From assembly GCF_030817215.1 (NCBI RefSeq), contig NZ_JAUSZA010000001.1, positions 2,330,501 through 2,394,500 of the forward strand: 64,000 nt of DNA, written 5' to 3'. The translations under genes were made by a program, and so were the position numbers. How positions within the stretch are numbered: the first letter of the stretch is position 1; every line of letters starts with the position of its first letter. The notes under the pieces are model-generated. The model was not told the origin of the DNA, made no database searches, and was given only the letters and a program-made list of their open reading frames with translations. This document shows positions 1 to 64,000 of this stretch, one piece after another. Source of the DNA: Paenibacillus sp. V4I3. GTDB taxonomy: Bacteria > Bacillota > Bacilli > Paenibacillales > NBRC-103111.

Positions 1-1
1 G

Positions 2-313
2 CCACGGCTGCTTATGCTGGATGAACCAACAACGTTCCTGGATATCGGATATCAAGTACAGATGATGGACTACATCAAGGAATGGCAGTGCGAATCCGAG
101 TTGACGGTTGTAGCTGTCCTGCATGACTTGAATTTGGCTGCACAGTACTGCACGCGATTAATGGTTGTACATAATGGCGAGCTAGCAGCGATAGGAACAC
201 CTGATGAAATCATTACCAGCGGATTAATCAGCGAAGTGTATGGAACTGAACCGATTGTCCTGCAGCACCCCGTTAACGATGCGCCGCAAATTTTATTACA
301 GCCAGGAAAATAG
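2..313 (+). CDS. ABC transporter ATP-binding protein, C-terminal part (5' end outside window)
   Basis: Only the last ~103 codons are present. The frame is open from base 2 to the TAG at 311-313. The visible part starts in the Walker B strand (LLMLDEPTT) and D-loop and continues through the H-loop (VLHDLNLAAQYC), so this is the end of a nucleotide-binding domain. The LHDLNLAA stretch and the ~50-residue tail are typical of FecE/BtuD/FhuC-type ATPases that power iron-siderophore or cobalamin import. It ends 23 bp before cobT, so a vitamin B12 or cobinamide importer is the natural reading. That specificity is inferred from context. The ATPase family call is secure. Confidence 0.88.
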   Translation, partial: PRLLMLDEPTTFLDIGYQVQMMDYIKEWQCESELTVVAVLHDLNLAAQYCTRLMVVHNGELAAIGTPDEIITSGLISEVYGTEPIVLQHPVNDAPQILLQPGK

Positions 314-336
314 TTCAGCTATAGGAGGACACAGTC

Positions 337-1410
337 ATGGATAAGTTGCAAGCGATTATAGATAGCATTAAGCCTGTTCATCAAGATGTGGTGAACCAAG
401 CGAATGAGCATTTGAATCAATTGACGAAACCGCAGGGAAGCCTAGGGAAACTGGAAGATATTGCGCGTCAGGTTGCCGGAATTACGGGCGAAGTGATGCC
501 GGTTTTTGATAAAAAAGCGGTCATCGTAATGGCCGGGGATCACGGCGTATGTGAGGAAGGGATTAGTGCATATCCGGCGGAAGTAACGCCTCAAATGGTG
601 CTTAATTTCCTATATGGCGGGGCTGCTGTCAACGTTCTTGCCAGACATGCCGGCGCTGAAGTTGTCTGTGTCGATATGGGGGTTAATGCTGACCTGGAGC
701 ATCCTAATCTCGTTTCTCGCAAAGTAAGAAAAGGGACACGTAATATGGCGCGTGAAGCGGCATTAACGTTGGATGAGACTGTGCAGGCAATACAAGCTGG
801 TGTAGAAGTTGTAGATGAGTTGGTGGAAAAGGGCTATCGACTCTTTGCTATGGGAGAGATGGGGATTGGCAATACAACGGCCAGCGCAGCGATTCTGTGC
901 GCATTGACGGGCTTGGATGCCTGCATTGCTGTTGGCCGGGGAACGGGCATTGATGATGACAAATGGCGGCATAAAGTGTCGGTTGTGAATAAGGCTTTGG
1001 CTGTTAATGGGCTTGTTGTGGGTGAGGTGAACAGATCAAGCGCTGAGTACGCGCTCGATGTGTTGATGAAGGTCGGCGGATTGGAGATCGCCGGACTTGT
1101 TGGCGTGATTCTCGGCGCAGCGAAGAATCGTTGTCCGGTGGTCGTCGACGGCTTCATCTCGTCGGCCGCTGCGCTTGTGGCGAGCCGATTAGCACCGCTA
1201 AGCGCGTCCTACATGCTCGCCTCGCACTTATCGCAGGAGCAGGGACATGCGAAGCTGCTCGAAGCGGTTGGCCTCGCAGCGATGCTGCAGATGGATATGC
1301 GCCTGGGCGAAGGAACGGGCGCGGTGCTTGCCTTTCACTTGATCGATGCCGCAGGCAAAATCATGAAGGAAATGGCGACATTCGAAAGCGCAGGCGTGTC
1401 GCGGGGTTAG
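337..1410 (+). CDS. cobT: Nicotinate-nucleotide--dimethylbenzimidazole phosphoribosyltransferase
   Basis: 357 codons with an AGGAGG site 8 bases before the ATG. CobT activates the lower ligand of cobalamin, making alpha-ribazole phosphate from dimethylbenzimidazole and nicotinate mononucleotide. The sequence shows the family's features in order: LTKPQGSLGKLE near the N terminus, a glycine-rich MAGDHGV segment around residue 66, GEMGIGNTT in the middle, and near the C terminus GEGTGA, whose Glu325 matches the family's catalytic glutamate. Length is normal for the family. It heads a compact B12 run and is followed by cobU after a 67-bp gap with its own ribosome site. Confident call. Confidence 0.96.
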   Translation: MDKLQAIIDSIKPVHQDVVNQANEHLNQLTKPQGSLGKLEDIARQVAGITGEVMPVFDKKAVIVMAGDHGVCEEGISAYPAEVTPQMVLNFLYGGAAVNVLARHAGAEVVCVDMGVNADLEHPNLVSRKVRKGTRNMAREAALTLDETVQAIQAGVEVVDELVEKGYRLFAMGEMGIGNTTASAAILCALTGLDACIAVGRGTGIDDDKWRHKVSVVNKALAVNGLVVGEVNRSSAEYALDVLMKVGGLEIAGLVGVILGAAKNRCPVVVDGFISSAAALVASRLAPLSASYMLASHLSQEQGHAKLLEAVGLAAMLQMDMRLGEGTGAVLAFHLIDAAGKIMKEMATFESAGVSRG

Positions 1411-1477
1411 CCGTTTAGGGGCATGCCGATAAAAGGCAAGCTTACGCAGTAAGCATCGATAAGGAGGCGAAGACGCC

Positions 1478-2038
1478 ATGGCGGTTTTGGTTACGGGCGG
1501 CGCGCGCAGCGGCAAGAGTTCCTTCGCGGAGAAGCTCGCCATGCATGGCAGCGAACGAGGGATTTATATCGCGACTTCCCACATCTATGATGAGGAAATG
1601 AAGGAGCGGGTTGAGCTGCATCAGCAGATGAGGCTTGCCTCGGGGTATCCATGGGATACCCGGGAGGAGCCTTTCCAACTGCGGGAGCTATTGCTCTGCT
1701 TGCAGGAGAGCGGGGAGGAAGCTGTGGTCTTGGTCGACTGTTTGACACTTTGGCTGTCCAACTGGTTGCTCCATCATGAGGGAGATGTAGATGCGTTTGC
1801 TCGGGTAATGAAACGCATAGACGAGCTTGTAGAAGAAGTCTCCTCCTACCGTGGACACCTCATCTTGGTTACGAATGAAGTGGGTGACGGCATTGTGCCG
1901 GAATATCCGCTTGGCCGCAGTTTTCGTGATCTGGCAGGACGAATGAATCAACGCTTAGCTGAGGTATGTCAGCAGGTATTCCTTGTCACTGTAGGCATAC
2001 CCATGGAGCTAAAAAGCAGAGCTTATCGACTGGAATAA
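1478..2038 (+). CDS. cobU: Bifunctional adenosylcobinamide kinase / adenosylcobinamide-phosphate guanylyltransferase
   Basis: 186 codons with an AAGGAGG site upstream. CobU phosphorylates adenosylcobinamide and then transfers GMP to it, preparing the nucleotide-loop attachment. The P-loop GGARSGKSS is at residues 7-15. The region around His48 (RVELHQQ) fits the histidine that becomes guanylylated in this family. DCLTLWLSNWL is a second conserved block, and TNEVGDGIVPE the third. Size matches the family (~180 residues). It lies between cobT and cbiB, all on the same strand. Confidence 0.96.
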   Translation: MAVLVTGGARSGKSSFAEKLAMHGSERGIYIATSHIYDEEMKERVELHQQMRLASGYPWDTREEPFQLRELLLCLQESGEEAVVLVDCLTLWLSNWLLHHEGDVDAFARVMKRIDELVEEVSSYRGHLILVTNEVGDGIVPEYPLGRSFRDLAGRMNQRLAEVCQQVFLVTVGIPMELKSRAYRLE

Positions 2039-2060
2039 ATAAGGCTTTAGGCATGGAACG

Positions 2061-3059
2061 GTGATCAATATGTGGATATATTCTTGGCAGGAGATCGTTA
2101 GTATGACGGCAGCTGCCATTGCGCTGGACTGGCTGATTGGTGATCCGAAGTGGCCGACACATCCGGTTATTCTCATCGGACGCTTCATTCGCTGGGTAGA
2201 AGGCAAGTTACATAAAGGAAAAGAGACGTCAGTTAAATCGTCTGGATGGCTGAGAGCTAAGGGTATGCTGCTTACAGTCTCTACTGTAATGCTAAGCTTT
2301 TGCCTTATATTGGTGCTCATTCTTGCTGCTCGCTCGATACATGAGTGGCTTGGATACTTGGTCTCTACGTGGTTCATTTCCACAACGATAGCTATTAAAG
2401 GATTAAAAGATGCCGCTTATCTAGTTTACAATCCGCTGCGTATAGGGAATCTCGCAGATGCTCGCAAGTACACGGGCTACATCGTAGGCCGAGATACGGA
2501 TGAGCTCGGTGAGGAAGAACTGACGCGTGCAGTCGTGGAGACCGTTGCGGAGAACATCGTCGACGCGGTCATCTCGCCTTTGTTCTATGCGCTGATCGGC
2601 GGAGCGCCGCTCGCGATGCTGTACCGGGCATCGAATACACTGGATTCGATGGTGGGCTACCGAAATGACAGATACCGTCATTTCGGCTGGGCGTCGGCCC
2701 GCTGGGACGACGTTATGAACTGGATCCCGGCTAGGCTGACCGGCCTCCTGTTGATCCTCGTCGCCCTGCTGCAGCCGGGCCTCTCGGCGAAGCGCTCAGC
2801 GGCAGCGATTCGCCGCTTCGCGCACCTGCACCCCAGCCCGAATAGCGGAATTCCGGAGTCGGCGGTAGCCGGGGCACTCGGAATTGAGCTGGGCGGGCTG
2901 AACGTCTATGGCGGCGCTGCGAGTGAGCGCGCCCGCCTGGGCTGGCCGCTGCGTCCACGGATGCAGCAGGATATTGTCTACGCCGTGAGGATGCTTTACG
3001 GCGTCAGCTTTGTAGTGATGGGAGGATTGCTGTGCATACTACTCGTACTGTTTTACTAG
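2061..3059 (+). CDS. cbiB: Adenosylcobinamide-phosphate synthase (CbiB/CobD family)
   Basis: Up to 332 codons. An integral membrane enzyme that attaches aminopropanol or its phosphate to adenosylcobyric acid. The N-terminal block LDWLIGDPKWPTHPVILIGR is the family signature. Several hydrophobic segments follow, with NTLDSMVGYRNDRY in the middle and HPSPNSGIPESAVAGALG near the end. The start is uncertain: a GTG at 2061 has little ribosome site, while the ATG at 2070 has a weak GGTGA before it. The 3' end overlaps cobS by 28 bases. Its substrate partner is supplied by the decarboxylase encoded at 4048. Confidence 0.93.
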   Translation: MINMWIYSWQEIVSMTAAAIALDWLIGDPKWPTHPVILIGRFIRWVEGKLHKGKETSVKSSGWLRAKGMLLTVSTVMLSFCLILVLILAARSIHEWLGYLVSTWFISTTIAIKGLKDAAYLVYNPLRIGNLADARKYTGYIVGRDTDELGEEELTRAVVETVAENIVDAVISPLFYALIGGAPLAMLYRASNTLDSMVGYRNDRYRHFGWASARWDDVMNWIPARLTGLLLILVALLQPGLSAKRSAAAIRRFAHLHPSPNSGIPESAVAGALGIELGGLNVYGGAASERARLGWPLRPRMQQDIVYAVRMLYGVSFVVMGGLLCILLVLFY

Positions 3060-3877
3060 ACTGGCTGCGTGCTTGCATAGCAGCCTTTCAGTTTTTAACC
3101 CGTTTGCCGATTCCTGTGCAAATTGACTATACAGACCGAGTATTCCGAAGAAGCGTGATATTCTATCCGCTAGCGGGATTCGTCATCGGTCTTCTTTTAC
3201 TCCTAGCAGGCGAAGGGTTAAGCCTTGTCCTGCCTGCGATGCCCGCAGCCGTTCTGCTGCTTGGGTTCTGGGTCGTCTTAACAGGCGGCCTGCATCTAGA
3301 TGGGCTAATGGATACCGCTGATGGTATTCTTAGCCACAGACCCCGTGAGCAAATGCTGGAAATCATGAAAGACAGTCGCGTAGGCGCCATGGGTGTCATC
3401 GTTTGTGTTCTCCACCTGCTCCTCAAATTTTCGCTTCTTTACACCTTGCTAGGTACTGGTGGAATGGGCAGTGTATGCTTCTTACTTGCCATCGTTCCCA
3501 TCTGGAGTCGTTGGTTTATGGTTGCAGCTATTTATGGTTGGCCCTATGCCCGGCGAGACTCAGGTTTAGGGAGTTTTTTTCGAGGAGTTACCAAATGGCA
3601 TGTGACTATGTCCGGAATAGTAGCCCTCTTTACTACTACGCTTTTTGTCACTATGTTTTCCACATGGCTTGATTCTAGCGTGATATCTTTCTCCTTATTC
3701 TATGGTTTAACTATTATTTTTAGCTTTGCTATAGGCACAATTCTAATAGGTTGGCTTTTAGCCACGTATATAAGCCGTAAATTAGGCGGTTTAACTGGAG
3801 ATACATATGGTGCCTTGAATGAACTCCTCGAAACACTACTTTTGTTGGGCATTACCATTTTCGTAACAGCTTTGTGA
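3032..3877 (+). CDS. cobS: Adenosylcobinamide-GDP ribazoletransferase (cobalamin synthase)
   Basis: 281 codons starting at a GTG with GGAGG six bases upstream, inside the end of cbiB. CobS joins adenosylcobinamide-GDP and alpha-ribazole (phosphate) to give cobalamin (phosphate) at the membrane. The N terminus FQFLTRLPIPV is typical. The acidic metal-binding block GGLHLDGLMDTADG is followed by SRVGAMGV, the core signature. The rest consists of hydrophobic helices. The 28-base overlap with cbiB suggests translational coupling of two membrane enzymes acting in succession. Confidence 0.95.
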   Translation: MHTTRTVLLDWLRACIAAFQFLTRLPIPVQIDYTDRVFRRSVIFYPLAGFVIGLLLLLAGEGLSLVLPAMPAAVLLLGFWVVLTGGLHLDGLMDTADGILSHRPREQMLEIMKDSRVGAMGVIVCVLHLLLKFSLLYTLLGTGGMGSVCFLLAIVPIWSRWFMVAAIYGWPYARRDSGLGSFFRGVTKWHVTMSGIVALFTTTLFVTMFSTWLDSSVISFSLFYGLTIIFSFAIGTILIGWLLATYISRKLGGLTGDTYGALNELLETLLLLGITIFVTAL

Positions 3878-4047
3878 GGGTAGACAACAGAGAAGGATTC
3901 ATTTATTCAGTGTTCATCCTACATTCAATTTTCTCCAATGCAATACACTTTCTGTTTCGGGAAGTCACAATAGAAATTCCAATAGATCAGAGATAGTCGC
4001 AGCCTCAAATGTATATAACTCATACCAATGTGAAAGGAGTGAATTTC
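3878..4047 (+). other. Gap splitting the cobalamin cluster
   Basis: 170 bases between cobS and the decarboxylase gene, much longer than other gaps in this cluster. It is AT-rich and I see no clear promoter hexamer pair, no strong terminator hairpin and no ORF. An in-frame upstream ATG at 4009 exists but has no ribosome site. The gap might hold a secondary promoter for the cobD-cobQ-pduO part. Confidence 0.4.
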
Positions 4048-5157
4048 ATGCTAGAACGCTATGGGCATGGAGGCGACCTTTGGACGGCGGAAGAAGCCTT
4101 TGGCCGTCCGAAGGAGCAATTCTTGGATTTCAGCTCGAATATGAATCCGTTAGGTCCTCCTTCGGTTGTGAAGCATATTCTCAGAGACGGGTGGCGCGAT
4201 ATGGTCAAATATCCCGACCCCGCCGTGCGTGAGCTGAGAAACAAGCTTTCATTGAAATATGATATCGGGGTGGAAAGCATTCTGGTTGGCAACGGGGCAG
4301 CGGAACTGATCGATCTGACTGCTCGAGTGTTAAAGTCCTCTGTTACCGGATTAGCGATGCCTTCTTTTAGTGAATATGAGGAAGCTGTTCATAAATCAGG
4401 AGGGAGTATTTACAACATTCCTCTAACGTCAAAACACTATTTTGAATTGCAGAAGCAAGATATTGAAGCCGCATATTCGGCAGTGGACTTGTTCTTTCTA
4501 GGTCATCCGAATAATCCAACAGGGAAGCTGGTTCCTCGTCAAGTGTTGGATATGCTTATGCAGAGCAACCGTAGATTGGTGCTCGATGAGGCCTTCATGG
4601 ATTTTGTGCCAAATGAGCAGGAACACTCTTTACTCAAACTCGCTTCCACTAGTCAGCAGCTTGTCGTCATCCGCTCGATGACGAAATTTTATTCCATCCC
4701 GGGTATACGCTTAGGCTTTATGGTGGCTCACCCGGATATGATTCGGCAAATCCAACATCTTCAGGTGCAGTGGAGTGTCAATTATTTAGCACAGCGCATC
4801 GGTACAGCTGTTCTTGATGATGAGGAATTTGAGAAGTCCAGCTGGCAGTGGCTGAAGGAAGAGAAGCTATGGCTCACCTTGCAGCTTGAGCAATTGGGTC
4901 TTGAGGTCGTGCCTAGTGATGTGAATTTTTTGCTTTTTTCGTTTCCTGAGTGGATGGGCATCGATGTGAAGATGGCCCAGAAGCATTTGGGGCATCAAGG
5001 TATTTTAATCAGAGATGCTTCTTTGTTTGAAGGATTGGATAAACGCTACTGCCGGGTTGCGATACGTCTTCGCGAAGACAACGAACGGTTAATAGCTGGG
5101 TTACGTCACATGATGGCAGAATTCATGCAGAACCGGGGGCAAGCTGATGACGAATAA
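4048..5157 (+). CDS. cobD: Threonine-phosphate decarboxylase (CobD/CobC, PLP-dependent)
   Basis: 369 codons from the ATG at 4048, which has AAAGGAG ahead of it; an upstream in-frame ATG at 4009 lacks a ribosome site. The protein is a fold-type I aminotransferase-like enzyme that decarboxylates L-threonine phosphate to aminopropanol phosphate for CbiB. It shows MLERYGHGGDL at the N terminus, as in this family, then FLDFSSNMNPLGPP, the substrate-loop HPNNPTG, and SMTKFYSIPGIRLG with the PLP lysine at Lys213. A histidinol-phosphate aminotransferase is the alternative, but the N terminus and the neighbours favour CobD. The end overlaps cobQ by 11 bases. Confidence 0.92.
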   Translation: MLERYGHGGDLWTAEEAFGRPKEQFLDFSSNMNPLGPPSVVKHILRDGWRDMVKYPDPAVRELRNKLSLKYDIGVESILVGNGAAELIDLTARVLKSSVTGLAMPSFSEYEEAVHKSGGSIYNIPLTSKHYFELQKQDIEAAYSAVDLFFLGHPNNPTGKLVPRQVLDMLMQSNRRLVLDEAFMDFVPNEQEHSLLKLASTSQQLVVIRSMTKFYSIPGIRLGFMVAHPDMIRQIQHLQVQWSVNYLAQRIGTAVLDDEEFEKSSWQWLKEEKLWLTLQLEQLGLEVVPSDVNFLLFSFPEWMGIDVKMAQKHLGHQGILIRDASLFEGLDKRYCRVAIRLREDNERLIAGLRHMMAEFMQNRGQADDE

Positions 5158-6751
5158 GACTATACAAGCTGCAACATTGATGGTCCAGGGCACAGCTTCC
5201 GACGTGGGTAAAAGCATTCTAACGGCCGCACTGTGCCGCATTTTAGTTCAAGACGGCTGGCAAACGGCGCCATTCAAGTCGCAAAATATGTCCCTTAATT
5301 CATATGTTACATTTGATGGCAAAGAGATTGGCCGAGCACAAGGGGTACAGGCGGATGCCTGTCGTATTTTAGCCACAACGGATATGAATCCGATCCTGCT
5401 TAAGCCGAAGCAAGACATGGTTGCTCAGGTCGTTGTTCATGGGAAGCCATACTCTGATCTTGATGCAAGGACGTATAGAGAGACCTATTTGCCGCAGGCT
5501 GAAGTGATTGTGAAGGAAGCTTTAATCCGGCTGCGCAGTCAATATGATGTAGTGGTGCTAGAGGGGGCGGGAAGCCCTGCTGAGGTTAATCTGAAGGACC
5601 GCGATATTGTAAATATGCGGCTGGCGGGTTGGGCAGACGCTCCTGTGCTTCTTGTTGCTGATATTGATCGTGGAGGCGTATTTGCATCAATCGTAGGCAC
5701 TTTGGAGATCTTGACACCTGAGGAAAGAGACCGGGTTAAAGGCTTTATTATAAATAAGTTTCGTGGAGATGTTAGTCTGCTGAAACCGGGCTTGGATTGG
5801 CTAGAAGAGAAGACGGGGAAACCTGTTCTTGGGGTCATTCCTTATCTGCCGCAGTTAGGCATTGAGGATGAGGACTCAGCTTCACTAGATTCCAAGCGCA
5901 TGCAGAGTAAACGGATTGAAAGCTCTCAAGGGAAACTGGCAGAACAGCTGGATATCGCGGTCATTCGCTTGCCACGTCTCTCTAATTTTACGGATTTCGA
6001 TCCCCTGCAAGAGGAGAAAGATGTCCATTTCCGCTATATTACCCACCTATCCGAATGGGGTGAACCGGATGCCGTTTTGCTCCCAGGCAGCAAGAATACG
6101 ATGGACGATTTAAGGTATTTGAATGAATCTGGTTTGGCAGAACGAGTGAAGGTTTTCGCGCAAACAGAGAATGGTTGGGTCGCCGGTATCTGTGCTGGCT
6201 ATCAGATGTTGGGCGCCAAGCTGCTTGATCCAAACGGCTATGAATCAGATCATCCTGAGCTAGAAGGACTAGGGCTTTTACCAACGGAGACGGTATTTAC
6301 TTCCGATAAACGGACCGTTCAAGTTCAGGGAAGCAGTACACTCTTTGCTGAAAATAGCTCTGAGATTGTCATTGATGGTTATGAAATCCACATGGGGCGG
6401 ACGCGTTATTTGCAAGAAATGGTAACGCCTTTCCAGATTAAGGCTTTTACCAGCCTCGATGATGAAAGCTCTGACAATGTTCTGCACGGAGATGGGGCAG
6501 CTGCGGATCATGGGCGCGTTTGGGGGACGTATTTACACGGGATATTGCATAATGATGACTTCCGCAGAGCCTGGTTAAATCGTATTCGCAAGCATAAAGG
6601 ATTATCCCTAATTGATGGTGGCCTTCGTTTTAAAGAACGTCGAGAGGCTGCCTTCGATAGATTGGCTGACCACGTTAGATGTCACTTGGATATGAATCGT
6701 GTTTATGAGATGATGGATATATCAAAGCCTTGGAAAAGGGAGGATGTTTGA
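5147..6751 (+). CDS. cobQ: Cobyric acid synthase (glutamine-hydrolysing)
   Basis: 534 codons. CobQ (CbiP) amidates four side chains of adenosylcobyrinic acid diamide using glutamine and ATP. The N-terminal part is a dethiobiotin-synthetase-like ATPase with QGTASDVGKSIL. The block VLEGAGSPAEVNL follows. The C-terminal half is a class I glutamine amidotransferase with nucleophile Cys349 in GICAGYQMLG and the catalytic His in GTYLHGIL. The length is slightly above the usual ~500 because of a polar stretch at residues ~245-265. It starts inside cobD and its last bases contain the ribosome site for the next gene. Confidence 0.96.
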   Translation: MTNKTIQAATLMVQGTASDVGKSILTAALCRILVQDGWQTAPFKSQNMSLNSYVTFDGKEIGRAQGVQADACRILATTDMNPILLKPKQDMVAQVVVHGKPYSDLDARTYRETYLPQAEVIVKEALIRLRSQYDVVVLEGAGSPAEVNLKDRDIVNMRLAGWADAPVLLVADIDRGGVFASIVGTLEILTPEERDRVKGFIINKFRGDVSLLKPGLDWLEEKTGKPVLGVIPYLPQLGIEDEDSASLDSKRMQSKRIESSQGKLAEQLDIAVIRLPRLSNFTDFDPLQEEKDVHFRYITHLSEWGEPDAVLLPGSKNTMDDLRYLNESGLAERVKVFAQTENGWVAGICAGYQMLGAKLLDPNGYESDHPELEGLGLLPTETVFTSDKRTVQVQGSSTLFAENSSEIVIDGYEIHMGRTRYLQEMVTPFQIKAFTSLDDESSDNVLHGDGAAADHGRVWGTYLHGILHNDDFRRAWLNRIRKHKGLSLIDGGLRFKERREAAFDRLADHVRCHLDMNRVYEMMDISKPWKREDV

Positions 6752-6753
6752 AA

Positions 6754-7323
6754 ATGAAAATTTATACTCGAACTGGAGATGCGGGGCAAACAGGCGTAAT
6801 CGGTGGTCGTGTGGATAAAGACGATGATCGTGTTGAGGCTTATGGCACAACGGATGAACTGAATTGTTATGTGGGTCAGGCGATGAGCTTTATGGATCCT
6901 GAGAAGTATCCTGATTTACTCCCGGATCTGCTGCAGGTGCAGCATGAATTGTTTGATTGCGGTTCAGATCTTGCTCTCTTGAAGCAAGAGCTGCGTCCTT
7001 ATAAAGTAACAGCGGAAATGGTCGATATGCTTGAGACTTGGATTGATAAATACGATGCTGAAACTCCGGATATTACACGATTCATTTTGCCGGGCGGCGG
7101 CACCGTTTCATCCACACTTCATGTTTGCCGTACCGTATGCCGTAGAGCAGAACGCCGGGTGGTAACGCTAGCGCGAACACAGGCAATTAATCCAGAAGTG
7201 CGCAGATACTTGAACCGACTGTCCGATTTATTCTTCACCATTGCCCGCACTGCGAATCACCGTGAAGGTATTACGGATGTGGAATATGTGCGAAGCGCTG
7301 AGGTGTTTAGACGTAAATCATGA
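6754..7323 (+). CDS. pduO: Cob(I)alamin adenosyltransferase, PduO type
   Basis: 189 codons from ATG 6754; TTG codons at 6730 and 6748 are in frame, but GGGAGG at 6738-6743 and the family N terminus MKIYTRTGDAGQTG favour the ATG. The enzyme adds the 5'-deoxyadenosyl group from ATP to cob(I)alamin. The family blocks TRTGDAG near the start, FILPGGG and CRTVCRRAERR are all present. The start lies at the cobQ stop and the stop overlaps the next gene, so it is translated as part of the operon. Confidence 0.94.
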   Translation: MKIYTRTGDAGQTGVIGGRVDKDDDRVEAYGTTDELNCYVGQAMSFMDPEKYPDLLPDLLQVQHELFDCGSDLALLKQELRPYKVTAEMVDMLETWIDKYDAETPDITRFILPGGGTVSSTLHVCRTVCRRAERRVVTLARTQAINPEVRRYLNRLSDLFFTIARTANHREGITDVEYVRSAEVFRRKS

Positions 7324-8261
7324 GTTATTATGAACCGTTAGTATACATCGTACCGCCTGAGGAAGAGGGCTTTATACTCAAGACGGTGCTGCAAAAAAGA
7401 TTGATGGTCTCTCGCAAATTGCTATCCCGCATTAAACTGACCGAGCAGGGAATAACGGTGAATGGGGTAAGGCAATACATCAACATTAAGGTGAAAGCTG
7501 GCGATCGTGTAGAGATTCGCATGGAAGAAGAGCAATCCGAGGATATCTTGCCGCAGGATCTTCCTCTGCACATTCTGCATGAAGATGAGCATCTGTTAAT
7601 ACTAGCCAAGGATGCAGGTATCATCGTACATCCGACGCATGGGCATTATTTGAACACGATCGCCAATAGCGTTGTGTATCACTGGCAGCAAGCGGGCATT
7701 ACGTGCCGTTTCCGCCCCGTTCATAGGCTTGACCAAGATACATCAGGTGTATTGGCAATCGCAAAGACGCCCTATGTGCACCAGCAAATATCAGAGCAGA
7801 TGATTCAGCATCAGGTGAAAAAAGAATACCTGGCCTTTGTATGGGGCGTCATCACAGCGAAAAGCGGAACGATCAATGAACCCATTGATCGCGATCCTGA
7901 ACAGCCGCATGTTCGTATCGTTACCCCTGACGGATATTCGGCAGTAACTCATTATGAGGTTGTGGAACAATTCGCGCATGCCGCTTTAGTTCGAATATGG
8001 CTTGAAACCGGCCGGACACATCAAATTCGTGTGCATATGCGCCATTTGGGACATCCACTGCTTGGAGATAAGATGTACACACTTCCTGAGTTTGAGCAGA
8101 GTTTATCAGCATTAGAGGCCAGTGAACGGCTCAATCGCCAGGCTTTGCACGCGTATAAACTGGGCTTTGTGCATCCAGGAACAAGGGAATGGACGGAGTT
8201 TCATGCTCCTCTGCCAGCGGATTTAACTGTTTTACAATCATGGCTGCAGGAAAGTAACTAG
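7320..8261 (+). CDS. RluA-family rRNA/tRNA pseudouridine synthase
   Basis: 313 codons, start overlapping the pduO stop (ATGA). An S4-like RNA-binding segment at residues ~15-65 (SRIKLTEQGITVNG) precedes the RluA catalytic domain, with RPVHRLDQDTSG carrying the catalytic aspartate at 138. TGRTHQIRVHMRHLGHPLLG near the C terminus is the second family block. It isomerises uridine to pseudouridine in RNA; the target site cannot be told from sequence. It is the last gene of the cobalamin run, probably a passenger, and is followed by a clear terminator. Confidence 0.93.
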   Translation: MSYYEPLVYIVPPEEEGFILKTVLQKRLMVSRKLLSRIKLTEQGITVNGVRQYINIKVKAGDRVEIRMEEEQSEDILPQDLPLHILHEDEHLLILAKDAGIIVHPTHGHYLNTIANSVVYHWQQAGITCRFRPVHRLDQDTSGVLAIAKTPYVHQQISEQMIQHQVKKEYLAFVWGVITAKSGTINEPIDRDPEQPHVRIVTPDGYSAVTHYEVVEQFAHAALVRIWLETGRTHQIRVHMRHLGHPLLGDKMYTLPEFEQSLSALEASERLNRQALHAYKLGFVHPGTREWTEFHAPLPADLTVLQSWLQESN

Positions 8262-8269
8262 ATATTCAG

Positions 8270-8300
8270 AACCATCCCTTTTGTAGGATGGTTTTTCTTT
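8270..8300 (+). terminator. Intrinsic terminator after the cobalamin/rluA operon
   Basis: An 8-bp stem, AACCATCC at 8270-8277 with GGATGGTT at 8286-8293, followed by a T-rich run. Confidence 0.85.
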
Positions 8301-8388
8301 GTTATAACTTGACTTTCCTTATCAATTAGATCAGAATTTTAAGTAGTTCGTTTCATATCAACTTAGACTTAAAGGAGCTTTAAACATC

Positions 8389-8754
8389 ATGGGAGTAAAA
8401 GTATTTTGTTACGATAAATGCGGGACATGCCGTAGTGCCGTAAAGTGGTTGAAAGATCATCATGTAGATATTACAGAAAATGTCGCTGTATTCGATACGC
8501 CGCCCTCTGCCAAGGAATTGGCTAAGCTGCTTAGTGATAGCGGTCTGGAAATCAAAAAGTTTTTTAATACGTCCGGAGAAGTATATAAAGAGATGAGCCT
8601 GAAAGACAAACTACCCAGCATGTCGCAAGAGCAAATGCTCGAATTGCTCGCCTCGAACGGCAGGTTGATTAAGCGTCCGATCGTAACCGATGGCCATAAA
8701 GTAACAGTGGGCTTCAAGGAAGCTGAGTATGACGAAGTATGGGCGAAGGGGTGA
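8389..8754 (+). CDS. ArsC/Spx-family thioredoxin-fold protein
   Basis: 121 codons after an AAAGGAG site. The N terminus KVFCYDKCGTCRSAVKWL places a CxxC-type pair (CGTC) at the end of the first strand, and LIKRPIVTDG near residue 93 is the typical ArsC-family block. These proteins are either small arsenate-reductase-like enzymes or Spx/MgsR-type RNA-polymerase-binding stress regulators. No arsenic genes are nearby. I cannot separate the two roles by eye. It overlaps the frame of the next gene's leader region. Confidence 0.85.
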   Translation: MGVKVFCYDKCGTCRSAVKWLKDHHVDITENVAVFDTPPSAKELAKLLSDSGLEIKKFFNTSGEVYKEMSLKDKLPSMSQEQMLELLASNGRLIKRPIVTDGHKVTVGFKEAEYDEVWAKG

Positions 8755-8761
8755 TCTTAGG

Positions 8762-9859
8762 TTGGAAGAGAAGAAGAAACCAGCAGGTAAAAAGTCACCA
8801 CTAGCCATTGGCGGTTTCATAGCTGTTCTATTATCCCAAGGGAAACTGCTCTTAGGCTTACTAAAGCTTGGTAAAGCTGGCGGAGCCATCATCTCGATGT
8901 TCATTACTATTTGGGCTTATGCCTATCTCGCTCCATTACCCTTTGCGATTGGCATTGTTCTGATGATTCTTATCCATGAACTCGGTCATGTTTTCGCTGC
9001 CAAGATAAAGGGGCTTCCAGTGTCAGCGCCAGTATTTATCCCTTTTCTTGGAGCACTGATTACAATGAAAAAGAATCCTACCGATGCAGCAACAGAAGCG
9101 TTTATTGGCATAGGGGGGCCTATTCTTGGGACCATTGGTGGTGTTGCCGCTTTTGGTTTGGGCGTATATACCGATTCTCCTGTCATTGTTTCGGTTGCCT
9201 ATGCCGCATTTTATTTAAATTTAATTAATTTACTCCCTATTCATCCTCTAGATGGCGGGCGAATTTCTACAGCAGTCACTCGTTGGTTATGGATACTAGG
9301 TTTAATCGGCGGTTTGGTATTTATTTTCTATATAAATAGCCGTGTAAGTCAACTTATTTTCTTCGCCATATGGGCCATGTTTGGTTGGGATTTGTATAAA
9401 AAATACGTGAAATACAGAAATCGAGAAGAGCTTCTTTCGGTTTCCACTCGGTTTGATTTTGCGGCTGATCATTTGCTCCAGCAGGGATATATCATTCCGG
9501 GGGAAAATCACACACGAGATCTAGAATATTTAACTTACTCGGATTTGCAGGGCCCTGCGGAAAGTAGACAAACCATTGTGATGTACTGGCAGGGGATCGG
9601 ATTCGAGGGTCATGCTTTATTGCCTCAGCAATCCATTATTAAAAGAGTTCAATTAATCAAAGTGGAACGTATGCAGAAAGAGAATTGTTTTTATTTAGGG
9701 TTGCAAATAAAAGTGGATTATTCACCTCTAGGGATACAGGAGGTTTACTATGATGTCCCTGCGAAAACACGTTGGAAATTTGGAATCGCTTATCTTGCGC
9801 TCGTTTTGTTTTTGCTATATATGATAAGACTTGTTCATCAAGTGGGAATTATCGATTAA
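8762..9859 (+). CDS. Site-2-protease-type M50 membrane metallopeptidase
   Basis: 365 codons from TTG 8762, preceded by AAGGGGTGAT; an in-frame ATG at 8729 lies inside the previous gene without a ribosome site. The N terminus is lysine-rich and cytoplasmic. Membrane segments follow, with HELGH (zinc ligands) in one and NLLPIHPLDGGR, the second M50 block carrying the acidic ligand, in a later one. After the membrane core comes a ~130-residue soluble C-terminal domain and a last hydrophobic helix. S2P enzymes cleave within membranes to release anti-sigma or other regulators. The substrate is unknown. Confidence 0.88.
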   Translation: MEEKKKPAGKKSPLAIGGFIAVLLSQGKLLLGLLKLGKAGGAIISMFITIWAYAYLAPLPFAIGIVLMILIHELGHVFAAKIKGLPVSAPVFIPFLGALITMKKNPTDAATEAFIGIGGPILGTIGGVAAFGLGVYTDSPVIVSVAYAAFYLNLINLLPIHPLDGGRISTAVTRWLWILGLIGGLVFIFYINSRVSQLIFFAIWAMFGWDLYKKYVKYRNREELLSVSTRFDFAADHLLQQGYIIPGENHTRDLEYLTYSDLQGPAESRQTIVMYWQGIGFEGHALLPQQSIIKRVQLIKVERMQKENCFYLGLQIKVDYSPLGIQEVYYDVPAKTRWKFGIAYLALVLFLLYMIRLVHQVGIID

Positions 9860-9926
9860 CGCTTTACAGTTCTCGCCCTATTAATTAATGATATGAAGTG
9901 AATTCATCATAAAGAGGATATAAACC

Positions 9927-11102
9927 ATGAAAATTACAGGATCAAAGAGACTTAGTCAACTAGGATCGGCTATTTTTTCAGAAGTAGCAGATTGGAAGAG
10001 AGAGGTTATGAACCAAGGGGTAGACGTCATAGATTTAGGTATAGGAAGTCCTGATCTACCTCCTTCTGATCGAATTATTGAAGCGATTACTGAAGCCGTT
10101 CGTAACCCTGCGCATTATGGTTATCCAAATTCCGAAGGAAGTTTAGCGTTTCGAGAAACGGTTGCCAGATGGTACAGCTATAGATTCGGTGTGGAGCTCA
10201 GTCCGGAAAGTGAAATTCTGACTCTGATGGGCTCACAAGATGGTCTTGCTCACTTAGCGCTTTCACTCTGTGATCCTGGGGACATTGCTATTGTCCCCGA
10301 TCCAGGTTACCCCATATATTCGGCAAGTCTCGTGTTGGCGGGAGTCGAACCTTACCTGCTGCCGCTGCGCGCAGAACACAACTTTTTACCCCAATTAGAG
10401 GACATTCCAGTAGACGTGGCTGCTAAGGCGAAATTCATCCTGCTTAACTATCCAAGCAATCCATTGTCTGCTGTTGCAGATCGTGCTTTCTTTGAGCATT
10501 TGATTACCTATGCCAAGAAGCATGACTTGCTTGTCGTACACGATCTTGCCTACTCCGAAATGGCCTTTGACGGCTACCAGCCAATGAGTATTTTGGAGAT
10601 AGAAGGCGCTAAGGAGGTTGCTGTCGAGTTTCATTCACTGTCAAAAAGTTTTAATATGGCAGGTTGCCGAATCGCTTTCCTAACTGGAAATGCAGGCGTA
10701 GTGAAGGCTCTTAAAACGCTGAAATCCAATATCGATTACGGTGTATTCAGTGCCATTCAAGCGGCTGGAATTGCAGCATTAGAGGAAGACATGGAGCATA
10801 ATCACTCCGTTGCCCATGTGTATGAAAGAAGACGAAATGTGTTTATCTCGGCGCTAGCGGAAACGGGTTGGATTATACCACCACCAAAGGCAACCATGTT
10901 CATATGGGCTCCGATTCCAAAAGGATGGACATCTCGACAAATTTCCCGGGAAATGTTATATCATGCTGGTGTTGTCGTTATTCCTGGAGACGCTTTCGGG
11001 GCCGAGGGAGAAGGCTTTGTGCGAATCGCATTGGTACAAGAAGAGGGTCGATTACTTGAGGCGGCAAAGCGAATAGGAGATTGGCTTCGTAAATTAGAAT
11101 GA
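9927..11102 (+). CDS. Class I/II PLP-dependent aminotransferase (LL-diaminopimelate aminotransferase-like)
   Basis: 391 codons with AGAGGAT upstream. A fold-type I aminotransferase: DLGIGSPDLPPS, PDPGYPIYSAS, LNYPSNPLSA and HSLSKSFNMAGCRI with the PLP lysine at Lys240. The VPDPGYPIY wording resembles the DapL / YugH-like group that uses LL-diaminopimelate or related amino acids. It stands between two apparently unrelated genes, so the substrate is not indicated by context. Specificity is tentative, the fold is certain. Confidence 0.85.
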   Translation: MKITGSKRLSQLGSAIFSEVADWKREVMNQGVDVIDLGIGSPDLPPSDRIIEAITEAVRNPAHYGYPNSEGSLAFRETVARWYSYRFGVELSPESEILTLMGSQDGLAHLALSLCDPGDIAIVPDPGYPIYSASLVLAGVEPYLLPLRAEHNFLPQLEDIPVDVAAKAKFILLNYPSNPLSAVADRAFFEHLITYAKKHDLLVVHDLAYSEMAFDGYQPMSILEIEGAKEVAVEFHSLSKSFNMAGCRIAFLTGNAGVVKALKTLKSNIDYGVFSAIQAAGIAALEEDMEHNHSVAHVYERRRNVFISALAETGWIIPPPKATMFIWAPIPKGWTSRQISREMLYHAGVVVIPGDAFGAEGEGFVRIALVQEEGRLLEAAKRIGDWLRKLE

Positions 11103-11193
11103 AAATTAGAGATATTGGTAAAAATAGGAGAATGAGAGACATATAGATGTTTACGTAATGAAATAAAACTTATTTGTTGAAAGGGGTAAGCAT

Positions 11194-12348
11194 ATGGATG
11201 CCATTTCCTCATTATCTGAGCTTTTAGCTGAGCAGAAGCCTTCATCGTTCGTAGAAATTCCCGGAATTTTGGGGCAAACATTTGGGCAAGCGACAATTGC
11301 AGCTACACTGCCCATGAGCAAACTATTTTCAATCTATGAAGTTGATTTAGAAGTTCAACGTGCGATTATTCCGCGTAATCTTTCTAAGCTAATTGATTAC
11401 GTTAATTTGTATTTAGAAGATCGCCAACCTATTTATTTCCCGGGAATCATTTTCTCGGCAAGAGGAGCAGGTCATTATGACGAAGATCAACAAGCGCTTC
11501 GTTTGCAGCCTATTGAGAAATTGTACGTTGTGGATGGTCAGCATCGTTTGGCTGCTTTCCAACGCATTATGGAGACGTTACAAAGTCAAATGGCTCGTGC
11601 CAAGGATCGCCGTGAGTACGACAAGATGGAAGAGATCACGGAGAAGCTGCGCCGTTTGTACGCTTTCCCTATCTCAACCATGACCTATCTGGACATTAAT
11701 GCTCGTCAAGAGCGTCAGTTGTTCTCCGACATTAATAAGCTTCCGCGCAAGCTTGGCGGCAACCTGGCGGTACTTCGCGATCAGCGCAGATTCTATCACG
11801 TTGCTGCGACGGAGCTTGCAGCCAAAGCGCCAGCTATGCAGAAACTGACCGTAGATATGTTCTCTGAACGCGGTAAGTCACCTGAGTATTTGTTCTCCTA
11901 TCACTTGCTGATTGAAATATTGATTGCTTTGTTTGAAGGCAGAATGAAATCAGCAGCGCGTAATAATGGCTATCAATATGAGGATAAAGAACTGCAGGAT
12001 CTTGTATCCTTGGCGGGAACCTATTTCAATGGCTTGCTGAATTACTTGCCCGAACCAGCTAAGGGTGAAATCGTTTGGTCTGAGAATATCCAAATAGCAC
12101 TAGCCATGTTTATGCACGAAGAAGCTACGAAACCAGGTAAATTTAATCGCTATGCACTTGAGCACGTATTGAAAATACTTCCGCATGTGAATTGGAACAA
12201 CATTTATGCGGGAGAAGAGAAGGATCGGTTGCCGAGACGGACTCGCATTATGAAAGCCTACAACCATATCAAAAACTTTTATCAAGATCAGAATGCATTT
12301 CTAATCAGCGATGCTGATTCTTACAATTCCAAGGAGGACGTGAGCTAA
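11194..12348 (+). CDS. DGQHR-domain (DndB-like) protein, first of a tandem pair
   Basis: 384 codons after AAAGGGG. The diagnostic motif VVDGQHRLAAF is at residues 112-122, and LFSDIN at residues 176-181 is the second conserved block of the DndB/DGQHR family. Between them lies a charged, probably coiled-coil insert (residues ~125-160). In characterised systems, DGQHR proteins occur as DndB, a regulator of DNA phosphorothioation, and in Dpd 7-deazaguanine DNA modification. Neither set of modification enzymes is present here. The next gene is a divergent paralogue starting at the last base of this stop codon. The specific function is unknown. Confidence 0.85.
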   Translation: MDAISSLSELLAEQKPSSFVEIPGILGQTFGQATIAATLPMSKLFSIYEVDLEVQRAIIPRNLSKLIDYVNLYLEDRQPIYFPGIIFSARGAGHYDEDQQALRLQPIEKLYVVDGQHRLAAFQRIMETLQSQMARAKDRREYDKMEEITEKLRRLYAFPISTMTYLDINARQERQLFSDINKLPRKLGGNLAVLRDQRRFYHVAATELAAKAPAMQKLTVDMFSERGKSPEYLFSYHLLIEILIALFEGRMKSAARNNGYQYEDKELQDLVSLAGTYFNGLLNYLPEPAKGEIVWSENIQIALAMFMHEEATKPGKFNRYALEHVLKILPHVNWNNIYAGEEKDRLPRRTRIMKAYNHIKNFYQDQNAFLISDADSYNSKEDVS

Positions 12349-13532
12349 TGGAAGGATTACGCCTTAAGATGACCATTCATCCTTTTTGCGATAAGTTTGG
12401 ACTTTCAACTGTTGCTTTACGCGTCCAGGATCTGCTGAATTATACGATGATTGACCCTATGGTGCAGCGTAAGCTGAGCAACATGCAAAGACGCAAAATC
12501 TCCACCTATTTACAGGAGCGGGAGCTCGATCATGTGTTCTTCGGACCTGTTACGCTGTCATTGCGTGAAGTGAATCAACTGTCCAAGGGCGAGAAGGAAT
12601 TCCTTCTGAGGCATGGTTCCAAGCTGTCTATTTTGGACGGTCAGCATCGTATCCTAGCACTAGGCTATGTGAATGATCAGATGCAAAAGGAAGTTAGACG
12701 GTATGAGAAAAAATTAGTGGTGCTAAAGATTAAACAACGGAAGTTTCCAGAGGATGCTGAAATTAAGCAAGAGGTTGAGGAAACAGAAGGTACAATTAAT
12801 CAGCTTGAGGGAAGACGTCTAGATTTGATGGAAACACAGCTTGCTGTGCAAATCTATATTGGCTTAACAGAGGAAGAAGAGCAGCAGTTGTTCGGCGATA
12901 TTAACTCTAAAGTCCAGCTGGTGAGTAAGGAGCTTGGTCATTCCTTCGACTCCATTGACCCGTTAAATCTGGTTATTCAACAGGTTGTCGATCATAATGT
13001 CTATCTCAAAGCAGCCGGTGTTGAGCGTCGCAACAACTTGACTTCGTTCAATCGTAACTTTACTTGTTTCAGCTGGTTATATGCGACGGCGACGATGCTT
13101 TTTTCAGGCAGAATGCAGCCATCCTATGAGCTTCAGCGTAAAATTCGCCACGATCCATCGACGTATGTAGAAATATTGCACCAATTTTTTAATACGGTCC
13201 TGCCGATGATGCCAGAGCAACCAGGCTTGGCGCAGTATACATCTGCAAATCGTGTGATTCAAGAAAGTATTGCGCTGTATGCCAATCGTTTCTTATTCCC
13301 GAACGGAGAGTATAACGAGGAATGGACGAATTCTTTGCAGCTTCTGGAAGGCTTCGATTGGTCGCATGACAATGAGGAATTGATCTACGTATTTGGCGCG
13401 TTGGATAACGGTAAGATCAATCTTATCCACGAGAAATCGCTGAAAAAGCATGTGAAGCTTGTTCAATTCTTCCTTGAAGGCACGGAAAGCGGAAGTGCGG
13501 ATGAAGAAGATGTGGCTTCGTCTGCATCATAA
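12348..13532 (+). CDS. DGQHR-domain (DndB-like) protein, second of a tandem pair
   Basis: 394 codons; the ATG shares one base with the upstream TAA (TAATG) and AAGGAGG lies in the end of the first gene, so the two are translationally coupled. ILDGQHRILAL covers residues 95-105, with a longer charged coiled-coil insert after it (about residues 110-165) and LFGDINSK at residues 181-188. The motifs are arranged as in the first gene but general identity looks low, so this is an old duplication or a two-component assembly. A strong bidirectional terminator follows. Confidence 0.85.
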   Translation: MEGLRLKMTIHPFCDKFGLSTVALRVQDLLNYTMIDPMVQRKLSNMQRRKISTYLQERELDHVFFGPVTLSLREVNQLSKGEKEFLLRHGSKLSILDGQHRILALGYVNDQMQKEVRRYEKKLVVLKIKQRKFPEDAEIKQEVEETEGTINQLEGRRLDLMETQLAVQIYIGLTEEEEQQLFGDINSKVQLVSKELGHSFDSIDPLNLVIQQVVDHNVYLKAAGVERRNNLTSFNRNFTCFSWLYATATMLFSGRMQPSYELQRKIRHDPSTYVEILHQFFNTVLPMMPEQPGLAQYTSANRVIQESIALYANRFLFPNGEYNEEWTNSLQLLEGFDWSHDNEELIYVFGALDNGKINLIHEKSLKKHVKLVQFFLEGTESGSADEEDVASSAS

Positions 13533-13590
13533 AACACGGGCAAAAAGACAAATGGGATATTGATCTCATTTGTCTTTTTGCTGTGTTTTA
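13531..13590 (+). terminator. Strong intrinsic terminator after the DGQHR pair
   Basis: A perfect 15-bp stem, 13540-13554 with 13567-13581, flanked by AAAACAC and GTGTTTT arms that extend the pairing. Confidence 0.9.
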
Positions 13591-13655
13591 TTCCTTCTAT
13601 TTTTGACCATACTTCATAATGTAGCTACTTAACTAGCAGGAGGGTATCCCAGACC

Positions 13656-13883
13656 ATGTTGGCCGTTCATCAACGTATGGCGGAGTTATGGACATTACGC
13701 AGAGCGCGAGAGTTAACACGAGCAGAGCAAGATGAATTACTGCTTTGTATGGAAGCGAACGCGACATATGTATGGAACCGTTTGAAGCTGGAAAATTTAT
13801 CGCTCTGTGCCTCGCTCACCGGAGACTATGATTGGCTGCATGACATTTGCGAGCGCATCGAAAAGCTTGAACCCAAGCACTGA
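13656..13883 (+). CDS. Small conserved protein of unknown function
   Basis: 75 codons after AGGAGGG. The protein is mostly helical in appearance, with LTRAEQDELLLCMEANA, then ENLSLCASLTGDYDWLHDICERI near the end. Short Bacillales proteins of this layout exist, but I know no function. It lies alone between two terminators, so it is a single-gene transcript, downstream of but not in the DGQHR operon. The stop codon lies within the terminator stem. Confidence 0.75.
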   Translation: MLAVHQRMAELWTLRRARELTRAEQDELLLCMEANATYVWNRLKLENLSLCASLTGDYDWLHDICERIEKLEPKH

Positions 13884-13907
13884 CCTATCCGGTCGGTGCT
13901 TTTTTCC
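13875..13907 (+). terminator. Intrinsic terminator after the 75-residue protein
   Basis: An 11-bp stem, 13875-13885 with 13891-13901, containing one G-U pair and followed by seven T. Confidence 0.88.
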
Positions 13908-13966
13908 TTTTCTGCAAGAGAGTGGACGGGTATAATGGTAGTAGTCTAAATCTAAGGAGATGTGAC

Positions 13967-16900
13967 ATGGTAAGCTGGTTCAAGCAATTGTGGGGGGCTC
14001 CCCATAAATTCTTTCTTCTGGGTTTACTGCTATTAACCGCGTTATTACTAAGATTATATCTAGCTCCTCTCTGGGTGGGCTATGATACTGACGTACGAAC
14101 GTTCCTAGCGTGGGCAGATCGCGCATATTCAGTAGGTTTATCCGGATTGTACACGAACGCCAAAGAATACTTTCTCGATTATCCTCCTGGGTATATGTAT
14201 GTCTTGTATCTCGTTGGCTTACTGCACCACAAGCTGTCAATTCCCTGGGAGAGTGCAGGGTCACTGGTCATTCTGAAGCTTCCTGCCATTCTGGCTGACC
14301 TGGTCACGGTTTACCTCTTATTTCAGCTAGCGGTTAGTCGCCTTGGCGGGGCACGGACATGGATACAAGCCCTTCAAATTGCTGCTTTGTTTGCCTTCAA
14401 TCCAGCGATTTGGTCGAACTCCGCGATATGGGGACAGGTTGACTCATTTTTTATGTTATTTATCCTTGCAACTTTGTTACTACAACAGCGGGGGAAACTT
14501 CCACAAGCCGCAGTTTTTATAGCACTAGCCCTACTTCTTAAGCCGCAGGCACTTCTTTTCGGTATTTTTCTACTTATCGACGTTTTACGAAAGCGCAGCA
14601 TGATGGTATTGTTGTTGAGTGTTTTAAGCGGAGCTGCAACGATGGCCGTGATTTCACTCCCTTTTGCCGTTGGCAGAGGGTATGGCTGGTTGATCGCTCT
14701 ATACTCTGGTACCTTAGCTTCATATCCGTATGCCTCCTTGAACGCTTTCAATCTTATGGCACTCTTAGGCGGCAATTTTATCGATTTGAATAGCAGTATC
14801 CTGCACATCTCTTATCAATTGATTGGGTGGGTGCTTATGGTGCTATCCATCGTCTATGTTTGCTATTTATATGTTCGCAGCAAAGGACGGCGTGGCGCCT
14901 TACTGTATGTGGCTTTCTTATTCATCACGGCCGTTTTCATATGTATGACCAAAATGCACGAGCGCTATTTGCACTATGGGTTATTGCTCGCGCTGACCAG
15001 CTTCATTTACATAAAGGATCGCCGGATTCTGTGGCTTTTTATTGGTTTTAGCATCACTCATTTTATAAATATTGCCGATGTGCTGTTACGCAGTTTTCAT
15101 CAGGATTATCACATTCCGAGATATGATCCTTTGATGTTGGTCGTTTCGGCCATCAATGTTATGATGTTTGCCTATGCATGTTTATTGGGATGGAGGCTTT
15201 TCGTGGAATCACAACAAGAACAGAAGGTGGAGGAGCCAGTTCCGCTGCCAACAGAGCAAGAAATTCACACAGAGTCCGAACGGTGGAATGCGATTTTCAA
15301 ACCAAGTAGGGATGGGGTCGAAAGAAGTACAAGGGGACGTTTTTTCACAAAAAAGGATGCGCTTTATCTTGGCGCATTAGTGTTAATTTACACGATAATT
15401 GCTTTGTTCCATCTAGGTGGGCATAAGGCTCCTACAACGTTCTGGAAGCCAACAAGCGCAGGAGAAACGGTCATTGCTGACCTTGGCCGCTCACACAACA
15501 TTACGAGAATTAACACCTTTGCAGGTGTAGGTGAAGGGTCTTATTCATTCTGGTTTTCACAGGACGGTACGCAGTGGCAGGATCAAATATCGGTGAAATC
15601 CGACCACACCAAGGTATTCACTTGGAACACAGTCGAGCCTAAGAAAGATGCGCGTTACGTTAAAATGGTCATTGATGCGCAGGAAGCAGCGGCGATGCAT
15701 CTTCATGAAATAGGTATTTTCGGAGATGGCAGCACGGCTATCTTGCCGATTGCTAAGGTTTCGGAACAAGATATAAACGCGGCTGATGAAGGTAAGACGG
15801 CTAATTTGTTTGATGAAACTACCACAGTACCGTACACACCTACATATATGAATGGCACGTACTTTGATGAGATCTATCATGCCAGAACCGCCTATGAGCA
15901 TCTTCACCAAATAGAGCCTTATGAAAGCACGCATCCACCGCTTGGAAAAGTTCTAATGTCTATTGGCATTTATGTGTTTGGATTGAATCCGTTCGGCTGG
16001 AGAATAATTGGAACGCTATTCGGCGTCGGCATGATTCCAATCATGTATGTGTTCGCTAAGCGAATGTTCGGCCGTTCAGAATATGCTTTTATCGCTGCTT
16101 TCCTGCTTACTTTTGATTTCATGCACTTTGCGCAGACGCGAATCGCGACGATAGATGTTTACGGCGTATTCTTCATTATGCTGATGTTCTATTTCATGTA
16201 TCGTTACACAACACTTAGCTTTTACAGGGAAAAGCTTTGGACTACGTTAATCCCCTTAGGGCTATCAGGTCTTTTCTTCGGAATTGGAGCTGCATCCAAG
16301 TGGATCGTAATCTATGGTGGTGCAGGACTTGCTGTGCTACTGCTCTTGTCTTTATTAGAGCGGTTCGGCGAATATCGATTTGCACGAAATTTGCTGCGCG
16401 AGGCAGATATTGAGCCACCACTTACAGAACCCGAGCGCAGCCGACTACAGCTTGTAGAGAAGCTTTTCATACGAAACACGCTGCTTACTTTACTGTGGTG
16501 CGTACTCACATTTGTCATTGTACCTCTAGGTGTTTATACGTTATCCTATATTCCGTTCATGATGGTTCCCGGACCGGGACACAATCTGAAGGATGTGGTC
16601 ACCTACCAGGTTCACATGTACAAATATCATAAAGATTTGGTCGCAACGCATCCGTTCTCTTCCCCTTGGTGGGAGTGGCCGATGATGCTCCGTCCGATAT
16701 GGTATTATCAAGCTAAGCTCATGCCGCAAGGCATGCTTTCGAGCATCGTTTCGTTCGGGAATCCGCTAGTATGGTGGCCGGGCTTCATTGCCGTCATTCT
16801 TTCGTTTTATGTAGCAGTTACACGTAAAGATAAGCTGCTGCGGATGCTGCTAATCGCTTATTGCTCGCAGTATTTACCATGGATCTTAGTGCCAAGGCTC

Positions 16901-17131
16901 ACATTTATTTATCACTATTTTGCGATGGTGCCATTCCTTGTGCTGATCTTGACCTATTACATCAAAGAGTATTTAGAAGAAGGACCGCTTCATAAGAAAA
17001 GATGGGTCTACGGATATTTAATTGCCGTATTCGTTCTTTTCATTCTCTTCTATCCGATTCTTTCGGGGATGATCATTCCATCCAAATATTCCTTCTTCCT
17101 CCGGTGGCTGCCGGGTTGGAATTTCTTTTAA
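13967..17131 (+). CDS. Large membrane glycosyltransferase: GT-C module, discoidin-like domain and PMT module fused
   Basis: 1054 codons from ATG 13967, which has AAGGAG ahead; a GTG at 13922 has none. Residues 1-~420 are a polytopic GT-C module with GYDTDVRTFLAWADRA and DYPPGYMYV, as in lipid-linked mannosyltransferase-like proteins. After a hydrophilic linker and one membrane helix comes a ~90-residue beta-rich domain (about 498-590) whose wording (TVIADLGRSHNITRI, YSFWFSQDGTQW, ARYVKMVID) resembles F5/8 type C (discoidin) carbohydrate-binding domains. From ~620 a second, PMT/ArnT-type GT-C module follows, with YFDEIYHARTA and HPPLGK. It probably glycosylates an exported or cell-wall molecule. 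The substrate is unknown. Confidence 0.85.
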   Translation: MVSWFKQLWGAPHKFFLLGLLLLTALLLRLYLAPLWVGYDTDVRTFLAWADRAYSVGLSGLYTNAKEYFLDYPPGYMYVLYLVGLLHHKLSIPWESAGSLVILKLPAILADLVTVYLLFQLAVSRLGGARTWIQALQIAALFAFNPAIWSNSAIWGQVDSFFMLFILATLLLQQRGKLPQAAVFIALALLLKPQALLFGIFLLIDVLRKRSMMVLLLSVLSGAATMAVISLPFAVGRGYGWLIALYSGTLASYPYASLNAFNLMALLGGNFIDLNSSILHISYQLIGWVLMVLSIVYVCYLYVRSKGRRGALLYVAFLFITAVFICMTKMHERYLHYGLLLALTSFIYIKDRRILWLFIGFSITHFINIADVLLRSFHQDYHIPRYDPLMLVVSAINVMMFAYACLLGWRLFVESQQEQKVEEPVPLPTEQEIHTESERWNAIFKPSRDGVERSTRGRFFTKKDALYLGALVLIYTIIALFHLGGHKAPTTFWKPTSAGETVIADLGRSHNITRINTFAGVGEGSYSFWFSQDGTQWQDQISVKSDHTKVFTWNTVEPKKDARYVKMVIDAQEAAAMHLHEIGIFGDGSTAILPIAKVSEQDINAADEGKTANLFDETTTVPYTPTYMNGTYFDEIYHARTAYEHLHQIEPYESTHPPLGKVLMSIGIYVFGLNPFGWRIIGTLFGVGMIPIMYVFAKRMFGRSEYAFIAAFLLTFDFMHFAQTRIATIDVYGVFFIMLMFYFMYRYTTLSFYREKLWTTLIPLGLSGLFFGIGAASKWIVIYGGAGLAVLLLLSLLERFGEYRFARNLLREADIEPPLTEPERSRLQLVEKLFIRNTLLTLLWCVLTFVIVPLGVYTLSYIPFMMVPGPGHNLKDVVTYQVHMYKYHKDLVATHPFSSPWWEWPMMLRPIWYYQAKLMPQGMLSSIVSFGNPLVWWPGFIAVILSFYVAVTRKDKLLRMLLIAYCSQYLPWILVPRLTFIYHYFAMVPFLVLILTYYIKEYLEEGPLHKKRWVYGYLIAVFVLFILFYPILSGMIIPSKYSFFLRWLPGWNFF

Positions 17132-17141
17132 ACAAAAAGTA

Positions 17142-17170
17142 TTGACGTTCATAAATGGCAATGGTAATAT
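17142..17170 (+). promoter_or_regulatory. Sigma-A promoter for the ssuE leader
   Basis: TTGACG at 17142-17147, a 17-base spacer, and TAATAT at 17165-17170. Confidence 0.75.
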
Positions 17171-17175
17171 AAACC

Positions 17176-17262
17176 CAAGTAAAATACTATGAATTAAAAT
17201 GGTCAACCAAACACCAGGAGACTCCCACTTTGTACAGAGCAAAGGCAGCGGAGTCTTTTTTT
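17176..17262 (+). promoter_or_regulatory. Short leader RNA with an intrinsic terminator before ssuE
   Basis: Between the promoter and the ribosome site lies a hairpin, AGACTCC at 17219-17225 with GGAGTCT at 17250-17256, an inner CTTTG/CAAAG stem and a run of seven T. Nothing transcribed from upstream needs terminating here, since the promoter is only ~50 bases before it. This suggests transcription attenuation of ssuE. I recognise no known riboswitch or T-box sequence in it. Confidence 0.65.
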
Positions 17263-17291
17263 CATCAGAACCCTAATGGAGAGTGAATCAA

Positions 17292-17834
17292 ATGGCTAAA
17301 GTTGTTATTATTTCTGGAAGTCCAACACCTACGTCCCGTTTGCATGGCGTAATCGAAGTGGCAAAAAGTGAACTTTTGAAAGCGGGCTTGGAAGTGGAAT
17401 GGATTAAGGTACGCGACATCCCGGCAGAGGATTTGTTATATGCCAAATTTGACAGCGAAGCTATTGTAAAAGCGAACGCGCATGTTGCTGAGGCAGATGC
17501 CGTATTCGTCGCTACGCCGGTATATAAAGCTTCTTATACAGGCGTGTTAAAAGCTTTCCTCGATCTACTCCCGCAAAAAGGCCTCGGGCACAAAGTCGTG
17601 CTTCCGTTAGCCGTTGGAGGGACGATATCTCACTTGCTCGCGATAGATTACGCGCTCAAGCCAGTACTCTCTGCATTAGGCGCGCAGAACATCCTGCAAG
17701 GTGTATATGTACTTGATAAGCAAGTGACGTGGGGCGATCAAGGACAAGCCATATTGGACGATGAAATTGCAGATCGACTGCAAGAATCCGTGACTGAATT
17801 TATTCAAGAAATTAAATGGCATACGAGCCGTTAA
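17292..17834 (+). CDS. ssuE: NADPH-dependent FMN reductase, SsuE type
   Basis: 180 codons from ATG 17292, with GGAGAG upstream; a GTG at 17283 is in frame. A flavodoxin-fold reductase with SGSPTPTSRLHG (phosphate loop) and ATPVYKASYTGVLKAFLD, the SsuE signature. It supplies reduced FMN to alkanesulfonate monooxygenase so that sulfur can be drawn from sulfonates. The partners SsuD and SsuABC are not in the window, so here it is a stand-alone gene. Sulfur-linked regulation through the terminator-bearing leader is plausible. Confidence 0.88.
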   Translation: MAKVVIISGSPTPTSRLHGVIEVAKSELLKAGLEVEWIKVRDIPAEDLLYAKFDSEAIVKANAHVAEADAVFVATPVYKASYTGVLKAFLDLLPQKGLGHKVVLPLAVGGTISHLLAIDYALKPVLSALGAQNILQGVYVLDKQVTWGDQGQAILDDEIADRLQESVTEFIQEIKWHTSR

Positions 17835-17934
17835 GTTATTTTGATGGATTGGTTATTAAGTTTATTTTAAGCAGGACCGACCAAGAAGTTAAGCGTAATC
17901 TAAGTAACAAATAATCGCGTATGGAACATACAAA

Positions 17935-17983
17935 AACGGAATTGTATCCTCAAGTAGGTCCTACTTAAGGATACAATTCCGTT
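17935..17983 (-). terminator. Terminator of the dicarboxylate symporter gene
   Basis: A 16-bp perfect stem, 17935-17950 with 17968-17983. Read on the minus strand it is followed by TTTTG. It may also stop readthrough from ssuE. Confidence 0.85.
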
Positions 17984-17995
17984 AGTAATTTTATT

Positions 17996-19333
17996 TTATG
18001 CATTCATTTGCTGTTTATTCGCAGCTAAAACGTTATTTTCAACCGAAGTAAATGGAAGACTGCCATCGAGGGCGCTTTTCGCGCGATTATGGTCAAGCAA
18101 ACCCTCCCAACGCGCAATGACGAAGGTGGCAACAGCGTAGCCGATAATATTCACTGTCGTACGATAATTCCCCATGAATCGGTCCGGTGCAAGCATTAGA
18201 GCAACGGCGGCCATAGAGATCGAACCTGTTGCCGCTGCAGTCGCTGACAGTGCCACAAATGCAGAACCCGGTATACCAGCCATTCCCTTGGACGTTAACA
18301 AAAGGACTCCCAGAATCATAAGCTGTTCGACAAGACTCAATTCGACGCCGGTCGCTTGGGCAAGAAATATCAGAGTGAGTGATAAATAGATTGACGCCCC
18401 GTCTAGGTTGAATGAATATCCGGTCGGAACAACCAGTCCGACAACAGCTCGGTTGCAGCCGGCATGTTCAAATTTATTCATGAGCTGCGGCATTGCCGCT
18501 TCCGTCGAACCTGTTGCAAACGCGAGAATGATCTCCTCTCGAATGTAGAGGGTTAACTTCCAAAGGCTGATGCCAACGAATATCCGTGTGATGATAGCTA
18601 ACACAATGAGAAAAGCAAGACAAGCGATCGTCATGGCCACAAAGAGTTTACCGAACGACACGAGTGTGGTAATCCCATACTGACTAACAGCGAACGCCAT
18701 CGCGCCGAATGTCGCTATAGCTGTAAGCTTCATGATATAGCCCATAATTTGAAACACGACTTTATTGAAATGCTCTAGAAGATCGACAACAACCTCCGCC
18801 GTTCGGCCGCCTACATGGATAAGCGCAAAACCGAAGAAGCAGGAAACGAGCAGTACCTGCAGCATTGTATTATTAGCAAACGCTGAGACAGCACTATCTG
18901 GGATGATATTCAGGAAAAATTGCGCTCCGCTTGGAAGTGTAGAACTCTTAGTAACTTTATTGACAGCTTCCGTTGTCAAGGTTCCAGGATCGATATGCAT
19001 TCCCGCGCCGGGATTGAATAAGTTCGCCACTACCATGCCTATGATTAGGGCAAAGGTTGTAACGACTTCGAAGTAAAGGAGGGTTTTTCCGCCTATCCTA
19101 CCAACTGATTTGATGTCGCCGACCTTCGCGATACCAACGACGACAACACCAAAAACAAGCGGTGAAATGATCATTTTGATAAGCTTGATGAAACCGTCGC
19201 CGACTGGCTTTAATGCGACACCAATTGTCGGCCAAAGATAACCGACTAAAATCCCCCCGATGATTGATACCATAATCTGAAAAAAAAGGCCTTGATAAAA
19301 AGGTTTCTTTACGGGTGCCGTTTTTGGATTCAC
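17996..19333 (-). CDS. dctA: Dicarboxylate/amino acid:cation symporter, DctA-like
   Basis: 445 codons from a GTG at 19333, which has AGAGGA six bases upstream; an ATG at 19354 lacks a ribosome site. A DAACS-family transporter with many membrane helices, the serine-rich hairpin region (FATGSTEAAMPQL), VPTGYSFNLDG, and GIPGSAFVAL. The C-terminal APDRFMGNYRTTVNIIG and VIARWEG wording matches C4-dicarboxylate DctA proteins more than GltP/GltT. It should import succinate, fumarate or malate with protons or sodium. It is monocistronic with its own terminator. Confidence 0.87.
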   Translation of the reverse strand: MNPKTAPVKKPFYQGLFFQIMVSIIGGILVGYLWPTIGVALKPVGDGFIKLIKMIISPLVFGVVVVGIAKVGDIKSVGRIGGKTLLYFEVVTTFALIIGMVVANLFNPGAGMHIDPGTLTTEAVNKVTKSSTLPSGAQFFLNIIPDSAVSAFANNTMLQVLLVSCFFGFALIHVGGRTAEVVVDLLEHFNKVVFQIMGYIMKLTAIATFGAMAFAVSQYGITTLVSFGKLFVAMTIACLAFLIVLAIITRIFVGISLWKLTLYIREEIILAFATGSTEAAMPQLMNKFEHAGCNRAVVGLVVPTGYSFNLDGASIYLSLTLIFLAQATGVELSLVEQLMILGVLLLTSKGMAGIPGSAFVALSATAAATGSISMAAVALMLAPDRFMGNYRTTVNIIGYAVATFVIARWEGLLDHNRAKSALDGSLPFTSVENNVLAANKQQMNA

Positions 19334-19731
19334 TATGCATCCTCTTTTCTTCATTTTTTTGATATCAATAGTCCCTAATGTGAATATTTCTTTTCAACTC
19401 TGTTCATCATTCTAGGTTAACTTATGTTACATGAATAGTTTATTTTTATAACATTGTTTGAAAACACAAAAATAGAATCCCCCGTTGTTAACACTGCATA
19501 ACTGTAATAACGGCTCGATAAGGTGGATATTGACGCCATGAACAAATGATGAATCAACATATTTTATACTTAGAACTTAAGTGGCATACATGCTGTTAAC
19601 TATAGCGAAATGGGAAAACCGCTGCTGGTACCTTTTACTAGTAGTGGTTTTTTGTGTTCGGACAAACCCTTCCCATGCTATACTAGTCGTAGAACTTATA
19701 CGTTATGATTTATAGAATAGGAGCGATTATT
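19334..19731 (+). other. Intergenic region between dctA and the exonuclease gene
   Basis: 398 bases, divergent. The half near dctA is AT-rich and must contain its promoter, though I see only a weak TTGAAA on the minus strand. The other half holds a terminator-like hairpin at 19615-19653, then an extended -10 element TGCTATACT at 19676-19684 that probably drives the exonuclease gene. No credible ORF is visible. Confidence 0.6.
19615..19653 (+). terminator. Orphan terminator hairpin, plus-strand specific
   Basis: A 16-bp stem, 19615-19630 with 19636-19651, closing with three G-U pairs in plus-strand RNA and followed by T residues. In minus-strand RNA the same positions would be C-A mismatches, so the functional transcript runs on the plus strand. 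No gene lies upstream on that strand, so this could be the 3' end of a small RNA. Confidence 0.65.
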
Positions 19732-20607
19732 TTGTCCGAAACATCATCTGAATCTGTGCTTCTTGTCGATGGCATGGCTTTATTATTTCGTGGTTATTAC
19801 GCCACTTCTTCCAGTGGTTACATTATGAGAACAAGTGCCGGCATGCCGGTAAACGGGGTTTATGGTTTTCTTAAATATTTGCTAGATGCGATCCAGACGT
19901 TCAAACCTACGCACGTTGTTTGCTGCTGGGACATGGGAAGTAAGACGTTTCGTACGGAGAAATTTGATAATTACAAAGCAAATCGCGGACCTGCTCCGGA
20001 AGAGCTGATCCCTCAGTTTGATTTAGTGAAGGAAGTAACGGCTAGCTTCAACATTCCAAACGTAGGTGTTATTGGATACGAGGCGGATGATTGCATAGGC
20101 ACATTGGCAAGTACATATAGTCCATCTACGAAGGTACAGATTCTCACAGGCGATCACGATATGCTTCAGCTTGTAAATGAGAATACGGAAGTTATTATTA
20201 TGAAAAAAGGTCAATCCAATTATATGGTATATACGCTGGAAACCTTGATGGAAGAGAAGAGTCTAACACCTGCTCAAATTATCGATCTGAAGGGTTTAAC
20301 AGGAGATACGGCGGATAACTATCCAGGGGTAAAAGGAATTGGTGAGAAAACGGCGACCAAACTGCTGATGGAATATCAGGACATCGCCGGGATTTTGGAA
20401 AATTTAGCGGCTCTGCCGAAAGGTGTTCGCGCCAAAATTGAGGCGGAGATCGACATGCTGCATTTATCACGTGATTTGGCTACGATTCGTTTGGATGCGC
20501 CTGTCGCTTGTGCGCTTGAGGAATGCGGATGGTCGATGGAGCGGGAGAAAGTCATTAGCAAGTTCGAGGAATTGGAATTCAAAGGTTTGATGAGATTAAT
20601 TGTTTAA
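19732..20607 (+). CDS. ypcP: 5'-3' exonuclease, stand-alone FEN/Pol I N-terminal type
   Basis: 291 codons from TTG 19732 with AGGAGCG seven bases upstream; the ATG at 19705 has no ribosome site. It corresponds to the 5' nuclease domain of DNA polymerase I on its own, like B. subtilis YpcP. VDGMALLFRGYYA, YEADDCIGTLA and LTGDHDMLQLV carry the metal-binding acidic residues, and LTGDTADNYPGVKGIGEKTA is the helix-hairpin-helix. It removes RNA primers and flap structures in replication and repair. Confidence 0.93.
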   Translation: MSETSSESVLLVDGMALLFRGYYATSSSGYIMRTSAGMPVNGVYGFLKYLLDAIQTFKPTHVVCCWDMGSKTFRTEKFDNYKANRGPAPEELIPQFDLVKEVTASFNIPNVGVIGYEADDCIGTLASTYSPSTKVQILTGDHDMLQLVNENTEVIIMKKGQSNYMVYTLETLMEEKSLTPAQIIDLKGLTGDTADNYPGVKGIGEKTATKLLMEYQDIAGILENLAALPKGVRAKIEAEIDMLHLSRDLATIRLDAPVACALEECGWSMEREKVISKFEELEFKGLMRLIV

Positions 20608-20617
20608 ATTCATAAGG

Positions 20618-20650
20618 AAGGGACAGGGCTATTAATGGCCCTGTCCCTTT
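20618..20650. terminator. Bidirectional terminator between ypcP and the aldo/keto reductase gene
   Basis: A 12-bp stem, AAGGGACAGGGC at 20618-20629 with GCCCTGTCCCTT at 20638-20649, between convergent genes. Confidence 0.88.
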
Positions 20651-20656
20651 TCATTT

Positions 20657-21631
20657 TTAACGTGCAGGCGCGAAATTGGCTACTTGTTTGAGGATGACTT
20701 CGATTTGTTCCAGTGTTTCGGTTCCAAGCTCAACATCAACGGCTTTCACATTCTCTTCAATCTGTTGAGGTCTGGTCGCACCGATGAGTGCAGAACTCAC
20801 ACCTGGTTGACGGAGAATCCAAGCGAGAGCCAATTGTGCCAAAGAGATATCCAATTGCTGAGCAACCTGTTCCAACTCATGAACAACCTGAAGCACCTGG
20901 TCATTCAAATAGCTGTTAATGACACCATTCACGGATTCGTTAGCGGCACGACTCTCTGTCGGAAGCGGCTGTCCCAGCTTGTATTTACCGGTTAAAATAC
21001 CTTGAGCAAGCGGTGAGAACACAACTTGACCCAATCCTTTTTGCACAGACACAGGCAATACTTCTCGCTCGATATAGCGCTCAAACATATTGTAAATCGG
21101 CTGATTAGAGATCAGCGGTCTTAGGCGCAAACGTTCGGCAATGCCTGCTGCTTCGCTAATTTGGGCACCGCTCCACTCACTGACAGCGGCGTACATAATT
21201 TTGCCTTGGGCAACTAAGTCGTCCAAAGCGCGAAGCGTCTCTTCCAGCGGTGTATGGATGTCATAGCGATGGCAATAGTACAAATCGATGTATTCGACCC
21301 CTAATCGTTTTAAGCTCGCTTCACACTGTTCGAAGATGTGCTTACGGGATAAACCTCGGTCATTCGGACCTTCACCCATCGGGAAGTAGACCTTTGACGA
21401 GAGCACATAGCTTGACCTCTCATAAGGCTTTAGCGCTGCCCCCATCGCTTTCTCGCCTTCACCCCGATTGTAAGCATTAGCCGTATCGAAGAAATTAATA
21501 CCACTTTCAAAAGCTTTCGCGATACAAGCATCTGCTGCCTTTTGTTCAGCTGCTGTACCGTAGGTAAGCCAGCTCCCCAAGCTAATTTCACTCACTTTTA
21601 ACCCACTACGACCCACGTTTCTATACTTCAT
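20657..21631 (-). CDS. Aldo/keto reductase (Kv-beta / YghZ-like)
   Basis: 324 codons. A TIM-barrel NADPH oxidoreductase with the full catalytic set: Asp and Tyr in NFFDTANAYNRGEGE, Lys in LSSKVYFP and His in LYYCHRYD. GLSRKHIFEQCEASLKRL is typical of the potassium-channel-beta-like subgroup, and ALIGATRPQQIEENV is the NADP-binding C-terminal block. It probably reduces reactive or sugar aldehydes. It lies 102 bases downstream of an AraC gene on the same strand and could be co-transcribed with it. Confidence 0.92.
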   Translation of the reverse strand: MKYRNVGRSGLKVSEISLGSWLTYGTAAEQKAADACIAKAFESGINFFDTANAYNRGEGEKAMGAALKPYERSSYVLSSKVYFPMGEGPNDRGLSRKHIFEQCEASLKRLGVEYIDLYYCHRYDIHTPLEETLRALDDLVAQGKIMYAAVSEWSGAQISEAAGIAERLRLRPLISNQPIYNMFERYIEREVLPVSVQKGLGQVVFSPLAQGILTGKYKLGQPLPTESRAANESVNGVINSYLNDQVLQVVHELEQVAQQLDISLAQLALAWILRQPGVSSALIGATRPQQIEENVKAVDVELGTETLEQIEVILKQVANFAPAR

Positions 21632-21733
21632 GAAATGTTTATCATCCTCTCATTATGCTGCTTTGAAGTCATTATAAGAGTAGAAAGGATAGCTTGGCAA
21701 TGACGCACTATTTATTCACTTAGTTACTTTAAC

Positions 21734-22579
21734 TTAAGTAACCGCCGATTGCCGATAGCGAAGAGGTGTCGTTTTGGTCATATGACGGAAGACGCGTCCG
21801 AACTGCACAAGTGACCCGAAGCCTACCTGCTCAGCGATCAAAATAACTTTAAGTTTCGTAGTTGTCAGTAATCGCTGGGCTTCTTGCACACGAACGAGAT
21901 TCACATATTCAACAAGTGAAAATCCGGTAATTTCCTTGAACATCCGGCTTAAATAGGCAGGGCTGATTTCGAATCGCTCAGCCAGCTCTTCCAGACGGAG
22001 AGGTTCAGGATAATGAATATTGATAAATCTCACGATAGTTGAAATTTTTCGATGCAGAGGGGAAACGTGTTCGGGAGATGTAGACGGATGCACAAGGACG
22101 AAACGTGCTGTGAATAGCAGAAGCTCGGTCAAATATTGCCGCAGGGCGAAAGTTTGCCCAAGCTGGGGCTCCTTCGCTTCATGAATCAATTTACCCAAAA
22201 TGTCTTCGACCAAGCGCCGAGTAGGCAGATCTAGTCGCAGAACAGGTATAGCATGCGTGAAGGCATCGAGAAGAAATGGAGCCTCCTCTTTGACATTCAC
22301 TAAAAAGCTATCATCGAAATTAATCACTACACGCGCATGTCCTAAGTTGTCCGAGTCTGATGTCGCATGAAGCTCACGCCGATTTATGAGCACAAGGTCC
22401 CCGGGAAGAATGAGATACGAGCGATCACGAATGAAGTACATCCGTTCTCCTTCGTACAAGTAGTAAAGCTCGTACATGTCATGCATGTGTTGAGTCCTCT
22501 CGAAGGAACCAGAACGATGAATATGTTGGATATAAAATGGGCCTTCATCTTCATTGCCGAAAGTGACAGTTCGTGACAT
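21734..22579 (-). CDS. AraC-family regulator, divergent from uxaE
   Basis: 281 codons. An N-terminal cupin-like sensing domain (MHDMYELYYLYEGERM, then LPGDLVLINRRELHA) is followed by a C-terminal pair of helix-turn-helix motifs (LEELAERFEISPAYLSRMFKE and the last ~50 residues). It is transcribed away from the uronate epimerase gene with a 177-base shared upstream region, so it is likely to control it, with a sugar acid or sugar as ligand. That target assignment is inference from position. Confidence 0.88.
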   Translation of the reverse strand: MSRTVTFGNEDEGPFYIQHIHRSGSFERTQHMHDMYELYYLYEGERMYFIRDRSYLILPGDLVLINRRELHATSDSDNLGHARVVINFDDSFLVNVKEEAPFLLDAFTHAIPVLRLDLPTRRLVEDILGKLIHEAKEPQLGQTFALRQYLTELLLFTARFVLVHPSTSPEHVSPLHRKISTIVRFINIHYPEPLRLEELAERFEISPAYLSRMFKEITGFSLVEYVNLVRVQEAQRLLTTTKLKVILIAEQVGFGSLVQFGRVFRHMTKTTPLRYRQSAVT

Positions 22580-22721
22580 AGGTAAGACTCCTTTGGTTCT
22601 CTAATGATTATTTGAAGTATAGCATGATTTCAGTGAAAAATATGAATAGTTTCAACGGAAAATAAGAAAAGATGATGAGAAAATTTTCGTACCTTGCGAT
22701 ATGATTAAGCTATGAGAAATG

Positions 22722-22735
22722 AGTAAACGTTTGCA
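22722..22735 (+). promoter_or_regulatory. Catabolite-responsive element (cre) before uxaE
   Basis: The 14-base site 22722-22735 reads on the minus strand as TGCAAACGTTTACT, one mismatch from the CcpA consensus TGWAARCGYTWNCW. It sits ~20 bases before the uxaE start codon, a position suited to repression or roadblock by CcpA when glucose is present. Confidence 0.65.
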
Positions 22736-22756
22736 AAACAAGGGAGGATTTACACA

Positions 22757-24241
22757 ATGAAACAGCTTATCGAAGCTATAAAATCAGGGAATATAACTAC
22801 ATTTACTTCACCAGATGTTAAAGTTTATGCACCATCTTTCACGCAAGTAGGTAATACTTCCCTTCTAATGGTGCGAACAGGTGCAGGAAAGAAACTTATT
22901 GCTGCAGGCGAGGGAGAACTATACGACCAACTCATTGGGGAAAGCGTGGACGGCGGCAAAGTGGCTTCTCTATCCCACGAAAATCGTCTGATACTTAACC
23001 AGTTTCTTCCATACACTGCTCCACAAGCATTTGGTACACAAGTAGCTACAATGGGTTTAGGTGATCGACTTGGGATTGCAAGCCCTGGACATATTCAAAC
23101 GATTCGCGGCAAAGACATTCGCCCTGTCCTAGCACAGCAAAGTATTCGTGAACTCGCGCTAACAGGCCGAACCTATGAGGATGTTTTGGATGCGGCTGCT
23201 TATGCTGTATTCCAAGAGGGCTACAAAGATGGGTATGGCGCAGACGGCGACCATTTGAAGAAAGAAGAAGACATCGAGTATGCGCTGCGACTTGGTTTTA
23301 CGATGTTGACACTGGATTGCTCGGAAAATATCGACAACACAATTGAATCCATGTCTGAAGCGGAAATCGCTGCAAAATACGAGCAGCTGCCAGCTAGTTT
23401 GCGCAATCATTATGAAAAGCGTTACCTAGAGACAGCAGCTAATGTTCCTGGGGCAACGCTTAACTATACTCGTCAAGCTCTACAGAAAGATGTCCTGATC
23501 TACGACGCAGCAATCAATTTCATGGAAGCAATCTTCCGTAAGTACATCGCGACGCTTGATCGTGCAGTTGATTTTGAAATTTCTATTGATGAAACGGCTA
23601 CCCCGACATCTCCTGAAGCGCACTATTTGGTAGCTAACGAGCTTCGCGATCGCGGGGTTACAATTTTCAGTATGGCGCCGCGCTTCTGTGGGGAATTCCA
23701 GAAAGGAATTGACTATATCGGCGACATCGCTCAGTTTGAACGTGAATTAGCTAGCCATGCCGCGATTGCTGTACATTTCGAATACAAGCTTAGTATTCAT
23801 TCCGGCAGCGATAAATTCAGCGTGTTCCCGCTCATCGGGCAGTACACGAACGGCCTGTTCCATATCAAAACAGCTGGAACGAACTGGCTCGAAGCGGTAC
23901 GTGTCGTAGCGAAGGTTAATCCTTCCCTATACCGCCGCATGCATCAGTATGCGCTTGAGCATTTCAGTGATGCTACAGCTTACTATCATGTGACAACTGA
24001 CATTAACGCTATCGTCCCATTGGGTGAAGTGAGCGATGCCGGTCTGCCGGATTACATGGAAGAAAACAATGCGCGCCAGCTACTGCACATAACGTACGGC
24101 TTGCTTCTGCAAGCGAAGAATGCCGATGGCAGCAAACAATTTGCGGACGAATTCTTCCAAACGTTGGCTGAACAAGAAGATGCCTTTGCTGAAGGTCTTC
24201 GCTATCATATTGGCAGACATTTAGAACTGCTAGGCAAATAA
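22757..24241 (+). CDS. uxaE: Tagaturonate epimerase (UxaE family)
   Basis: 494 codons after AGGGAGG. The length and wording (GLGDRLGIASPGHI, the acidic LTLDCSENIDNT, VHFEYKLSIHSGSDKFSVFP, LFHIKTAGTNWLEA) match the UxaE family, metal-dependent enzymes that convert D-tagaturonate to D-fructuronate in galacturonate catabolism. The conserved histidines and acidic residues in the last two blocks fit metal and substrate binding. It is flanked by AraC genes and followed by a very strong terminator, so it is a single-gene unit under sugar control. Confidence 0.82.
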   Translation: MKQLIEAIKSGNITTFTSPDVKVYAPSFTQVGNTSLLMVRTGAGKKLIAAGEGELYDQLIGESVDGGKVASLSHENRLILNQFLPYTAPQAFGTQVATMGLGDRLGIASPGHIQTIRGKDIRPVLAQQSIRELALTGRTYEDVLDAAAYAVFQEGYKDGYGADGDHLKKEEDIEYALRLGFTMLTLDCSENIDNTIESMSEAEIAAKYEQLPASLRNHYEKRYLETAANVPGATLNYTRQALQKDVLIYDAAINFMEAIFRKYIATLDRAVDFEISIDETATPTSPEAHYLVANELRDRGVTIFSMAPRFCGEFQKGIDYIGDIAQFERELASHAAIAVHFEYKLSIHSGSDKFSVFPLIGQYTNGLFHIKTAGTNWLEAVRVVAKVNPSLYRRMHQYALEHFSDATAYYHVTTDINAIVPLGEVSDAGLPDYMEENNARQLLHITYGLLLQAKNADGSKQFADEFFQTLAEQEDAFAEGLRYHIGRHLELLGK

Positions 24242-24250
24242 TAGAGGGCA

Positions 24251-24309
24251 CAGAAAACAAAAAATGAGAAGGCAAGGTTTATTCCTGCCTTCTCATTTTT
24301 TGTTTTCTG
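24251..24309. terminator. Very strong bidirectional terminator after uxaE
   Basis: A perfect 24-bp stem, 24251-24274 with 24286-24309, with A- and T-rich arms, serving uxaE and the convergent AraC gene. Confidence 0.92.
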
Positions 24310-24354
24310 TTGATAGCAAGGGAAAGTCACCCGACCTATAGTTACCGTATCGAC

Positions 24355-25266
24355 TTAATAGGAGAGTTGACGATAAGCAGTGGGAGACATATTCGTCCAC
24401 CGTTTGAATTGTTTGCTGAACTGGGATAAGTCTCTATATCCGAGCTGCTCGGATATTTGCTCGATGGAGAGCGCAGGATTCATGAGCAGCAGCTTCGCTT
24501 TACGGAGCTTGATCATGCTGACATACTGCCGAGGTGAAATGCCGTAAGCTTTGTGAAATACACGATTGCAGTGTGTGGAGCTGTATCCCAGTTGTTCAGC
24601 AAGCTGCTCGATCCGCAGTGGTTCCTTATCGTCCGTGCCGTCCTCCTCATTGGACACTAGCGCCCATTCACGTTCAATGTGGGCCGCAATTTGCTCCGCC
24701 AGCTCTGTGGTCGGGTTTTGAGCAGAAAGCTGCTGCTTTACTTGAAGCAGGAGTTCGCTCAAAACCGCGAACAAACGGAATGAAGCTAGCAAGGTCAGCA
24801 GCTTCTGATGCGTGCCTTCACTTTCTTTGGTCGCTTGTGCAACATCCTTAATGATGGGGCGAAGCGCTTGTTCAAGTGGACTGCCGACCGGATATCGTAC
24901 ATCGGTCAGCTGGCTCAGCTGTTGACGTAACCAAGAGTCGTCCACTTCGAAATGGATACAGACATATTCCATCGTAGTTCCGTCCAAGACCCCTAGGCTG
25001 CTATGCCGTTGGTTCGGGGTCAGCCATAATATCTCTCCTTCGGTCTGTGTGTAATTTTTACCTTCCACACGCATATACTGACTGCCTTCGAGCACGACAT
25101 TGATTTCATATTGGCTATGTTTATGCTCAGGAAAAGACCAATTGGCGTTCACTTTACGGCGATGTGCAGCAAACACACGAAACGAAATTTGCAGATCCGG
25201 CAGCATACTCCCGCTTACACTATGTTCAAGCCCAGAGGGCAAAGATGAATTAGAATGATTCAGCAT
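24355..25266 (-). CDS. AraC-family regulator, divergent from the GH52 xylosidase gene
   Basis: 303 codons. An N-terminal cupin-type sensor (NWSFPEHKHSQYEINVVLEG, ILWLTPNQRHS) and a C-terminal AraC DNA-binding domain (LRIEQLAEQLGYSSTHCNRVFHK, then ISEQLGYRDLSQFSKQFKRW). It reads away from the beta-xylosidase gene across a 164-base region, so it is the likely activator of that gene, probably responding to xylose or a xylo-oligosaccharide. The ligand is inferred. Confidence 0.88.
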   Translation of the reverse strand: MLNHSNSSLPSGLEHSVSGSMLPDLQISFRVFAAHRRKVNANWSFPEHKHSQYEINVVLEGSQYMRVEGKNYTQTEGEILWLTPNQRHSSLGVLDGTTMEYVCIHFEVDDSWLRQQLSQLTDVRYPVGSPLEQALRPIIKDVAQATKESEGTHQKLLTLLASFRLFAVLSELLLQVKQQLSAQNPTTELAEQIAAHIEREWALVSNEEDGTDDKEPLRIEQLAEQLGYSSTHCNRVFHKAYGISPRQYVSMIKLRKAKLLLMNPALSIEQISEQLGYRDLSQFSKQFKRWTNMSPTAYRQLSY

Positions 25267-25430
25267 TGGAGTCTCTCCTCCGAAAAAACCTATAATTGCT
25301 CCCTATTGTACCACAAGCTGCCTTCAAGCGATGTGTCTTTTGTACAAACGAAAGCAAGTTTTGCCCATGGGATAAAGGTTCGCTTGAACGTATGATTAGG
25401 GTATATGAATCCTGAAGGGAGCATTTATTT

Positions 25431-27563
25431 ATGCCGAAAAATCAATTTTTTAATGCCCATCATTCTCCGATGGGAGCGTTTGCAAGTTTCACGCTTGGAT
25501 TTCCAGGCAAAAAAGGAGGTTTCGATCTGGAACAGGGTCGTCCGCCCGAGCAAAACATTTATATTGGATTGGAATCCAATCAAGGCGGTACTTACGAGGC
25601 TTTGCCTTTTTTTGAAAATAAAGCCGACGCTGAGGCCGAAAGCCAACGCTATGACATTGAGAACCCTGATCCGAATCCGAATAAACCCCAAATCGTTTTT
25701 CCATTTGCGGATAGTGCGATTTCCAGACTGTTTGATGTCGGAACGGATACGTGGTCAGCTGGAGATCTAACTTTTCGACTATTATCCCAAGCACAGCCTG
25801 TACCGGATCCTGAAGCAGCTACGGATGAAGAGCTGCGTCTTGCCCTAGTACCTGCTGTATTGGCTGAAATTACCGTAGATAATTCGAAGGGAACCTCCTC
25901 GAGAAGAGTGTTCTTTGGCTATCAAGGCTCAGATCCTTACAGCTCGATGCGTAGGCTTGACGATACAATGGATCAGGTAGCTGGCGTTGGGCAAGGCCGG
26001 ATTACCGCTATCGTTTCTAAGGATCCTGATGTGCGCTCAGCATTGCATTTTAGTATCGAGGACATTCTGACTGTTTATCCCATCGAAAATTTGACTTTCG
26101 GTCTGGGGGCCATAGGCGCACTTTTTGCGGACACACCTGCTGGCGAGAAGCGGACTTATCGCTTCGCGTTATGTTTCCACCGTTCCGGAATTGTGACAGC
26201 CGGTCATGATGCTTCGTATACGTATGCTCGTTTATTTAAGAACATTGAAGCGGTAGGTCGCTATGCGTTAGATCACTTCGATGAGCTAGCTGCACTAGCG
26301 GATCAAAGCAATGATCGCATCGGGGCATCCAAACTTTCGAACGACCAGAAGTTCATGCTATCCCATGCGATTCGCAGCTATTACGGCAGCACGCAGCTGC
26401 TGGATATGGATGGTGAGCCGTTCTGGGTCGTGAACGAAGGGGAATACCGCATGATGAACACCTTTGATCTTACGGTTGACCAATTGTTTTATGAACTTGA
26501 ATTGAATCCGTGGACTGTGAAAAATGAACTCAATATGTTCGCTAAGCGCTACAGCTACGAAGATCGAGTACGCTTTCCTGGGGACGCAACAGAATATCCG
26601 GGTGGCCTTAGTTTTACACATGATATGGGTGTTGCCAATACCCTCTCAAGACCAAATTATTCTTCATATGAGCTGTACGGACTACATGGTTGTTTCTCCC
26701 ATATGACGCATGAACAGCTTGTGAATTGGGTTTTATGCGCAGCTGTTTATGTAGAGCGAAGCGATGACCAACAATGGTTGGAGCAAAATATAGCTATCTT
26801 CGAACAATGCCTGCAAAGCATGTTGAACAGGGATAACCCTGATCCAAGTCTGCGTAACGGCATCATGGCGCTGGATAGCACCCGTACGATGGGCGGAGCG
26901 GAGATCACCACATATGACAGCTTAGATGTATCTTTGGGGCAAGCTCGTAACAACATTTATTTGGCTGGTAAGTGTTGGGCATCTTACTTGGCTATGGAGC
27001 GTATTTTCAACCGCAATGGCCGTGGAGATATCGCGCAAATTGCCGGAGATCAAGCGCTGAAGTGTGCAACCACGCTCGTTGGTTACGTGACCGTGGATGG
27101 ATACATTCCGGCGGTTATTGGTGAAGGTAATGATTCTCGCATTATCCCGGCTATTGAAGGTCTTGTCTTCCCTTACTTCACTGGCTGCAAAGAAGCACTC
27201 GATGAAAATGGCCGCTATGGCTTTTACATTCAAGCGCTGAAGAAACACCTTACTACGGTGCTCGTCCCTGATGTGTGCTTATTCCTTGATGGTGGTTGGA
27301 AACTTTCATCCACAAGTAACAACTCATGGCTGAGTAAAATATATTTGTGCCAGTTTGTAGCACGCGAAATTCTGGGGCTTCCTTGGGAAGCGCAAGGAAC
27401 GGCGGCTGATGCTGCGCATGTCACCTGGCTCACACATCCGCAGTTGTCGTTTTGGAGTTGGAGCGATCAGATCATTTCCGGGGAAATTCAAGGAAGTAAA
27501 TATTACCCGCGCGGCGTAACTAGCATCCTCTGGCTGCTAGAGGATAAATATCAGGCTGTCTAG
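25431..27563 (+). CDS. Beta-xylosidase, glycoside hydrolase family 52
   Basis: 710 codons after GAAGGGAG. The whole sequence follows the GH52 family as I remember Geobacillus XynB2: FFNAHHSPMGAFASFTLGFP at the start, DTMDQVAGVGQGRI, WVVNEGEYRMMNTFDLTVDQ with the nucleophile glutamate, FTHDMGVANTLSRP, and LDSTRTMGGAEITTYDSLD with the acid/base aspartate, ending SKYYPRGVTSILWL. No signal peptide is visible, so it acts inside the cell on imported xylo-oligosaccharides, releasing xylose with retention. Length is standard. It stands alone apart from the divergent AraC gene. Confidence 0.96.
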   Translation: MPKNQFFNAHHSPMGAFASFTLGFPGKKGGFDLEQGRPPEQNIYIGLESNQGGTYEALPFFENKADAEAESQRYDIENPDPNPNKPQIVFPFADSAISRLFDVGTDTWSAGDLTFRLLSQAQPVPDPEAATDEELRLALVPAVLAEITVDNSKGTSSRRVFFGYQGSDPYSSMRRLDDTMDQVAGVGQGRITAIVSKDPDVRSALHFSIEDILTVYPIENLTFGLGAIGALFADTPAGEKRTYRFALCFHRSGIVTAGHDASYTYARLFKNIEAVGRYALDHFDELAALADQSNDRIGASKLSNDQKFMLSHAIRSYYGSTQLLDMDGEPFWVVNEGEYRMMNTFDLTVDQLFYELELNPWTVKNELNMFAKRYSYEDRVRFPGDATEYPGGLSFTHDMGVANTLSRPNYSSYELYGLHGCFSHMTHEQLVNWVLCAAVYVERSDDQQWLEQNIAIFEQCLQSMLNRDNPDPSLRNGIMALDSTRTMGGAEITTYDSLDVSLGQARNNIYLAGKCWASYLAMERIFNRNGRGDIAQIAGDQALKCATTLVGYVTVDGYIPAVIGEGNDSRIIPAIEGLVFPYFTGCKEALDENGRYGFYIQALKKHLTTVLVPDVCLFLDGGWKLSSTSNNSWLSKIYLCQFVAREILGLPWEAQGTAADAAHVTWLTHPQLSFWSWSDQIISGEIQGSKYYPRGVTSILWLLEDKYQAV

Positions 27564-27630
27564 AAAACTGGGAAGCAGAAGGAAGTGCAGGAACAGAAGA
27601 GCGAAGTGCACAAGTGCACAAGAGCAGAAG

Positions 27631-27656
27631 ACCCCAAGACCCCAAGACCCCAAGAC
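27631..27656. repeat. Short tandem repeat, 8-bp unit
   Basis: Three perfect copies of ACCCCAAG plus two bases, within purine-rich sequence downstream of the GH52 gene. It is preceded by a short GTGCACAA direct repeat. Confidence 0.8.
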
Positions 27657-27757
27657 GAAGAGATTAAACCACTTGGCCACTAGGAGTTTAGGAGTCTATA
27701 AGAACAAGAAGCTCCATTTGGATCAAAACTTCCCCTTCTTACAAGTAAATAGGTATG

Positions 27758-27943
27758 ATTGTTGTAGTAAATACAACAATAACTCCCTTCAGAAGGTTAG
27801 AAGGTGAAAGATGTTGTACGCCATACAACAATTTCCATTAAATTGAGTAAAATAGCCCCTATTTAAGCAAATATGTTGCACTTTCTACAACATGGGATAG
27901 CTTTTAACGTAAAAGTGAAGAAAATTGTTGTATGTTTTGCAAC
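27758..27943. repeat. Cluster of four 17-bp palindromes, GTTGTA-N5-TACAAC
   Basis: Sites at 27761-27777, 27813-27829, 27875-27891 and 27927-27943. The first two are perfect dyads (the first extends to 9-bp arms); the other two each have one change in one arm (GTTGCA, TGCAAC). Start-to-start distances are 52, 62 and 52 bases, close to whole helical turns. The spacer is always five bases and its sequence is not conserved. This could be an operator array or an interspersed repeat. Confidence 0.8.
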
Positions 27944-27977
27944 TTGAAGGGTTTACTCACATCTAAAAAACAATAAA

Positions 27978-28013
27978 CGAGCCAAACGTTTGTAGTATCA
28001 AACGTTTGGCTCG
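27978..28013 (-). terminator. Terminator of the small minus-strand operon
   Basis: A 15-bp stem, 27978-27992 with 27999-28013. On the minus strand it is followed by TTTATTGTTTTTT. Confidence 0.88.
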
Positions 28014-28019
28014 CTCAAT

Positions 28020-28325
28020 TTATTCTTGATTCATCGGTTCGTTCCGATAATCGTCTTCACCGGGATAATCCCTTTTAATACCTTCATGCAGCTCGTGATT
28101 CTCGTAAGAAAATTGGTTAGGCGGACGTTGGTCCTCTCGCCAGGGTTTACTTTTTCCAAGTGATTCGGTGTTTAGGCTTGTGCCATAAGGACCCTCGGGA
28201 AATTCTTCGGGAATTAAGTCATTGCGCTGGGACTCGACTGTCTCCAAATCGGTGAAAGCGTCGCGGTACTCAGGAATAAAGCCTTTTGTATGACTATACT
28301 TGTCGTTAGGGAACTTATCACTCAT
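28020..28325 (-). CDS. Small hydrophilic protein of unknown function
   Basis: 101 codons with AAGGAGG seven bases upstream of the ATG. The product is highly charged, rich in Pro, Asn, Asp, Glu and Tyr, with no membrane segment and probably little fold. I do not recognise a family. It lies 56 bases downstream of the next minus-strand gene and shares its terminator, so the two are probably one transcript. A spore- or stress-associated role would be a guess. Confidence 0.72.
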   Translation of the reverse strand: MSDKFPNDKYSHTKGFIPEYRDAFTDLETVESQRNDLIPEEFPEGPYGTSLNTESLGKSKPWREDQRPPNQFSYENHELHEGIKRDYPGEDDYRNEPMNQE

Positions 28326-28381
28326 GGATAAAGCCTCCTTATCAGGTTGCTATGCTTTTTCCAGTGTCCCCCGTCGCCTGC

Positions 28382-28675
28382 TTAAATATCCGTAAAATGA
28401 ATGGAACCAATAATTTGCGACAAGAATTCATTGAGTTCTTGTGCTTGTTCTTCATTAATTTTAAAAACATGTTCCAAATATCCTTCTTCCGCCAGATCAT
28501 CTGGGCCTATAACAGCACTGCGTCCGGATTGCAAATCAATCACAAGCTTTTTGCCGAAATATCGGGATGTAGACATAATAGCGAGGTCAAAACGGTGCAG
28601 CGCATTGCCAACAAAACAAACGAAACGTGTAGTTGTTTCTTCCTGATAGTCGTATAAAAAGTCATAATCAGACAT
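28382..28675 (-). CDS. Conserved small protein, resembles DUF3055 / SAV0927 family
   Basis: 97 codons from the ATG at 28675, which has GGAGGG five bases upstream; a longer frame to 28762 has no ribosome site. The wording TRFVCFVGNALHRFDLAI, SRYFGKKLVIDLQSG and IGPDDLAEEGYLEHVF is what I remember of the DUF3055 group in Firmicutes. No function is known to me. It is the first gene of a two-gene minus-strand unit. Confidence 0.75.
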   Translation of the reverse strand: MSDYDFLYDYQEETTTRFVCFVGNALHRFDLAIMSTSRYFGKKLVIDLQSGRSAVIGPDDLAEEGYLEHVFKINEEQAQELNEFLSQIIGSIHFTDI

Positions 28676-28745
28676 GAGGGCCCTCCATTCTCTTTCTAGT
28701 ATGTACCTCATTATAACCGAAAAAAGCTCGTCAACAAAACATATC

Positions 28746-28829
28746 TTGCGCCCATCTGACAAACATGGTATGATTTGGATATTAGAAAAAGGGAAGCACC
28801 TTTTCAGCTAACAAGCTGAGGAGGTGCTT
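28746..28829 (+). promoter_or_regulatory. Promoter and terminator-bearing leader before the HRDC gene
   Basis: TTGCGC at 28746-28751, a 17-base spacer and TATGAT at 28769-28774 form a promoter. About 20 bases after the expected start lies a hairpin, AAGCACCT at 28794-28801 with AGGTGCTT at 28822-28829 and an inner CAGCT/AGCTG stem, followed by T-rich sequence. The upstream gene is on the other strand, so this terminator acts on the HRDC gene's own leader or ends a small RNA. Confidence 0.6.
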
Positions 28830-28876
28830 TTTCGTTTTTCTGAACCTATTTTTAGCTACCGTTTGGAGGAGAAGGC

Positions 28877-29890
28877 ATGAATATTGTATTTCTGAACACA
28901 TTGGAGAAAGAAGCGGGGGATCATCGCGTTACATCGGCCCAAGTGTCGATTGGGGAAGAACAAGGCATTTGGAATGTCTTTTGGAATGAGCCTGATAGCG
29001 CTGGCAAAATTCAGCAAGATCAGTGGTATCAGGGGTTGAGCTGGGATGAGATGCTGAGTGCTTTCCGTCAGGGGCTGCGAGATAAAGTTCGTTCCGGTTT
29101 CCGTCCGCTTGTTAGTACGGATTTGGAATCAGCGCAAGGCCTGTCGGGCAAGGCTAGAATGACACAGATGTTGACCTACTACTGCGAAGAAAATCCAAGT
29201 GAGGAAGTGTACGAAACACTCCGCGCTTGGAGGCGCGAACAAGCTGCCCGCGAAGGGAAAGCACCGTATATTCTCGCCACGAACCGTGTGCTTCGCATGA
29301 TCTCCGTTTTCCTGCCCCAGAGTAAGGAAGAGCTGCAGCAAATTCCTGGCTTCGGTGAGCAGAAGACGACCATGTACGCGGCAGATGTGCTCAATTTAAC
29401 CGCTGAGTATACACGTTCGAATGGCTTCCCATTAGATTGGGTGGCTAAAAGCGTAGACACAGTGAAGTTTGAGGCTTGGCTCCACGCTCAGAAGGAGCAA
29501 AAGCTGCGTACAGAGCTTGACCGTGAGGTTAGTAAGCGCAAGCTTCTTGAGATCGTTGCAGGCGGAGGAAGCTTGGCTGATCTGCAAGCAGTGCTAACCA
29601 TGCCGCGCAGGGAACTGCTGCTCTGGGTGGAGGATTTGGAGCGTGAGGGATACGATATGGATCCGCTTGTGGAAGCGGAGCTTGCTTCGATCCCGGAAGA
29701 AGAGCAAATCAAAGCCTGGAACGCCTTCGAATCGGAAGGTGACCGCTACCTGAAGCCGGTGCTGCAGCGCATCATCGGCACGGAGGAGCTCAAAGGCAAA
29801 GACCTTGACCGCGCCTATGAGTGGCTGCGATTGCTCCGTTTGCGCTTCCGCAGGGAGAAGGATAGGTTTACTTCTCAAGCTGCAAGCTAG
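28877..29890 (+). CDS. HRDC-domain protein of unknown function
   Basis: 337 codons after GGAGGAG. Residues ~105-185 form an HRDC domain (EVYETLRAWRREQAAREGKAPYI, then FLPQSKEELQQIPGFGEQKT), the helical nucleic-acid-binding module of RecQ and RNase D. The N-terminal ~90 residues have no catalytic motif I can see. The C-terminal ~130 residues are charged and helical and contain ILEIVAGGGS-like helix-turn segments, resembling the C-terminal end of RecQ-like proteins. It likely binds DNA or RNA. No nuclease or helicase motifs are visible. Confidence 0.78.
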   Translation: MNIVFLNTLEKEAGDHRVTSAQVSIGEEQGIWNVFWNEPDSAGKIQQDQWYQGLSWDEMLSAFRQGLRDKVRSGFRPLVSTDLESAQGLSGKARMTQMLTYYCEENPSEEVYETLRAWRREQAAREGKAPYILATNRVLRMISVFLPQSKEELQQIPGFGEQKTTMYAADVLNLTAEYTRSNGFPLDWVAKSVDTVKFEAWLHAQKEQKLRTELDREVSKRKLLEIVAGGGSLADLQAVLTMPRRELLLWVEDLEREGYDMDPLVEAELASIPEEEQIKAWNAFESEGDRYLKPVLQRIIGTEELKGKDLDRAYEWLRLLRLRFRREKDRFTSQAAS

Positions 29891-29945
29891 CTAGTATTGA
29901 CATTGATTAGGATTATATGATTAAATGATCAATAATCTAAATATC

Positions 29946-30240
29946 AATGAAAGCGATGACGAACATGGGCTATGCCCGAAGTAGGAGAAATGCCACTGCT
30001 GCAGAGAGTCGGTGTAAGGTGCAAACCGATGCAAGTATGGCTCCGAATTACAGTTCTGAGTTGGTTAAGGGAACATGCTCGTTAGGGCATCAGTAGCTTT
30101 TACCCGGCATTCATTTGTCGTTATGAATCTAAGTGAAAGAGAACTTTGCGAATGAGAGACCGCAAACCCTTCTCTTTAATTAGGGTGGTACCGCGAGACA
30201 ACCTTCTCGTCCCTTTGTGGACGCGCAGGTTGTCTTTTTT
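29946..30240 (+). ncRNA. T-box leader of tyrS (tyrosine specifier)
   Basis: A full T-box layout: AGAGAGTCGGTG in the stem I region, specifier-loop codon TAC at 30049-30051 (tyrosine), the conserved AGGGTGGTACCGCG at 30182-30195, and a terminator, AGACAACCT at 30196-30204 with AGGTTGTCT at 30227-30235 plus six T. Uncharged tRNA-Tyr should stabilise the antiterminator and allow tyrS transcription. Confidence 0.95.
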
Positions 30241-30270
30241 GTATTTATTACGATGAGGAGGATTAATATT

Positions 30271-31530
30271 ATGTTGATATGGGATCAGCTTACCGAAATA
30301 CAGCAGCAGGAAGTGGAACGTCAATTACTTGTCATTGGGCGGGGCACTGCCGAAATCGTGCCTGAGGAAGCACTCAAGCAAAAGATCATGCACGCAGTGG
30401 TAACAGGTACGCCGCTAAAAGTGAAGCTCGGCTTAGATCCGTCTGCGCCCGATATACACATTGGCCACACCGTTGTTTTGCAGAAGCTGCGTCAATTTCA
30501 AGATTTGGGACATGAGGTTCAACTCATTATTGGAGATTTCACAGGACGCATCGGTGATCCAACCGGAAAGTCAGAGACACGCAAGCAGCTGTCAGAGGAA
30601 GATGTTAAGCTCAATGCGCAAACGTATCAGACGCAATTGTCCAAAATATTAGATTTGACCAAGACTACCTTTTACTACAACTCATCTTGGCTTGGAGCGC
30701 TTAGATTCGATGATGTGCTGAAGCTAGCTGGTAAAGTAACGGTTGCGCGCATGCTGGAGCGGGACGATTTTGCCAAAAGATACGCGGCTAATCAGCCGAT
30801 TCATGTTCATGAGTTTTTCTACCCTTTAATGCAGGGCTATGACTCGGTTTCTCTTAAAAGTGACATTGAGCTAGGCGGAACCGATCAAACCTTCAACATT
30901 TTGATGGGCCGAACGCTCCAAAGTGCTTATGAGATAAAAGATGGGCAGGTAGCTATTCTGATGCCGCTGCTCGAAGGCTTGGACGGTGTTCAAAAAATGA
31001 GCAAAAGCTTGCGGAATTACATTGGCATCGACGAGCTTCCTAACGAAATTTTCGGCAAAACGATGTCGATTCCGGATTCGCTCATGACCAAATACTACGA
31101 GTTAACAACGTCCATCTCAAATGAATCCCTGAATGATCTCAAAAGTGAGCTAGAAGCAGGTGCCATCCATCCGAGAGATGCCAAGATGAAGCTGGCTAAG
31201 GAATATGTGCAAATGTATCATGGTGCGCAGGCGGCTGAAGATGCAGAACAGCATTTTATAACCGTTTTCCAAAAGAGAGCTTTGCCCGAAGACATCGAAG
31301 AAATGACTCTAAGCATTGGCCAGTTGGAAGAAGGCTCAATCTCCATCATTAAGCTTCTCGTTTTACTAGATCTGCAAGCTTCCAACGGGGAAGCAAGACG
31401 AAGTGTGGAGCAAGGGGCAGTGAAGATCAATGAACAGAAGGTCATGCAAATTCATGACCAAATAACCCCGAAGGATGGGGATATTATTCAGGTGGGGAAA
31501 CGGAAGTTTGTTAAAATTAAGCTGATTTAA
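30271..31530 (+). CDS. tyrS: Tyrosine--tRNA ligase
   Basis: 419 codons from ATG 30271, preceded by GAGGAGGA; the ATG upstream at 30217 lies within the T-box terminator. Class I synthetase: the HIGH motif is exact at residues 63-66 and KMSKS is exact at 242-246. GGTDQTFNILMGR is the tyrosine-site block. The last ~65 residues are an S4 RNA-binding domain. The LGLDPSAPDIHIGH wording resembles the TyrZ-like bacterial group. Controlled by the T-box immediately upstream. Confidence 0.97.
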   Translation: MLIWDQLTEIQQQEVERQLLVIGRGTAEIVPEEALKQKIMHAVVTGTPLKVKLGLDPSAPDIHIGHTVVLQKLRQFQDLGHEVQLIIGDFTGRIGDPTGKSETRKQLSEEDVKLNAQTYQTQLSKILDLTKTTFYYNSSWLGALRFDDVLKLAGKVTVARMLERDDFAKRYAANQPIHVHEFFYPLMQGYDSVSLKSDIELGGTDQTFNILMGRTLQSAYEIKDGQVAILMPLLEGLDGVQKMSKSLRNYIGIDELPNEIFGKTMSIPDSLMTKYYELTTSISNESLNDLKSELEAGAIHPRDAKMKLAKEYVQMYHGAQAAEDAEQHFITVFQKRALPEDIEEMTLSIGQLEEGSISIIKLLVLLDLQASNGEARRSVEQGAVKINEQKVMQIHDQITPKDGDIIQVGKRKFVKIKLI

Positions 31531-31541
31531 ACAGGACAAAA

Positions 31542-31588
31542 AGGGCTCCTTGATAGCAGCGTTCTGCTCCAAGAAGCCCTCACTTTTT
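31542..31588. terminator. Bidirectional terminator between tyrS and corA
   Basis: An outer stem, AGGGCT 31542-31547 with AGCCCT 31575-31580, plus interrupted inner pairing, flanked by A- and T-runs. It serves two convergent genes. Confidence 0.8.
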
Positions 31589-31605
31589 CCAAGTTCAAAA
31601 GGTAT

Positions 31606-32550
31606 CTATAGCCATTCTTTTTTACGAAATAATACATACATGCCAATACCTAATGCACCCATGAACGCTAAGACAATTTCATCGCCATGAGCCACATGAA
31701 GCCCGAGGATGTTATCAAAATTCATTCCGAACACGCCGGTAATGAACGTCAAAGGCATGAAGATCGTCGAAGTTGCTGTGAAAACTCGCATGATCTCATT
31801 CGCACGGTTAGCGACGCTAGACTGATAGGCTTCTCGTAAGTTGCCCATGAGATCGCGCAGCGTATCGAACGTATCCACGATCTTTACGGCATTTTCATAA
31901 ATATCTCCGAAATATTTTTGCAGCTGATGGTCAATTAGTCTAAGCTCTTTCTTACCAAGTGTTCCAATCACATCACGCTGAGGAACTAGCACTTTTTTGA
32001 GCCATAAAATCTCTGAACGAAGACCGATAATTTCATTCAAATGCGACTTCTTCGTTGCCATCAGAATGTCTTCTTCCAGCTTTTCAATCTTGGCCTCGAT
32101 ACGGTCACCGACCGCCACATAATTATCGACGACAAGATCGACCAGATGGTATAGGAAACGATCGGCGCTGTTTACTTCCTCTTCCCAGAGAAAAGGTTTC
32201 AAAGCTCGAAGTTCATTAATTTTTTGTCTAGTAACTGTAATAATGACATGTTTGCTAAGAAATAGATTAAGTGCTCGAAGGAAAATTTCTTCATCATCAA
32301 ATCGAATACTATTAATAACGATAAAATAATGGGAATCGTAGAACTCAATTTTGGGACGTTGTTCCTCTTCGCTTAAGCAATCCTCCACGGCCAAATCATG
32401 AAGATGGAACATAGGTTGAAGGATCTCTAAGTCTTCTACCCCTGCATCAATCCAATAAAAGCCTCTTTCTGGAGGTGTTAGGGCGACAGTCACGTCATCA
32501 ACCAACGTAAAAATGCCATTCTGAACCCACCGTGTTTTCATCTGATCCAC
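31606..32550 (-). CDS. corA: CorA-family magnesium/divalent cation transporter
   Basis: 314 codons with AAAGGGGTGG upstream. A large cytoplasmic N-terminal domain and long helices are followed by two C-terminal membrane segments. The selectivity signature GMN is in TFITGVFGMNFDN at the end of the first segment, and the protein ends with the basic FRKKEWL. It forms a pentameric channel for Mg2+ (possibly Co2+ or Ni2+). A ~165-base structured leader precedes it, so RNA-level control by a metal is a possibility. Confidence 0.94.
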   Translation of the reverse strand: MDQMKTRWVQNGIFTLVDDVTVALTPPERGFYWIDAGVEDLEILQPMFHLHDLAVEDCLSEEEQRPKIEFYDSHYFIVINSIRFDDEEIFLRALNLFLSKHVIITVTRQKINELRALKPFLWEEEVNSADRFLYHLVDLVVDNYVAVGDRIEAKIEKLEEDILMATKKSHLNEIIGLRSEILWLKKVLVPQRDVIGTLGKKELRLIDHQLQKYFGDIYENAVKIVDTFDTLRDLMGNLREAYQSSVANRANEIMRVFTATSTIFMPLTFITGVFGMNFDNILGLHVAHGDEIVLAFMGALGIGMYVLFRKKEWL

Positions 32551-32560
32551 CCCTTTGAAT

Positions 32561-32626
32561 GGAATCAGTCGGTTAGTTCATCTTTTAGAGCAAGGCTCCG
32601 GATGAAGGAATAACCGACTGCATTCC
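32561..32626 (-). promoter_or_regulatory. Long hairpin in the corA leader
   Basis: GGAATCAGTCGGTTA at 32561-32575 pairs with TAACCGACTGCATTCC at 32611-32626. Inner arms TTCATC/GATGAA (32577-32582 and 32601-32606) and GAGC/GCTC continue the stem. It lies directly upstream of the corA ribosome site. No poly-T follows, so any control would act on translation or RNA stability. It does not match the M-box sequence I remember. Confidence 0.6.
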
Positions 32627-32723
32627 TACACTATTAAATTGTTTAAGATCCTTGCAGGTTCTACTCCTCGGTTCTCCGTCCAAACGTATGCCCTCCTTTT
32701 TCGTCCGTGTCGAATACTTGTTT

Positions 32724-32752
32724 AGTATAACCCTTCATATATCACGTTTCAA
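32724..32752 (-). promoter_or_regulatory. Sigma-A promoter of corA
   Basis: On the minus strand, TTGAAA (32752-32747), a 17-base spacer and TATACT (32729-32724). This gives a leader of ~165 bases before the start codon. Confidence 0.75.
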
Positions 32753-32824
32753 GCCATAAAAGTTTGCAGAAACTGGGTAGATTGTTGTTTAGATAAAGTA
32801 TGGAGATAACGCTCAGTCGGTGTC

Positions 32825-32855
32825 AAAAAAAAGCCGCCATGACTTACATGGCGGC
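32825..32855 (-). terminator. Terminator of the 75-residue minus-strand gene
   Basis: Stem 32833-32840 with 32848-32855 and eight T on the minus strand. The stop codon of the gene lies in the loop. Confidence 0.88.
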
Positions 32856-33071
32856 ATTAAAAATTTTATTTTTAATTTCTTTGTAAATCTCAATTAATTC
32901 AGGATCACCGCGCTGCAGCAATTCTTCTTCACTGTTAGCACCGTAGATACGGCATACCAGGGCCGCAGCATCCTCTGCTTGTTGAATCGTTGGTTTTGTG
33001 GTTTCGATTAGGGCGAAAAAGCGATTTAATGAAGCAAAAGCGGAGAAGCTATCGATCGTTTGGGTTGACAT
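32844..33071 (-). CDS. Small protein of unknown function
   Basis: 75 codons with AGAGGTC upstream of the ATG and a terminator whose stem contains the gene's last codons. The sequence looks helical (SLNRFFALIETTKPTIQQAE, then DPELIEIYKEIKNKIFNAAM). I know no family. A single-gene unit between corA and the methionine operon. The ribosome site plus terminator make it a believable gene. Confidence 0.7.
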   Translation of the reverse strand: MSTQTIDSFSAFASLNRFFALIETTKPTIQQAEDAAALVCRIYGANSEEELLQRGDPELIEIYKEIKNKIFNAAM

Positions 33072-33317
33072 AAATGACCTCTTTTCATGAAGTATGGTTT
33101 ATCAATAGAGTGTTGTTATATATATTAGTGTTTTAATATCATATAACCCGTATTTAAGAATGCTTAAACATATTTATTTGATACATTTTGTATCATTTGA
33201 ATTATAAGGGGACAAACCGTTGAAAATTCTTTGCTCTAATTTCTCTTGACAAGTGTTTCATGCCTTGACTTTGGTTTAATTTATAGTATGATAATTTTAA
33301 TCGCATACGTTACATTT
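33072..33317. other. AT-rich upstream region of the methionine operon
   Basis: It contains the palindrome TGATACA-TTT-TGTATCA at 33179-33195, whose role is unknown. TTGACT at 33265-33270 and TATGAT at 33287-33292 (16-base spacer) form the probable promoter of the riboswitch transcript. A second TTGACA lies at 33245. Confidence 0.6.
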
Positions 33318-33504
33318 TCTTATCAAGAGTAGGTGGAGGGACTAGCCCTATGACACCCGGCAACCGACAAACCTTTGCAAGCAAAGGGATGCACGGTGCT
33401 AATTCTTGCGGAAACGCTGTTTAAAGCGAATCTGGGAGATAAGAGAAGGACATTGACTTTGATTTTCCATGGCCTTTCTCTGATTCCAGAGAAGGTCATT
33501 TTTT
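33318..33504 (+). ncRNA. SAM-I (S-box) riboswitch with terminator
   Basis: The classic S-box core: TCTTATCAAGAG at the P1 5' strand, GGTGGAGGGACTAGCCC, TGACACCCGGCAACC, and the closing P1 strand GAGATAAGA near 33436-33444. The expression platform is a terminator, 33469-33482 with 33487-33499 plus six T. High S-adenosylmethionine should end transcription before metA. Confidence 0.96.
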
Positions 33505-33546
33505 CATTTATTTCCCAAATAAAACTTATGAAGAGGAGTGAACAGG

Positions 33547-34491
33547 ATGCCGATTAAGATTCCTGACAACCTGCCTGCCAAAGAAATTTTAAACCAAGAG
33601 AACATCTTCACCATGGACGAATCTGTCGCGTACCACCAGGATATACGTCCACTTCGAATTGCTTTATTGAATCTGATGCCAACCAAAGAGACGACGGAGA
33701 CGCAACTTCTGCGTTTAATCGGAAATACGCCATTGCAGGTGGAATTCGTGCTTCTGCATCCTAAAACTCATACTTCTAAGAACACTTCTGTCGAGCATTT
33801 GGAAATGTTTTATAAAACATTTGACGATATTAAAGATGAAAAGCTGGATGGCATGATTATCACGGGTGCTCCTGTCGAACAGATGGAGTTTGAAGATGTG
33901 AATTACTGGGAGGAATTGACGCAAATCCTGAATTGGAGTAAGCACAACGTCACTTCTACCTTGCATATTTGTTGGGCAGCTCAAGCGGGCTTGTATCATC
34001 ATTTCGGTGTGCGAAAGTTTGCGCTCGATAATAAGATGTTCGGAGTATTTCCTCATACCGTTCAGGTACCGAATACAAAGTTGCTGCGCGGCTTTGATGA
34101 AGTCTTTCATGTACCGCAATCTCGTCATACGGATATTCGTCGTGAAGACATTGAACAATGTCCGGATTTGGAGATTTTATCGGAATCAGAGGAGTCCGGT
34201 GTTTATATCGCCGCAACGCGAGACGGGAAGCATATTTTCGTAACAGGACATTCGGAATATGATGCTTGTTCCTTGAAATGGGAGTACGATCGGGATGTGA
34301 GTAGAGGGCTTTCAATCGAGATCCCCAAAAATTATTACCCGAATAATGATCCGAGCAGACAGCCTTATAATACTTGGAGAGCGCATGCGAATCTTCTGTT
34401 CTCCAATTGGTTGAATTATTATGTCTATCAAGAAACACCATTTGAACTGAACGCTAACATCAACGAAAGTTTGGCAAGCTCACAATTGTAA
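33547..34491 (+). CDS. metA: Homoserine O-acyltransferase (predicted acetyl-CoA specific)
   Basis: 314 codons from ATG 33547, with GAGGAG upstream; a GTG nine bases earlier is in frame. It activates homoserine for methionine synthesis. The catalytic cysteine is Cys142 in [10 protein letters not shown], the family position. Residue 111 is glutamate (GAPVEQMEF), whereas E. coli MetA has glycine there; glutamate at this position is known to go with acetyl-CoA rather than succinyl-CoA use. First gene of a three-gene operon under the SAM-I riboswitch. Confidence 0.95.
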
Positions 34492-34523
34492 TTCGAACCC
34501 ATATCCCTGAGGAGGAACTCCCT

Positions 34524-35696
34524 TTGTTGAAAATCGAAAGTCGTCTCGCCCAAATTGGCTCTATTCAAGAACCCGTTACTGGAGCTATCAGCTTCCCAGT
34601 CTACCAAGCAACTGCGTTCCGTCATCCGAAGCTTGGGCAAAGTACAGGATTCGACTATGCGCGTACTAAAAGCCCGACACGCAAGGTGCTCGAGGATGCT
34701 ATTGCTCAGCTGGAGTCTGGAGATGCGGGCTTTGCTTGTTCCTCAGGAATGGCTGCGCTGCAAACCATTTTCGCTTATTTTAGCCAAGGAGATCATCTGA
34801 TTGTTTCCTTGGATTTATATGGCGGTACGTACCGCCTGCTTGAGAAAATCATGTCGCGCTTTGGTGTGACCGCTACGTATGTAGACACGAATGATTTAGA
34901 TGGGTTGGAAGCGGCGTACCAGCCGAATACCAAAGGTCTTGTCATTGAGACACCGACGAATCCGCTGATGATGATTACAGACCTTGAGCTTGTGTGTACA
35001 TGGGCTCGTAAAAAGGGCATCGTATCGATTGTCGACAACACTTTGTTAACGCCATATCTTCAACGTCCAATTGAGCTTGGTGCTGATATCGTCATTCATA
35101 GCGCGACCAAGTACCTCGGCGGTCATAATGACGTGCTCGCTGGTCTCATCGTGACCAAGGGCAAAGAACTTTCAGAGCAGATGGCCTTCCTGCACAACTC
35201 CATTGGTGCTGTGCTTGGACCGCAAGACAGCTGGCTCCTTATGAGGGGAATGAAGACGCTTGCGCTTCGCATGGAGCGTCATGAGCAGAACGCAACGGCA
35301 ATCGCGAAGTTCTTATTGGAACACCCGCTGATCGGTGAAGTTTACTACCCAGCGCTTGAAACGCACCCTGGTTATGCGATTCAGAATAAGCAGTCGAGTG
35401 GAAACACGGGCATTTTCTCCTTTAAAGTAAAGGATGCGAGACTGATTGAACCGATTCTTCGTCACATAGAGCTCATTGCTTTCGCGGAAAGCTTAGGCGG
35501 TGTCGAATCACTTATGACCTATCCGGCTGTACAAACACATGCGGATATTCCACTCGAAATTCGTCAGCAAATCGGTGTAGATGACCGTCTTTTACGCTTC
35601 TCTGTTGGCATCGAGCATATTGATGATCTGATTGCGGATCTTTCGAATGCTCTCAGCAAGGCGCAAGCCGAATTGGAAGGGGATTCGCTATCATGA
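34524..35696 (+). CDS. metI: Cystathionine gamma-synthase / O-acetylhomoserine thiolyase (MetI-like)
   Basis: 390 codons from TTG 34524 (or the next TTG), with GAGGAGG upstream. A PLP enzyme of the Cys/Met metabolism family: ARTKSPTRKVLE, SSGMAALQTIF, IETPTNPLMMITDL, and the PLP lysine in HSATKYLGGH. It condenses the acylated homoserine with cysteine, and possibly with sulfide. It overlaps the next gene by four bases and resembles it along its full length, a diverged duplication. Order metI-metC matches Bacillales. Confidence 0.93.
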   Translation: MLKIESRLAQIGSIQEPVTGAISFPVYQATAFRHPKLGQSTGFDYARTKSPTRKVLEDAIAQLESGDAGFACSSGMAALQTIFAYFSQGDHLIVSLDLYGGTYRLLEKIMSRFGVTATYVDTNDLDGLEAAYQPNTKGLVIETPTNPLMMITDLELVCTWARKKGIVSIVDNTLLTPYLQRPIELGADIVIHSATKYLGGHNDVLAGLIVTKGKELSEQMAFLHNSIGAVLGPQDSWLLMRGMKTLALRMERHEQNATAIAKFLLEHPLIGEVYYPALETHPGYAIQNKQSSGNTGIFSFKVKDARLIEPILRHIELIAFAESLGGVESLMTYPAVQTHADIPLEIRQQIGVDDRLLRFSVGIEHIDDLIADLSNALSKAQAELEGDSLS

Positions 35697-36865
35697 GCCA
35701 TCCACAAGAAGATAAACGTAAGCCGCATGGCAAATTCGCAACGAAGCTCATTCATTTCGGTGGAGAGATCGATGAAGCGACAGGGGCATCTAGTGTGCCT
35801 TTGTATCAAGCCTCAACCTTTCATCAAGCTGACTTAGAAGTCTCACCAGAGTATGACTATACCCGTTCCGGCAATCCAACCCGTCAAGCTCTGGAAGACT
35901 ACATTGCATTACTCGAAGGCGGTACACGCGGATTTGCTTTCGCCTCGGGTATGGCGGCTATTTCGTCAGCCTTCATGCTTTTGTCGCAGGGTGATCATGT
36001 TATTTGTACCGAAGATGTTTATGGTGGTACTTATCGCCTGCTGACAACGATTATGAATCGTATGGGTGTGGAGTCGACATTCGTTGATATGACCGATATC
36101 GCACAAGTACGTGCAGCACTGCGATCTAACACAAGAGCCGTATTTATCGAGACACCTTCGAATCCGACACTCCGTATTACGGACATCGCCGAAGTCGCTG
36201 CTTTTGCTAAAGAGCACGATTTGCTTACGATGCTGGATAATACGTTCATGACACCTTACCATCAACGTCCAATCGAGCTGGGTATTGATATTGTGCTGCA
36301 TAGTGCAACGAAGTTCCTTGGCGGACACAGTGACGTTCTGGCTGGGCTGGCTGTAGTTGCTAACGACAGTCTAGGTCGCCGAATGAAACAAATTCAGAAT
36401 GGCATGGGGAACGTACTAGGCATTCAAGATTCTTGGCTGTTGATCCGTGGGATGAAAACCTTGCGAGCTCGTATGGAAATGTCCGAAACTAGTGCTCGTA
36501 GACTGGCAAATTGGCTATCAGAGCAGCCTGATATTGATGTTGTTTACTACCCAGGACTCCCGAACCACCCACGTAGAGACGTTCATGAAAAGCAGTCATT
36601 AGGCTATGGAGCGGTTGTTTCGTTTGATGTTGGTTCCGGCGAGAAAGCGAAAAAGTTATTAAGCAAAATACGTATTCCACTCGTTGCAGTAAGCTTGGGC
36701 GCAGTGGAGAGCATCTTGTCCTATCCGGCAATGATGTCACATGCCTCGATGCCGAAGGAAGTTCGCTTACTTCGCGGCATTACGGACGGTCTTGTGCGGT
36801 ATTCGGTAGGTCTTGAAGATATCGAAGACATTATTGAAGATTTGGAACAAGCCCTCCGCGGTTAG
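35693..36865 (+). CDS. metC: Cystathionine beta-lyase (MetC-like)
   Basis: 390 codons, ATG overlapping the metI stop (ATGA). The same PLP fold: YTRSGNPTRQALEDY, ASGMAAISSAF, IETPSNPTLRITD, HSATKFLGGHSDVLAG. It should cleave cystathionine to homocysteine, pyruvate and ammonia, completing transsulfuration. Which of the tandem pair does which step is assigned by the usual gene order and by closer resemblance of this one to Bacillus MetC. A terminator follows. Confidence 0.9.
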   Translation: MSHPQEDKRKPHGKFATKLIHFGGEIDEATGASSVPLYQASTFHQADLEVSPEYDYTRSGNPTRQALEDYIALLEGGTRGFAFASGMAAISSAFMLLSQGDHVICTEDVYGGTYRLLTTIMNRMGVESTFVDMTDIAQVRAALRSNTRAVFIETPSNPTLRITDIAEVAAFAKEHDLLTMLDNTFMTPYHQRPIELGIDIVLHSATKFLGGHSDVLAGLAVVANDSLGRRMKQIQNGMGNVLGIQDSWLLIRGMKTLRARMEMSETSARRLANWLSEQPDIDVVYYPGLPNHPRRDVHEKQSLGYGAVVSFDVGSGEKAKKLLSKIRIPLVAVSLGAVESILSYPAMMSHASMPKEVRLLRGITDGLVRYSVGLEDIEDIIEDLEQALRG

Positions 36866-36916
36866 ACCTTCATGAATTCGAAAATTGGTCATATTTGAAA
36901 TGGAATACGCCTTGGT

Positions 36917-36941
36917 AAAAGCAGCATATTGCTGCTTTTTT
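36917..36941 (+). terminator. Terminator of the metAIC operon
   Basis: A 10-bp stem, AAAAGCAGCA at 36917-36926 with TGCTGCTTTT at 36930-36939, running into T residues. Confidence 0.88.
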
Positions 36942-37001
36942 GGCATGAATATGGTACGATGAGTGGATACAAGCCTTCAGAAAGTAAAGGAGTGAGTAGC
37001 T

Positions 37002-38138
37002 TTGAAACCGATTGATCGCATTTTATATAAGGCACAGTCAGGCGGACGAATTGATGTAGAGGAATGTATTACGCTGTTCGAATCCGATCAAATAGAGAAG
37101 ATTGGCGACACCGCCAATCAGATTATGAAGAAATGGCATCCCGATCCAATAACGACATTCGTCATTGGGCGGAATATTAACTATACGAATATTTGTGACG
37201 TTTATTGCAGATTTTGTGCGTTTTACCGTCCACCGGGTTCATCAGAAGGTTACGTATTGCCCGATGAAACCATTTTCCAGAAGATCCAAGAGACTCTGGA
37301 TGTAGATGGGACCGAAATCCTCATGCAGGGCGGCACGAATCCGAATCTTCCATTCAGCTATTACACGAATATCCTTCGAGAAATTAAGAAACGTTTTGAT
37401 ATTACGATGCATTCTTTCTCACCAGCTGAAATTATGAAAATGAAAGATGTTTCGGATGGTTTATCTCTAGAGGAAGTCGTTCGTCAATTGCACGAAGCGG
37501 GACTCGATTCCTTGCCAGGTGGCGGTGCAGAAATTCTGGATGATCGCACTAGACGCAAAATTAGTAAGCTAAAAGGTTCATGGCGCGATTGGATGGACGT
37601 TATGCAAACCGCTCACAAAATTGGTATGCATACAACAGGTACCATGGTTATTGGTTTTGGTGAATCCATGGAAGAGCGAGCACTCCATATGCTGCGTATC
37701 CGTGATGCACAAGATGATGTTCTGTATCAGAAGCTCAATACACCAGGCTTCCTAGCTTTTATTCCGTGGACATTCCAACCGGATAATACGAATATGAAGG
37801 CAGAGAAAGTCACGCCTGAGGAGTATTTGAAGACGCTGGCGATTAGCCGGATTATGCTTGATAACATTCCTAACTTCCAATCGTCGTGGGTGACGATGGG
37901 ACCTGAAGTGGGCAAGCAAACACTTAGCTATGGTTGTAATGACTTTGGAAGTACAATGATTGAGGAGAACGTGGTCTCCGCGGCGGGTACAACGCACAAG
38001 GTCAACGTTAACTCTACGCTGCGAATCATCCGCGAAGCAGGGAAAATTCCTGCTCAACGGAATACGAAATACCAAACATTGCGTGTATTTGATGACGAGT
38101 CGCTCGTTATTGATAAAGATTTCGTGATGCAAAACTAA
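37002..38138 (+). CDS. mqnC: Cyclic dehypoxanthine futalosine synthase
   Basis: 378 codons from TTG 37002, with AAAGGAG upstream. A radical SAM enzyme with the cluster cysteines at 65, 69 and 72 (CDVYCRFCAF). ILMQGGTNPNLPFSYY and DSLPGGGAEIL are MqnC-type blocks. It closes the ring of dehypoxanthine futalosine in the futalosine route to menaquinone. No other mqn gene is in the window. It is monocistronic, with a terminator behind it. Confidence 0.94.
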   Translation: MKPIDRILYKAQSGGRIDVEECITLFESDQIEKIGDTANQIMKKWHPDPITTFVIGRNINYTNICDVYCRFCAFYRPPGSSEGYVLPDETIFQKIQETLDVDGTEILMQGGTNPNLPFSYYTNILREIKKRFDITMHSFSPAEIMKMKDVSDGLSLEEVVRQLHEAGLDSLPGGGAEILDDRTRRKISKLKGSWRDWMDVMQTAHKIGMHTTGTMVIGFGESMEERALHMLRIRDAQDDVLYQKLNTPGFLAFIPWTFQPDNTNMKAEKVTPEEYLKTLAISRIMLDNIPNFQSSWVTMGPEVGKQTLSYGCNDFGSTMIEENVVSAAGTTHKVNVNSTLRIIREAGKIPAQRNTKYQTLRVFDDESLVIDKDFVMQN

Positions 38139-38153
38139 CTAATGTGATTTGGG

Positions 38154-38176
38154 GAGCAGCTGCGGCTGCTCTCTTT
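38154..38176 (+). terminator. Terminator of mqnC
   Basis: GAGCAGC / GCTGCTC stem (38154-38160 with 38165-38171), loop TGCG, followed by CTTTTT. Confidence 0.85.
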
Positions 38177-38307
38177 TTGTTTTAAATGCACATTGAATTT
38201 ACTTAGACAAGTTATGAAAGAATTAATGTTATTTTCATCTTTCTTTTTGAAAAAGGAGTATAATTGGAGTAGTCGCAATTTAGACAAAAATGATAGGAGT
38301 GATTCTT

Positions 38308-38415
38308 GTGAAATTATTCAAAAATTTTCTTCAAGGATTTTTTTATGCTTTTGTCTCAATTGGTGCACTTCCATTCTTGCTTGTAAAAAGTATTTTTGAA
38401 TCATACTTAGGATAA
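38308..38415 (+). CDS. 35-residue hydrophobic small protein
   Basis: A GTG start with ATAGGAG eight bases upstream and a TAA at 38413-38415. The predicted peptide starts with a basic MKLFKN and continues with a single hydrophobic, phenylalanine-rich segment (FLQGFFYAFVSIGALPFLLV), so it would be a one-pass membrane peptide. I know no relative. It lies between mqnC and a decayed copy of the mqnC 3' end. A good ribosome site and sensible composition support it, but with 35 codons chance cannot be excluded. Confidence 0.5.
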   Translation: MKLFKNFLQGFFYAFVSIGALPFLLVKSIFESYLG

Positions 38416-38427
38416 GGGCAGAAGATC

Positions 38428-38459
38428 GATAAGGATGTCGTGATGCAGACCTAGCTAAT
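38428..38459 (+). pseudogene. Remnant of a second mqnC 3' end
   Basis: 32 bases match the last codons and stop region of mqnC (38112-38143) at 27 positions without gaps, including the in-frame reading DKDVVMQT-stop against DKDFVMQN-stop and the following CTAAT. The rest of the copy is gone. Confidence 0.65.
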
Positions 38460-38464
38460 AACTA

Positions 38465-38516
38465 AAACGCTTATCTAAGTTAAATCTACTTGAGGGATTT
38501 AATTAGATAAGCGTTT
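38465..38516 (+). terminator. Hairpin after the small ORF and mqnC remnant
   Basis: A 14-bp stem, AAACGCTTATCTAA at 38465-38478 with TTAGATAAGCGTTT at 38503-38516, with inner pairing, followed by ATTTG. Confidence 0.7.
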
Positions 38517-38540
38517 ATTTGTCGTTATGTCCCACAACCC

Positions 38541-38567
38541 AAAAAGCCTCCAACTTGGAGGCTTTTT
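38541..38567. terminator. Terminator hairpin of the diguanylate cyclase gene
   Basis: A 13-bp arm pair, 38541-38553 and 38555-38567. The palindrome is A-rich and T-rich at its ends, so it can act in both directions. Confidence 0.82.
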
Positions 38568-38583
38568 CTTTACAATAGAAGCT

Positions 38584-39684
38584 TTAGTTTGCTTCCTTAA
38601 GCTGAGCGGTTTGAATGACCGTTTTGTTTTTACCTGTCATTTTGGCTGTATACAACGATTGATCAGCGCCTGAGAATAGGGTTTCTTTACTAGTACCCGG
38701 GCGATACTCATTGAGTCCGATTGAGATGGTCACAGATTGTCCGTTTAACTCCTCATACTTCGATTGAGATATTTGCCAGCGAATACGTTCCAATATTTCG
38801 AATACTTCCTCGGTAGCTTTCTCTGTGAAGATGATAGCAAACTCTTCGCCGCCATATCTAGCGACAAAATCGTTTAAGCCCACCCGGGTTTTCAGTGTGC
38901 TGCTAACATTCTTTAAGACAGCGTCACCGGCTCTATGGCCATAAGTATCATTGACTTTTTTGAAATTATCGATGTCCAGCACGGCGATATGGATGCAGAA
39001 GTTACCTGCACCGCTTTGCTGAATGAGCTCATCTAAATATTCATGGAATGTGATGTGGTTATATAGATCTGTTAAAGCATCCGTTTTGGACAGCTTGTCC
39101 ATAATAATATTTTTGATCATCAACTCTTGTTTAAGTTCAGTAGTTGCTTTCAAATTGTTCAAAATTTCAACGCCGCGATTCATAATCCCTAACGCTATGA
39201 TAGAGACTATACCTAGAATCGGAACGACGGATAGGAGATCGGATAACACATAGCCGGAAAATACACTCAACCTTGCAACATAAAGAACGCAAATAGATAG
39301 AAAGGATAATCCAACAGAATAAATAATTTTGGAACGTTGAAAGTAAAAGATAGAAACGAAAATAGGGAGAAAAAAGTAGAGTGGAGTTAATTTAACATCA
39401 TGATTGAAATAAATAAGGGTAAACGATAAGAAGGCACCGCCGCTAATGATTTGGTAATCCAGCAGCTTTTTGAATAACTTGTTGGTGGTTTCGAGAGTTA
39501 ACATGATGAGGATCATGATGAGTAGAGGGAGGATAAGGTGATTGGCTTGAGATGGATCTTCTTGCTTGGTTGTCAAAGAATAGAGAAATTCGAATGGTAA
39601 TTGAATAGAAACAAGTAACCAGTAGGCATTAAGTAACTTCCGATTCCAGTCTTGTTTGTGCTGATCGAATGCGTCAATTTGCAT
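38584..39684 (-). CDS. Membrane-bound diguanylate cyclase (GGDEF)
   Basis: 366 codons from the ATG at 39684, which has GGAG nine bases upstream; the ATG at 39699 lacks one. Six hydrophobic segments fill residues ~20-185. A GGDEF domain follows, with LTDLYNHITFHEYLDEL at its start, HRAGDAVLKNVSSTL, and an intact active site ARYGGEEFAIIF. No EAL domain is present. It should make cyclic di-GMP in response to a membrane or small-molecule signal. It is a single-gene unit. Confidence 0.93.
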   Translation of the reverse strand: MQIDAFDQHKQDWNRKLLNAYWLLVSIQLPFEFLYSLTTKQEDPSQANHLILPLLIMILIMLTLETTNKLFKKLLDYQIISGGAFLSFTLIYFNHDVKLTPLYFFLPIFVSIFYFQRSKIIYSVGLSFLSICVLYVARLSVFSGYVLSDLLSVVPILGIVSIIALGIMNRGVEILNNLKATTELKQELMIKNIIMDKLSKTDALTDLYNHITFHEYLDELIQQSGAGNFCIHIAVLDIDNFKKVNDTYGHRAGDAVLKNVSSTLKTRVGLNDFVARYGGEEFAIIFTEKATEEVFEILERIRWQISQSKYEELNGQSVTISIGLNEYRPGTSKETLFSGADQSLYTAKMTGKNKTVIQTAQLKEAN

Positions 39685-39882
39685 AGATACCCACTCCAAA
39701 AGATATGCTACTTAAGCACTATTACAAGTATCATAACACGAATATCTGTGAGATTGGAATATATGCACGAAAGATTTGACAAAAAATTGATGAATGGAAA
39801 TGGCAAATTGTTCGTTGTATATCTGATTCCTATCGACCATATACTCTTAGGAGGAGGACGTATTGATGAAAGGAGTTAGCCT

Positions 39883-40824
39883 ATGGAACTGTTTGCCATT
39901 GTTATAATGAATGCTGATGAGGCCTATGTACGTTCGCTAAGCGCTCAGATAGAACGTGAGCTGCAGCTTTTACATATCGCTGAAAGTGGAGTAACCGCCC
40001 CATTTGATTTATATGAAACACATGCTTACATTCGAATTGAAGTGAGGATGAAGGAAAGAGAAATATCTTCATTTCAGAAGGAAGTAAGGGAAGGACTGGC
40101 TGGCGTGTTGGCTAATCATATCATCGTAGAGAAAGAGACGCTTATTTTACGTGATTTGATTGTTAAAGAATTTAAATATGAAGCCATAAACGATTTGGAA
40201 GCAATAGAAGGGTACTGCAAGCAATCCATGTGTGCGGAGACCGTAATTGAGGAATTGCCTATTTTGAATGGCAGCTCAGCAAGACTGCGCCGCAAACAAA
40301 TGTTATCGGAGCAGCTCGTGCAATCTCTGGAGGAAACCCCTCGGCTAAGCTTGGATGGTTTTCTCAAATTTCGTTTACAGGATTATACCGAGGAGCTGCG
40401 AGAGATAGCTGAGTATGCCATTGATGAGTTTATGATGGATCGTCAGTATCAGGAATTTATTTCTCTATTGCAGTACTTTGTTTATATTCAGGAAGCCAAG
40501 ATCCCCGTAGCTCATCTTATACATAAAGGCGGGCATGAGTTTGTTATCCTGAATGATCAGCTTGAACTCATAGACGCGAATGAATTCGATACAACCTTTA
40601 AGCTAGAAGTACTTGAAAAAGATATTAATTTCGAGGATATGATTGTTAGCACACTCATTACGGTATCTCCAGCAAATATCTACATCCATACGCGAGATCC
40701 CGAATTAACGATCATCAAGACGATTAGACAAATATTTGAGGATCGAACAACGGTTTGCTCCTATTGCCGAACTTGTGACATTTTCTTGGGTGAAGCCAAG
40801 AAACAGGATCAACTATCCCCTTGA
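39883..40824 (+). CDS. ytxC: YtxC-like putative sporulation protein
   Basis: 313 codons after GAAAGGAG. No enzyme motif is visible; the protein is acidic and helical, with DGFLKFRLQDYTEELREIAEYA, then DEFMMDRQYQEFISLLQYFV and near the end a cysteine pair region CSYCRTCDIFLG. This layout, size and position right before thrS match the YtxC family of spore formers. Function at the molecular level is unknown to me. It is followed at once by the thrS T-box leader. Confidence 0.85.
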   Translation: MELFAIVIMNADEAYVRSLSAQIERELQLLHIAESGVTAPFDLYETHAYIRIEVRMKEREISSFQKEVREGLAGVLANHIIVEKETLILRDLIVKEFKYEAINDLEAIEGYCKQSMCAETVIEELPILNGSSARLRRKQMLSEQLVQSLEETPRLSLDGFLKFRLQDYTEELREIAEYAIDEFMMDRQYQEFISLLQYFVYIQEAKIPVAHLIHKGGHEFVILNDQLELIDANEFDTTFKLEVLEKDINFEDMIVSTLITVSPANIYIHTRDPELTIIKTIRQIFEDRTTVCSYCRTCDIFLGEAKKQDQLSP

Positions 40825-40828
40825 CCTT

Positions 40829-41140
40829 GAGCGATGAGGCAATTATAATAGTGATCGAAGGCGTTAAAATCAAAGACAAGAACTTTCTGCAAGAACTGCT
40901 CAGAGAGAGGAGACTAGGCTGCAATCTCCTTCAGCTATTCAGATCGTTTACCCCTTTGTAGCCGTATTGTGGAATTCGAACTGACTTGCAGGATCGTTAG
41001 TATACAATACCGGAATCATTCCCGTTACCGAATGCTGATGAGGATTCGCCATACCCCTGTGGTCATGCAGCGAATCGAACTAGGGTGGAACCACGAGCTG
41101 AGCGCACTCGTCCCTTTTGGGATGCAGTGTGCTTTTTTGC
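40829..41140 (+). ncRNA. T-box leader of thrS (threonine specifier)
   Basis: AGAGAGAGGAGAC in the stem I region, a likely specifier ACC at 40950-40952 (threonine), the T-box AGGGTGGAACCACG at 41082-41095, and a terminator GCGCACT...AGTGTGC with six T ending near 41137. It should read the charging of tRNA-Thr. The specifier position is inferred from the usual layout. Confidence 0.93.
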
Positions 41141-41156
41141 GTTCAAAAATGAACTA

Positions 41157-41303
41157 AAAGCGGAGACTTTGAGCTACACTCAAAGATCCCCAAAGCGGAG
41201 AGACTTTGAGCTACGCTCAAAGATCCCCAAAGCGGAGAGACTTTGAGCTACGCTCAAAGATCCCCAAAGCGGAGAGACTTTGAGCTACGCTCAAAGATCC
41301 CTA
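41157..41303 (+). repeat. Four 37-bp tandem repeats with a hairpin in each, thrS leader
   Basis: Hairpins CTTTGAGC-TAC-GCTCAAAG lie at 41204-41222, 41241-41259 and 41278-41296. A first copy at 41167-41185 is slightly diverged (ACACTC, and two bases shorter upstream). The period is exactly 37 bases, not a multiple of three. The array lies after the T-box terminator and ends ~18 bases before the thrS start codon, so it is in every full-length thrS mRNA. Confidence 0.92.
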
Positions 41304-41320
41304 TATTAGGAGGAACAGAA

Positions 41321-43255
41321 ATGGTTGTACAAGTGAAATTACCAGATGGCGCGGTTAGAGAGTACGCAGTTGGAACGACCATTGAGCAAGTGGCGGAATC
41401 CATTTCATCCGGACTGAAGAAAAATGCGATTGGCGGCAAAGTTAACGGGAAATCCGTGGATCTGTCGTTCTCATTGGATAATGATGCAGACGTGGAAATT
41501 CTAACGCTCGATAGCGAAGCGGGATTAGAGATGTATCGTCACAGCACAGCGCATTTGATGGCTCAGGCGATTAAACGTATTTATGGTGAAAAAGCTGTTA
41601 AATTAGGGATTGGACCTGTTATTGAAGACGGATTTTACTATGATATCGATTTGGAAACACCGCTTAATCCTGAAGATTTGGTGAAAATCGAGAAGGAAAT
41701 GGAGCGTATTTCCGGTGAGAACCTGGCGATTACTCGCCGCGTTGTTTCCCGTGAGGAAGCGATTCGCATTTTCACTGAAATGGAAGATCCATTTAAGCTG
41801 GAATTGATTCGTGATCTGCCGGAAGATTCGGTACTTACCATCTATGACCAAGGTGAATTCTTTGATTTATGCCGCGGACCGCATCTGCCATCAACTGGCC
41901 GAATCAAAGTGTTCAAGTTATTGAGCGTTGCTGGTGCTTACTGGCGCGGAGATGCGAAGAACAAAATGCTGCAGCGTATTTACGGCACTGCTTTCCCTAA
42001 GAAAGCGCAGCTGGATGAGCATTTGCATCTTTTGGAAGAAGCGAAGAAACGTGATCACCGTAAGCTGGGCAGAGAGCTTAAAATGTTTGCTTTTTCACGT
42101 GAGGTTGGGCAAGGATTACCGCTTTGGCTGCCAAACGGCGCTAAATTGAGACGTACAATGGAACGTTATATTGTTGACCTGGAAGAGCGTTTGGGTTACC
42201 AACACGTTTACACGCCAGTTCTCGCTAATGTTGAGCTGTACAAAACATCCGGCCACTGGGATCATTACAGCGAGGATATGTTCCCGAAAATGGTGATGGA
42301 TAACGAGGAGCTTGTCCTACGTCCAATGAACTGTCCACATCACATGATGGTTTATAAAAGCGATATGCGCAGCTACCGCGATCTGCCGATCCGGATTGCT
42401 GAGCTTGGAACTATGCACCGTTATGAAATGTCAGGTGCTTTAACAGGTCTACACCGTGTTCGTGCCATGACACTGAATGACGCTCATATTTTCTGCCGTT
42501 TGGATCAAATTAAAGAAGAGTTCTCCCGCGTTGTGAACTTGATTCGTCAGGTTTATGCGGATTTCGGAATTACAGACTACCGTTTCCGTCTTTCCTATCG
42601 GGATCCTAAGGATACAGAAAAGTATTTCCAAGATGATCAAATGTGGGAAACTTCCCAACGCATGCTGCGTGAGGTTGTTGAAGAGCTAGGACTTGATTTC
42701 TACGAGGCTGAAGGTGAAGCTGCCTTCTATGGTCCTAAACTTGACGTTCAAATCAAAACAGCGCTCAAGAAAGAAGAAACTCTTTCAACAGCTCAAATTG
42801 ATTTCTTGCTCCCAGAGCGTTTTCAGCTTGAATACACAGGTGAAGATGGTCAGAAACATCGCCCGGTCGTTATTCACAGAGGGATTATCAGTACTATGGA
42901 GCGTATGACGGCCTTCTTGCTTGAGAACTTCGCTGGTGCGCTGCCAACTTGGTTAATGCCTATCCAAGCCAAGGTCATTCCGGTATCTCCGGCATTCGAA
43001 GAATTCTCGAATCTCGTGACTGAGCGTCTAAGAGAAGCTGGTATTCGTGTTGAGGCAGATAATCGTAATGAGAAGCTGGGGTACAAGATTAGAGAAGCGC
43101 AGCTGGAGAAGATTCCTTATATGCTAGTCGTCGGTGAAAACGAAGTGAAGAGCGAAAGCTTATCGATTCGAAAACGTGGTCAAGGGGATCTAGGAACCCA
43201 TCCGATTGAACAAGTAATTGGCATGATTAACGAGGAAATTAGTAAGAAACTTTAA
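41321..43255 (+). CDS. thrS: Threonine--tRNA ligase
   Basis: 644 codons from ATG 41321, with TAGGAGG upstream; longer frames run through the repeats and are not plausible. The domains are in the standard order: TGS (residues 1-65, [18 protein letters not shown]), editing domain ([25 protein letters not shown]), class II core with RPMNCPHHM (zinc cysteine) and [17 protein letters not shown], and the C-terminal anticodon domain ([11 protein letters not shown]). Full length, no missing motif. Transcription is controlled by the T-box and perhaps modulated by the repeats. Confidence 0.97.
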
Positions 43256-43273
43256 GCACCAATCCTATAAATG

Positions 43274-43306
43274 AAGCAGAGAAGATAATCTTCTCTGCTT
43301 TTTTTG
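43274..43306 (+). terminator. Terminator of thrS
   Basis: A 13-bp stem, AAGCAGAGAAGAT at 43274-43286 with ATCTTCTCTGCTT at 43288-43300, followed by a T-run. Confidence 0.92.
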
Positions 43307-43442
43307 TTTTCAAATTCAGTTAATTGGGTATGTATAGGGGAGCGTGATTAGGACACCTTAAACAGTGAGTCTGCATCCGGATGTTTAAAGGTGGTAGGTA
43401 TTGGACAACCTGCAATAGTAGGGGAGGTATTAAAAAATAGTA

Positions 43443-44096
43443 ATGTCAACCAACTTTTTGACTCAGTCTAAATGGTTTAGTGCGTCGATCATCGTTGTTC
43501 TGATGGCACTTTTCGGACAAGAGACGACGGGCAAAAGCGACCAAAGCTACACGACGGCAAACTCCGTCACCCATATACAAGATCAGCAGCAAAAGGTTAT
43601 TCCGGCCAAAACGGCATCCACTTCACTGCCGGTTGCGCAAGAAAACATGCAACAAATCAATTATCGTTATGTTCCGAAGTTAGACTCAGATTTGTCCAAG
43701 CTCAAGGCAGTCGAAGTGACAGCCACCGGTTATTTTGCAGGTAAGGAATCGACAGGGAAAAATCCGGATCATCCTGAGTATGGGATCACGTATTCTGGAA
43801 TTAAAGTAAAGCGGGATGATAAAGCTTTATCAACGATCGCAGCAGACACGAACGTTTTTCCGCTTGGAACTGTCTTATTTATTCCCGGTTATGGCTATGG
43901 TGTTGTTGCAGATACAGGCAGCGCAATTAAAGGTAAGAAAATTGATCTGTATTTCGATACAAAGGATCAGGTTTACAAAGAATGGGGCAAGAAGACGGTT
44001 AAAGTATTTATCGTCAAAGAAGGGCATGGGAAAGTAACCGAACTCATCTGGAATCAACTAAAGGATGAGATCATCGCACCTACCAAAGCGCTATAA
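43443..44096 (+). CDS. Exported 3D-domain protein (cell-wall associated)
   Basis: 217 codons. The N-terminal hydrophobic segment ([14 protein letters not shown]) looks like a signal or anchor, followed by a polar linker. Residues ~90-195 form a 3D domain: [50 protein letters not shown], with the three conserved aspartates of lytic transglycosylase-like MltA/YuiC/Rpf-associated domains. It probably cleaves or remodels peptidoglycan. The ribosome site GGGGAGG is 15 bases before the ATG, rather far, so the start is a little uncertain. Confidence 0.85.
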
Positions 44097-44183
44097 ACGA
44101 TAATGAGCTTTTCACCAAGCCGAACATTTCCATCATAAATTCTCCTGTTTGGGAAATCCTATGTTTACAGGAGGTGATTGAAC

Positions 44184-44312
44184 ATGGCTAAGAACAAGAA
44201 TAACAAGAATAGAAATTTGAGCTCGAATGTAGCTCAAGACGTAGAATTTGCTGCGGAAACATCAGGAGCGAACAAACAGCAACAAACGAATACTCAAAAC
44301 CAAAATAAATAA
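44184..44312 (+). CDS. Small acid-soluble spore protein, gamma type
   Basis: 42 codons with AGGAGGTGATTG upstream, one of the best ribosome sites in the window. The peptide is Asn/Gln/Lys-rich and contains VEFAAET, the recognition site of the germination protease GPR in gamma-type SASPs. Only one such repeat is present, against two in the Bacillus SspE proteins. These proteins are stored in the forespore and degraded at germination as an amino acid source. A terminator follows closely. Confidence 0.82.
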   Translation: MAKNKNNKNRNLSSNVAQDVEFAAETSGANKQQQTNTQNQNK

Positions 44313-44335
44313 TGAAATATCAATAAGCTTGAAGA

Positions 44336-44366
44336 ACAGAGATCTGAAAAGGTCTCTGTTTTTTTA
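44336..44366 (+). terminator. Terminator of the spore protein gene
   Basis: A 9-bp stem, ACAGAGATC at 44336-44344 with GGTCTCTGT at 44351-44359, followed by seven T. Confidence 0.88.
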
Positions 44367-44443
44367 TTTCTTTTCAACATCTTCTATATTCGATATAATG
44401 TAACAAAAACTAACATTTAGGTTCCTTTTGGGAGGAGTTCCAA

Positions 44444-45973
44444 TTGCTTATGCGCGCAGAAATTAAACACAAAGCTGGGTTGTATGCTCTTATTCTCATT
44501 GGTATTTCGGTAAGTGTACTCGCGTTATTTATTTCCTCTCGATGGTTTACGGCTGCAAGTTTGGCTGTTTTTTTGTTTATAGGTTTTATTGCTTGGCTTA
44601 GTACCAGATCATCAAGGTCATCTATTAGCCATGATAATAAAGGCCAACAAGAGCAATTCCGAACGTTTATACAAGAATCTCAGGTTGTAGCGGACAGATT
44701 AGCAGCTGCTGTTGAGGAAGTCAATCGTTCGATCGGACATCTTCTGCACATTGCCGATGCTTCGATTCAAGGAGAAGAGGATCTGAAGATTCGAAGTAAT
44801 CAAGCCGTTGGACAGCTGCAGGAAGCATTCGCTGCGATTCAGCAGGTAGCGGCTGCAGCAGACCAAATTCTAGATTCATCCTTACATATGCATCAACAGA
44901 GTGAGCAAACCAAAGATACGGTGGTTGATGTATGCCGGTCACTGAATGCCACGGATGAAGTCATGAATGATCTACATATTAATAACGATACCATGCAGAA
45001 GAAGATTCAGGATTTGACAGGGCATACGTCAAAGATTGAAGAAATCAATACATTTATTGCTGAAGTAGTTTCTCAAACCTCGCTGCTTGCGCTTAATGCA
45101 TCCATTGAAGCCGCCAGAGCGGGTGAGCATGGACGAGGCTTCTCTGTGGTCGCACAGGAAATTAAGAAGCTGGCTACACAAAGTCATGAAGCGGTTACGA
45201 AATCTTCCGAACTATTGGCATCCATTGAGAGCGGTGTTTCCCAAGTTGTGACAGCGGTTGCTGAGGAGAAGGCATCTGTCGCTCATGGGATTGCTGAGAT
45301 GAAAATAATAAAAGACAAGATCGATACGATCTTCGCGTTGATTCTAAATGTTAACAATCTTGTATCGAGTACAACAAGCTCTACCCAGATTCAGTCCTCG
45401 CTTGTCTCAGGTACAAGAACATCACTTGGCGAAGTTGTTGATTTGATGAATGAGACGATGTCTAGTGTGGAGATTACCTTGGATCAAATGAAAAAACAGC
45501 GTCATGAAGTATCGATGCTGCAGCATATCAACCAAAATCTAGATCGTTCCTCTAAGGAACTGATACAGGCGATACAAGCAGTAGGTATGCAAAATAAAGA
45601 AGGAACGATTCATGTAAATATCCAAGAAATGAAGCAAGTACTTAGCTCGCTTGTGCTAATACCTGACATAACTTCATTGCTTGATGGTAAGCATGCTTCC
45701 CATTTAGGCACTATTTTGCAGAAAACGGCCGGAATTGAAGCAATCTGGTCTAACCGCGCAGATGGAACCTTTATCTATTCGATGCCTGAGGCAGGTCTAG
45801 TTAATGCAAAGGGCAGAGAGTGGTGGAAGCGTGCAATGGGGGGAGAACTCTTCGTTTCTCCGGAATATGTGTCAGCTATTACCAAAAAACCATGTATCAC
45901 AATGTCAAAAGCGATAATAGATGACACGGGAACCCCTGTTGGTGTTGTAGGAATCGATTTAATATTGAAATAA
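44444..45973 (+). CDS. Methyl-accepting chemotaxis protein with C-terminal sensor domain
   Basis: 509 codons from TTG 44444 (GGGAGGAG upstream; ATG 44450 also possible). Two membrane helices lie at ~residues 12-52, with almost nothing outside the membrane. The signalling domain contains the kinase-control hairpin tip [19 protein letters not shown] and [15 protein letters not shown]. After it, residues ~390-509 ([45 protein letters not shown]) resemble a PDC/Cache domain. A Cache domain placed C-terminal to the signalling domain, hence in the cytoplasm, is unusual. No HAMP domain is evident. Confidence 0.85.
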
Positions 45974-46051
45974 AGGTTCTCAAATCGTTTATTTTGGTGT
46001 AAAATAAGATTACTGTTATAAATCTTGACACGGGGAGATAGGTGAGTGATC

Positions 46052-46429
46052 ATGCTGAATGCTTTGCGATTGGACGGAAAACCTCAAAGAACACCAAGGA
46101 AAGCTGCAGAGGTACTTCCTTTCTTGGAAGCTTACATTGTCCGCAAGGAACAGCAGGTCTTGGATATTGAGCAGGTAGTAGAGCGCTACGAAATCAAAAG
46201 AATGAAAGAAGAGCGCGCTTATCAGACGATGTCATCATTTCGCCGCATGTTTTCTGGTAAGAAACCTGACCATCATCTTGCTGTCGAGTATATCCACTAT
46301 GTGAAGAAACCCATGGAGCAAGTTAGGAAGCTTCGAGCTGAAATTGCCCATGCGAGACAAATTATGAATGAATCCAAACCAGGCGATGTGATCTCAGTAC
46401 CGGATGAGATTGAAGAGCTGCTTTCTTAA
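46052..46429 (+). CDS. Conserved protein of unknown function
   Basis: 125 codons from ATG 46052 (GTG at 46046 also possible; GGGGAG and GGTGAG lie upstream). A basic and acidic, probably fully helical protein, with PFLEAYIVRKEQQVLDIEQVV, SSFRRMFSGKKPDHHLAVEYI, and a helical tail ending PDEIEELLS. No catalytic or membrane signature. I do not recognise the family. It is a single-gene unit ending in a shared terminator with amt. Confidence 0.75.
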   Translation: MLNALRLDGKPQRTPRKAAEVLPFLEAYIVRKEQQVLDIEQVVERYEIKRMKEERAYQTMSSFRRMFSGKKPDHHLAVEYIHYVKKPMEQVRKLRAEIAHARQIMNESKPGDVISVPDEIEELLS

Positions 46430-46438
46430 TACAAATAA

Positions 46439-46465
46439 AAAACCTTCCATTTGGAAGGTTTTTTT
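46439..46465. terminator. Bidirectional terminator between the 125-residue protein gene and amt
   Basis: An 11-bp stem, AAAACCTTCCA at 46439-46449 with TGGAAGGTTTT at 46452-46462, with A- and T-rich flanks. Confidence 0.9.
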
Positions 46466-46469
46466 GTTC

Positions 46470-47759
46470 TCATTGACCTTTTTTTAGTTGTTCTAAGTCC
46501 AGAAATCCATCTTCTTGACTGTAAGCAGGAACACCGTGGATACCGACGTCTAATCCGACTAATTCCTCATCTCTACTAACTCGCAGTGGAACGATAAGTT
46601 GAATTAGCTTCATACAACCCCAAGTAATAACGAATCCCCATATACAAACCGTAACAAGCCCTAATGCTTGAACACCTAGAAGGCTGAAGCCCCCGCCATA
46701 GAATAAACCGGCAGTGCCTTCCCGAATGGCATCAGGCTGCGCAAATAATCCTACAGCGAGTGTCCCGATGCTGCCGCTGATACCATGAACAGGAAAGGCG
46801 CCAACTGGATCATCAATTCGTCTAGCTTCTAGTATTTCTGTTGCATAAACCATGGCGATCCCGCATATGGCTCCGATCAGAATGGCCGCAGCATCACTAA
46901 CGAAAGCGCAGCCTGCAGTAATCCCAACGAGCCCTGCAAGAGCGCCGTTGATAACCATAGGGGGATCGGCTTTGCGGTAACGCATCATGGTGAATAGAAT
47001 GCACGTTGCGCTGCCCGCTGCAGCTGCCAGCATGGTGGTTACTGCAATGTGGCCGATGGAAGTATTGGTGGCACTTAGTGTGCTTCCTGAGTTAAACCCA
47101 AACCAACCGAACCAAAGGATAAATGCGCCTACTGAGGCTAGTGGCAGATTAGACGGTGGTACAATATTAGCCGTGCCGTCAGCGGAAAATTTGCCAATCC
47201 TTGGACCAATGATCATCGCTGCGGCAAGAGCGGAGAAGCCGCCAAGTGCGTGAATGACAGCTGAACCTGCAAAATCAACCATGCCTAATTTGCCGAGCCA
47301 TCCATTAACGGCCCAAACCCAGTGGCCAGCAATGGGATAAATTAAACCTGTCATTGCAATGGTGTATAGAATGTAAGCACGGAAATTGATGCGTTCGGCA
47401 ACAGCCCCAGATACAATCGATATCACAGCGATAACAAAGGCGCACTGGAATAGCCAATAAGTCTCATGTGAGATATTTAAAACGATATGTGTTAAATCTC
47501 CTCCCATGAAGAATCCGGTAGTTCCAAATAGTCCGGAAACATCTTTCCCGTACATAAGGGCGAAACCGAATAAGTAAAAAATAAGTGCTCCGAAAGAGAT
47601 ATCAACGAACACTTTCATAATGATACTTACTGCATTTTTTTGTCTGACGAAACCTGCCTCCAATAAAGCGAAGCCGCCTTCCATCAATAGAATCATGGCA
47701 GCTGTCAGAACCACCCATATGGTATCTAGGCCGCTAGAAAGCTGTTGGATTGCATCCAT
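46470..47759 (-). CDS. amt: Ammonium transporter (Amt family)
   Basis: 429 codons. Eleven-helix Amt/MEP/Rh channel with MEGGFALLEAGFVRQKNA near the N terminus, DFAGSAVIHALGG, FGWFGFNSGSTL (central family signature) and FPVHGISGSIGTLAVG containing the second pore histidine. It imports ammonium under nitrogen limitation. No glnK gene lies beside it, unlike nrgAB of Bacillus. The upstream region holds a good promoter and a GlnR/TnrA-like box. Confidence 0.94.
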   Translation of the reverse strand: MDAIQQLSSGLDTIWVVLTAAMILLMEGGFALLEAGFVRQKNAVSIIMKVFVDISFGALIFYLFGFALMYGKDVSGLFGTTGFFMGGDLTHIVLNISHETYWLFQCAFVIAVISIVSGAVAERINFRAYILYTIAMTGLIYPIAGHWVWAVNGWLGKLGMVDFAGSAVIHALGGFSALAAAMIIGPRIGKFSADGTANIVPPSNLPLASVGAFILWFGWFGFNSGSTLSATNTSIGHIAVTTMLAAAAGSATCILFTMMRYRKADPPMVINGALAGLVGITAGCAFVSDAAAILIGAICGIAMVYATEILEARRIDDPVGAFPVHGISGSIGTLAVGLFAQPDAIREGTAGLFYGGGFSLLGVQALGLVTVCIWGFVITWGCMKLIQLIVPLRVSRDEELVGLDVGIHGVPAYSQEDGFLDLEQLKKGQ

Positions 47760-47799
47760 AATCTGATCTCTCCTTATGTTTGAGGAATTGTTTGCACCA

Positions 47800-47853
47800 A
47801 TTATACGGTTCTGATGATAAGCATGTCAACGATATACGTAAGAATACATAACA
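47800..47853 (-). promoter_or_regulatory. amt promoter with GlnR/TnrA-type box
   Basis: On the minus strand: TTGACA (47829-47824), 18-base spacer, TATAAT (47805-47800). Upstream at 47853-47837 the minus strand reads TGTTATGTATTCTTACG, one mismatch from TGTNAN7TNACA. Its centre is ~52 bases before the expected transcript start, the distance known for TnrA-activated promoters. Confidence 0.65.
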
Positions 47854-48026
47854 TCTCGTGGTTATTGTTCGTTTTTGTAATTCTGATGTCAGTTATTCAT
47901 CGGATTCTGCGAAAACTCAGTCTCTAGACTGAGGAAGTCTTCAATCTCTCGTCTCTTTTCATTCAAGGCAGTATCTTATAAACTAGAGGTATCTTAACAA
48001 CGTTGTACACAAATGGAGGAAGAAGT

Positions 48027-49142
48027 ATGAATCCGCATATGTTTCAAAGAATAATTTGGGGGCTTGTCCTCGTAACGGCAGGAGTCCTTTATTTACTTAA
48101 CCAATTAGGATTTATTGATATTGATCTTGCTTATATGTTTTCCACTTATTGGCCTGTCATTCTTATTTTCTACGGTCTCGTTGGTTTTGTTTGGCAGCGT
48201 AAGTATCATTGGGGAGGCTCAATTTGGAGTTTACTCGTTTGTTGTATGGGAACGATCTTTCTCCTGAAAAATTTAAAGCTGACCGATCGATCGCTTGGAG
48301 AGATGTTTCAGATTTTGGGACCTATTGCCTTAATTCTATTTGGATTGAATGTGATTTTTAAACCTAGCAAGAAAGAGTCACCGGATTGGCCTTCTATTAA
48401 AGAAGCGAAAGATCAAGTTAGACAGGCAAGACGTGAAGCTAGAAGATTGCAGCATGAAAAATATAGAAATCCATGGGATCAACCCAAGTGGAGTGATGGA
48501 GCACCATCGCCTACAAATGATAAGGAGCGCGATAGTAAATCTGCTTTTAATGAAGTAAAGCATGAGCTCAGTGACGAAGAGAAAGCCGTACTCAAGGATA
48601 TTCACGGCGAGTTTCATGATAAACATATGTGGGATGTGCCAGACGCTCCGGGGGAACCAGACCCAGGTAGGCAAACTCAGCCACCGGGACAACCACAAAC
48701 GCAAGCTTTTAACCAACATGGGCACAAGTACGATGATTTTGTACGTAATTTCAACTCTGGTGACGTACTTCATCGGCATGGTTTTATCGGAGATGTGCAT
48801 CTGGGACAAGAAGCTTGGGAACTGAAGCCGATTCAGATCTCACATTTTATTGGTGATTCCGTCATTGATCTTACTCGCGCAGCCATTTCGTTGGGAGAAA
48901 CAACGATTCATGTTTCAGCATTTATTGGTGATGTGAAAATATTCATTCCCAATGATATTGATGTTGAAGTTCGCGTAATGGCAAGTTCTTTTATCGGAGA
49001 TATGAAAGTGCTTGATCGGCGTGAGAGTGGGTTTCTGCGCAGTGTGAGAACTCAAACATCGCACTATGAAGAGGCTGATCGGAAAATAATTGTAACCACG
49101 AGCATGTTTATTGGTGACATTACAATCAAAAAGATAGGTTAA
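48027..49142 (+). CDS. liaF: LiaF-like membrane protein
   Basis: 371 codons from ATG 48027, with GGAGGAAG upstream. Four membrane helices occupy residues ~1-110. Then comes an unusually long hydrophilic linker (about 115-235), first Arg/Lys-rich, then Pro/Gln-rich. The C-terminal ~130 residues are beta-rich with repeated FIGD blocks (FIGDVHLG, FIGDSVID, FIGDVKIF, FIGDMKVL, FIGDITIK), the LiaF/DUF2154 domain. LiaF holds the LiaS kinase inactive until cell-envelope stress. It forms an operon with liaS (gap 9 bases) and liaR. Confidence 0.9.
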   Translation: MNPHMFQRIIWGLVLVTAGVLYLLNQLGFIDIDLAYMFSTYWPVILIFYGLVGFVWQRKYHWGGSIWSLLVCCMGTIFLLKNLKLTDRSLGEMFQILGPIALILFGLNVIFKPSKKESPDWPSIKEAKDQVRQARREARRLQHEKYRNPWDQPKWSDGAPSPTNDKERDSKSAFNEVKHELSDEEKAVLKDIHGEFHDKHMWDVPDAPGEPDPGRQTQPPGQPQTQAFNQHGHKYDDFVRNFNSGDVLHRHGFIGDVHLGQEAWELKPIQISHFIGDSVIDLTRAAISLGETTIHVSAFIGDVKIFIPNDIDVEVRVMASSFIGDMKVLDRRESGFLRSVRTQTSHYEEADRKIIVTTSMFIGDITIKKIG

Positions 49143-49151
49143 GGATGGAGC

Positions 49152-50219
49152 ATGTACAAATTGCGAATGTTCAATATGAAGTGGCAGCTGCTGAATTATT
49201 TTCTTATCTCGAGTTTACTCACGGTATCTAGCATCTATATTGTGCTTGAATATTATAAGGAGGAGCTCGTTTCATGGCAGTTTCGAATGTGGTTCGTCAT
49301 AGCCATTCTCTTGGTCTGTCTAACGGTGGGTTATGTTGCGACCAAAAGATGGCAGCGCAAAGTTGATGAACTGCATGTCGCCATGCTCGAATTGTCCAAG
49401 GGGAATTTCTCCAGTCGGATAGAGATGGAACCTGTAGAACCATTCTTGTATTTGTATGATGCTTTTAATAACATGGCCTCTGCCGTTGAAGAGCGTATTC
49501 AGCTGTTGCAACAATTGGGTGAGGCCGAGGCGATTCGGGATCAGGAACTTACGGAAAATGCTGTACTTGAGGAAAGACGCCGACTGGCGAGGGATTTGCA
49601 CGATACGGTTAGTCAAGAGCTGTTTGCCATTCATATGTCAGCCTCCTCTTTACCCAAAATTCTGGAGAGAAACCCGGATGCGGCGCCGGGCGTTATGAAT
49701 CAGCTTATTCAAATGTCCCACCATGCCCAGAAGCAGCTGCGCGGACTCATTTCACAATTAAGACCCATCGAACTGGGAGATATGAGCTTACAAGAAGCCC
49801 TGGAGAAATGGTTTCCGGAATATTGCCGAAACCATGAGCTGCAGGGCCAGCTTGATGTATCTCTTCATGAAACGATATCTGAAGCGATTGAACATCAATT
49901 TTTCCTCATTATACAAGAAGGCCTTGCGAACGTAGTTAAGCATGCTTCTGCCAAACAAGTTCGCCTAGCTATATATGAAAGAGAGCACCAGTATGTGCTT
50001 CAGCTGCAGGATGACGGGCAAGGCTTTGAACGTAGAGACATCCCATCGGCTTCTCATGGTTTATCGACAATGAGAGAGCGAGCGCAAAAGCTTGGTGGTG
50101 AAGTGGAGATAGACAGCAAGTTAGGATCAGGAACACGAGTTAGAGTGCGCATTCCGCGGTTTACCGGACAGTCGAGCTTACTAATAAAGGATAGAGAGGG
50201 AGAAATTAATGAGCAGTAA
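49152..50219 (+). CDS. liaS: Sensor histidine kinase LiaS/VraS family
   Basis: 355 codons. Two membrane helices with a very short outer loop (residues ~15-60), a HAMP-like linker, a HisKA_3 domain with the phosphorylated His150 in LARDLHDTVSQELF, and a HATPase domain ending GTRVRVRIPRF. Intramembrane-sensing kinases of this build detect bacitracin, daptomycin or other lipid II-cycle stress. It overlaps liaR by 11 bases. Confidence 0.93.
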   Translation: MYKLRMFNMKWQLLNYFLISSLLTVSSIYIVLEYYKEELVSWQFRMWFVIAILLVCLTVGYVATKRWQRKVDELHVAMLELSKGNFSSRIEMEPVEPFLYLYDAFNNMASAVEERIQLLQQLGEAEAIRDQELTENAVLEERRRLARDLHDTVSQELFAIHMSASSLPKILERNPDAAPGVMNQLIQMSHHAQKQLRGLISQLRPIELGDMSLQEALEKWFPEYCRNHELQGQLDVSLHETISEAIEHQFFLIIQEGLANVVKHASAKQVRLAIYEREHQYVLQLQDDGQGFERRDIPSASHGLSTMRERAQKLGGEVEIDSKLGSGTRVRVRIPRFTGQSSLLIKDREGEINEQ

Positions 50220-50859
50220 CATTAAAGTGATGATCGTAGATGATCACGACATGGTTCGGGTTGGGCTTCGAACCTACATCTCATTGGAACCCGGTTTAGA
50301 AGTAGTAGGGGAAGCAAGCAATGGCCAGGAAGCGTTCGATAAGTTAAATCAAGAGCTCACGGATCGTTTGCCGGATGTCATATTAATGGATCTGACCATG
50401 CCAGTTCTGGATGGTATAGGCGCAACCAAGTTGATTTGCAGTAAATTTCCTCAGGTTAAGGTTATTATGCTGACCAGCTTCTTGGAGGAAGCAAAGGTTC
50501 TCGAAGCTGTCGAATCGGGTGCCATCAGTTATATGCTGAAGACGGTTTCATCCGACCAATTGATTCATGCGATTCTGAGTGCTTACCGCGGTATGCCGGT
50601 GATGAACTCAGAAGTGTCCCTGGCGCTTACAAGAGGGATTAGGCAGCGTAATAGTATACCAGAGGAAGAAGGGTTGACTTCGCGAGAGAGAGAAGTATTG
50701 CTTTTGATTGCAGAGGGAAAGAGTAATAAAGACATTTCGGAAGAGCTTTTTATTAGTATCAAAACGGTCAAAACACACGTCAGCAATCTTCTAATGAAGT
50801 GTGAATTAGAGGATCGGACTCAGCTTGCTATCTTCGCTCACCGCAAAGGTTTGGTTTGA
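50209..50859 (+). CDS. liaR: Response regulator LiaR/VraR (NarL family)
   Basis: 216 codons, starting within liaS, with GAGGGAG upstream. The receiver domain has the acidic pocket VDDHD and phosphorylated Asp61 in LMDLTMP. The C-terminal LuxR-type helix-turn-helix reads LTSREREVLLLIAEGKSNKDI. It should activate envelope-stress genes when phosphorylated by LiaS. The usual LiaIH effectors are not in this window. Confidence 0.94.
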   Translation: MSSNIKVMIVDDHDMVRVGLRTYISLEPGLEVVGEASNGQEAFDKLNQELTDRLPDVILMDLTMPVLDGIGATKLICSKFPQVKVIMLTSFLEEAKVLEAVESGAISYMLKTVSSDQLIHAILSAYRGMPVMNSEVSLALTRGIRQRNSIPEEEGLTSREREVLLLIAEGKSNKDISEELFISIKTVKTHVSNLLMKCELEDRTQLAIFAHRKGLV

Positions 50860-50946
50860 TGATAAGGAACGTAACACACATAAAAACTAGATTTTGGCAC
50901 ACTCTATGCGTAAGTAAAATAATATGAGCGCTTAAGGAGTGTCTGA

Positions 50947-51360
50947 ATGAAAACATTATCATCATCATTGGAGCAGGTTCAAGAATCTTTCGACAGTGTT
51001 CGTGAGCACCTGCATGAATTCGATTTTGCTCTGGGCGGCAATTGGGATTACGATCATGGCTATTTCGACCACTACTTAGATGAAGACCATCTGGTTTGGC
51101 TGCGAATTCCTTTTCAAGTTCTGACAGGAAGGATTGATGGCGACGCCGAATCAACGGATGCGATCGTCGAAGTGGGAACTCCTTTCGTGCTGAAGCATGT
51201 TTATAATGAAGGACTTGACCAGGAGGCGGAAGCGGAAACCTATGGCGCATTGATCGATCAATTCCAAACTCCGCTCGATCCCGATGCCAAAATCGAAGAT
51301 AAATGGGTGAAAGAAGCAGCGGGTCTGCTCCATAAAGTGGAACAAGCTTGGAAACAATGA
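50947..51360 (+). CDS. YugN-like family protein
   Basis: 137 codons after AAGGAGT. The sequence GGNWDYDHGYFDHYL and VWLRIPFQVLTG, followed by PFVLKHVYNEGLD, matches what I remember of the YugN-like family. These small cytoplasmic proteins are widespread in Bacillales and have no known function. It is a single gene between the lia operon and htrA. Confidence 0.82.
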   Translation: MKTLSSSLEQVQESFDSVREHLHEFDFALGGNWDYDHGYFDHYLDEDHLVWLRIPFQVLTGRIDGDAESTDAIVEVGTPFVLKHVYNEGLDQEAEAETYGALIDQFQTPLDPDAKIEDKWVKEAAGLLHKVEQAWKQ

Positions 51361-51504
51361 GTTAGCACCTTTTTTTACCTCCATTTTATTGTTTTTTAAT
51401 ATTCGTTTAAGGTTGTAGGTGCATGATAGAACTACAGAGAACAAGACATAACCCTTCAAGAAGCATGCACTTATAACTTTATTAATCAAATGGAGGTAAG
51501 AACT

Positions 51505-53109
51505 ATGGAAGACAACAAGAAAGATTATAGCGACTTCTTTAAGCCGCAGAACGACAATAGCAGTAACAACGATGGCGTTAATCGAAATGATTCTAGTCAT
51601 CAAGACCCGCAAGATCCACAAGATCCTAATAAAGCAAGACCTTCCTACTATTATTCGTATGGCCCTTACAAGTCAGCTTTTAACGAAGAAAACGAAGGGC
51701 ATTCGCTTACAACTTCAGCGTCGGGAACTGAAGGAACCTCCAGTGTTGAAGTTACTCCACCTAAGAACTTGCGTCCTTTCAGTTTTGGATCGGAAGCAGG
51801 CGCTCCACAAGGTTCGGGTCCTTGGGATCCAAACGCAAGAAAGCGTTCATCTGTGAAAAGCATTTTCGCGGCTTTCATGGCAGGCGCCTTGGTCGTAGGT
51901 GCACTTATGTTCAGCGCTGATAAATTGAATTTGTTTACTGGCAATCAGCCTCTAGCTTCCGGCAGCTCTACAGCAGCTGCAACGAAGAGTGGGAGCAGTA
52001 ATGGTGGCGAAGTGAAAAATGTTGGGCTGGATGTTGTTCGCCCGGGGAACATTTCGGCTATTGCACAGAACGCTGGGCCTGCAATTGTTAAGGTTGAATC
52101 TCTAGTGAAACCGAAGCAAACAAGCCGTGGCGGTAATTCGCTCTTTGATGATCCGTTCTTCCGTCAATTCTTTGGGGATAATGGCGGCGGTAATACAACG
52201 CCTAACAATAATCAGAATAACTCCGGCAGTGGCGAACTGCAGCCAGCAGGTATGGGAACAGGGTTTATTTTCGAAAAAACCGGATATATTTTAACCAATG
52301 AGCACGTTGTGGACGGCGCTGATGAAATTCAAATCACAGTAGAAGGTTATGATAAGCCATTTAAAGCTAAATTGTTAGGTAACAGCTACGATTTGGATTT
52401 GGCTGTACTTAAAATCGAAGGCGAGAAAGAGTTTCCAATTCTCCCGCTTGGTAAAGCTGAAGATGTGAATGTTGGGGATTGGGTTGTTGCTATCGGTAAT
52501 CCATACGGCTTCGACCATACGGTTACGGTAGGTGTGCTTAGTGCGAAGGAACGTCCTATCAGCATTCCGGATGCCAAAGGAACACGCGAATATAAGCACT
52601 TACTGCAAACGGACGCATCTATTAATCCTGGTAACTCCGGCGGACCTTTACTGAACTTGAATGGTGAAGTTATTGGTATTAATACTGCCGTTAGTTCTCA
52701 AGCGCAAGGAATTGGTTTCGCCATTCCTACTAGCACCATTTCTTCCGTTCTTGAAAATCTTAAAAACAATGTTCAAATTCCTAAAGAACCAGTTCCTTAC
52801 TTAGGTGTAGGTCTACAAGATATTGGTAAAGACTGGGTAAGTGAATTGAAGCTTTCGAACACAGATGGGGCATTGGTTGGCAGCGTTCAACGTAAAAGCC
52901 CTGCTTTCCAAGCTGGTCTGCGTCAATACGATGTCATTGTAGATATTAACGGAGCCAAGGTGAAAAATTCGCAGGAATTGATTACCAAAGTTCAGGCATT
53001 GAAAGTTGGCGACAAGGTCACGTTGGGACTTATTCGAGATGGCAAGCGAATGGAAGTACCTATTACTATTGGGGATAAAAACGCTCTAGCCGAGACACCT
53101 GCCCAATAA
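51505..53109 (+). CDS. htrA: Membrane-anchored serine protease, HtrA/DegP family
   Basis: 534 codons from ATG 51505, with GGAGGTAAG upstream; the in-frame ATG at 51490 precedes that site. A disordered cytoplasmic region (~115 residues, Asn/Gln/Pro-rich) leads to one membrane helix (SIFAAFMAGALVVGALMFSA). The trypsin-like domain has the triad His267 (TNEHVVDG), Asp298 (LDLAVLKI) and Ser378 (NPGNSGGPLL), followed by one PDZ domain (~430-520). It degrades misfolded exported proteins. A terminator and then a two-component system follow, an arrangement reminiscent of htrB-cssRS in B. subtilis. Confidence 0.95.
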   Translation: MEDNKKDYSDFFKPQNDNSSNNDGVNRNDSSHQDPQDPQDPNKARPSYYYSYGPYKSAFNEENEGHSLTTSASGTEGTSSVEVTPPKNLRPFSFGSEAGAPQGSGPWDPNARKRSSVKSIFAAFMAGALVVGALMFSADKLNLFTGNQPLASGSSTAAATKSGSSNGGEVKNVGLDVVRPGNISAIAQNAGPAIVKVESLVKPKQTSRGGNSLFDDPFFRQFFGDNGGGNTTPNNNQNNSGSGELQPAGMGTGFIFEKTGYILTNEHVVDGADEIQITVEGYDKPFKAKLLGNSYDLDLAVLKIEGEKEFPILPLGKAEDVNVGDWVVAIGNPYGFDHTVTVGVLSAKERPISIPDAKGTREYKHLLQTDASINPGNSGGPLLNLNGEVIGINTAVSSQAQGIGFAIPTSTISSVLENLKNNVQIPKEPVPYLGVGLQDIGKDWVSELKLSNTDGALVGSVQRKSPAFQAGLRQYDVIVDINGAKVKNSQELITKVQALKVGDKVTLGLIRDGKRMEVPITIGDKNALAETPAQ

Positions 53110-53150
53110 TAAAAGAAAAATTAGAGAGATAATAAAGGTTAGTACGGAAT

Positions 53151-53201
53151 AAAAGGAAGTGGAGTCCCGCGGCCGCAAGCTTGCAGGCTCTGCTTCTTTT
53201 T
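53151..53201 (+). terminator. Terminator of htrA
   Basis: An interrupted stem, 53156-53170 (GAAGTGGAGTCCCGC) pairing with 53182-53196, with AAAA before and TTTTT after. Confidence 0.72.
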
Positions 53202-53250
53202 GCTTAAGGCGGAATTTGTTACAATGGTTGAAAGAAGGGTGGCCCAGTCG

Positions 53251-53940
53251 ATGAGAGAGAACATAATGGTTATTGATGATGATGAGAAAATTACGTCTAT
53301 GTTGAGACGAGGTTTGGCTTTTGAAGGATATTCGGTCGTCACAGCGACCAACGGTGCGGATGGCCTTAAGCAAATGTTAACATCAGAACCACATCTGCTG
53401 ATCTTGGACGTCATGATGCCGCATATTGATGGCTGGGAGGTCGTTCGTCGAGTGCGTGAAAGCGGCAGCGAGGTACCGATTCTTATGCTTACAGCAAAAG
53501 ATGAAATTAGCGATCGCGTGAAAGGCTTGGATCTCGGTGCAGACGATTATTTGGTCAAGCCGTTTGCGCTTGAAGAGCTGCTGGCTAGAGTGCGTGTACT
53601 TCTTAGGAGGAGAACGGAGCGTCCTGAGCAGCAGACGAATAGATTGAATTATGAGGATACAATCTTGGATTTGGATACACGCGAGGTTTTTCGCGGTGAG
53701 AAACTGATTGAGTTAACAACCAAGGAGTTTGATTTACTTCACTTGTTCATGCAGAATCCGAAGCGTGTCCTTTCACGGGATATTATTATGGAAAAAATAT
53801 GGGGCTACGATTATAGCGGTGAATCCAATGTTCTGGAGGTTTATATCGCGCTGCTGCGTCAAAAGACTGAAGAATTTGGCCATAAACGATTGATTCAAAC
53901 GGTTCGGGGGGCAGGTTACGTATTGAGAGGGGAATCTTAA
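53251..53940 (+). CDS. OmpR-family response regulator
   Basis: 229 codons from ATG 53251, with AAGGGTGG upstream; in-frame ATGs at 53200 and 53224 are weaker. The receiver domain has MVIDDDEK and Asp53 in LILDVMMPHIDGWE. The winged-helix DNA-binding domain ends with SNVLEVYIALLRQK and QTVRGAGYVLRG. One base separates it from its kinase. The neighbour htrA is a likely member of its regulon by analogy with CssRS, but this is inference. Confidence 0.92.
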   Translation: MRENIMVIDDDEKITSMLRRGLAFEGYSVVTATNGADGLKQMLTSEPHLLILDVMMPHIDGWEVVRRVRESGSEVPILMLTAKDEISDRVKGLDLGADDYLVKPFALEELLARVRVLLRRRTERPEQQTNRLNYEDTILDLDTREVFRGEKLIELTTKEFDLLHLFMQNPKRVLSRDIIMEKIWGYDYSGESNVLEVYIALLRQKTEEFGHKRLIQTVRGAGYVLRGES

Positions 53941-53941
53941 T

Positions 53942-55414
53942 ATGTCTCTTCGCTTGCGGCTAACGCTTTGGTATTCAGGGATATTGGCACTAACCATGCT
54001 GCTCTTTGGCATTGTTCTTTATTTTTTCTTGAATTATTTCCTATACGATCAAATTCGCCAAGATGTGAAACGGGAGGCAGGCAATAGCTCCTTGCGTATT
54101 CAGAAGAGCATTGCTCTTTCACAGAAGGGACTCGTCGTTGATTTGGAACTGGAAAGCAGGGACTTCTACTCTACGAATACGTTTCTGCAATTATATAATG
54201 TTACACTCAAAAGCTTTAATCGCTCGGCTAACTTACAATACTATGATGTTACTTTGCCTTTAGCGAAGAATACGATTGATAAATTAAAGCAAGAGGATGG
54301 TTTTTTCGAAAAGACCAAGGTACTTGGGCAAGACTTCCTCATTTATAATCAAGCGATCAGGTCCGATGACCAGAACCAACTCATCGGGATTCTTCAAGCG
54401 GCTGTACCGATTGGCAGTTATGAAAAAACGTCCGTTACCCTTCGGTATACCCTGATGATTTGGGCATTGCTAACGATTATTGTGGCAGCTTCACTTGGTT
54501 GGTTCTTGGCGCGCAAAGCGCTCAAGCCGATCGAACGCGTCATTGACGCCGCGAATCAAATAGGAAGCAGCGATGATCTGGAAAAACGTATCCACTATGA
54601 CGGTCCACTAGATGAGATTGGGCGCTTGACGGAGACGATCAACGGGATGCTCTCTCGTATTCAGATTACCTATCTGGAATTGGATGAAGCGTACCGCGCC
54701 CAGCGCAGGTTCGTATCGGACGCATCTCATGAGCTGAGAACACCGCTTACAACGATTCGAGGAAATGTCGACTTGTTGGAAAAGATGTGGAAGCAGACTT
54801 CGGGGAGTACAGAACTTGCTACACCTGATCAAATGCAGATGTCACTTGAGGCTATGCATGATATTGCAGGAGAAGCACAGCGAATGAGCAGACTAGTCAA
54901 TGATCTTCTTGCTCTAGCGAGAGCAGATGCCGGCGTTCTTATGGAAAAGAAGCCAGTTGAGATCATGCCGCTCGTTCAAGAAGTGGTAAGGCGTGCTCAA
55001 TTGCTCGAGCATACCGCTGATTGGCAAGTGGGTGATTTAGATGCATTAGAACTTGCGGTCGTGCAAGGGAATCGGGATTATTTGCAGCAATTGTTGTTTA
55101 TTTTCATCGAAAATGCGTTCAAGTATACACCTGTTGGAACCGTAAAGTTCGAGGCGTCGCGAACGGATAGCTTTATTGGTATTCGGATTACCGATACGGG
55201 AATTGGTATGGATAAAGAGGATATTCCTCATATTTTCGACAGATTTTATCGTGCAGATTTATCAAGGGGACTGACGTCTGGAACTGGACTTGGTTTATCG
55301 ATCGCCAAATGGATTATTGATGAACACGGTGGGTCTATTGAAGTGACAACGCGCAAAGACGAGGGAAGTACCTTTATGATTTGGCTTCCAGCAAACTTTC
55401 CTCTCTCTGTATAA
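53942..55414 (+). CDS. Sensor histidine kinase, HAMP/HisKA type
   Basis: 490 codons. A membrane helix near the N terminus (SGILALTMLLFGIVLYFFL), a ~140-residue outside domain, a second helix (TLMIWALLTIIVAASLGWFL), a HAMP domain, HisKA with the phosphorylated His263 in SDASHELRTPLTTI, and a HATPase domain with NAFKYTP, DTGIGMDKEDIPHIFDRFYR and GTGLGLSIAKWI. The layout is that of an envelope-sensing kinase such as ArlS or CssS. Partner of the preceding regulator. Confidence 0.93.
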   Translation: MSLRLRLTLWYSGILALTMLLFGIVLYFFLNYFLYDQIRQDVKREAGNSSLRIQKSIALSQKGLVVDLELESRDFYSTNTFLQLYNVTLKSFNRSANLQYYDVTLPLAKNTIDKLKQEDGFFEKTKVLGQDFLIYNQAIRSDDQNQLIGILQAAVPIGSYEKTSVTLRYTLMIWALLTIIVAASLGWFLARKALKPIERVIDAANQIGSSDDLEKRIHYDGPLDEIGRLTETINGMLSRIQITYLELDEAYRAQRRFVSDASHELRTPLTTIRGNVDLLEKMWKQTSGSTELATPDQMQMSLEAMHDIAGEAQRMSRLVNDLLALARADAGVLMEKKPVEIMPLVQEVVRRAQLLEHTADWQVGDLDALELAVVQGNRDYLQQLLFIFIENAFKYTPVGTVKFEASRTDSFIGIRITDTGIGMDKEDIPHIFDRFYRADLSRGLTSGTGLGLSIAKWIIDEHGGSIEVTTRKDEGSTFMIWLPANFPLSV

Positions 55415-55460
55415 TCAGCTATAATGAAAGAAAATAATGTTTCTTAGGCAGGTGGAAGAA

Positions 55461-56417
55461 ATGGAAGTTGTCCGAATATCACCCAGAGGCTATTGTTATG
55501 GCGTTGTAGATGCTATGGCACTTGCTATGCAAACTGCTAAAAACTTAAATCTTCCTAGACCTATTTATATATTAGGCATGATTGTTCATAATGCGCATGT
55601 TACTGATTTCTTCAAAGAAGAAGGTGTCATCACATTAGATGGTGAGAACCGGCTTGAAATATTAGAACAAATCGAAACAGGGACGGTCATTTTCACTGCT
55701 CACGGGGTTTCTCCTGAAGTAAGACGCAGAGCCCGAGACAAGGGCTTAACCGTTGTAGATGCAACCTGTCCAGATGTGACGAAGACACACGATTTAATTC
55801 GAGAAAAAGTAGCCGACGGCTATGAAGTTATCTATATCGGGAAGAAAGCTCATCCTGAGCCGGAAGGCGCAGTAGGTGTAGCTCCGGACAAAGTTCACCT
55901 CATCGAGAAGCTTGAAGAAGCAGATCAACTAGACATTAAACCCGATCGTATTATTATTACGAACCAAACAACAATGAGCCAATGGGACATTAAGCATATT
56001 ATGAATCGTTTACTTGAACTATTCCCAAAAGCTGAGATTCATAATGAGATCTGTCTAGCCACGCAGGTTAGACAAGAAGCGGTTGCTGAACAAGCGAAGG
56101 AAGTCGATCTAGTTATCGTAGTTGGAGATCCGAAAAGTAATAATTCGAACCGCTTAGCGCAAGTTTCAGAGGAAATTGCAGGAGTTAGAGCGTATAGAAT
56201 ATCTGATATCACGGAGCTTAATCGCACGTGGTTAACCAATGTACGCAAGGTCGGTGTTACATCTGGCGCTTCAACTCCTACACCTATAACCAAAGAGGTA
56301 ATTTCCTACTTGGAAGGCTATGATGCGAAAGATGAAACCAGTTGGGGAATTACACGTACTATTAATATGAAGAAGCTCATTCCGGCTGTTAAATCCAAAG
56401 CAGCTAGTAGTGAGTGA
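55461..56417 (+). CDS. ispH: 4-hydroxy-3-methylbut-2-enyl diphosphate reductase
   Basis: 318 codons from ATG 55461, with AGGTGG upstream; an in-frame ATG at 55437 is less likely. Last enzyme of the non-mevalonate isoprenoid pathway, making IPP and DMAPP. The three iron-sulfur cysteines are present: Cys12 (RGYCYG), Cys103 (DATCPDV) and Cys198 (EICLATQ). [14 protein letters not shown] is the substrate block, and [12 protein letters not shown] the C-terminal one. Complete. Confidence 0.95.
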
Positions 56418-56453
56418 TCCTTATTTATTCCACAGGGCGGGATTGAGATCAGC

Positions 56454-56999
56454 ATGCAAAGCACTCAGAAGGTGAAAATGATGAAAGTGAAAGCTCGCTA
56501 CGATTGGAAAAGCACGAAGCGCTGGTTTAGATATAAATATTTACTTCTCTTACGTGCCAAAGGCGGTCCTTCCAAAGTAGCACGCGGCTTTTCAATTGGA
56601 TTGTTTGTAGAGATGTTTACTTTACCTACAGCCGGTTTTGCATTCGTTCTTATCTTTCCGTTGGTTTATTTATTAAGAGCTAATTTACCTGGAGCGTTAA
56701 TTGGTTTTGTGTTTGGAAAAGTGATTTATATTCCATTCTCGATACTCAATAAGCAAGTGGGGGATTGGTTGGTACCGAAGCACTTTAAGATTTATCTGAT
56801 ACATCATTTACCGCACATGCTTTCTAATATTATTAGAGGTGGTTTGGATTTGATTGTAGGCGGTATGGTGGTTGGGTTGATACTTGGGGTTATTGCCTAC
56901 TTCCCAGTGGTGCTCTTACTTAAATTCCATACGAATCGTCGCAAAGAAAAACGTAAAATCCGTAAAGATCAACTTGCCCCTTCGAATACAAATGAATAG
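56454..56999 (+). CDS. DUF2062 membrane protein
   Basis: Up to 181 codons; ATGs at 56478 and 56481 are alternatives and no ribosome site is decisive. After a basic N terminus, ARGFSIGLFVEMFTLPTAGF and LPGALIGFVFGKVIY are DUF2062-like, followed by a strongly hydrophobic segment (RGGLDLIVGGMVVGLILGVI) and a very basic tail. Probably a small inner-membrane protein. No function is known to me. Confidence 0.82.
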   Translation: MQSTQKVKMMKVKARYDWKSTKRWFRYKYLLLLRAKGGPSKVARGFSIGLFVEMFTLPTAGFAFVLIFPLVYLLRANLPGALIGFVFGKVIYIPFSILNKQVGDWLVPKHFKIYLIHHLPHMLSNIIRGGLDLIVGGMVVGLILGVIAYFPVVLLLKFHTNRRKEKRKIRKDQLAPSNTNE

Positions 57000-57009
57000 C
57001 AAATAAATT

Positions 57010-57037
57010 AACGCTTGACGAAAACTCGTCAGGCGTT
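57010..57037 (+). terminator. Hairpin after the DUF2062 gene
   Basis: A 12-bp stem with one G-U pair, 57010-57021 with 57026-57037. The following T-run is weak. Confidence 0.5.
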
Positions 57038-57128
57038 GTATATTTACTTTAGTGATTAAAAGCGTAGAAGCGAACAAGCGTTGAAGTATACAAGTGATCC
57101 AACCCATATAATAAGGAGCGTGTTTAAG

Positions 57129-58172
57129 ATGATCGCCATTACATCCAACAAAACATCAGATGAGCGTATTCAGGAAATTGTACAATTCATAGAAAAGCAA
57201 GGTGTCCAAGCTCACGTCTCCAAAGGTGAGGATCGCACAGTCATCGGAATTATCGGTCAAGCAGATCCTAAATTAGCAGAACAGTTGCGTCAAATGTCAG
57301 GAGTTGAGCAAGTCGTGAAAATTTCGAAATCCTATAAATTAGCAAGCCGTGACTTTCATCCGGCTGATACGGTTATCAAAATTAAAGGTGTTGAAATCGG
57401 TGGCGAGCAGCTTGTTGTCATGGGCGGCCCGTGCGCTGTAGAAACGCCAGAACAGATTGATGAGATCGCACGTTTAGTGAAAGCAGCGGGAGGTCAAGTT
57501 CTCCGCGGTGGCGCATTTAAACCAAGAACAGGTCCTTACAGCTTCCAAGGTGTTGGCGTTGAAGGCTTGATCATGATGGCAGAAGCGGGTAAGAAGCATG
57601 GTCTTCTTACAATTACAGAAGTTATGACACCTGAGTATGTTGATGTATGTGCACAATACGCAGATATCCTTCAAGTAGGTACACGTAATATGCAAAACTT
57701 TGATTTGCTTCGCAAGCTCGGAACGATTCAAACGCCTGTACTGCTCAAACGTGGTTTCAGCTCCACTTACGATGAATTCTTGAATGCTGCTGAATACATT
57801 CTTGCTGGCGGTAACCCGAATGTTATGCTCTGTGAACGCGGAATCCGAACATTCGAAACGTACACACGGAATACACTGGATTTATCGGCTATCCCGGTTC
57901 TTAAACAATTGAGCCATCTTCCGGTAATCTCAGATCCGAGTCACGGTACTGGCCGTAGAGAGCTTGTTGTTCCTATGACAAAGGCATCCGTAGCCGCAGG
58001 AGCAGATGGTTTGATCATCGAAATGCACACAGATCCAGACAATTCAATGACTGGTGATGGCGTTCAATCCTTGTTCCCTGATCAATTCGCTAATTTGCTT
58101 GTTGATCTTGAGAAGCTTGCTCCGCTTCTTGGTAAAAAGTTTGATACACATAAAGAAGTTATCTTGGCGTAA
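57129..58172 (+). CDS. aroF: 3-deoxy-7-phosphoheptulonate synthase (DAHP synthase), AroA-I-beta type
   Basis: 347 codons from ATG 57129, with AAGGAGCG upstream; an ATG at 57081 has no ribosome site. It makes DAHP from phosphoenolpyruvate and erythrose 4-phosphate, the first step of the shikimate pathway. The first ~80 residues look like the ferredoxin-like regulatory domain of the Thermotoga-type enzyme. The catalytic barrel contains VVMGGPCAVETPEQI, RGGAFKPRTGPYSFQG, QVGTRNMQNFDLL and SDPSHGTGRRELV. Probable feedback inhibition by aromatic amino acids through the N-terminal domain. Confidence 0.94.
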   Translation: MIAITSNKTSDERIQEIVQFIEKQGVQAHVSKGEDRTVIGIIGQADPKLAEQLRQMSGVEQVVKISKSYKLASRDFHPADTVIKIKGVEIGGEQLVVMGGPCAVETPEQIDEIARLVKAAGGQVLRGGAFKPRTGPYSFQGVGVEGLIMMAEAGKKHGLLTITEVMTPEYVDVCAQYADILQVGTRNMQNFDLLRKLGTIQTPVLLKRGFSSTYDEFLNAAEYILAGGNPNVMLCERGIRTFETYTRNTLDLSAIPVLKQLSHLPVISDPSHGTGRRELVVPMTKASVAAGADGLIIEMHTDPDNSMTGDGVQSLFPDQFANLLVDLEKLAPLLGKKFDTHKEVILA

Positions 58173-58190
58173 CGGTAATAGTTCTAAGAT

Positions 58191-58230
58191 GACTGGTTTC
58201 CTCGAAAGAGGAGCCAGTTTTCCTATTTTT
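58191..58230 (+). terminator. Terminator of the DAHP synthase gene
   Basis: Stem 58191-58203 with 58208-58219 around a GAAA loop, followed by TTTCCTATTTTT. Confidence 0.85.
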
Positions 58231-58256
58231 GGATATGGGACAAATCTGTGAAATTG

Positions 58257-58331
58257 TGTGAGCATAGCTTACACAAAAATAAAAAATACCTGACATAAGT
58301 ATTGACTGTGTAAGCAAAATCGCTATATAAT
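58257..58331 (+). promoter_or_regulatory. glnA promoter with a perfect GlnR/TnrA box
   Basis: TGTGAGCATAGCTTACA at 58257-58273 fits TGTNAN7TNACA exactly. Downstream, TTGACT at 58302-58307 and TATAAT at 58326-58331 (18-base spacer) form the promoter. The box centre lies ~73 bases before the expected start, further than in typical TnrA activation. Confidence 0.75.
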
Positions 58332-58410
58332 ATGTGCAAGATAACAACCAAAAGTTGAACATTAATCATGTAAAGTACGTTGAATGTACGGAAATGGGAG
58401 GGTTTTTTAA

Positions 58411-59835
58411 ATGTCAGTTCAAAACGTGTTGAACCTTATCAAGGAAAAAAATATTGAGTGGGTAGATTTTCGTTTCGTAGGTCTTACCGGTAAAGCACAG
58501 CATATTTCTTTGCCTGCTACTGAAGTAGATGAAGAAACTTTCGTAAACGGAGTAGCTTTTGACGGTTCATCCATCCCAGGATTCCGTGGTATTGAACAAT
58601 CTGACATGGTCATGATGCCAGATACAGAAACTGCTTATGTAGATCCTTTCACAGCTCACCCGACTTTGATCATTATGAGCAACATCCACACACCTGAAGG
58701 CGAGCGTTATGATCGCGATCCACGCAGCATCGCTCAAAAAGCAGAAGAATATCTGCAAACAACTGGTGTAGGTACTACAGCATTCTTCGCACCAGAATCC
58801 GAGTTTTTCATTTTTGATGACGTTCGTTTTGAAAATGGTATGAACAAATCCTACTTCGAAGTTGATTCCGAAGAAGCAGGTTGGAACACTGGACGCAAAG
58901 AAGAAGGCGGTAACCTTGGTTACAAAGTTCCAGTAAAAGGCGGTTACGTTCCAGTAGCTCCAATCGATTCCCAACAAGATATTCGTTCCGAAATGTGTAA
59001 TAAACTTGCTGATGCAGGTCTTCGTATCGAACGTCATCATCACGAAGTGGCTACAGCTGGTCAAGCTGAAATCAACTTCCGTTTTGACACATTGACTAAA
59101 ACAGCAGATAACCTGCTCAAATACAAATATATCGTTGCTAACACAGCTAGAGAATACGGTAAAGTAGCAACTTTCATGCCTAAGCCACTGTTTGGTGATA
59201 ATGGTAGCGGTATGCACGTTCACATGTCCATTTTCGATGGCAGCGAGCCTTTGTTCTATGAAAAAGGAGCATATGCAAACCTGAGCGAAATGGCAATCAA
59301 CTATATCGGTGGTATTCTTTACCACGCACCAGCATTGATCGCATTGACAAACCCAAGTACAAACTCCTTCAAACGTCTGGTTCCTGGTTACGAAGCGCCG
59401 GTTAACCTTGTATTCTCCAAAGGTAACCGTTCCGCAGCAGTTCGTATTCCAATCGCAGCTGTGACACCTAAAGGTTGTCGTATCGAATTCCGTACACCGG
59501 ATAGCACGGCTAACCCATACCTCGCTTTCGCAGCAATGCTGATGGCAGGTCTTGACGGTATCAAAAAGAAAATCGATCCGCGTGCTCTTGGATACGGTCC
59601 TTTCGATACAAACATCTATGAAATGTCCGATGCTGAGAAAGCTGAGATCCGCAGCGTTCCTGGTACATTAGATGAAGCTCTGGATGCTCTTGCAGCAGAT
59701 TCCGACTTCTTGATTGAAGGCGGCGTATTCACACAAGATTTCATCGATAACTATATCGAATTGAAACGCGGCGAAGCGAAAGCTGTAGCAATCCGTATTC
59801 ACCCACACGAGTACAACCTTTACTTCGATTGCTAA
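58411..59835 (+). CDS. glnA: Glutamine synthetase type I, beta subtype
   Basis: 474 codons after GGGAGGG. It makes glutamine from glutamate, ammonia and ATP. Motifs: FDGSSIPGFRGIEQSDM, FFAPESEFFIFDDV, HHHEVATAGQ, MPKPLFGDNGSGMHVHMS, IPIAAVTPKGCRIEFRTPDS. It carries the ~25-residue insertion (about 145-175, with GWNTGRKEEGGNLGYK) and the C-terminal NIYEMS with Tyr403, matching the adenylylated tyrosine of enterobacterial GSI-beta. Bacillus GlnA is the shorter GSI-alpha form, so this is a different subtype. It is a single gene with its own GlnR box and terminator. Confidence 0.95.
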   Translation: MSVQNVLNLIKEKNIEWVDFRFVGLTGKAQHISLPATEVDEETFVNGVAFDGSSIPGFRGIEQSDMVMMPDTETAYVDPFTAHPTLIIMSNIHTPEGERYDRDPRSIAQKAEEYLQTTGVGTTAFFAPESEFFIFDDVRFENGMNKSYFEVDSEEAGWNTGRKEEGGNLGYKVPVKGGYVPVAPIDSQQDIRSEMCNKLADAGLRIERHHHEVATAGQAEINFRFDTLTKTADNLLKYKYIVANTAREYGKVATFMPKPLFGDNGSGMHVHMSIFDGSEPLFYEKGAYANLSEMAINYIGGILYHAPALIALTNPSTNSFKRLVPGYEAPVNLVFSKGNRSAAVRIPIAAVTPKGCRIEFRTPDSTANPYLAFAAMLMAGLDGIKKKIDPRALGYGPFDTNIYEMSDAEKAEIRSVPGTLDEALDALAADSDFLIEGGVFTQDFIDNYIELKRGEAKAVAIRIHPHEYNLYFDC

Positions 59836-59866
59836 TTCCTTAGCGCTTATACATGAATAACATACG

Positions 59867-59909
59867 AGCTGCTTCTTTCATAGTTTTCTATGGAGGAGGC
59901 AGCTTTTTC
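59867..59909 (+). terminator. Terminator of glnA
   Basis: AGCTGC at 59867-59872 with GCAGCT at 59899-59904 and an inner CATAG/CTATG stem, followed by TTTTTC. Confidence 0.82.
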
Positions 59910-59932
59910 ATTTATCGATAATGAAACTCTTT

Positions 59933-59947
59933 TGATAATGATTACAA
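59933..59947 (+). promoter_or_regulatory. Fur/PerR/Zur-like box before the FMN reductase gene
   Basis: TGATAAT-G-ATTACAA, two mismatches from the 7-1-7 consensus TGATAATNATTATCA. It lies ~30 bases upstream of a TATAAT at 59977-59982. Confidence 0.45.
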
Positions 59948-60015
59948 TTAGTGCTGTTATCAGATTGAAATTGAGGTATAATGAATGCATGAATCAGATC
60001 TGGAAGGAGATTATT

Positions 60016-60567
60016 ATGAAAATTACCATGATAGCAGGAAGTAATCAGAGATCAGCGACAAGTACAAGACTTGCTGAATATATCAAGCATCTTGCGACCC
60101 AAGAGGGCCACGAGGTGACGTTGATTGACTTGTATCAAACACCGCTCCCTTTCTATACACCAGATGATGCAAACACGGGGCACGAAGCTCTAGAGAAATT
60201 AAAAGAAGCCATGCTTGAAGCAGAGGGGATCGTACTGGCAACACCGGAATATCATAGTGGAATTTCTGGTGTTTTGAAAAATGCGCTTGATCATCTAGGA
60301 CAAGATCATTTCAATAATAAGGTTGTCTTATCTGTAAGTTCAGCAGGCGGGGCAATTGCTGTAAGCTCTCTGACGCAGTTGCAAACCATCGTACGCAATC
60401 TGCATGGCATTAACTGCCCAGATTGGCTATCTATTGGAGGCGATCAGCGGAAGAGCTTCCAAACGGGTGTAACACATCAAGATATCCATCCAGATGTCGA
60501 TAAACGTGTTCGTCGTGTTGTTGGTTCATTCCTCAATTTATCCAAACAATTGGCTGTGAAAGCATAG
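60016..60567 (+). CDS. NADPH-dependent FMN reductase / azoreductase-like flavoprotein
   Basis: 183 codons from ATG 60016, with GAAGGAG upstream; the frame is open much further up but without ribosome sites. A flavodoxin-fold reductase: MIAGSNQRSATSTRLAEYI binds the FMN phosphate and TPEYHSGISGVLKNALDHL is the family signature. It is like B. subtilis AzoR/YhdA-type enzymes that reduce FMN, quinones or azo dyes. A Fur/PerR-like site upstream hints at iron or peroxide control. Different from ssuE at 17292, only distantly alike. Confidence 0.9.
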   Translation: MKITMIAGSNQRSATSTRLAEYIKHLATQEGHEVTLIDLYQTPLPFYTPDDANTGHEALEKLKEAMLEAEGIVLATPEYHSGISGVLKNALDHLGQDHFNNKVVLSVSSAGGAIAVSSLTQLQTIVRNLHGINCPDWLSIGGDQRKSFQTGVTHQDIHPDVDKRVRRVVGSFLNLSKQLAVKA

Positions 60568-60676
60568 TTGTACGAATAAAACAAACCAAGGATGTTGTCT
60601 TGGTTTGTTTTTATTTCCACACACTTTTGACACATTTATGTGGTACAGTTTGGAAAATAGGGCGAGGGGGGAGATC

Positions 60677-61996
60677 ATGGGAGTACCATGGACTAACAAG
60701 GAAGTCGTTCATTTATTACATCGAGCCGGATTTGGTTCCACTGGGGAGGAAGTTACTGCTTGTATTGGACTTGGTCGTGAGGAAACGGTGCGACGTCTTA
60801 TTGCCGGAGAGGCGTTGATCGATCAAGCGTCATCGCTAACCCCATTTGATCAATTAACCGCTGATGGTAAGAAATCATTAGATCCGCTGCAATTAGCCGA
60901 TCAACAAATGTACTGGTTATATCGAATGGTATATTCCAGTGCTCCGCTCATTGAAAAGATGACGTTGTTCTGGCATGGACATTTTGCGACGGCGAATTAC
61001 AAGGTTAACGATGTCACTTTAATGGTTCAACAAAATACATTGTTTCGCAAACATGCATTAGGAAGTTTCAAAGAACTCGTACTCGCCATTGGCAAAGATC
61101 CTGCAATGATGATCTGGCTTGATGTGAATCGGAATAAAAAAGGTAAACCAAATGAGAATTATGCCCGCGAAGCCATGGAGCTATTCACGCTAGGTATCGG
61201 TCACTATACAGAGACTGATGTGAAGGAAGCAGCGCGCGCTTTCACGGGTTGGACCTATGATAAGAAGGAAAATAAAGTAGGCTATAATCCAAAACAACAC
61301 GACAATGACACGAAAACGCTGCTTGAAGAAACGGGAAAGCTGGATTCGGATGATGTGATTGAAATTATTTTCCATCAAAAAACGCTGCCAATCTTTCTTG
61401 CTACGAAGCTGCTCAAATATTTTGCTACGGACAGCCCATCCGAAAGTTGGATTCAAAAAGTTGCCGAACATATATCAGCTAAGGCTACTATGGGGGAAGT
61501 GCTTCAGGAGCTATTCCTATCTGACGAATTTTATGAGGAGAAATTGCGGTTATCTCTCATCAAAACACCGGCAGATTATGTTGCAGGTATTCTCAAATGC
61601 TGTAAGCTAACTGTTTCGAAGGGGCATGCACAAGCGATGAGGAGAATGGGACAGGAGCTATACTCCCCGCCGGATGTTGCAGGTTGGAGAGGAGGCGCCT
61701 CATGGCTGAATACAAACTCCTTATTATCAAGGTACCAGTTTGCCGAGTCCATCGCCAAGCAGCTAAACGGCAAGGTGCTCTTATCGGCAGAGTATACACC
61801 TGAACAACAGGAGCGTCCGGAAGAATGGGTAAAATTGTGGAGTCAGCGGATGGGAATCACTGATTTATCGGATAAGACTTTACAGGGTTTAACCGCTTAC
61901 GCAGATGATACCATTGTACATACAAAGCAAAAGAATGCGGGTTTGAGAGGCTTGCTTCAATTAGTGCTGATTAGCCCGGAAGCTCAAATGAAATAG
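60677..61996 (+). CDS. DUF1800 family protein
   Basis: 439 codons from ATG 60677, with GAGGGGGGAG upstream. The DUF1800 wording is present: HLLHRAGFGSTGEEV near the N terminus, KMTLFWHGHFAT, ENYAREAMELFTLGIGHYTE, ARAFTGWTYDKKEN, FLATKLLKYFATDSPS and LYSPPDVAGWRGGASWLNT. No signal peptide is visible. It is nearly always coupled to a DUF1501 gene, as here (15-base gap). Biochemical role unknown to me. Confidence 0.92.
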   Translation: MGVPWTNKEVVHLLHRAGFGSTGEEVTACIGLGREETVRRLIAGEALIDQASSLTPFDQLTADGKKSLDPLQLADQQMYWLYRMVYSSAPLIEKMTLFWHGHFATANYKVNDVTLMVQQNTLFRKHALGSFKELVLAIGKDPAMMIWLDVNRNKKGKPNENYAREAMELFTLGIGHYTETDVKEAARAFTGWTYDKKENKVGYNPKQHDNDTKTLLEETGKLDSDDVIEIIFHQKTLPIFLATKLLKYFATDSPSESWIQKVAEHISAKATMGEVLQELFLSDEFYEEKLRLSLIKTPADYVAGILKCCKLTVSKGHAQAMRRMGQELYSPPDVAGWRGGASWLNTNSLLSRYQFAESIAKQLNGKVLLSAEYTPEQQERPEEWVKLWSQRMGITDLSDKTLQGLTAYADDTIVHTKQKNAGLRGLLQLVLISPEAQMK

Positions 61997-62011
61997 CGAG
62001 GGGTGAGAAAA

Positions 62012-63247
62012 GTGAAATTATCGAGAAGGGATTTTCTGCTTAAGGGTACAGCTATGTTTGCGACTTTAGGCCTAGGCGGAGCTTTATTTACGGATACGGG
62101 AAAATCGATTTTGGCTAGCGGTTTTGATGATGATGTTGATGTTGATGAACCTGTACTTATTGTTGTTCAGTTAAGTGGAGGGAATGATGGCATTAATACG
62201 CTAATTCCTTATGGACAAGGGATTTACTATGATGCGCGGCCGACTTTGGCTTACCAGCAGAAGGATGTGCTTGCATTAGATAATCAAGTAGGCTTGCATC
62301 CAAGTTTAGTTGGCCTCGCTGCACTTTATAAACTTGGGAAAATGGCTGTCGTACAGGGAGTTGGATATCCAGGACCCGATCACTCTCATTTCCGCTCTAT
62401 GGAAATTTGGCAGACAGCCGAGCCAGCGAAGATGAGCCGCACCGGATGGCTTGCACGCTATGCAGAGTCTTCGTTGCGGGATAGCAGTAATCCGCTCAAA
62501 GCTATTCAGATTGGCGCAGGGGGTAAGGCTTTTGCTTCGGAGAAAATGAACTTTCCCGTTATCCAATCTTTAGAAACGTATCATATGATTGATCCGAAAA
62601 CAGCGATGATGGACAAAAATCGGATCACCAAAGCATTCTTGGAGATGTATGGTGTACAGAATCAGACGGAACAGCTGCGTGTCGTATCAGGCCGTGGATA
62701 TGAGGCCTTCAAAAGTGTTGAAGCGATTCAAGCTTTAACGGCTACCTATGCGAATAAAGTGGAGTACCCGAAAACTAATTTTGCAAGGGATCTCCAATTA
62801 GTATCCAAGCTGCTGGCTGGTAAATCGGGCACAAGAATATTCAATGTGCAGATCGGCGGTTTCGATGATCATGCCGATGAGAAGGTCCAGCATGCCAAAG
62901 TGCTGACTCAAGTCGACGAGGGTCTCACAGCTTTCTATAAAGACTTGGAGGTGCAAGGACTGCAGGACCGTGTTGTGGTGATGATGTTTTCGGAGTTTGG
63001 GCGGAGGGTGAAGGAGAACGGAAGCGGCGGAACAGACCATGGAACGGCAGCTCCGATGTTTGTGATTGGAGGCAAGGTGAATGGCGGTCTCTATGGCGCG
63101 TACCCGAGCCTGAGCAATTTGGACAATGGCGATTTGAAGTATGAGGTTGATTTCCGCTGCGTTTACAGCACGCTTATTGATAAATGGTTAAAAGGTGATA
63201 CCACAGCTGTTTTAGGCAAATCATACGTGTCTTTAAAATTTATATAG
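62012..63247 (+). CDS. DUF1501 family protein with Tat signal
   Basis: 411 codons from GTG 62012 (GTG 62003 is also in frame; GAGGGGTGAG lies before). The N terminus LSRRDFLLKGTAMFATLGLGG is a clear twin-arginine signal with SRRDFL, so the folded protein is exported. The rest shows DUF1501 / alkaline-phosphatase-fold features: VVQLSGGNDGINTLIPYG, GPDHSHFRSMEIWQTAEP, QIGGFDDHADEKVQHAKVL, MMFSEFGRRVKENGSGGTDHGT. It likely acts with the DUF1800 product. No substrate is known to me. Confidence 0.92.
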   Translation: MKLSRRDFLLKGTAMFATLGLGGALFTDTGKSILASGFDDDVDVDEPVLIVVQLSGGNDGINTLIPYGQGIYYDARPTLAYQQKDVLALDNQVGLHPSLVGLAALYKLGKMAVVQGVGYPGPDHSHFRSMEIWQTAEPAKMSRTGWLARYAESSLRDSSNPLKAIQIGAGGKAFASEKMNFPVIQSLETYHMIDPKTAMMDKNRITKAFLEMYGVQNQTEQLRVVSGRGYEAFKSVEAIQALTATYANKVEYPKTNFARDLQLVSKLLAGKSGTRIFNVQIGGFDDHADEKVQHAKVLTQVDEGLTAFYKDLEVQGLQDRVVVMMFSEFGRRVKENGSGGTDHGTAAPMFVIGGKVNGGLYGAYPSLSNLDNGDLKYEVDFRCVYSTLIDKWLKGDTTAVLGKSYVSLKFI

Positions 63248-63344
63248 CTGTAGAGCCGGGGCTGCTGCTTCGGCTTTTGGTTTTTAGTCGTTCATGGTAA
63301 CCTATTGAAAAAGACAAAAAAATCGTCGTGCTGGTGGAGGTGCT

Positions 63345-63875
63345 TTGACGTTGAGCATAGAGCCTATTTCGGATCATCTGCAAGAGGATTTAAGGATACT
63401 TTTCGTGGGGTATAACCCTAGTATACGATCCGGAGAAACGGGTCATCATTATGCGAATCCGAACAATCGCTTTTATCGGATCCTTTTCCAAGCGGGATTA
63501 ACACCTCGGCTATATAAACCTCAAGAGGATGGGGATTTGCTGAAGCTCGGGTATGGATTTACGAATATCGTGGCTCGCCCTTCGTTAACGGCTGCAGAAA
63601 TTACACCTGAGGAATACCGTGAAGGTCGACTTATTTTAAAGCAAAAGATTCAGGCCTTTCGACCTTGTGTTGTCTGTTTTGTAGGAAAAGGGGTATTTGA
63701 ACAGTATAGCGGCCGTAGGGGGATGAGTTGGGGGAGTCAACAGGATCCGGTGGTTGAAGGTGTGATCGACTATGTATGTCCCTCTTCTAGTGGGCTTGTT
63801 CGGATGAAGCTTGAGGAGATGGTTGCTATTTATAGTGGAATTAAGACATATATCGAAATGGAGTTGGGTTACTGA
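63345..63875 (+). CDS. mug: Mug-type G/U(T)-mismatch DNA glycosylase
   Basis: 176 codons; TTG 63345 or TTG 63351, with GGTGGAGG upstream. The active-site block LFVGYNPSIRSGETGHHYANP is that of the Mug/TDG group of uracil-DNA glycosylases, with the asparagine (GYNPS) that activates water. LGYGFTNIVARPS and VCPSSSGL are the other family blocks. It removes uracil or thymine mispaired with guanine. Its stop shares a base with the next start. Confidence 0.92.
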   Translation: MTLSIEPISDHLQEDLRILFVGYNPSIRSGETGHHYANPNNRFYRILFQAGLTPRLYKPQEDGDLLKLGYGFTNIVARPSLTAAEITPEEYREGRLILKQKIQAFRPCVVCFVGKGVFEQYSGRRGMSWGSQQDPVVEGVIDYVCPSSSGLVRMKLEEMVAIYSGIKTYIEMELGY

Positions 63876-64000
63876 TGAATAATCCATGGTTGGAATGGGC
63901 CAAAGAGATCCAGGCTATTAGTCAAGCTGGACTTACTTACGGTGAGAATGGCTATGACTTGGAGCGATATGAGGCGCTGCGCAAGATCAGCGTGGAGATG
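63875..64000 (+). CDS. NUDIX hydrolase, N-terminal part (cut by window end)
   Basis: 42 codons from ATG 63875, overlapping the mug stop by one base (TGATG). The visible sequence, NPWLEWAKEIQAISQAGLTYG then YDLERYEALRKISVEM, matches the helical N-terminal domain of NUDIX hydrolases of the ADP-ribose pyrophosphatase-like group. The NUDIX box itself would lie beyond the window. Probably translated with mug. Confidence 0.75.
   Translation, partial: MNNPWLEWAKEIQAISQAGLTYGENGYDLERYEALRKISVEM

Follow-up and report, generated by a model that had tools for sequence, protein, structure and literature searches.

A tandem pair of DGQHR/DndB-family genes near-universal in its Paenibacillus family

Proteins of the DndB family are familiar as accessories to DNA-modification defence. 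Excerpts of published reports describe DndB as binding palindromes in the dnd promoter and regulating that promoter (PMC4507180), a DndB-like protein as binding ATP and GTP (PMC12704722), and DpdB as a ParB-like ATPase that acts in the insertion of modified bases into DNA (PMC12839542). Nuclease or nucleotide-degrading roles are proposed for DndB in a further excerpt (PMC10853773), and nicking and nucleotide depletion by ParB/Srx proteins are discussed in parts of two of these sources (PMC10853773, PMC12839542). A QR pair, a DGQHR box and an FxxxN motif are common to DGQHR and DUF262 domains, according to an excerpt of the GmrSD study (PMC4619093).

Herein we describe a tandem pair of genes from Paenibacillus sp. 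V4I3 whose products carry all three motifs. In the open-licence literature we found no description of a tandem DGQHR pair of this type, which is no proof of novelty, and nothing on comK together with DndB or on Paenibacillus together with the DGQHR domain.

The gene pair and its surroundings

The pair lies on the + strand of the window, which is the whole stretch of 64,000 nucleotides that was analysed, in a genome of 8.17 Mb on one contig. We name the genes dgqA (11194..12348, encoding 384 aa) and dgqB (12348..13532, encoding 394 aa). An initial annotation had described two coupled genes at this place, each encoding a DGQHR box followed some 60-80 residues later by LF(S/G)DIN, with a coiled-coil insert between them; the boxes and their spacing were recovered, and the insert is predicted to be helical. 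Both reading frames are confirmed on the + strand and share a single base, wherein the TAA stop codon of dgqA (12346-12348) and the ATG start codon of dgqB (12348-12350) have the last A in common (junction 12346..12350, + strand). The DGQHR box occupies residues 114-118 of DgqA (11533..11547, + strand) and residues 97-101 of DgqB (12636..12650, + strand). The sequences LFSDIN (DgqA residues 176-181) and LFGDIN (DgqB residues 181-186) follow at a spacing of about 60 and about 80 residues, respectively, and the QR pair is located N-terminal to DGQHR in both proteins (Q55-R56 in DgqA, Q40-R41 in DgqB). AlphaFold2 models place helices between the boxes at residues 116-139 and 142-157 of DgqA and at residues 99-132 and 137-162 of DgqB, whose predicted helical insert is the longer one. 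The QR, DGQHR and FxxxN residues are invariant in 35-row alignments of each protein and likewise in smaller alignments of 18 (DgqA) and 17 (DgqB) rows.

A gap of 91 bases (11103..11193, + strand) separates dgqA from an upstream aminotransferase gene. It contains a GGTAAAAATAGGAGAATGAGAGA block, which several near relatives also have ahead of their dgqA, and a scan for sigma-70-type promoters returned no + strand site in the gap. When 30 upstream stretches chosen from 79 were compared, the conserved blocks differed by clade (TATAATGG in 9, TGAACCTA in 8) and no shared operator emerged across clades. Directly 3' of dgqB is a terminator-like hairpin with a 20-pair stem and a T-rich tail (13539..13582, + strand). 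We consider a self-contained two-gene operon to be the best explanation for dgqAB.

Upstream of the pair are genes for a CobQ-type protein, a cobalamin adenosyltransferase, a pseudouridine synthase, an ArsC-family protein, an M50 peptidase and the aminotransferase; downstream are genes for a mannosyltransferase-like protein and an FMN reductase. The ten neighbours between 5147 and 20604 yielded no PADLOC family at E 1e-5. The initial annotation had stated that the window holds no dnd, dpd or restriction gene, and this statement stands for those ten neighbours, to which the scan was confined. The closest named DgqB matches in a GTDB scan, at 98% identity, come from Paenibacillus phytorum, P. 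alginolyticus and two Paenibacillus sp. strains. A third DndB-family gene of the genome is solo and lies 3.2 Mb away (G000:C1:5581721-5582605).

Likeness to DndB-type and ParB-type proteins

Among described proteins, DndB shares with DgqA and DgqB the same Pfam family, the QR/DGQHR/FxxxN boxes and a similar length. Both proteins exceed the Pfam DndB cut-off (PF14072, 29.1 bits), with 61.2 bits for DgqA and 75.8 bits for DgqB, so the DGQHR/DndB likeness is not due to chance. DndB is also the sole PADLOC listing for each protein (21.1 bits for DgqA, 40.4 bits for DgqB). The TIGR03187 DGQHR domain model is just missed (56.9 and 55.2 bits for DgqA and DgqB, cut-off 58.85). In contrast to DndB, the pair falls far below the DndB equivalog model TIGR03233 (23.2 and 28.0 bits, cut-off 328), comprises two tandem subunits, is core rather than patchy in distribution, and resides in a genome where DndE (PF08870), the dnd partner searched for, has no match. 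The comparison with DpdB is similar, because a single DpdA query found no match in the whole genome, and dgqAB again consists of two different tandem subunits; the likeness is that DpdB is ParB-like in the excerpt introduced above and that DgqB weakly matches a DndB-annotated protein encoded beside dpdA (see below). The genome search for dnd and dpd genes that the initial annotation had proposed, run with DndE and DpdA, returned neither.

Of the DUF262-HNH restriction effectors (SspE, DndI, BrxU/GmrSD), SspE, DndI and BrxU align to the DgqA model. However, the GmrSD_N Pfam match is weak and under its cut-off of 33.2 bits (26.1 for DgqA, 18.5 for DgqB), and the Pfam scan listed no HNH family, and no nuclease family above cut-off, for either protein. 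Compared to ParB, Noc and PadC, which have the ParB-CTPase fold, DgqA and DgqB have no listed ParB Pfam match. Helix-turn-helix families are not listed in the same scan for DgqA, and one is listed below its cut-off for DgqB. We take the DGQHR box to stand in place of the ParB box. A sequence search of the PDB gave no match for DgqA and weak matches for DgqB, the best at E 0.046.

Structure prediction used 35-row alignments and gave a model of DgqA with pLDDT 78.5 and pTM 0.70, and a weak model of DgqB (pLDDT 69.7, pTM 0.47). In Foldseek searches against the PDB neither model reached E 0.001, with BrxU the best match for DgqA (E 0.008) and nothing better than E 0.9 for DgqB. Structural alignment with VIA-align placed SspE at the top for DgqA (Z 8.4, 146 residues, rmsd 3.8), followed by PadC, ParB and Noc (Z about 7), DndI and sulfiredoxin. 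Residues of about 29-186 align with SspE, PadC, ParB, Noc and sulfiredoxin at Z values from 8.4 to about 5.5, and also with DndI and BrxU. For DgqB, unrelated helical proteins that match the helical insert rank highest, and SspE (Z 7.1, 153 residues, rmsd 4.9), Noc (Z 7.0, 98 residues, rmsd 2.7) and ParB (Z 5.9) appear lower. These searches bear on the N domains and barely cover the helical C-terminal parts. In general a Z value of 7 to 8 may be due to chance, and we credit the matches because they are in line with the sequence family. The models therefore predict a ParB/Srx-like N domain with a helical insert, and a helical C-terminal part, for DgqA, and point more weakly to the same fold in DgqB, where it ranks below unrelated helical matches. 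The likeness to ParB-like folds that the initial annotation had seen in the DGQHR box is borne out by the DgqA model and less so by that of DgqB.

Distribution and constraint in the Paenibacillus family

DgqA and DgqB were found in the same 89 of the 104 genomes of the window's GTDB family, and the same 15 genomes lack both genes. The control protein ThrS was recovered from all 104. Carriers and non-carriers are mixed in none of the 22 genera. By listed coordinates dgqA and dgqB are adjacent in the carriers, among which three genomes (G023, G026 and G094) have broken, contig-split or partial copies. Random, unlinked copies, for which the initial annotation had proposed a neighbourhood survey, are ruled out by this linked occurrence. 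dgqAB is core in its family and near-universal there. DndE is present in 9/104 family genomes (3/30 and 4/25 in the two larger genera that have it), and DpdA is near full-length in 2/104, with short weak matches in four more. Among 192 genomes of other families in an order-wide sample, 36 have some PF14072 match, and the one whose neighbourhood was viewed (G143) lies beside dnd-type genes.

The junction between the genes is conserved as well. A one-base stop/start overlap occurs in 77 of the best 80 of 82 loci from named genomes, in all of which both genes were found; the remaining three are a four-base overlap, an abutting pair and a broken copy. In a separate family set of 20, the one-base overlap is found in 17. 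Nine members of this set share the upstream neighbours seen in the window and the others have different ones, with the pair still together. The commonest neighbour in the 80 loci is a pseudouridine synthase (identified by eye, 35/80), and neighbours vary between genera while dgqA and dgqB stay together. Two dgqAB pairs were observed in P. eucommiae.

Pairwise distances over 18 genomes correlate at 0.75 between DgqA and DgqB, at 0.54 between DgqA and ThrS, and at 0.44 between DgqB and ThrS, and 0 of 2000 permutations gave values as high. The DgqA and DgqB trees have 11 of 15 splits in common, and each shares 8 of 15 with the ThrS tree. Given the distance correlations with ThrS and the common splits, we read the inheritance of the pair in the family as largely vertical. 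The two divergent copies that were initially annotated as one operon have been kept together, and three results strengthen that annotation's view of them as partners: the higher correlation of DgqA with DgqB than of either with ThrS, the conserved one-base overlap, and the profile matches to distant pairs given below. In a 41-row ThrS tree that includes 27 carriers and all but one of the 15 non-carriers, presence and absence require at least five changes, and some non-carriers are nested among carriers; four of the non-carrier ThrS rows share just 62-64% identity with the query and might represent a paralogue. The pattern is compatible with a pair that was present early and later lost in places, and also with more than one gain.

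Median dN/dS is 0.019 for DgqA and 0.021 for DgqB (23 closest named loci), below the 0.033-0.066 of four neighbouring genes (14 to 23 loci), although all of these ratios are rough because median dS, at about 1 to 2, is close to saturation. A family member with a reduced genome of 2.4 Mb keeps both DgqA (75% identity) and DgqB (74%), at a locus that shows no cob-gene match. SpoIVA is also present in this genome, so retention there cannot separate the pair from sporulation.

We conclude that dgqAB is a genuine and conserved variant of the DndB family, made of two subunits and core in its distribution, with a proposed function that is taken up below. Its near-universal occurrence and largely vertical inheritance are easier to reconcile with a core function than with an accessory defence system, even though defence genes are found close to some distant relatives.

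Distant relatives and possible functions

Tandem pairs also occur beyond the family. In a class-wide sample, the DgqB profile matches 12 of 398 genomes, the window's own included, and adjacent tandem pairs were seen in seven others (G399, G404, G425, G501, G524, G572 and G624). Profile comparison indicates the same A-B order in the distant pairs, wherein DgqA scores 265 with gene 1 and 185 with gene 2, and DgqB scores 224 with gene 2 and 186 with gene 1, compared to 126 between DgqA and DgqB. For a second kind of pair (G399 and G624), the corresponding scores are 201 and 31 for DgqA, and 139 and 131 for DgqB, where the contrast is slight. In a tree DgqB groups with the second genes at moderate support only (87/68), and DgqA is not joined to the first genes. 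Since profile matches follow gene order and tree support is moderate, these sequences suggest that the A/B duplication is probably, though not certainly, older than these Bacilli lineages. A distant gene-1 profile matched seven other genomes among 398 in a phylum sample, each with a single DndB-like gene in the stretch viewed. Some of these single genes adjoin genes resembling dndC or dndD.

In one branch that spans two Bacilli families, a ComK-family gene lies directly downstream of the pair, on the same strand, in 10/10 intact pairs. These ten are L226, L227 and eight further loci obtained from searches of 190 and 41 genomes, of which 16 and 2 matched; the ComK genes of the eight further loci are all above the Pfam ComK cut-off. 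Other matches of these searches were short pair remnants beside a kept comK (G458, G1052 and G1045), broken or partial pairs with no ComK match in the stretch viewed (G1134 and G1122), single DndB-like genes with no ComK match (G1167, G1149 and a second site in G1150), and G501, which matched through its other-type pair.

The comK-linked pairs likewise consist of two adjacent genes, with DgqA matching gene 1 (201 against 31 for gene 2) and DgqB matching gene 2 slightly better than gene 1 (139 against 131). Unlike dgqAB, they are followed by a hairpin leader and comK, and their gene 2 has no DGQHR (0/10), with DGSKR, DGTQR, DGSSR and others instead. Gene 1 has DGQHR in 8/10, DGMHR in 1/10 and no box by pattern in 1/10. 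Judging from these box sequences, the comK-linked pairs may work differently from dgqAB. The leader between pair and comK has a first stem whose sequence varies yet still pairs, and a second part with a GGAGTATAC...GTATACTCC-type hairpin and, in 7/10 loci, a clear T run; both parts folded properly in 8/10. RNAalifold on a MAFFT alignment of the ten leaders, which left the first stem unaligned, recovered the terminator stem only, with one pair changed on both sides. Rfam searches of 8 of the 13 comK-region loci gave no family on this leader, and a search of one locus alone (L336) gave matches far under the gathering scores only. ComK boxes of the form AAAAN5TTTT gave four single matches near the pairs over the ten loci. 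The comK linkage of these relatives suggests that the module serves, among other things, to control a DNA-uptake-type programme. A 12-row ComK profile found no match in the window or in 20 and 80 loci of the Paenibacillus family, and the comK link is therefore not directly transferable to dgqAB.

Our preferred reading, which we hold tentatively and at a little less than even confidence, is that dgqAB encodes an NTP-gated, DNA-binding heteromer of ParB/Srx fold with a core, probably regulatory job. Specifically, DgqA and DgqB would be an obligate pair of ParB/Srx-fold (DndB-type) proteins that form a heteromer, whose N domains would bind an NTP at a pocket made of QR, DGQHR and LFxDIN. By analogy with what is reported for DndB and ParB, the NTP state would alter the grip of the complex on DNA. 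The core role in the Paenibacillus family would then most likely be to control transcription, or the chromosome as a whole, in response to nucleotide or DNA state, and not that of an accessory restriction system. We favour such a regulatory or DNA-state-sensing job over restriction because of the core status, the low dN/dS, the lack of partner enzymes and the comK linkage of relatives.

A defence role stays in contention because some relatives have defence-like neighbourhoods. For example, a pair on a Priestia megaterium plasmid lies among genes for an Mrr-type endonuclease, a DUF4365 protein and Gabija GajAB, in G425 some 5 kb separate the pair from GajA and a short GajB, and the G501 pair is beside recombinases and near a gene read by eye as rlmH. 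A counter-invader system could be envisaged, in which an A-B heteromer senses invading or modified DNA, nicks DNA or consumes nucleotides, and has become fixed as core. The patchy occurrence in Bacilli, with tandem pairs in only those seven other class genomes, is consistent with this possibility, as are the nearness of the DgqA fold to SspE, a restriction effector, and the nicking and nucleotide-depletion activities discussed in the excerpts cited above. However, the pair is core, largely vertical and slow to change in its family, neither protein matches a nuclease family above cut-off, the ten scanned neighbours are without a PADLOC match, and DgqB has no match in phage records or IMG/VR. 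We regard a counter-invader role as rather unlikely. A phage origin is rejected on the same DgqB searches and on a search of phage records with distant gene 2, which also returned no match.

It is also conceivable, if still more doubtful, that DgqAB is a DNA-handling clamp or helper that loads on chromosomal or incoming DNA as ParB and Noc do, and aids segregation, nucleoid organisation or transformation. The comK gene directly downstream of relatives would then reflect co-expression during competence, and the Noc/ParB/PadC fold matches and the retention of the pair in the 2.4-Mb genome are in keeping with this explanation. Helix-turn-helix matches are nevertheless lacking in DgqA and below cut-off in DgqB, and an excerpt on P. 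polymyxa DSM 365 reports this strain to be without comK (PMC9195935). Finally, dgqAB might be a detached accessory that serves a dnd or dpd modification system located elsewhere, as PF14072 membership and one of three plasmid records matched by DgqB might hint (a DndB-annotated protein beside dpdA in the cyanobacterium Allocoleopsis, weak at 24% identity). This explanation is highly improbable and close to refuted, given that DndE and DpdA, the two genes searched for, have no match in the genome and are rare in a family where the pair is common, and that the DndB equivalog model is missed; dependence on such a system is rejected on these searches.

The evidence that speaks against an NTP-gated regulatory switch is the lack of a ComK match in the window and the family loci scanned and of a common operator, the missing DGQHR box in gene 2 of the comK-linked pairs, the distant pairs near Gabija genes or near a gene read as rlmH, the weak DgqB model, the lack of a Foldseek match at E 0.001 or better and the 15 family genomes without the pair. 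Heteromer formation, NTP binding, DNA binding and a regulatory role are each inferred here. We further speculate, at a low probability, that dgqAB might represent a class of NTP-gated ParB-fold switches, built of two subunits and so far undescribed, for DNA uptake or DNA-state-responsive transcription in Bacilli, which would act as a core regulator in the Paenibacillus lineage, be wired to comK through a terminator-like leader elsewhere, and lie near defence genes in others.

If our preferred reading is true, a near-universal, slow-evolving pair that has no found partner, and whose kin stand beside comK, would mean that proteins of this nucleotide-binding fold do a cellular job in their own right. 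dgqAB would then offer a small, testable operon for learning what a DGQHR pocket senses and what it does to DNA.

Additional and disrupted copies in Paenibacillus

Besides dgqA and dgqB, the tandem DGQHR (DndB-like) genes of the window, the same genome carries a third DndB-family gene, which stands alone (G000:C1:5581721-5582605; L232:8686-9678 in the locus fetched) alongside a divergent gene that by eye resembles a helix-turn-helix regulator. Some congeneric genomes hold similar additional matches to the Pfam DndB family (PF14072). One relative (G017) has the pair twice on a single contig (L068, L069), and the copies have diverged, with A-type proteins that are 65% and 78% identical to DgqA. 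The one clearly broken pair among the best 80 of 82 loci from named genomes is that of Paenibacillus sp. CC-CFT747 (G023, L217), where several frames now carry the split genes.

Sequences flanking the pair

Upstream of dgqA in eight loci (L175, L176, L179, L183, L194, L219, L220 and L222), a kept TGTATAATGG is followed by a TATATgAACCTA-like block, and this element overlaps a likely extended -10 box. It is a candidate operator. The element was not found in the window's clade when 30 stretches upstream of dgqA were compared. On the other side of the pair, a 75-aa ORF (window 13656-13883) lies between the terminator that follows dgqB and a mannosyltransferase-like gene.

Relatives beside defence or ParA-like genes

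On Priestia megaterium plasmid p6 (L258, 4038-13781), a DndB-like tandem pair lies between an Mrr-type endonuclease gene, one for a DUF4365 protein, and the Gabija genes gajAB. A lone DndB-like gene in another genome (G670; L253, 6223-9635) is preceded by a gene that looks ParA-like by eye and followed by a 206-aa ORF for which a Pfam search returned no match.

Pairs linked to comK and the intervening leader

In two other Bacilli families, a ComK-family gene lies directly 3′ of a tandem DGQHR-type pair in all ten intact cases (L226:9019-12130, L227:8495-11372, L336-L342 and L344), and gene 2 lacks DGQHR in every one (10/10). At L344, a c-di-GMP-I riboswitch (8978-9063, minus strand) is located 5′ of a minus-strand gene that adjoins the pair.

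The leader between pair and comK (L336:8285-8426, and the corresponding gaps in L226, L227, L337-L342 and L344) matched no family in an Rfam scan of eight comK-region loci. It holds a first stem whose pairing is preserved through paired changes, after which come a GGAGTATAC/GTATACTCC-type hairpin and, in most loci, a T run. The leader is a possible attenuator of comK.
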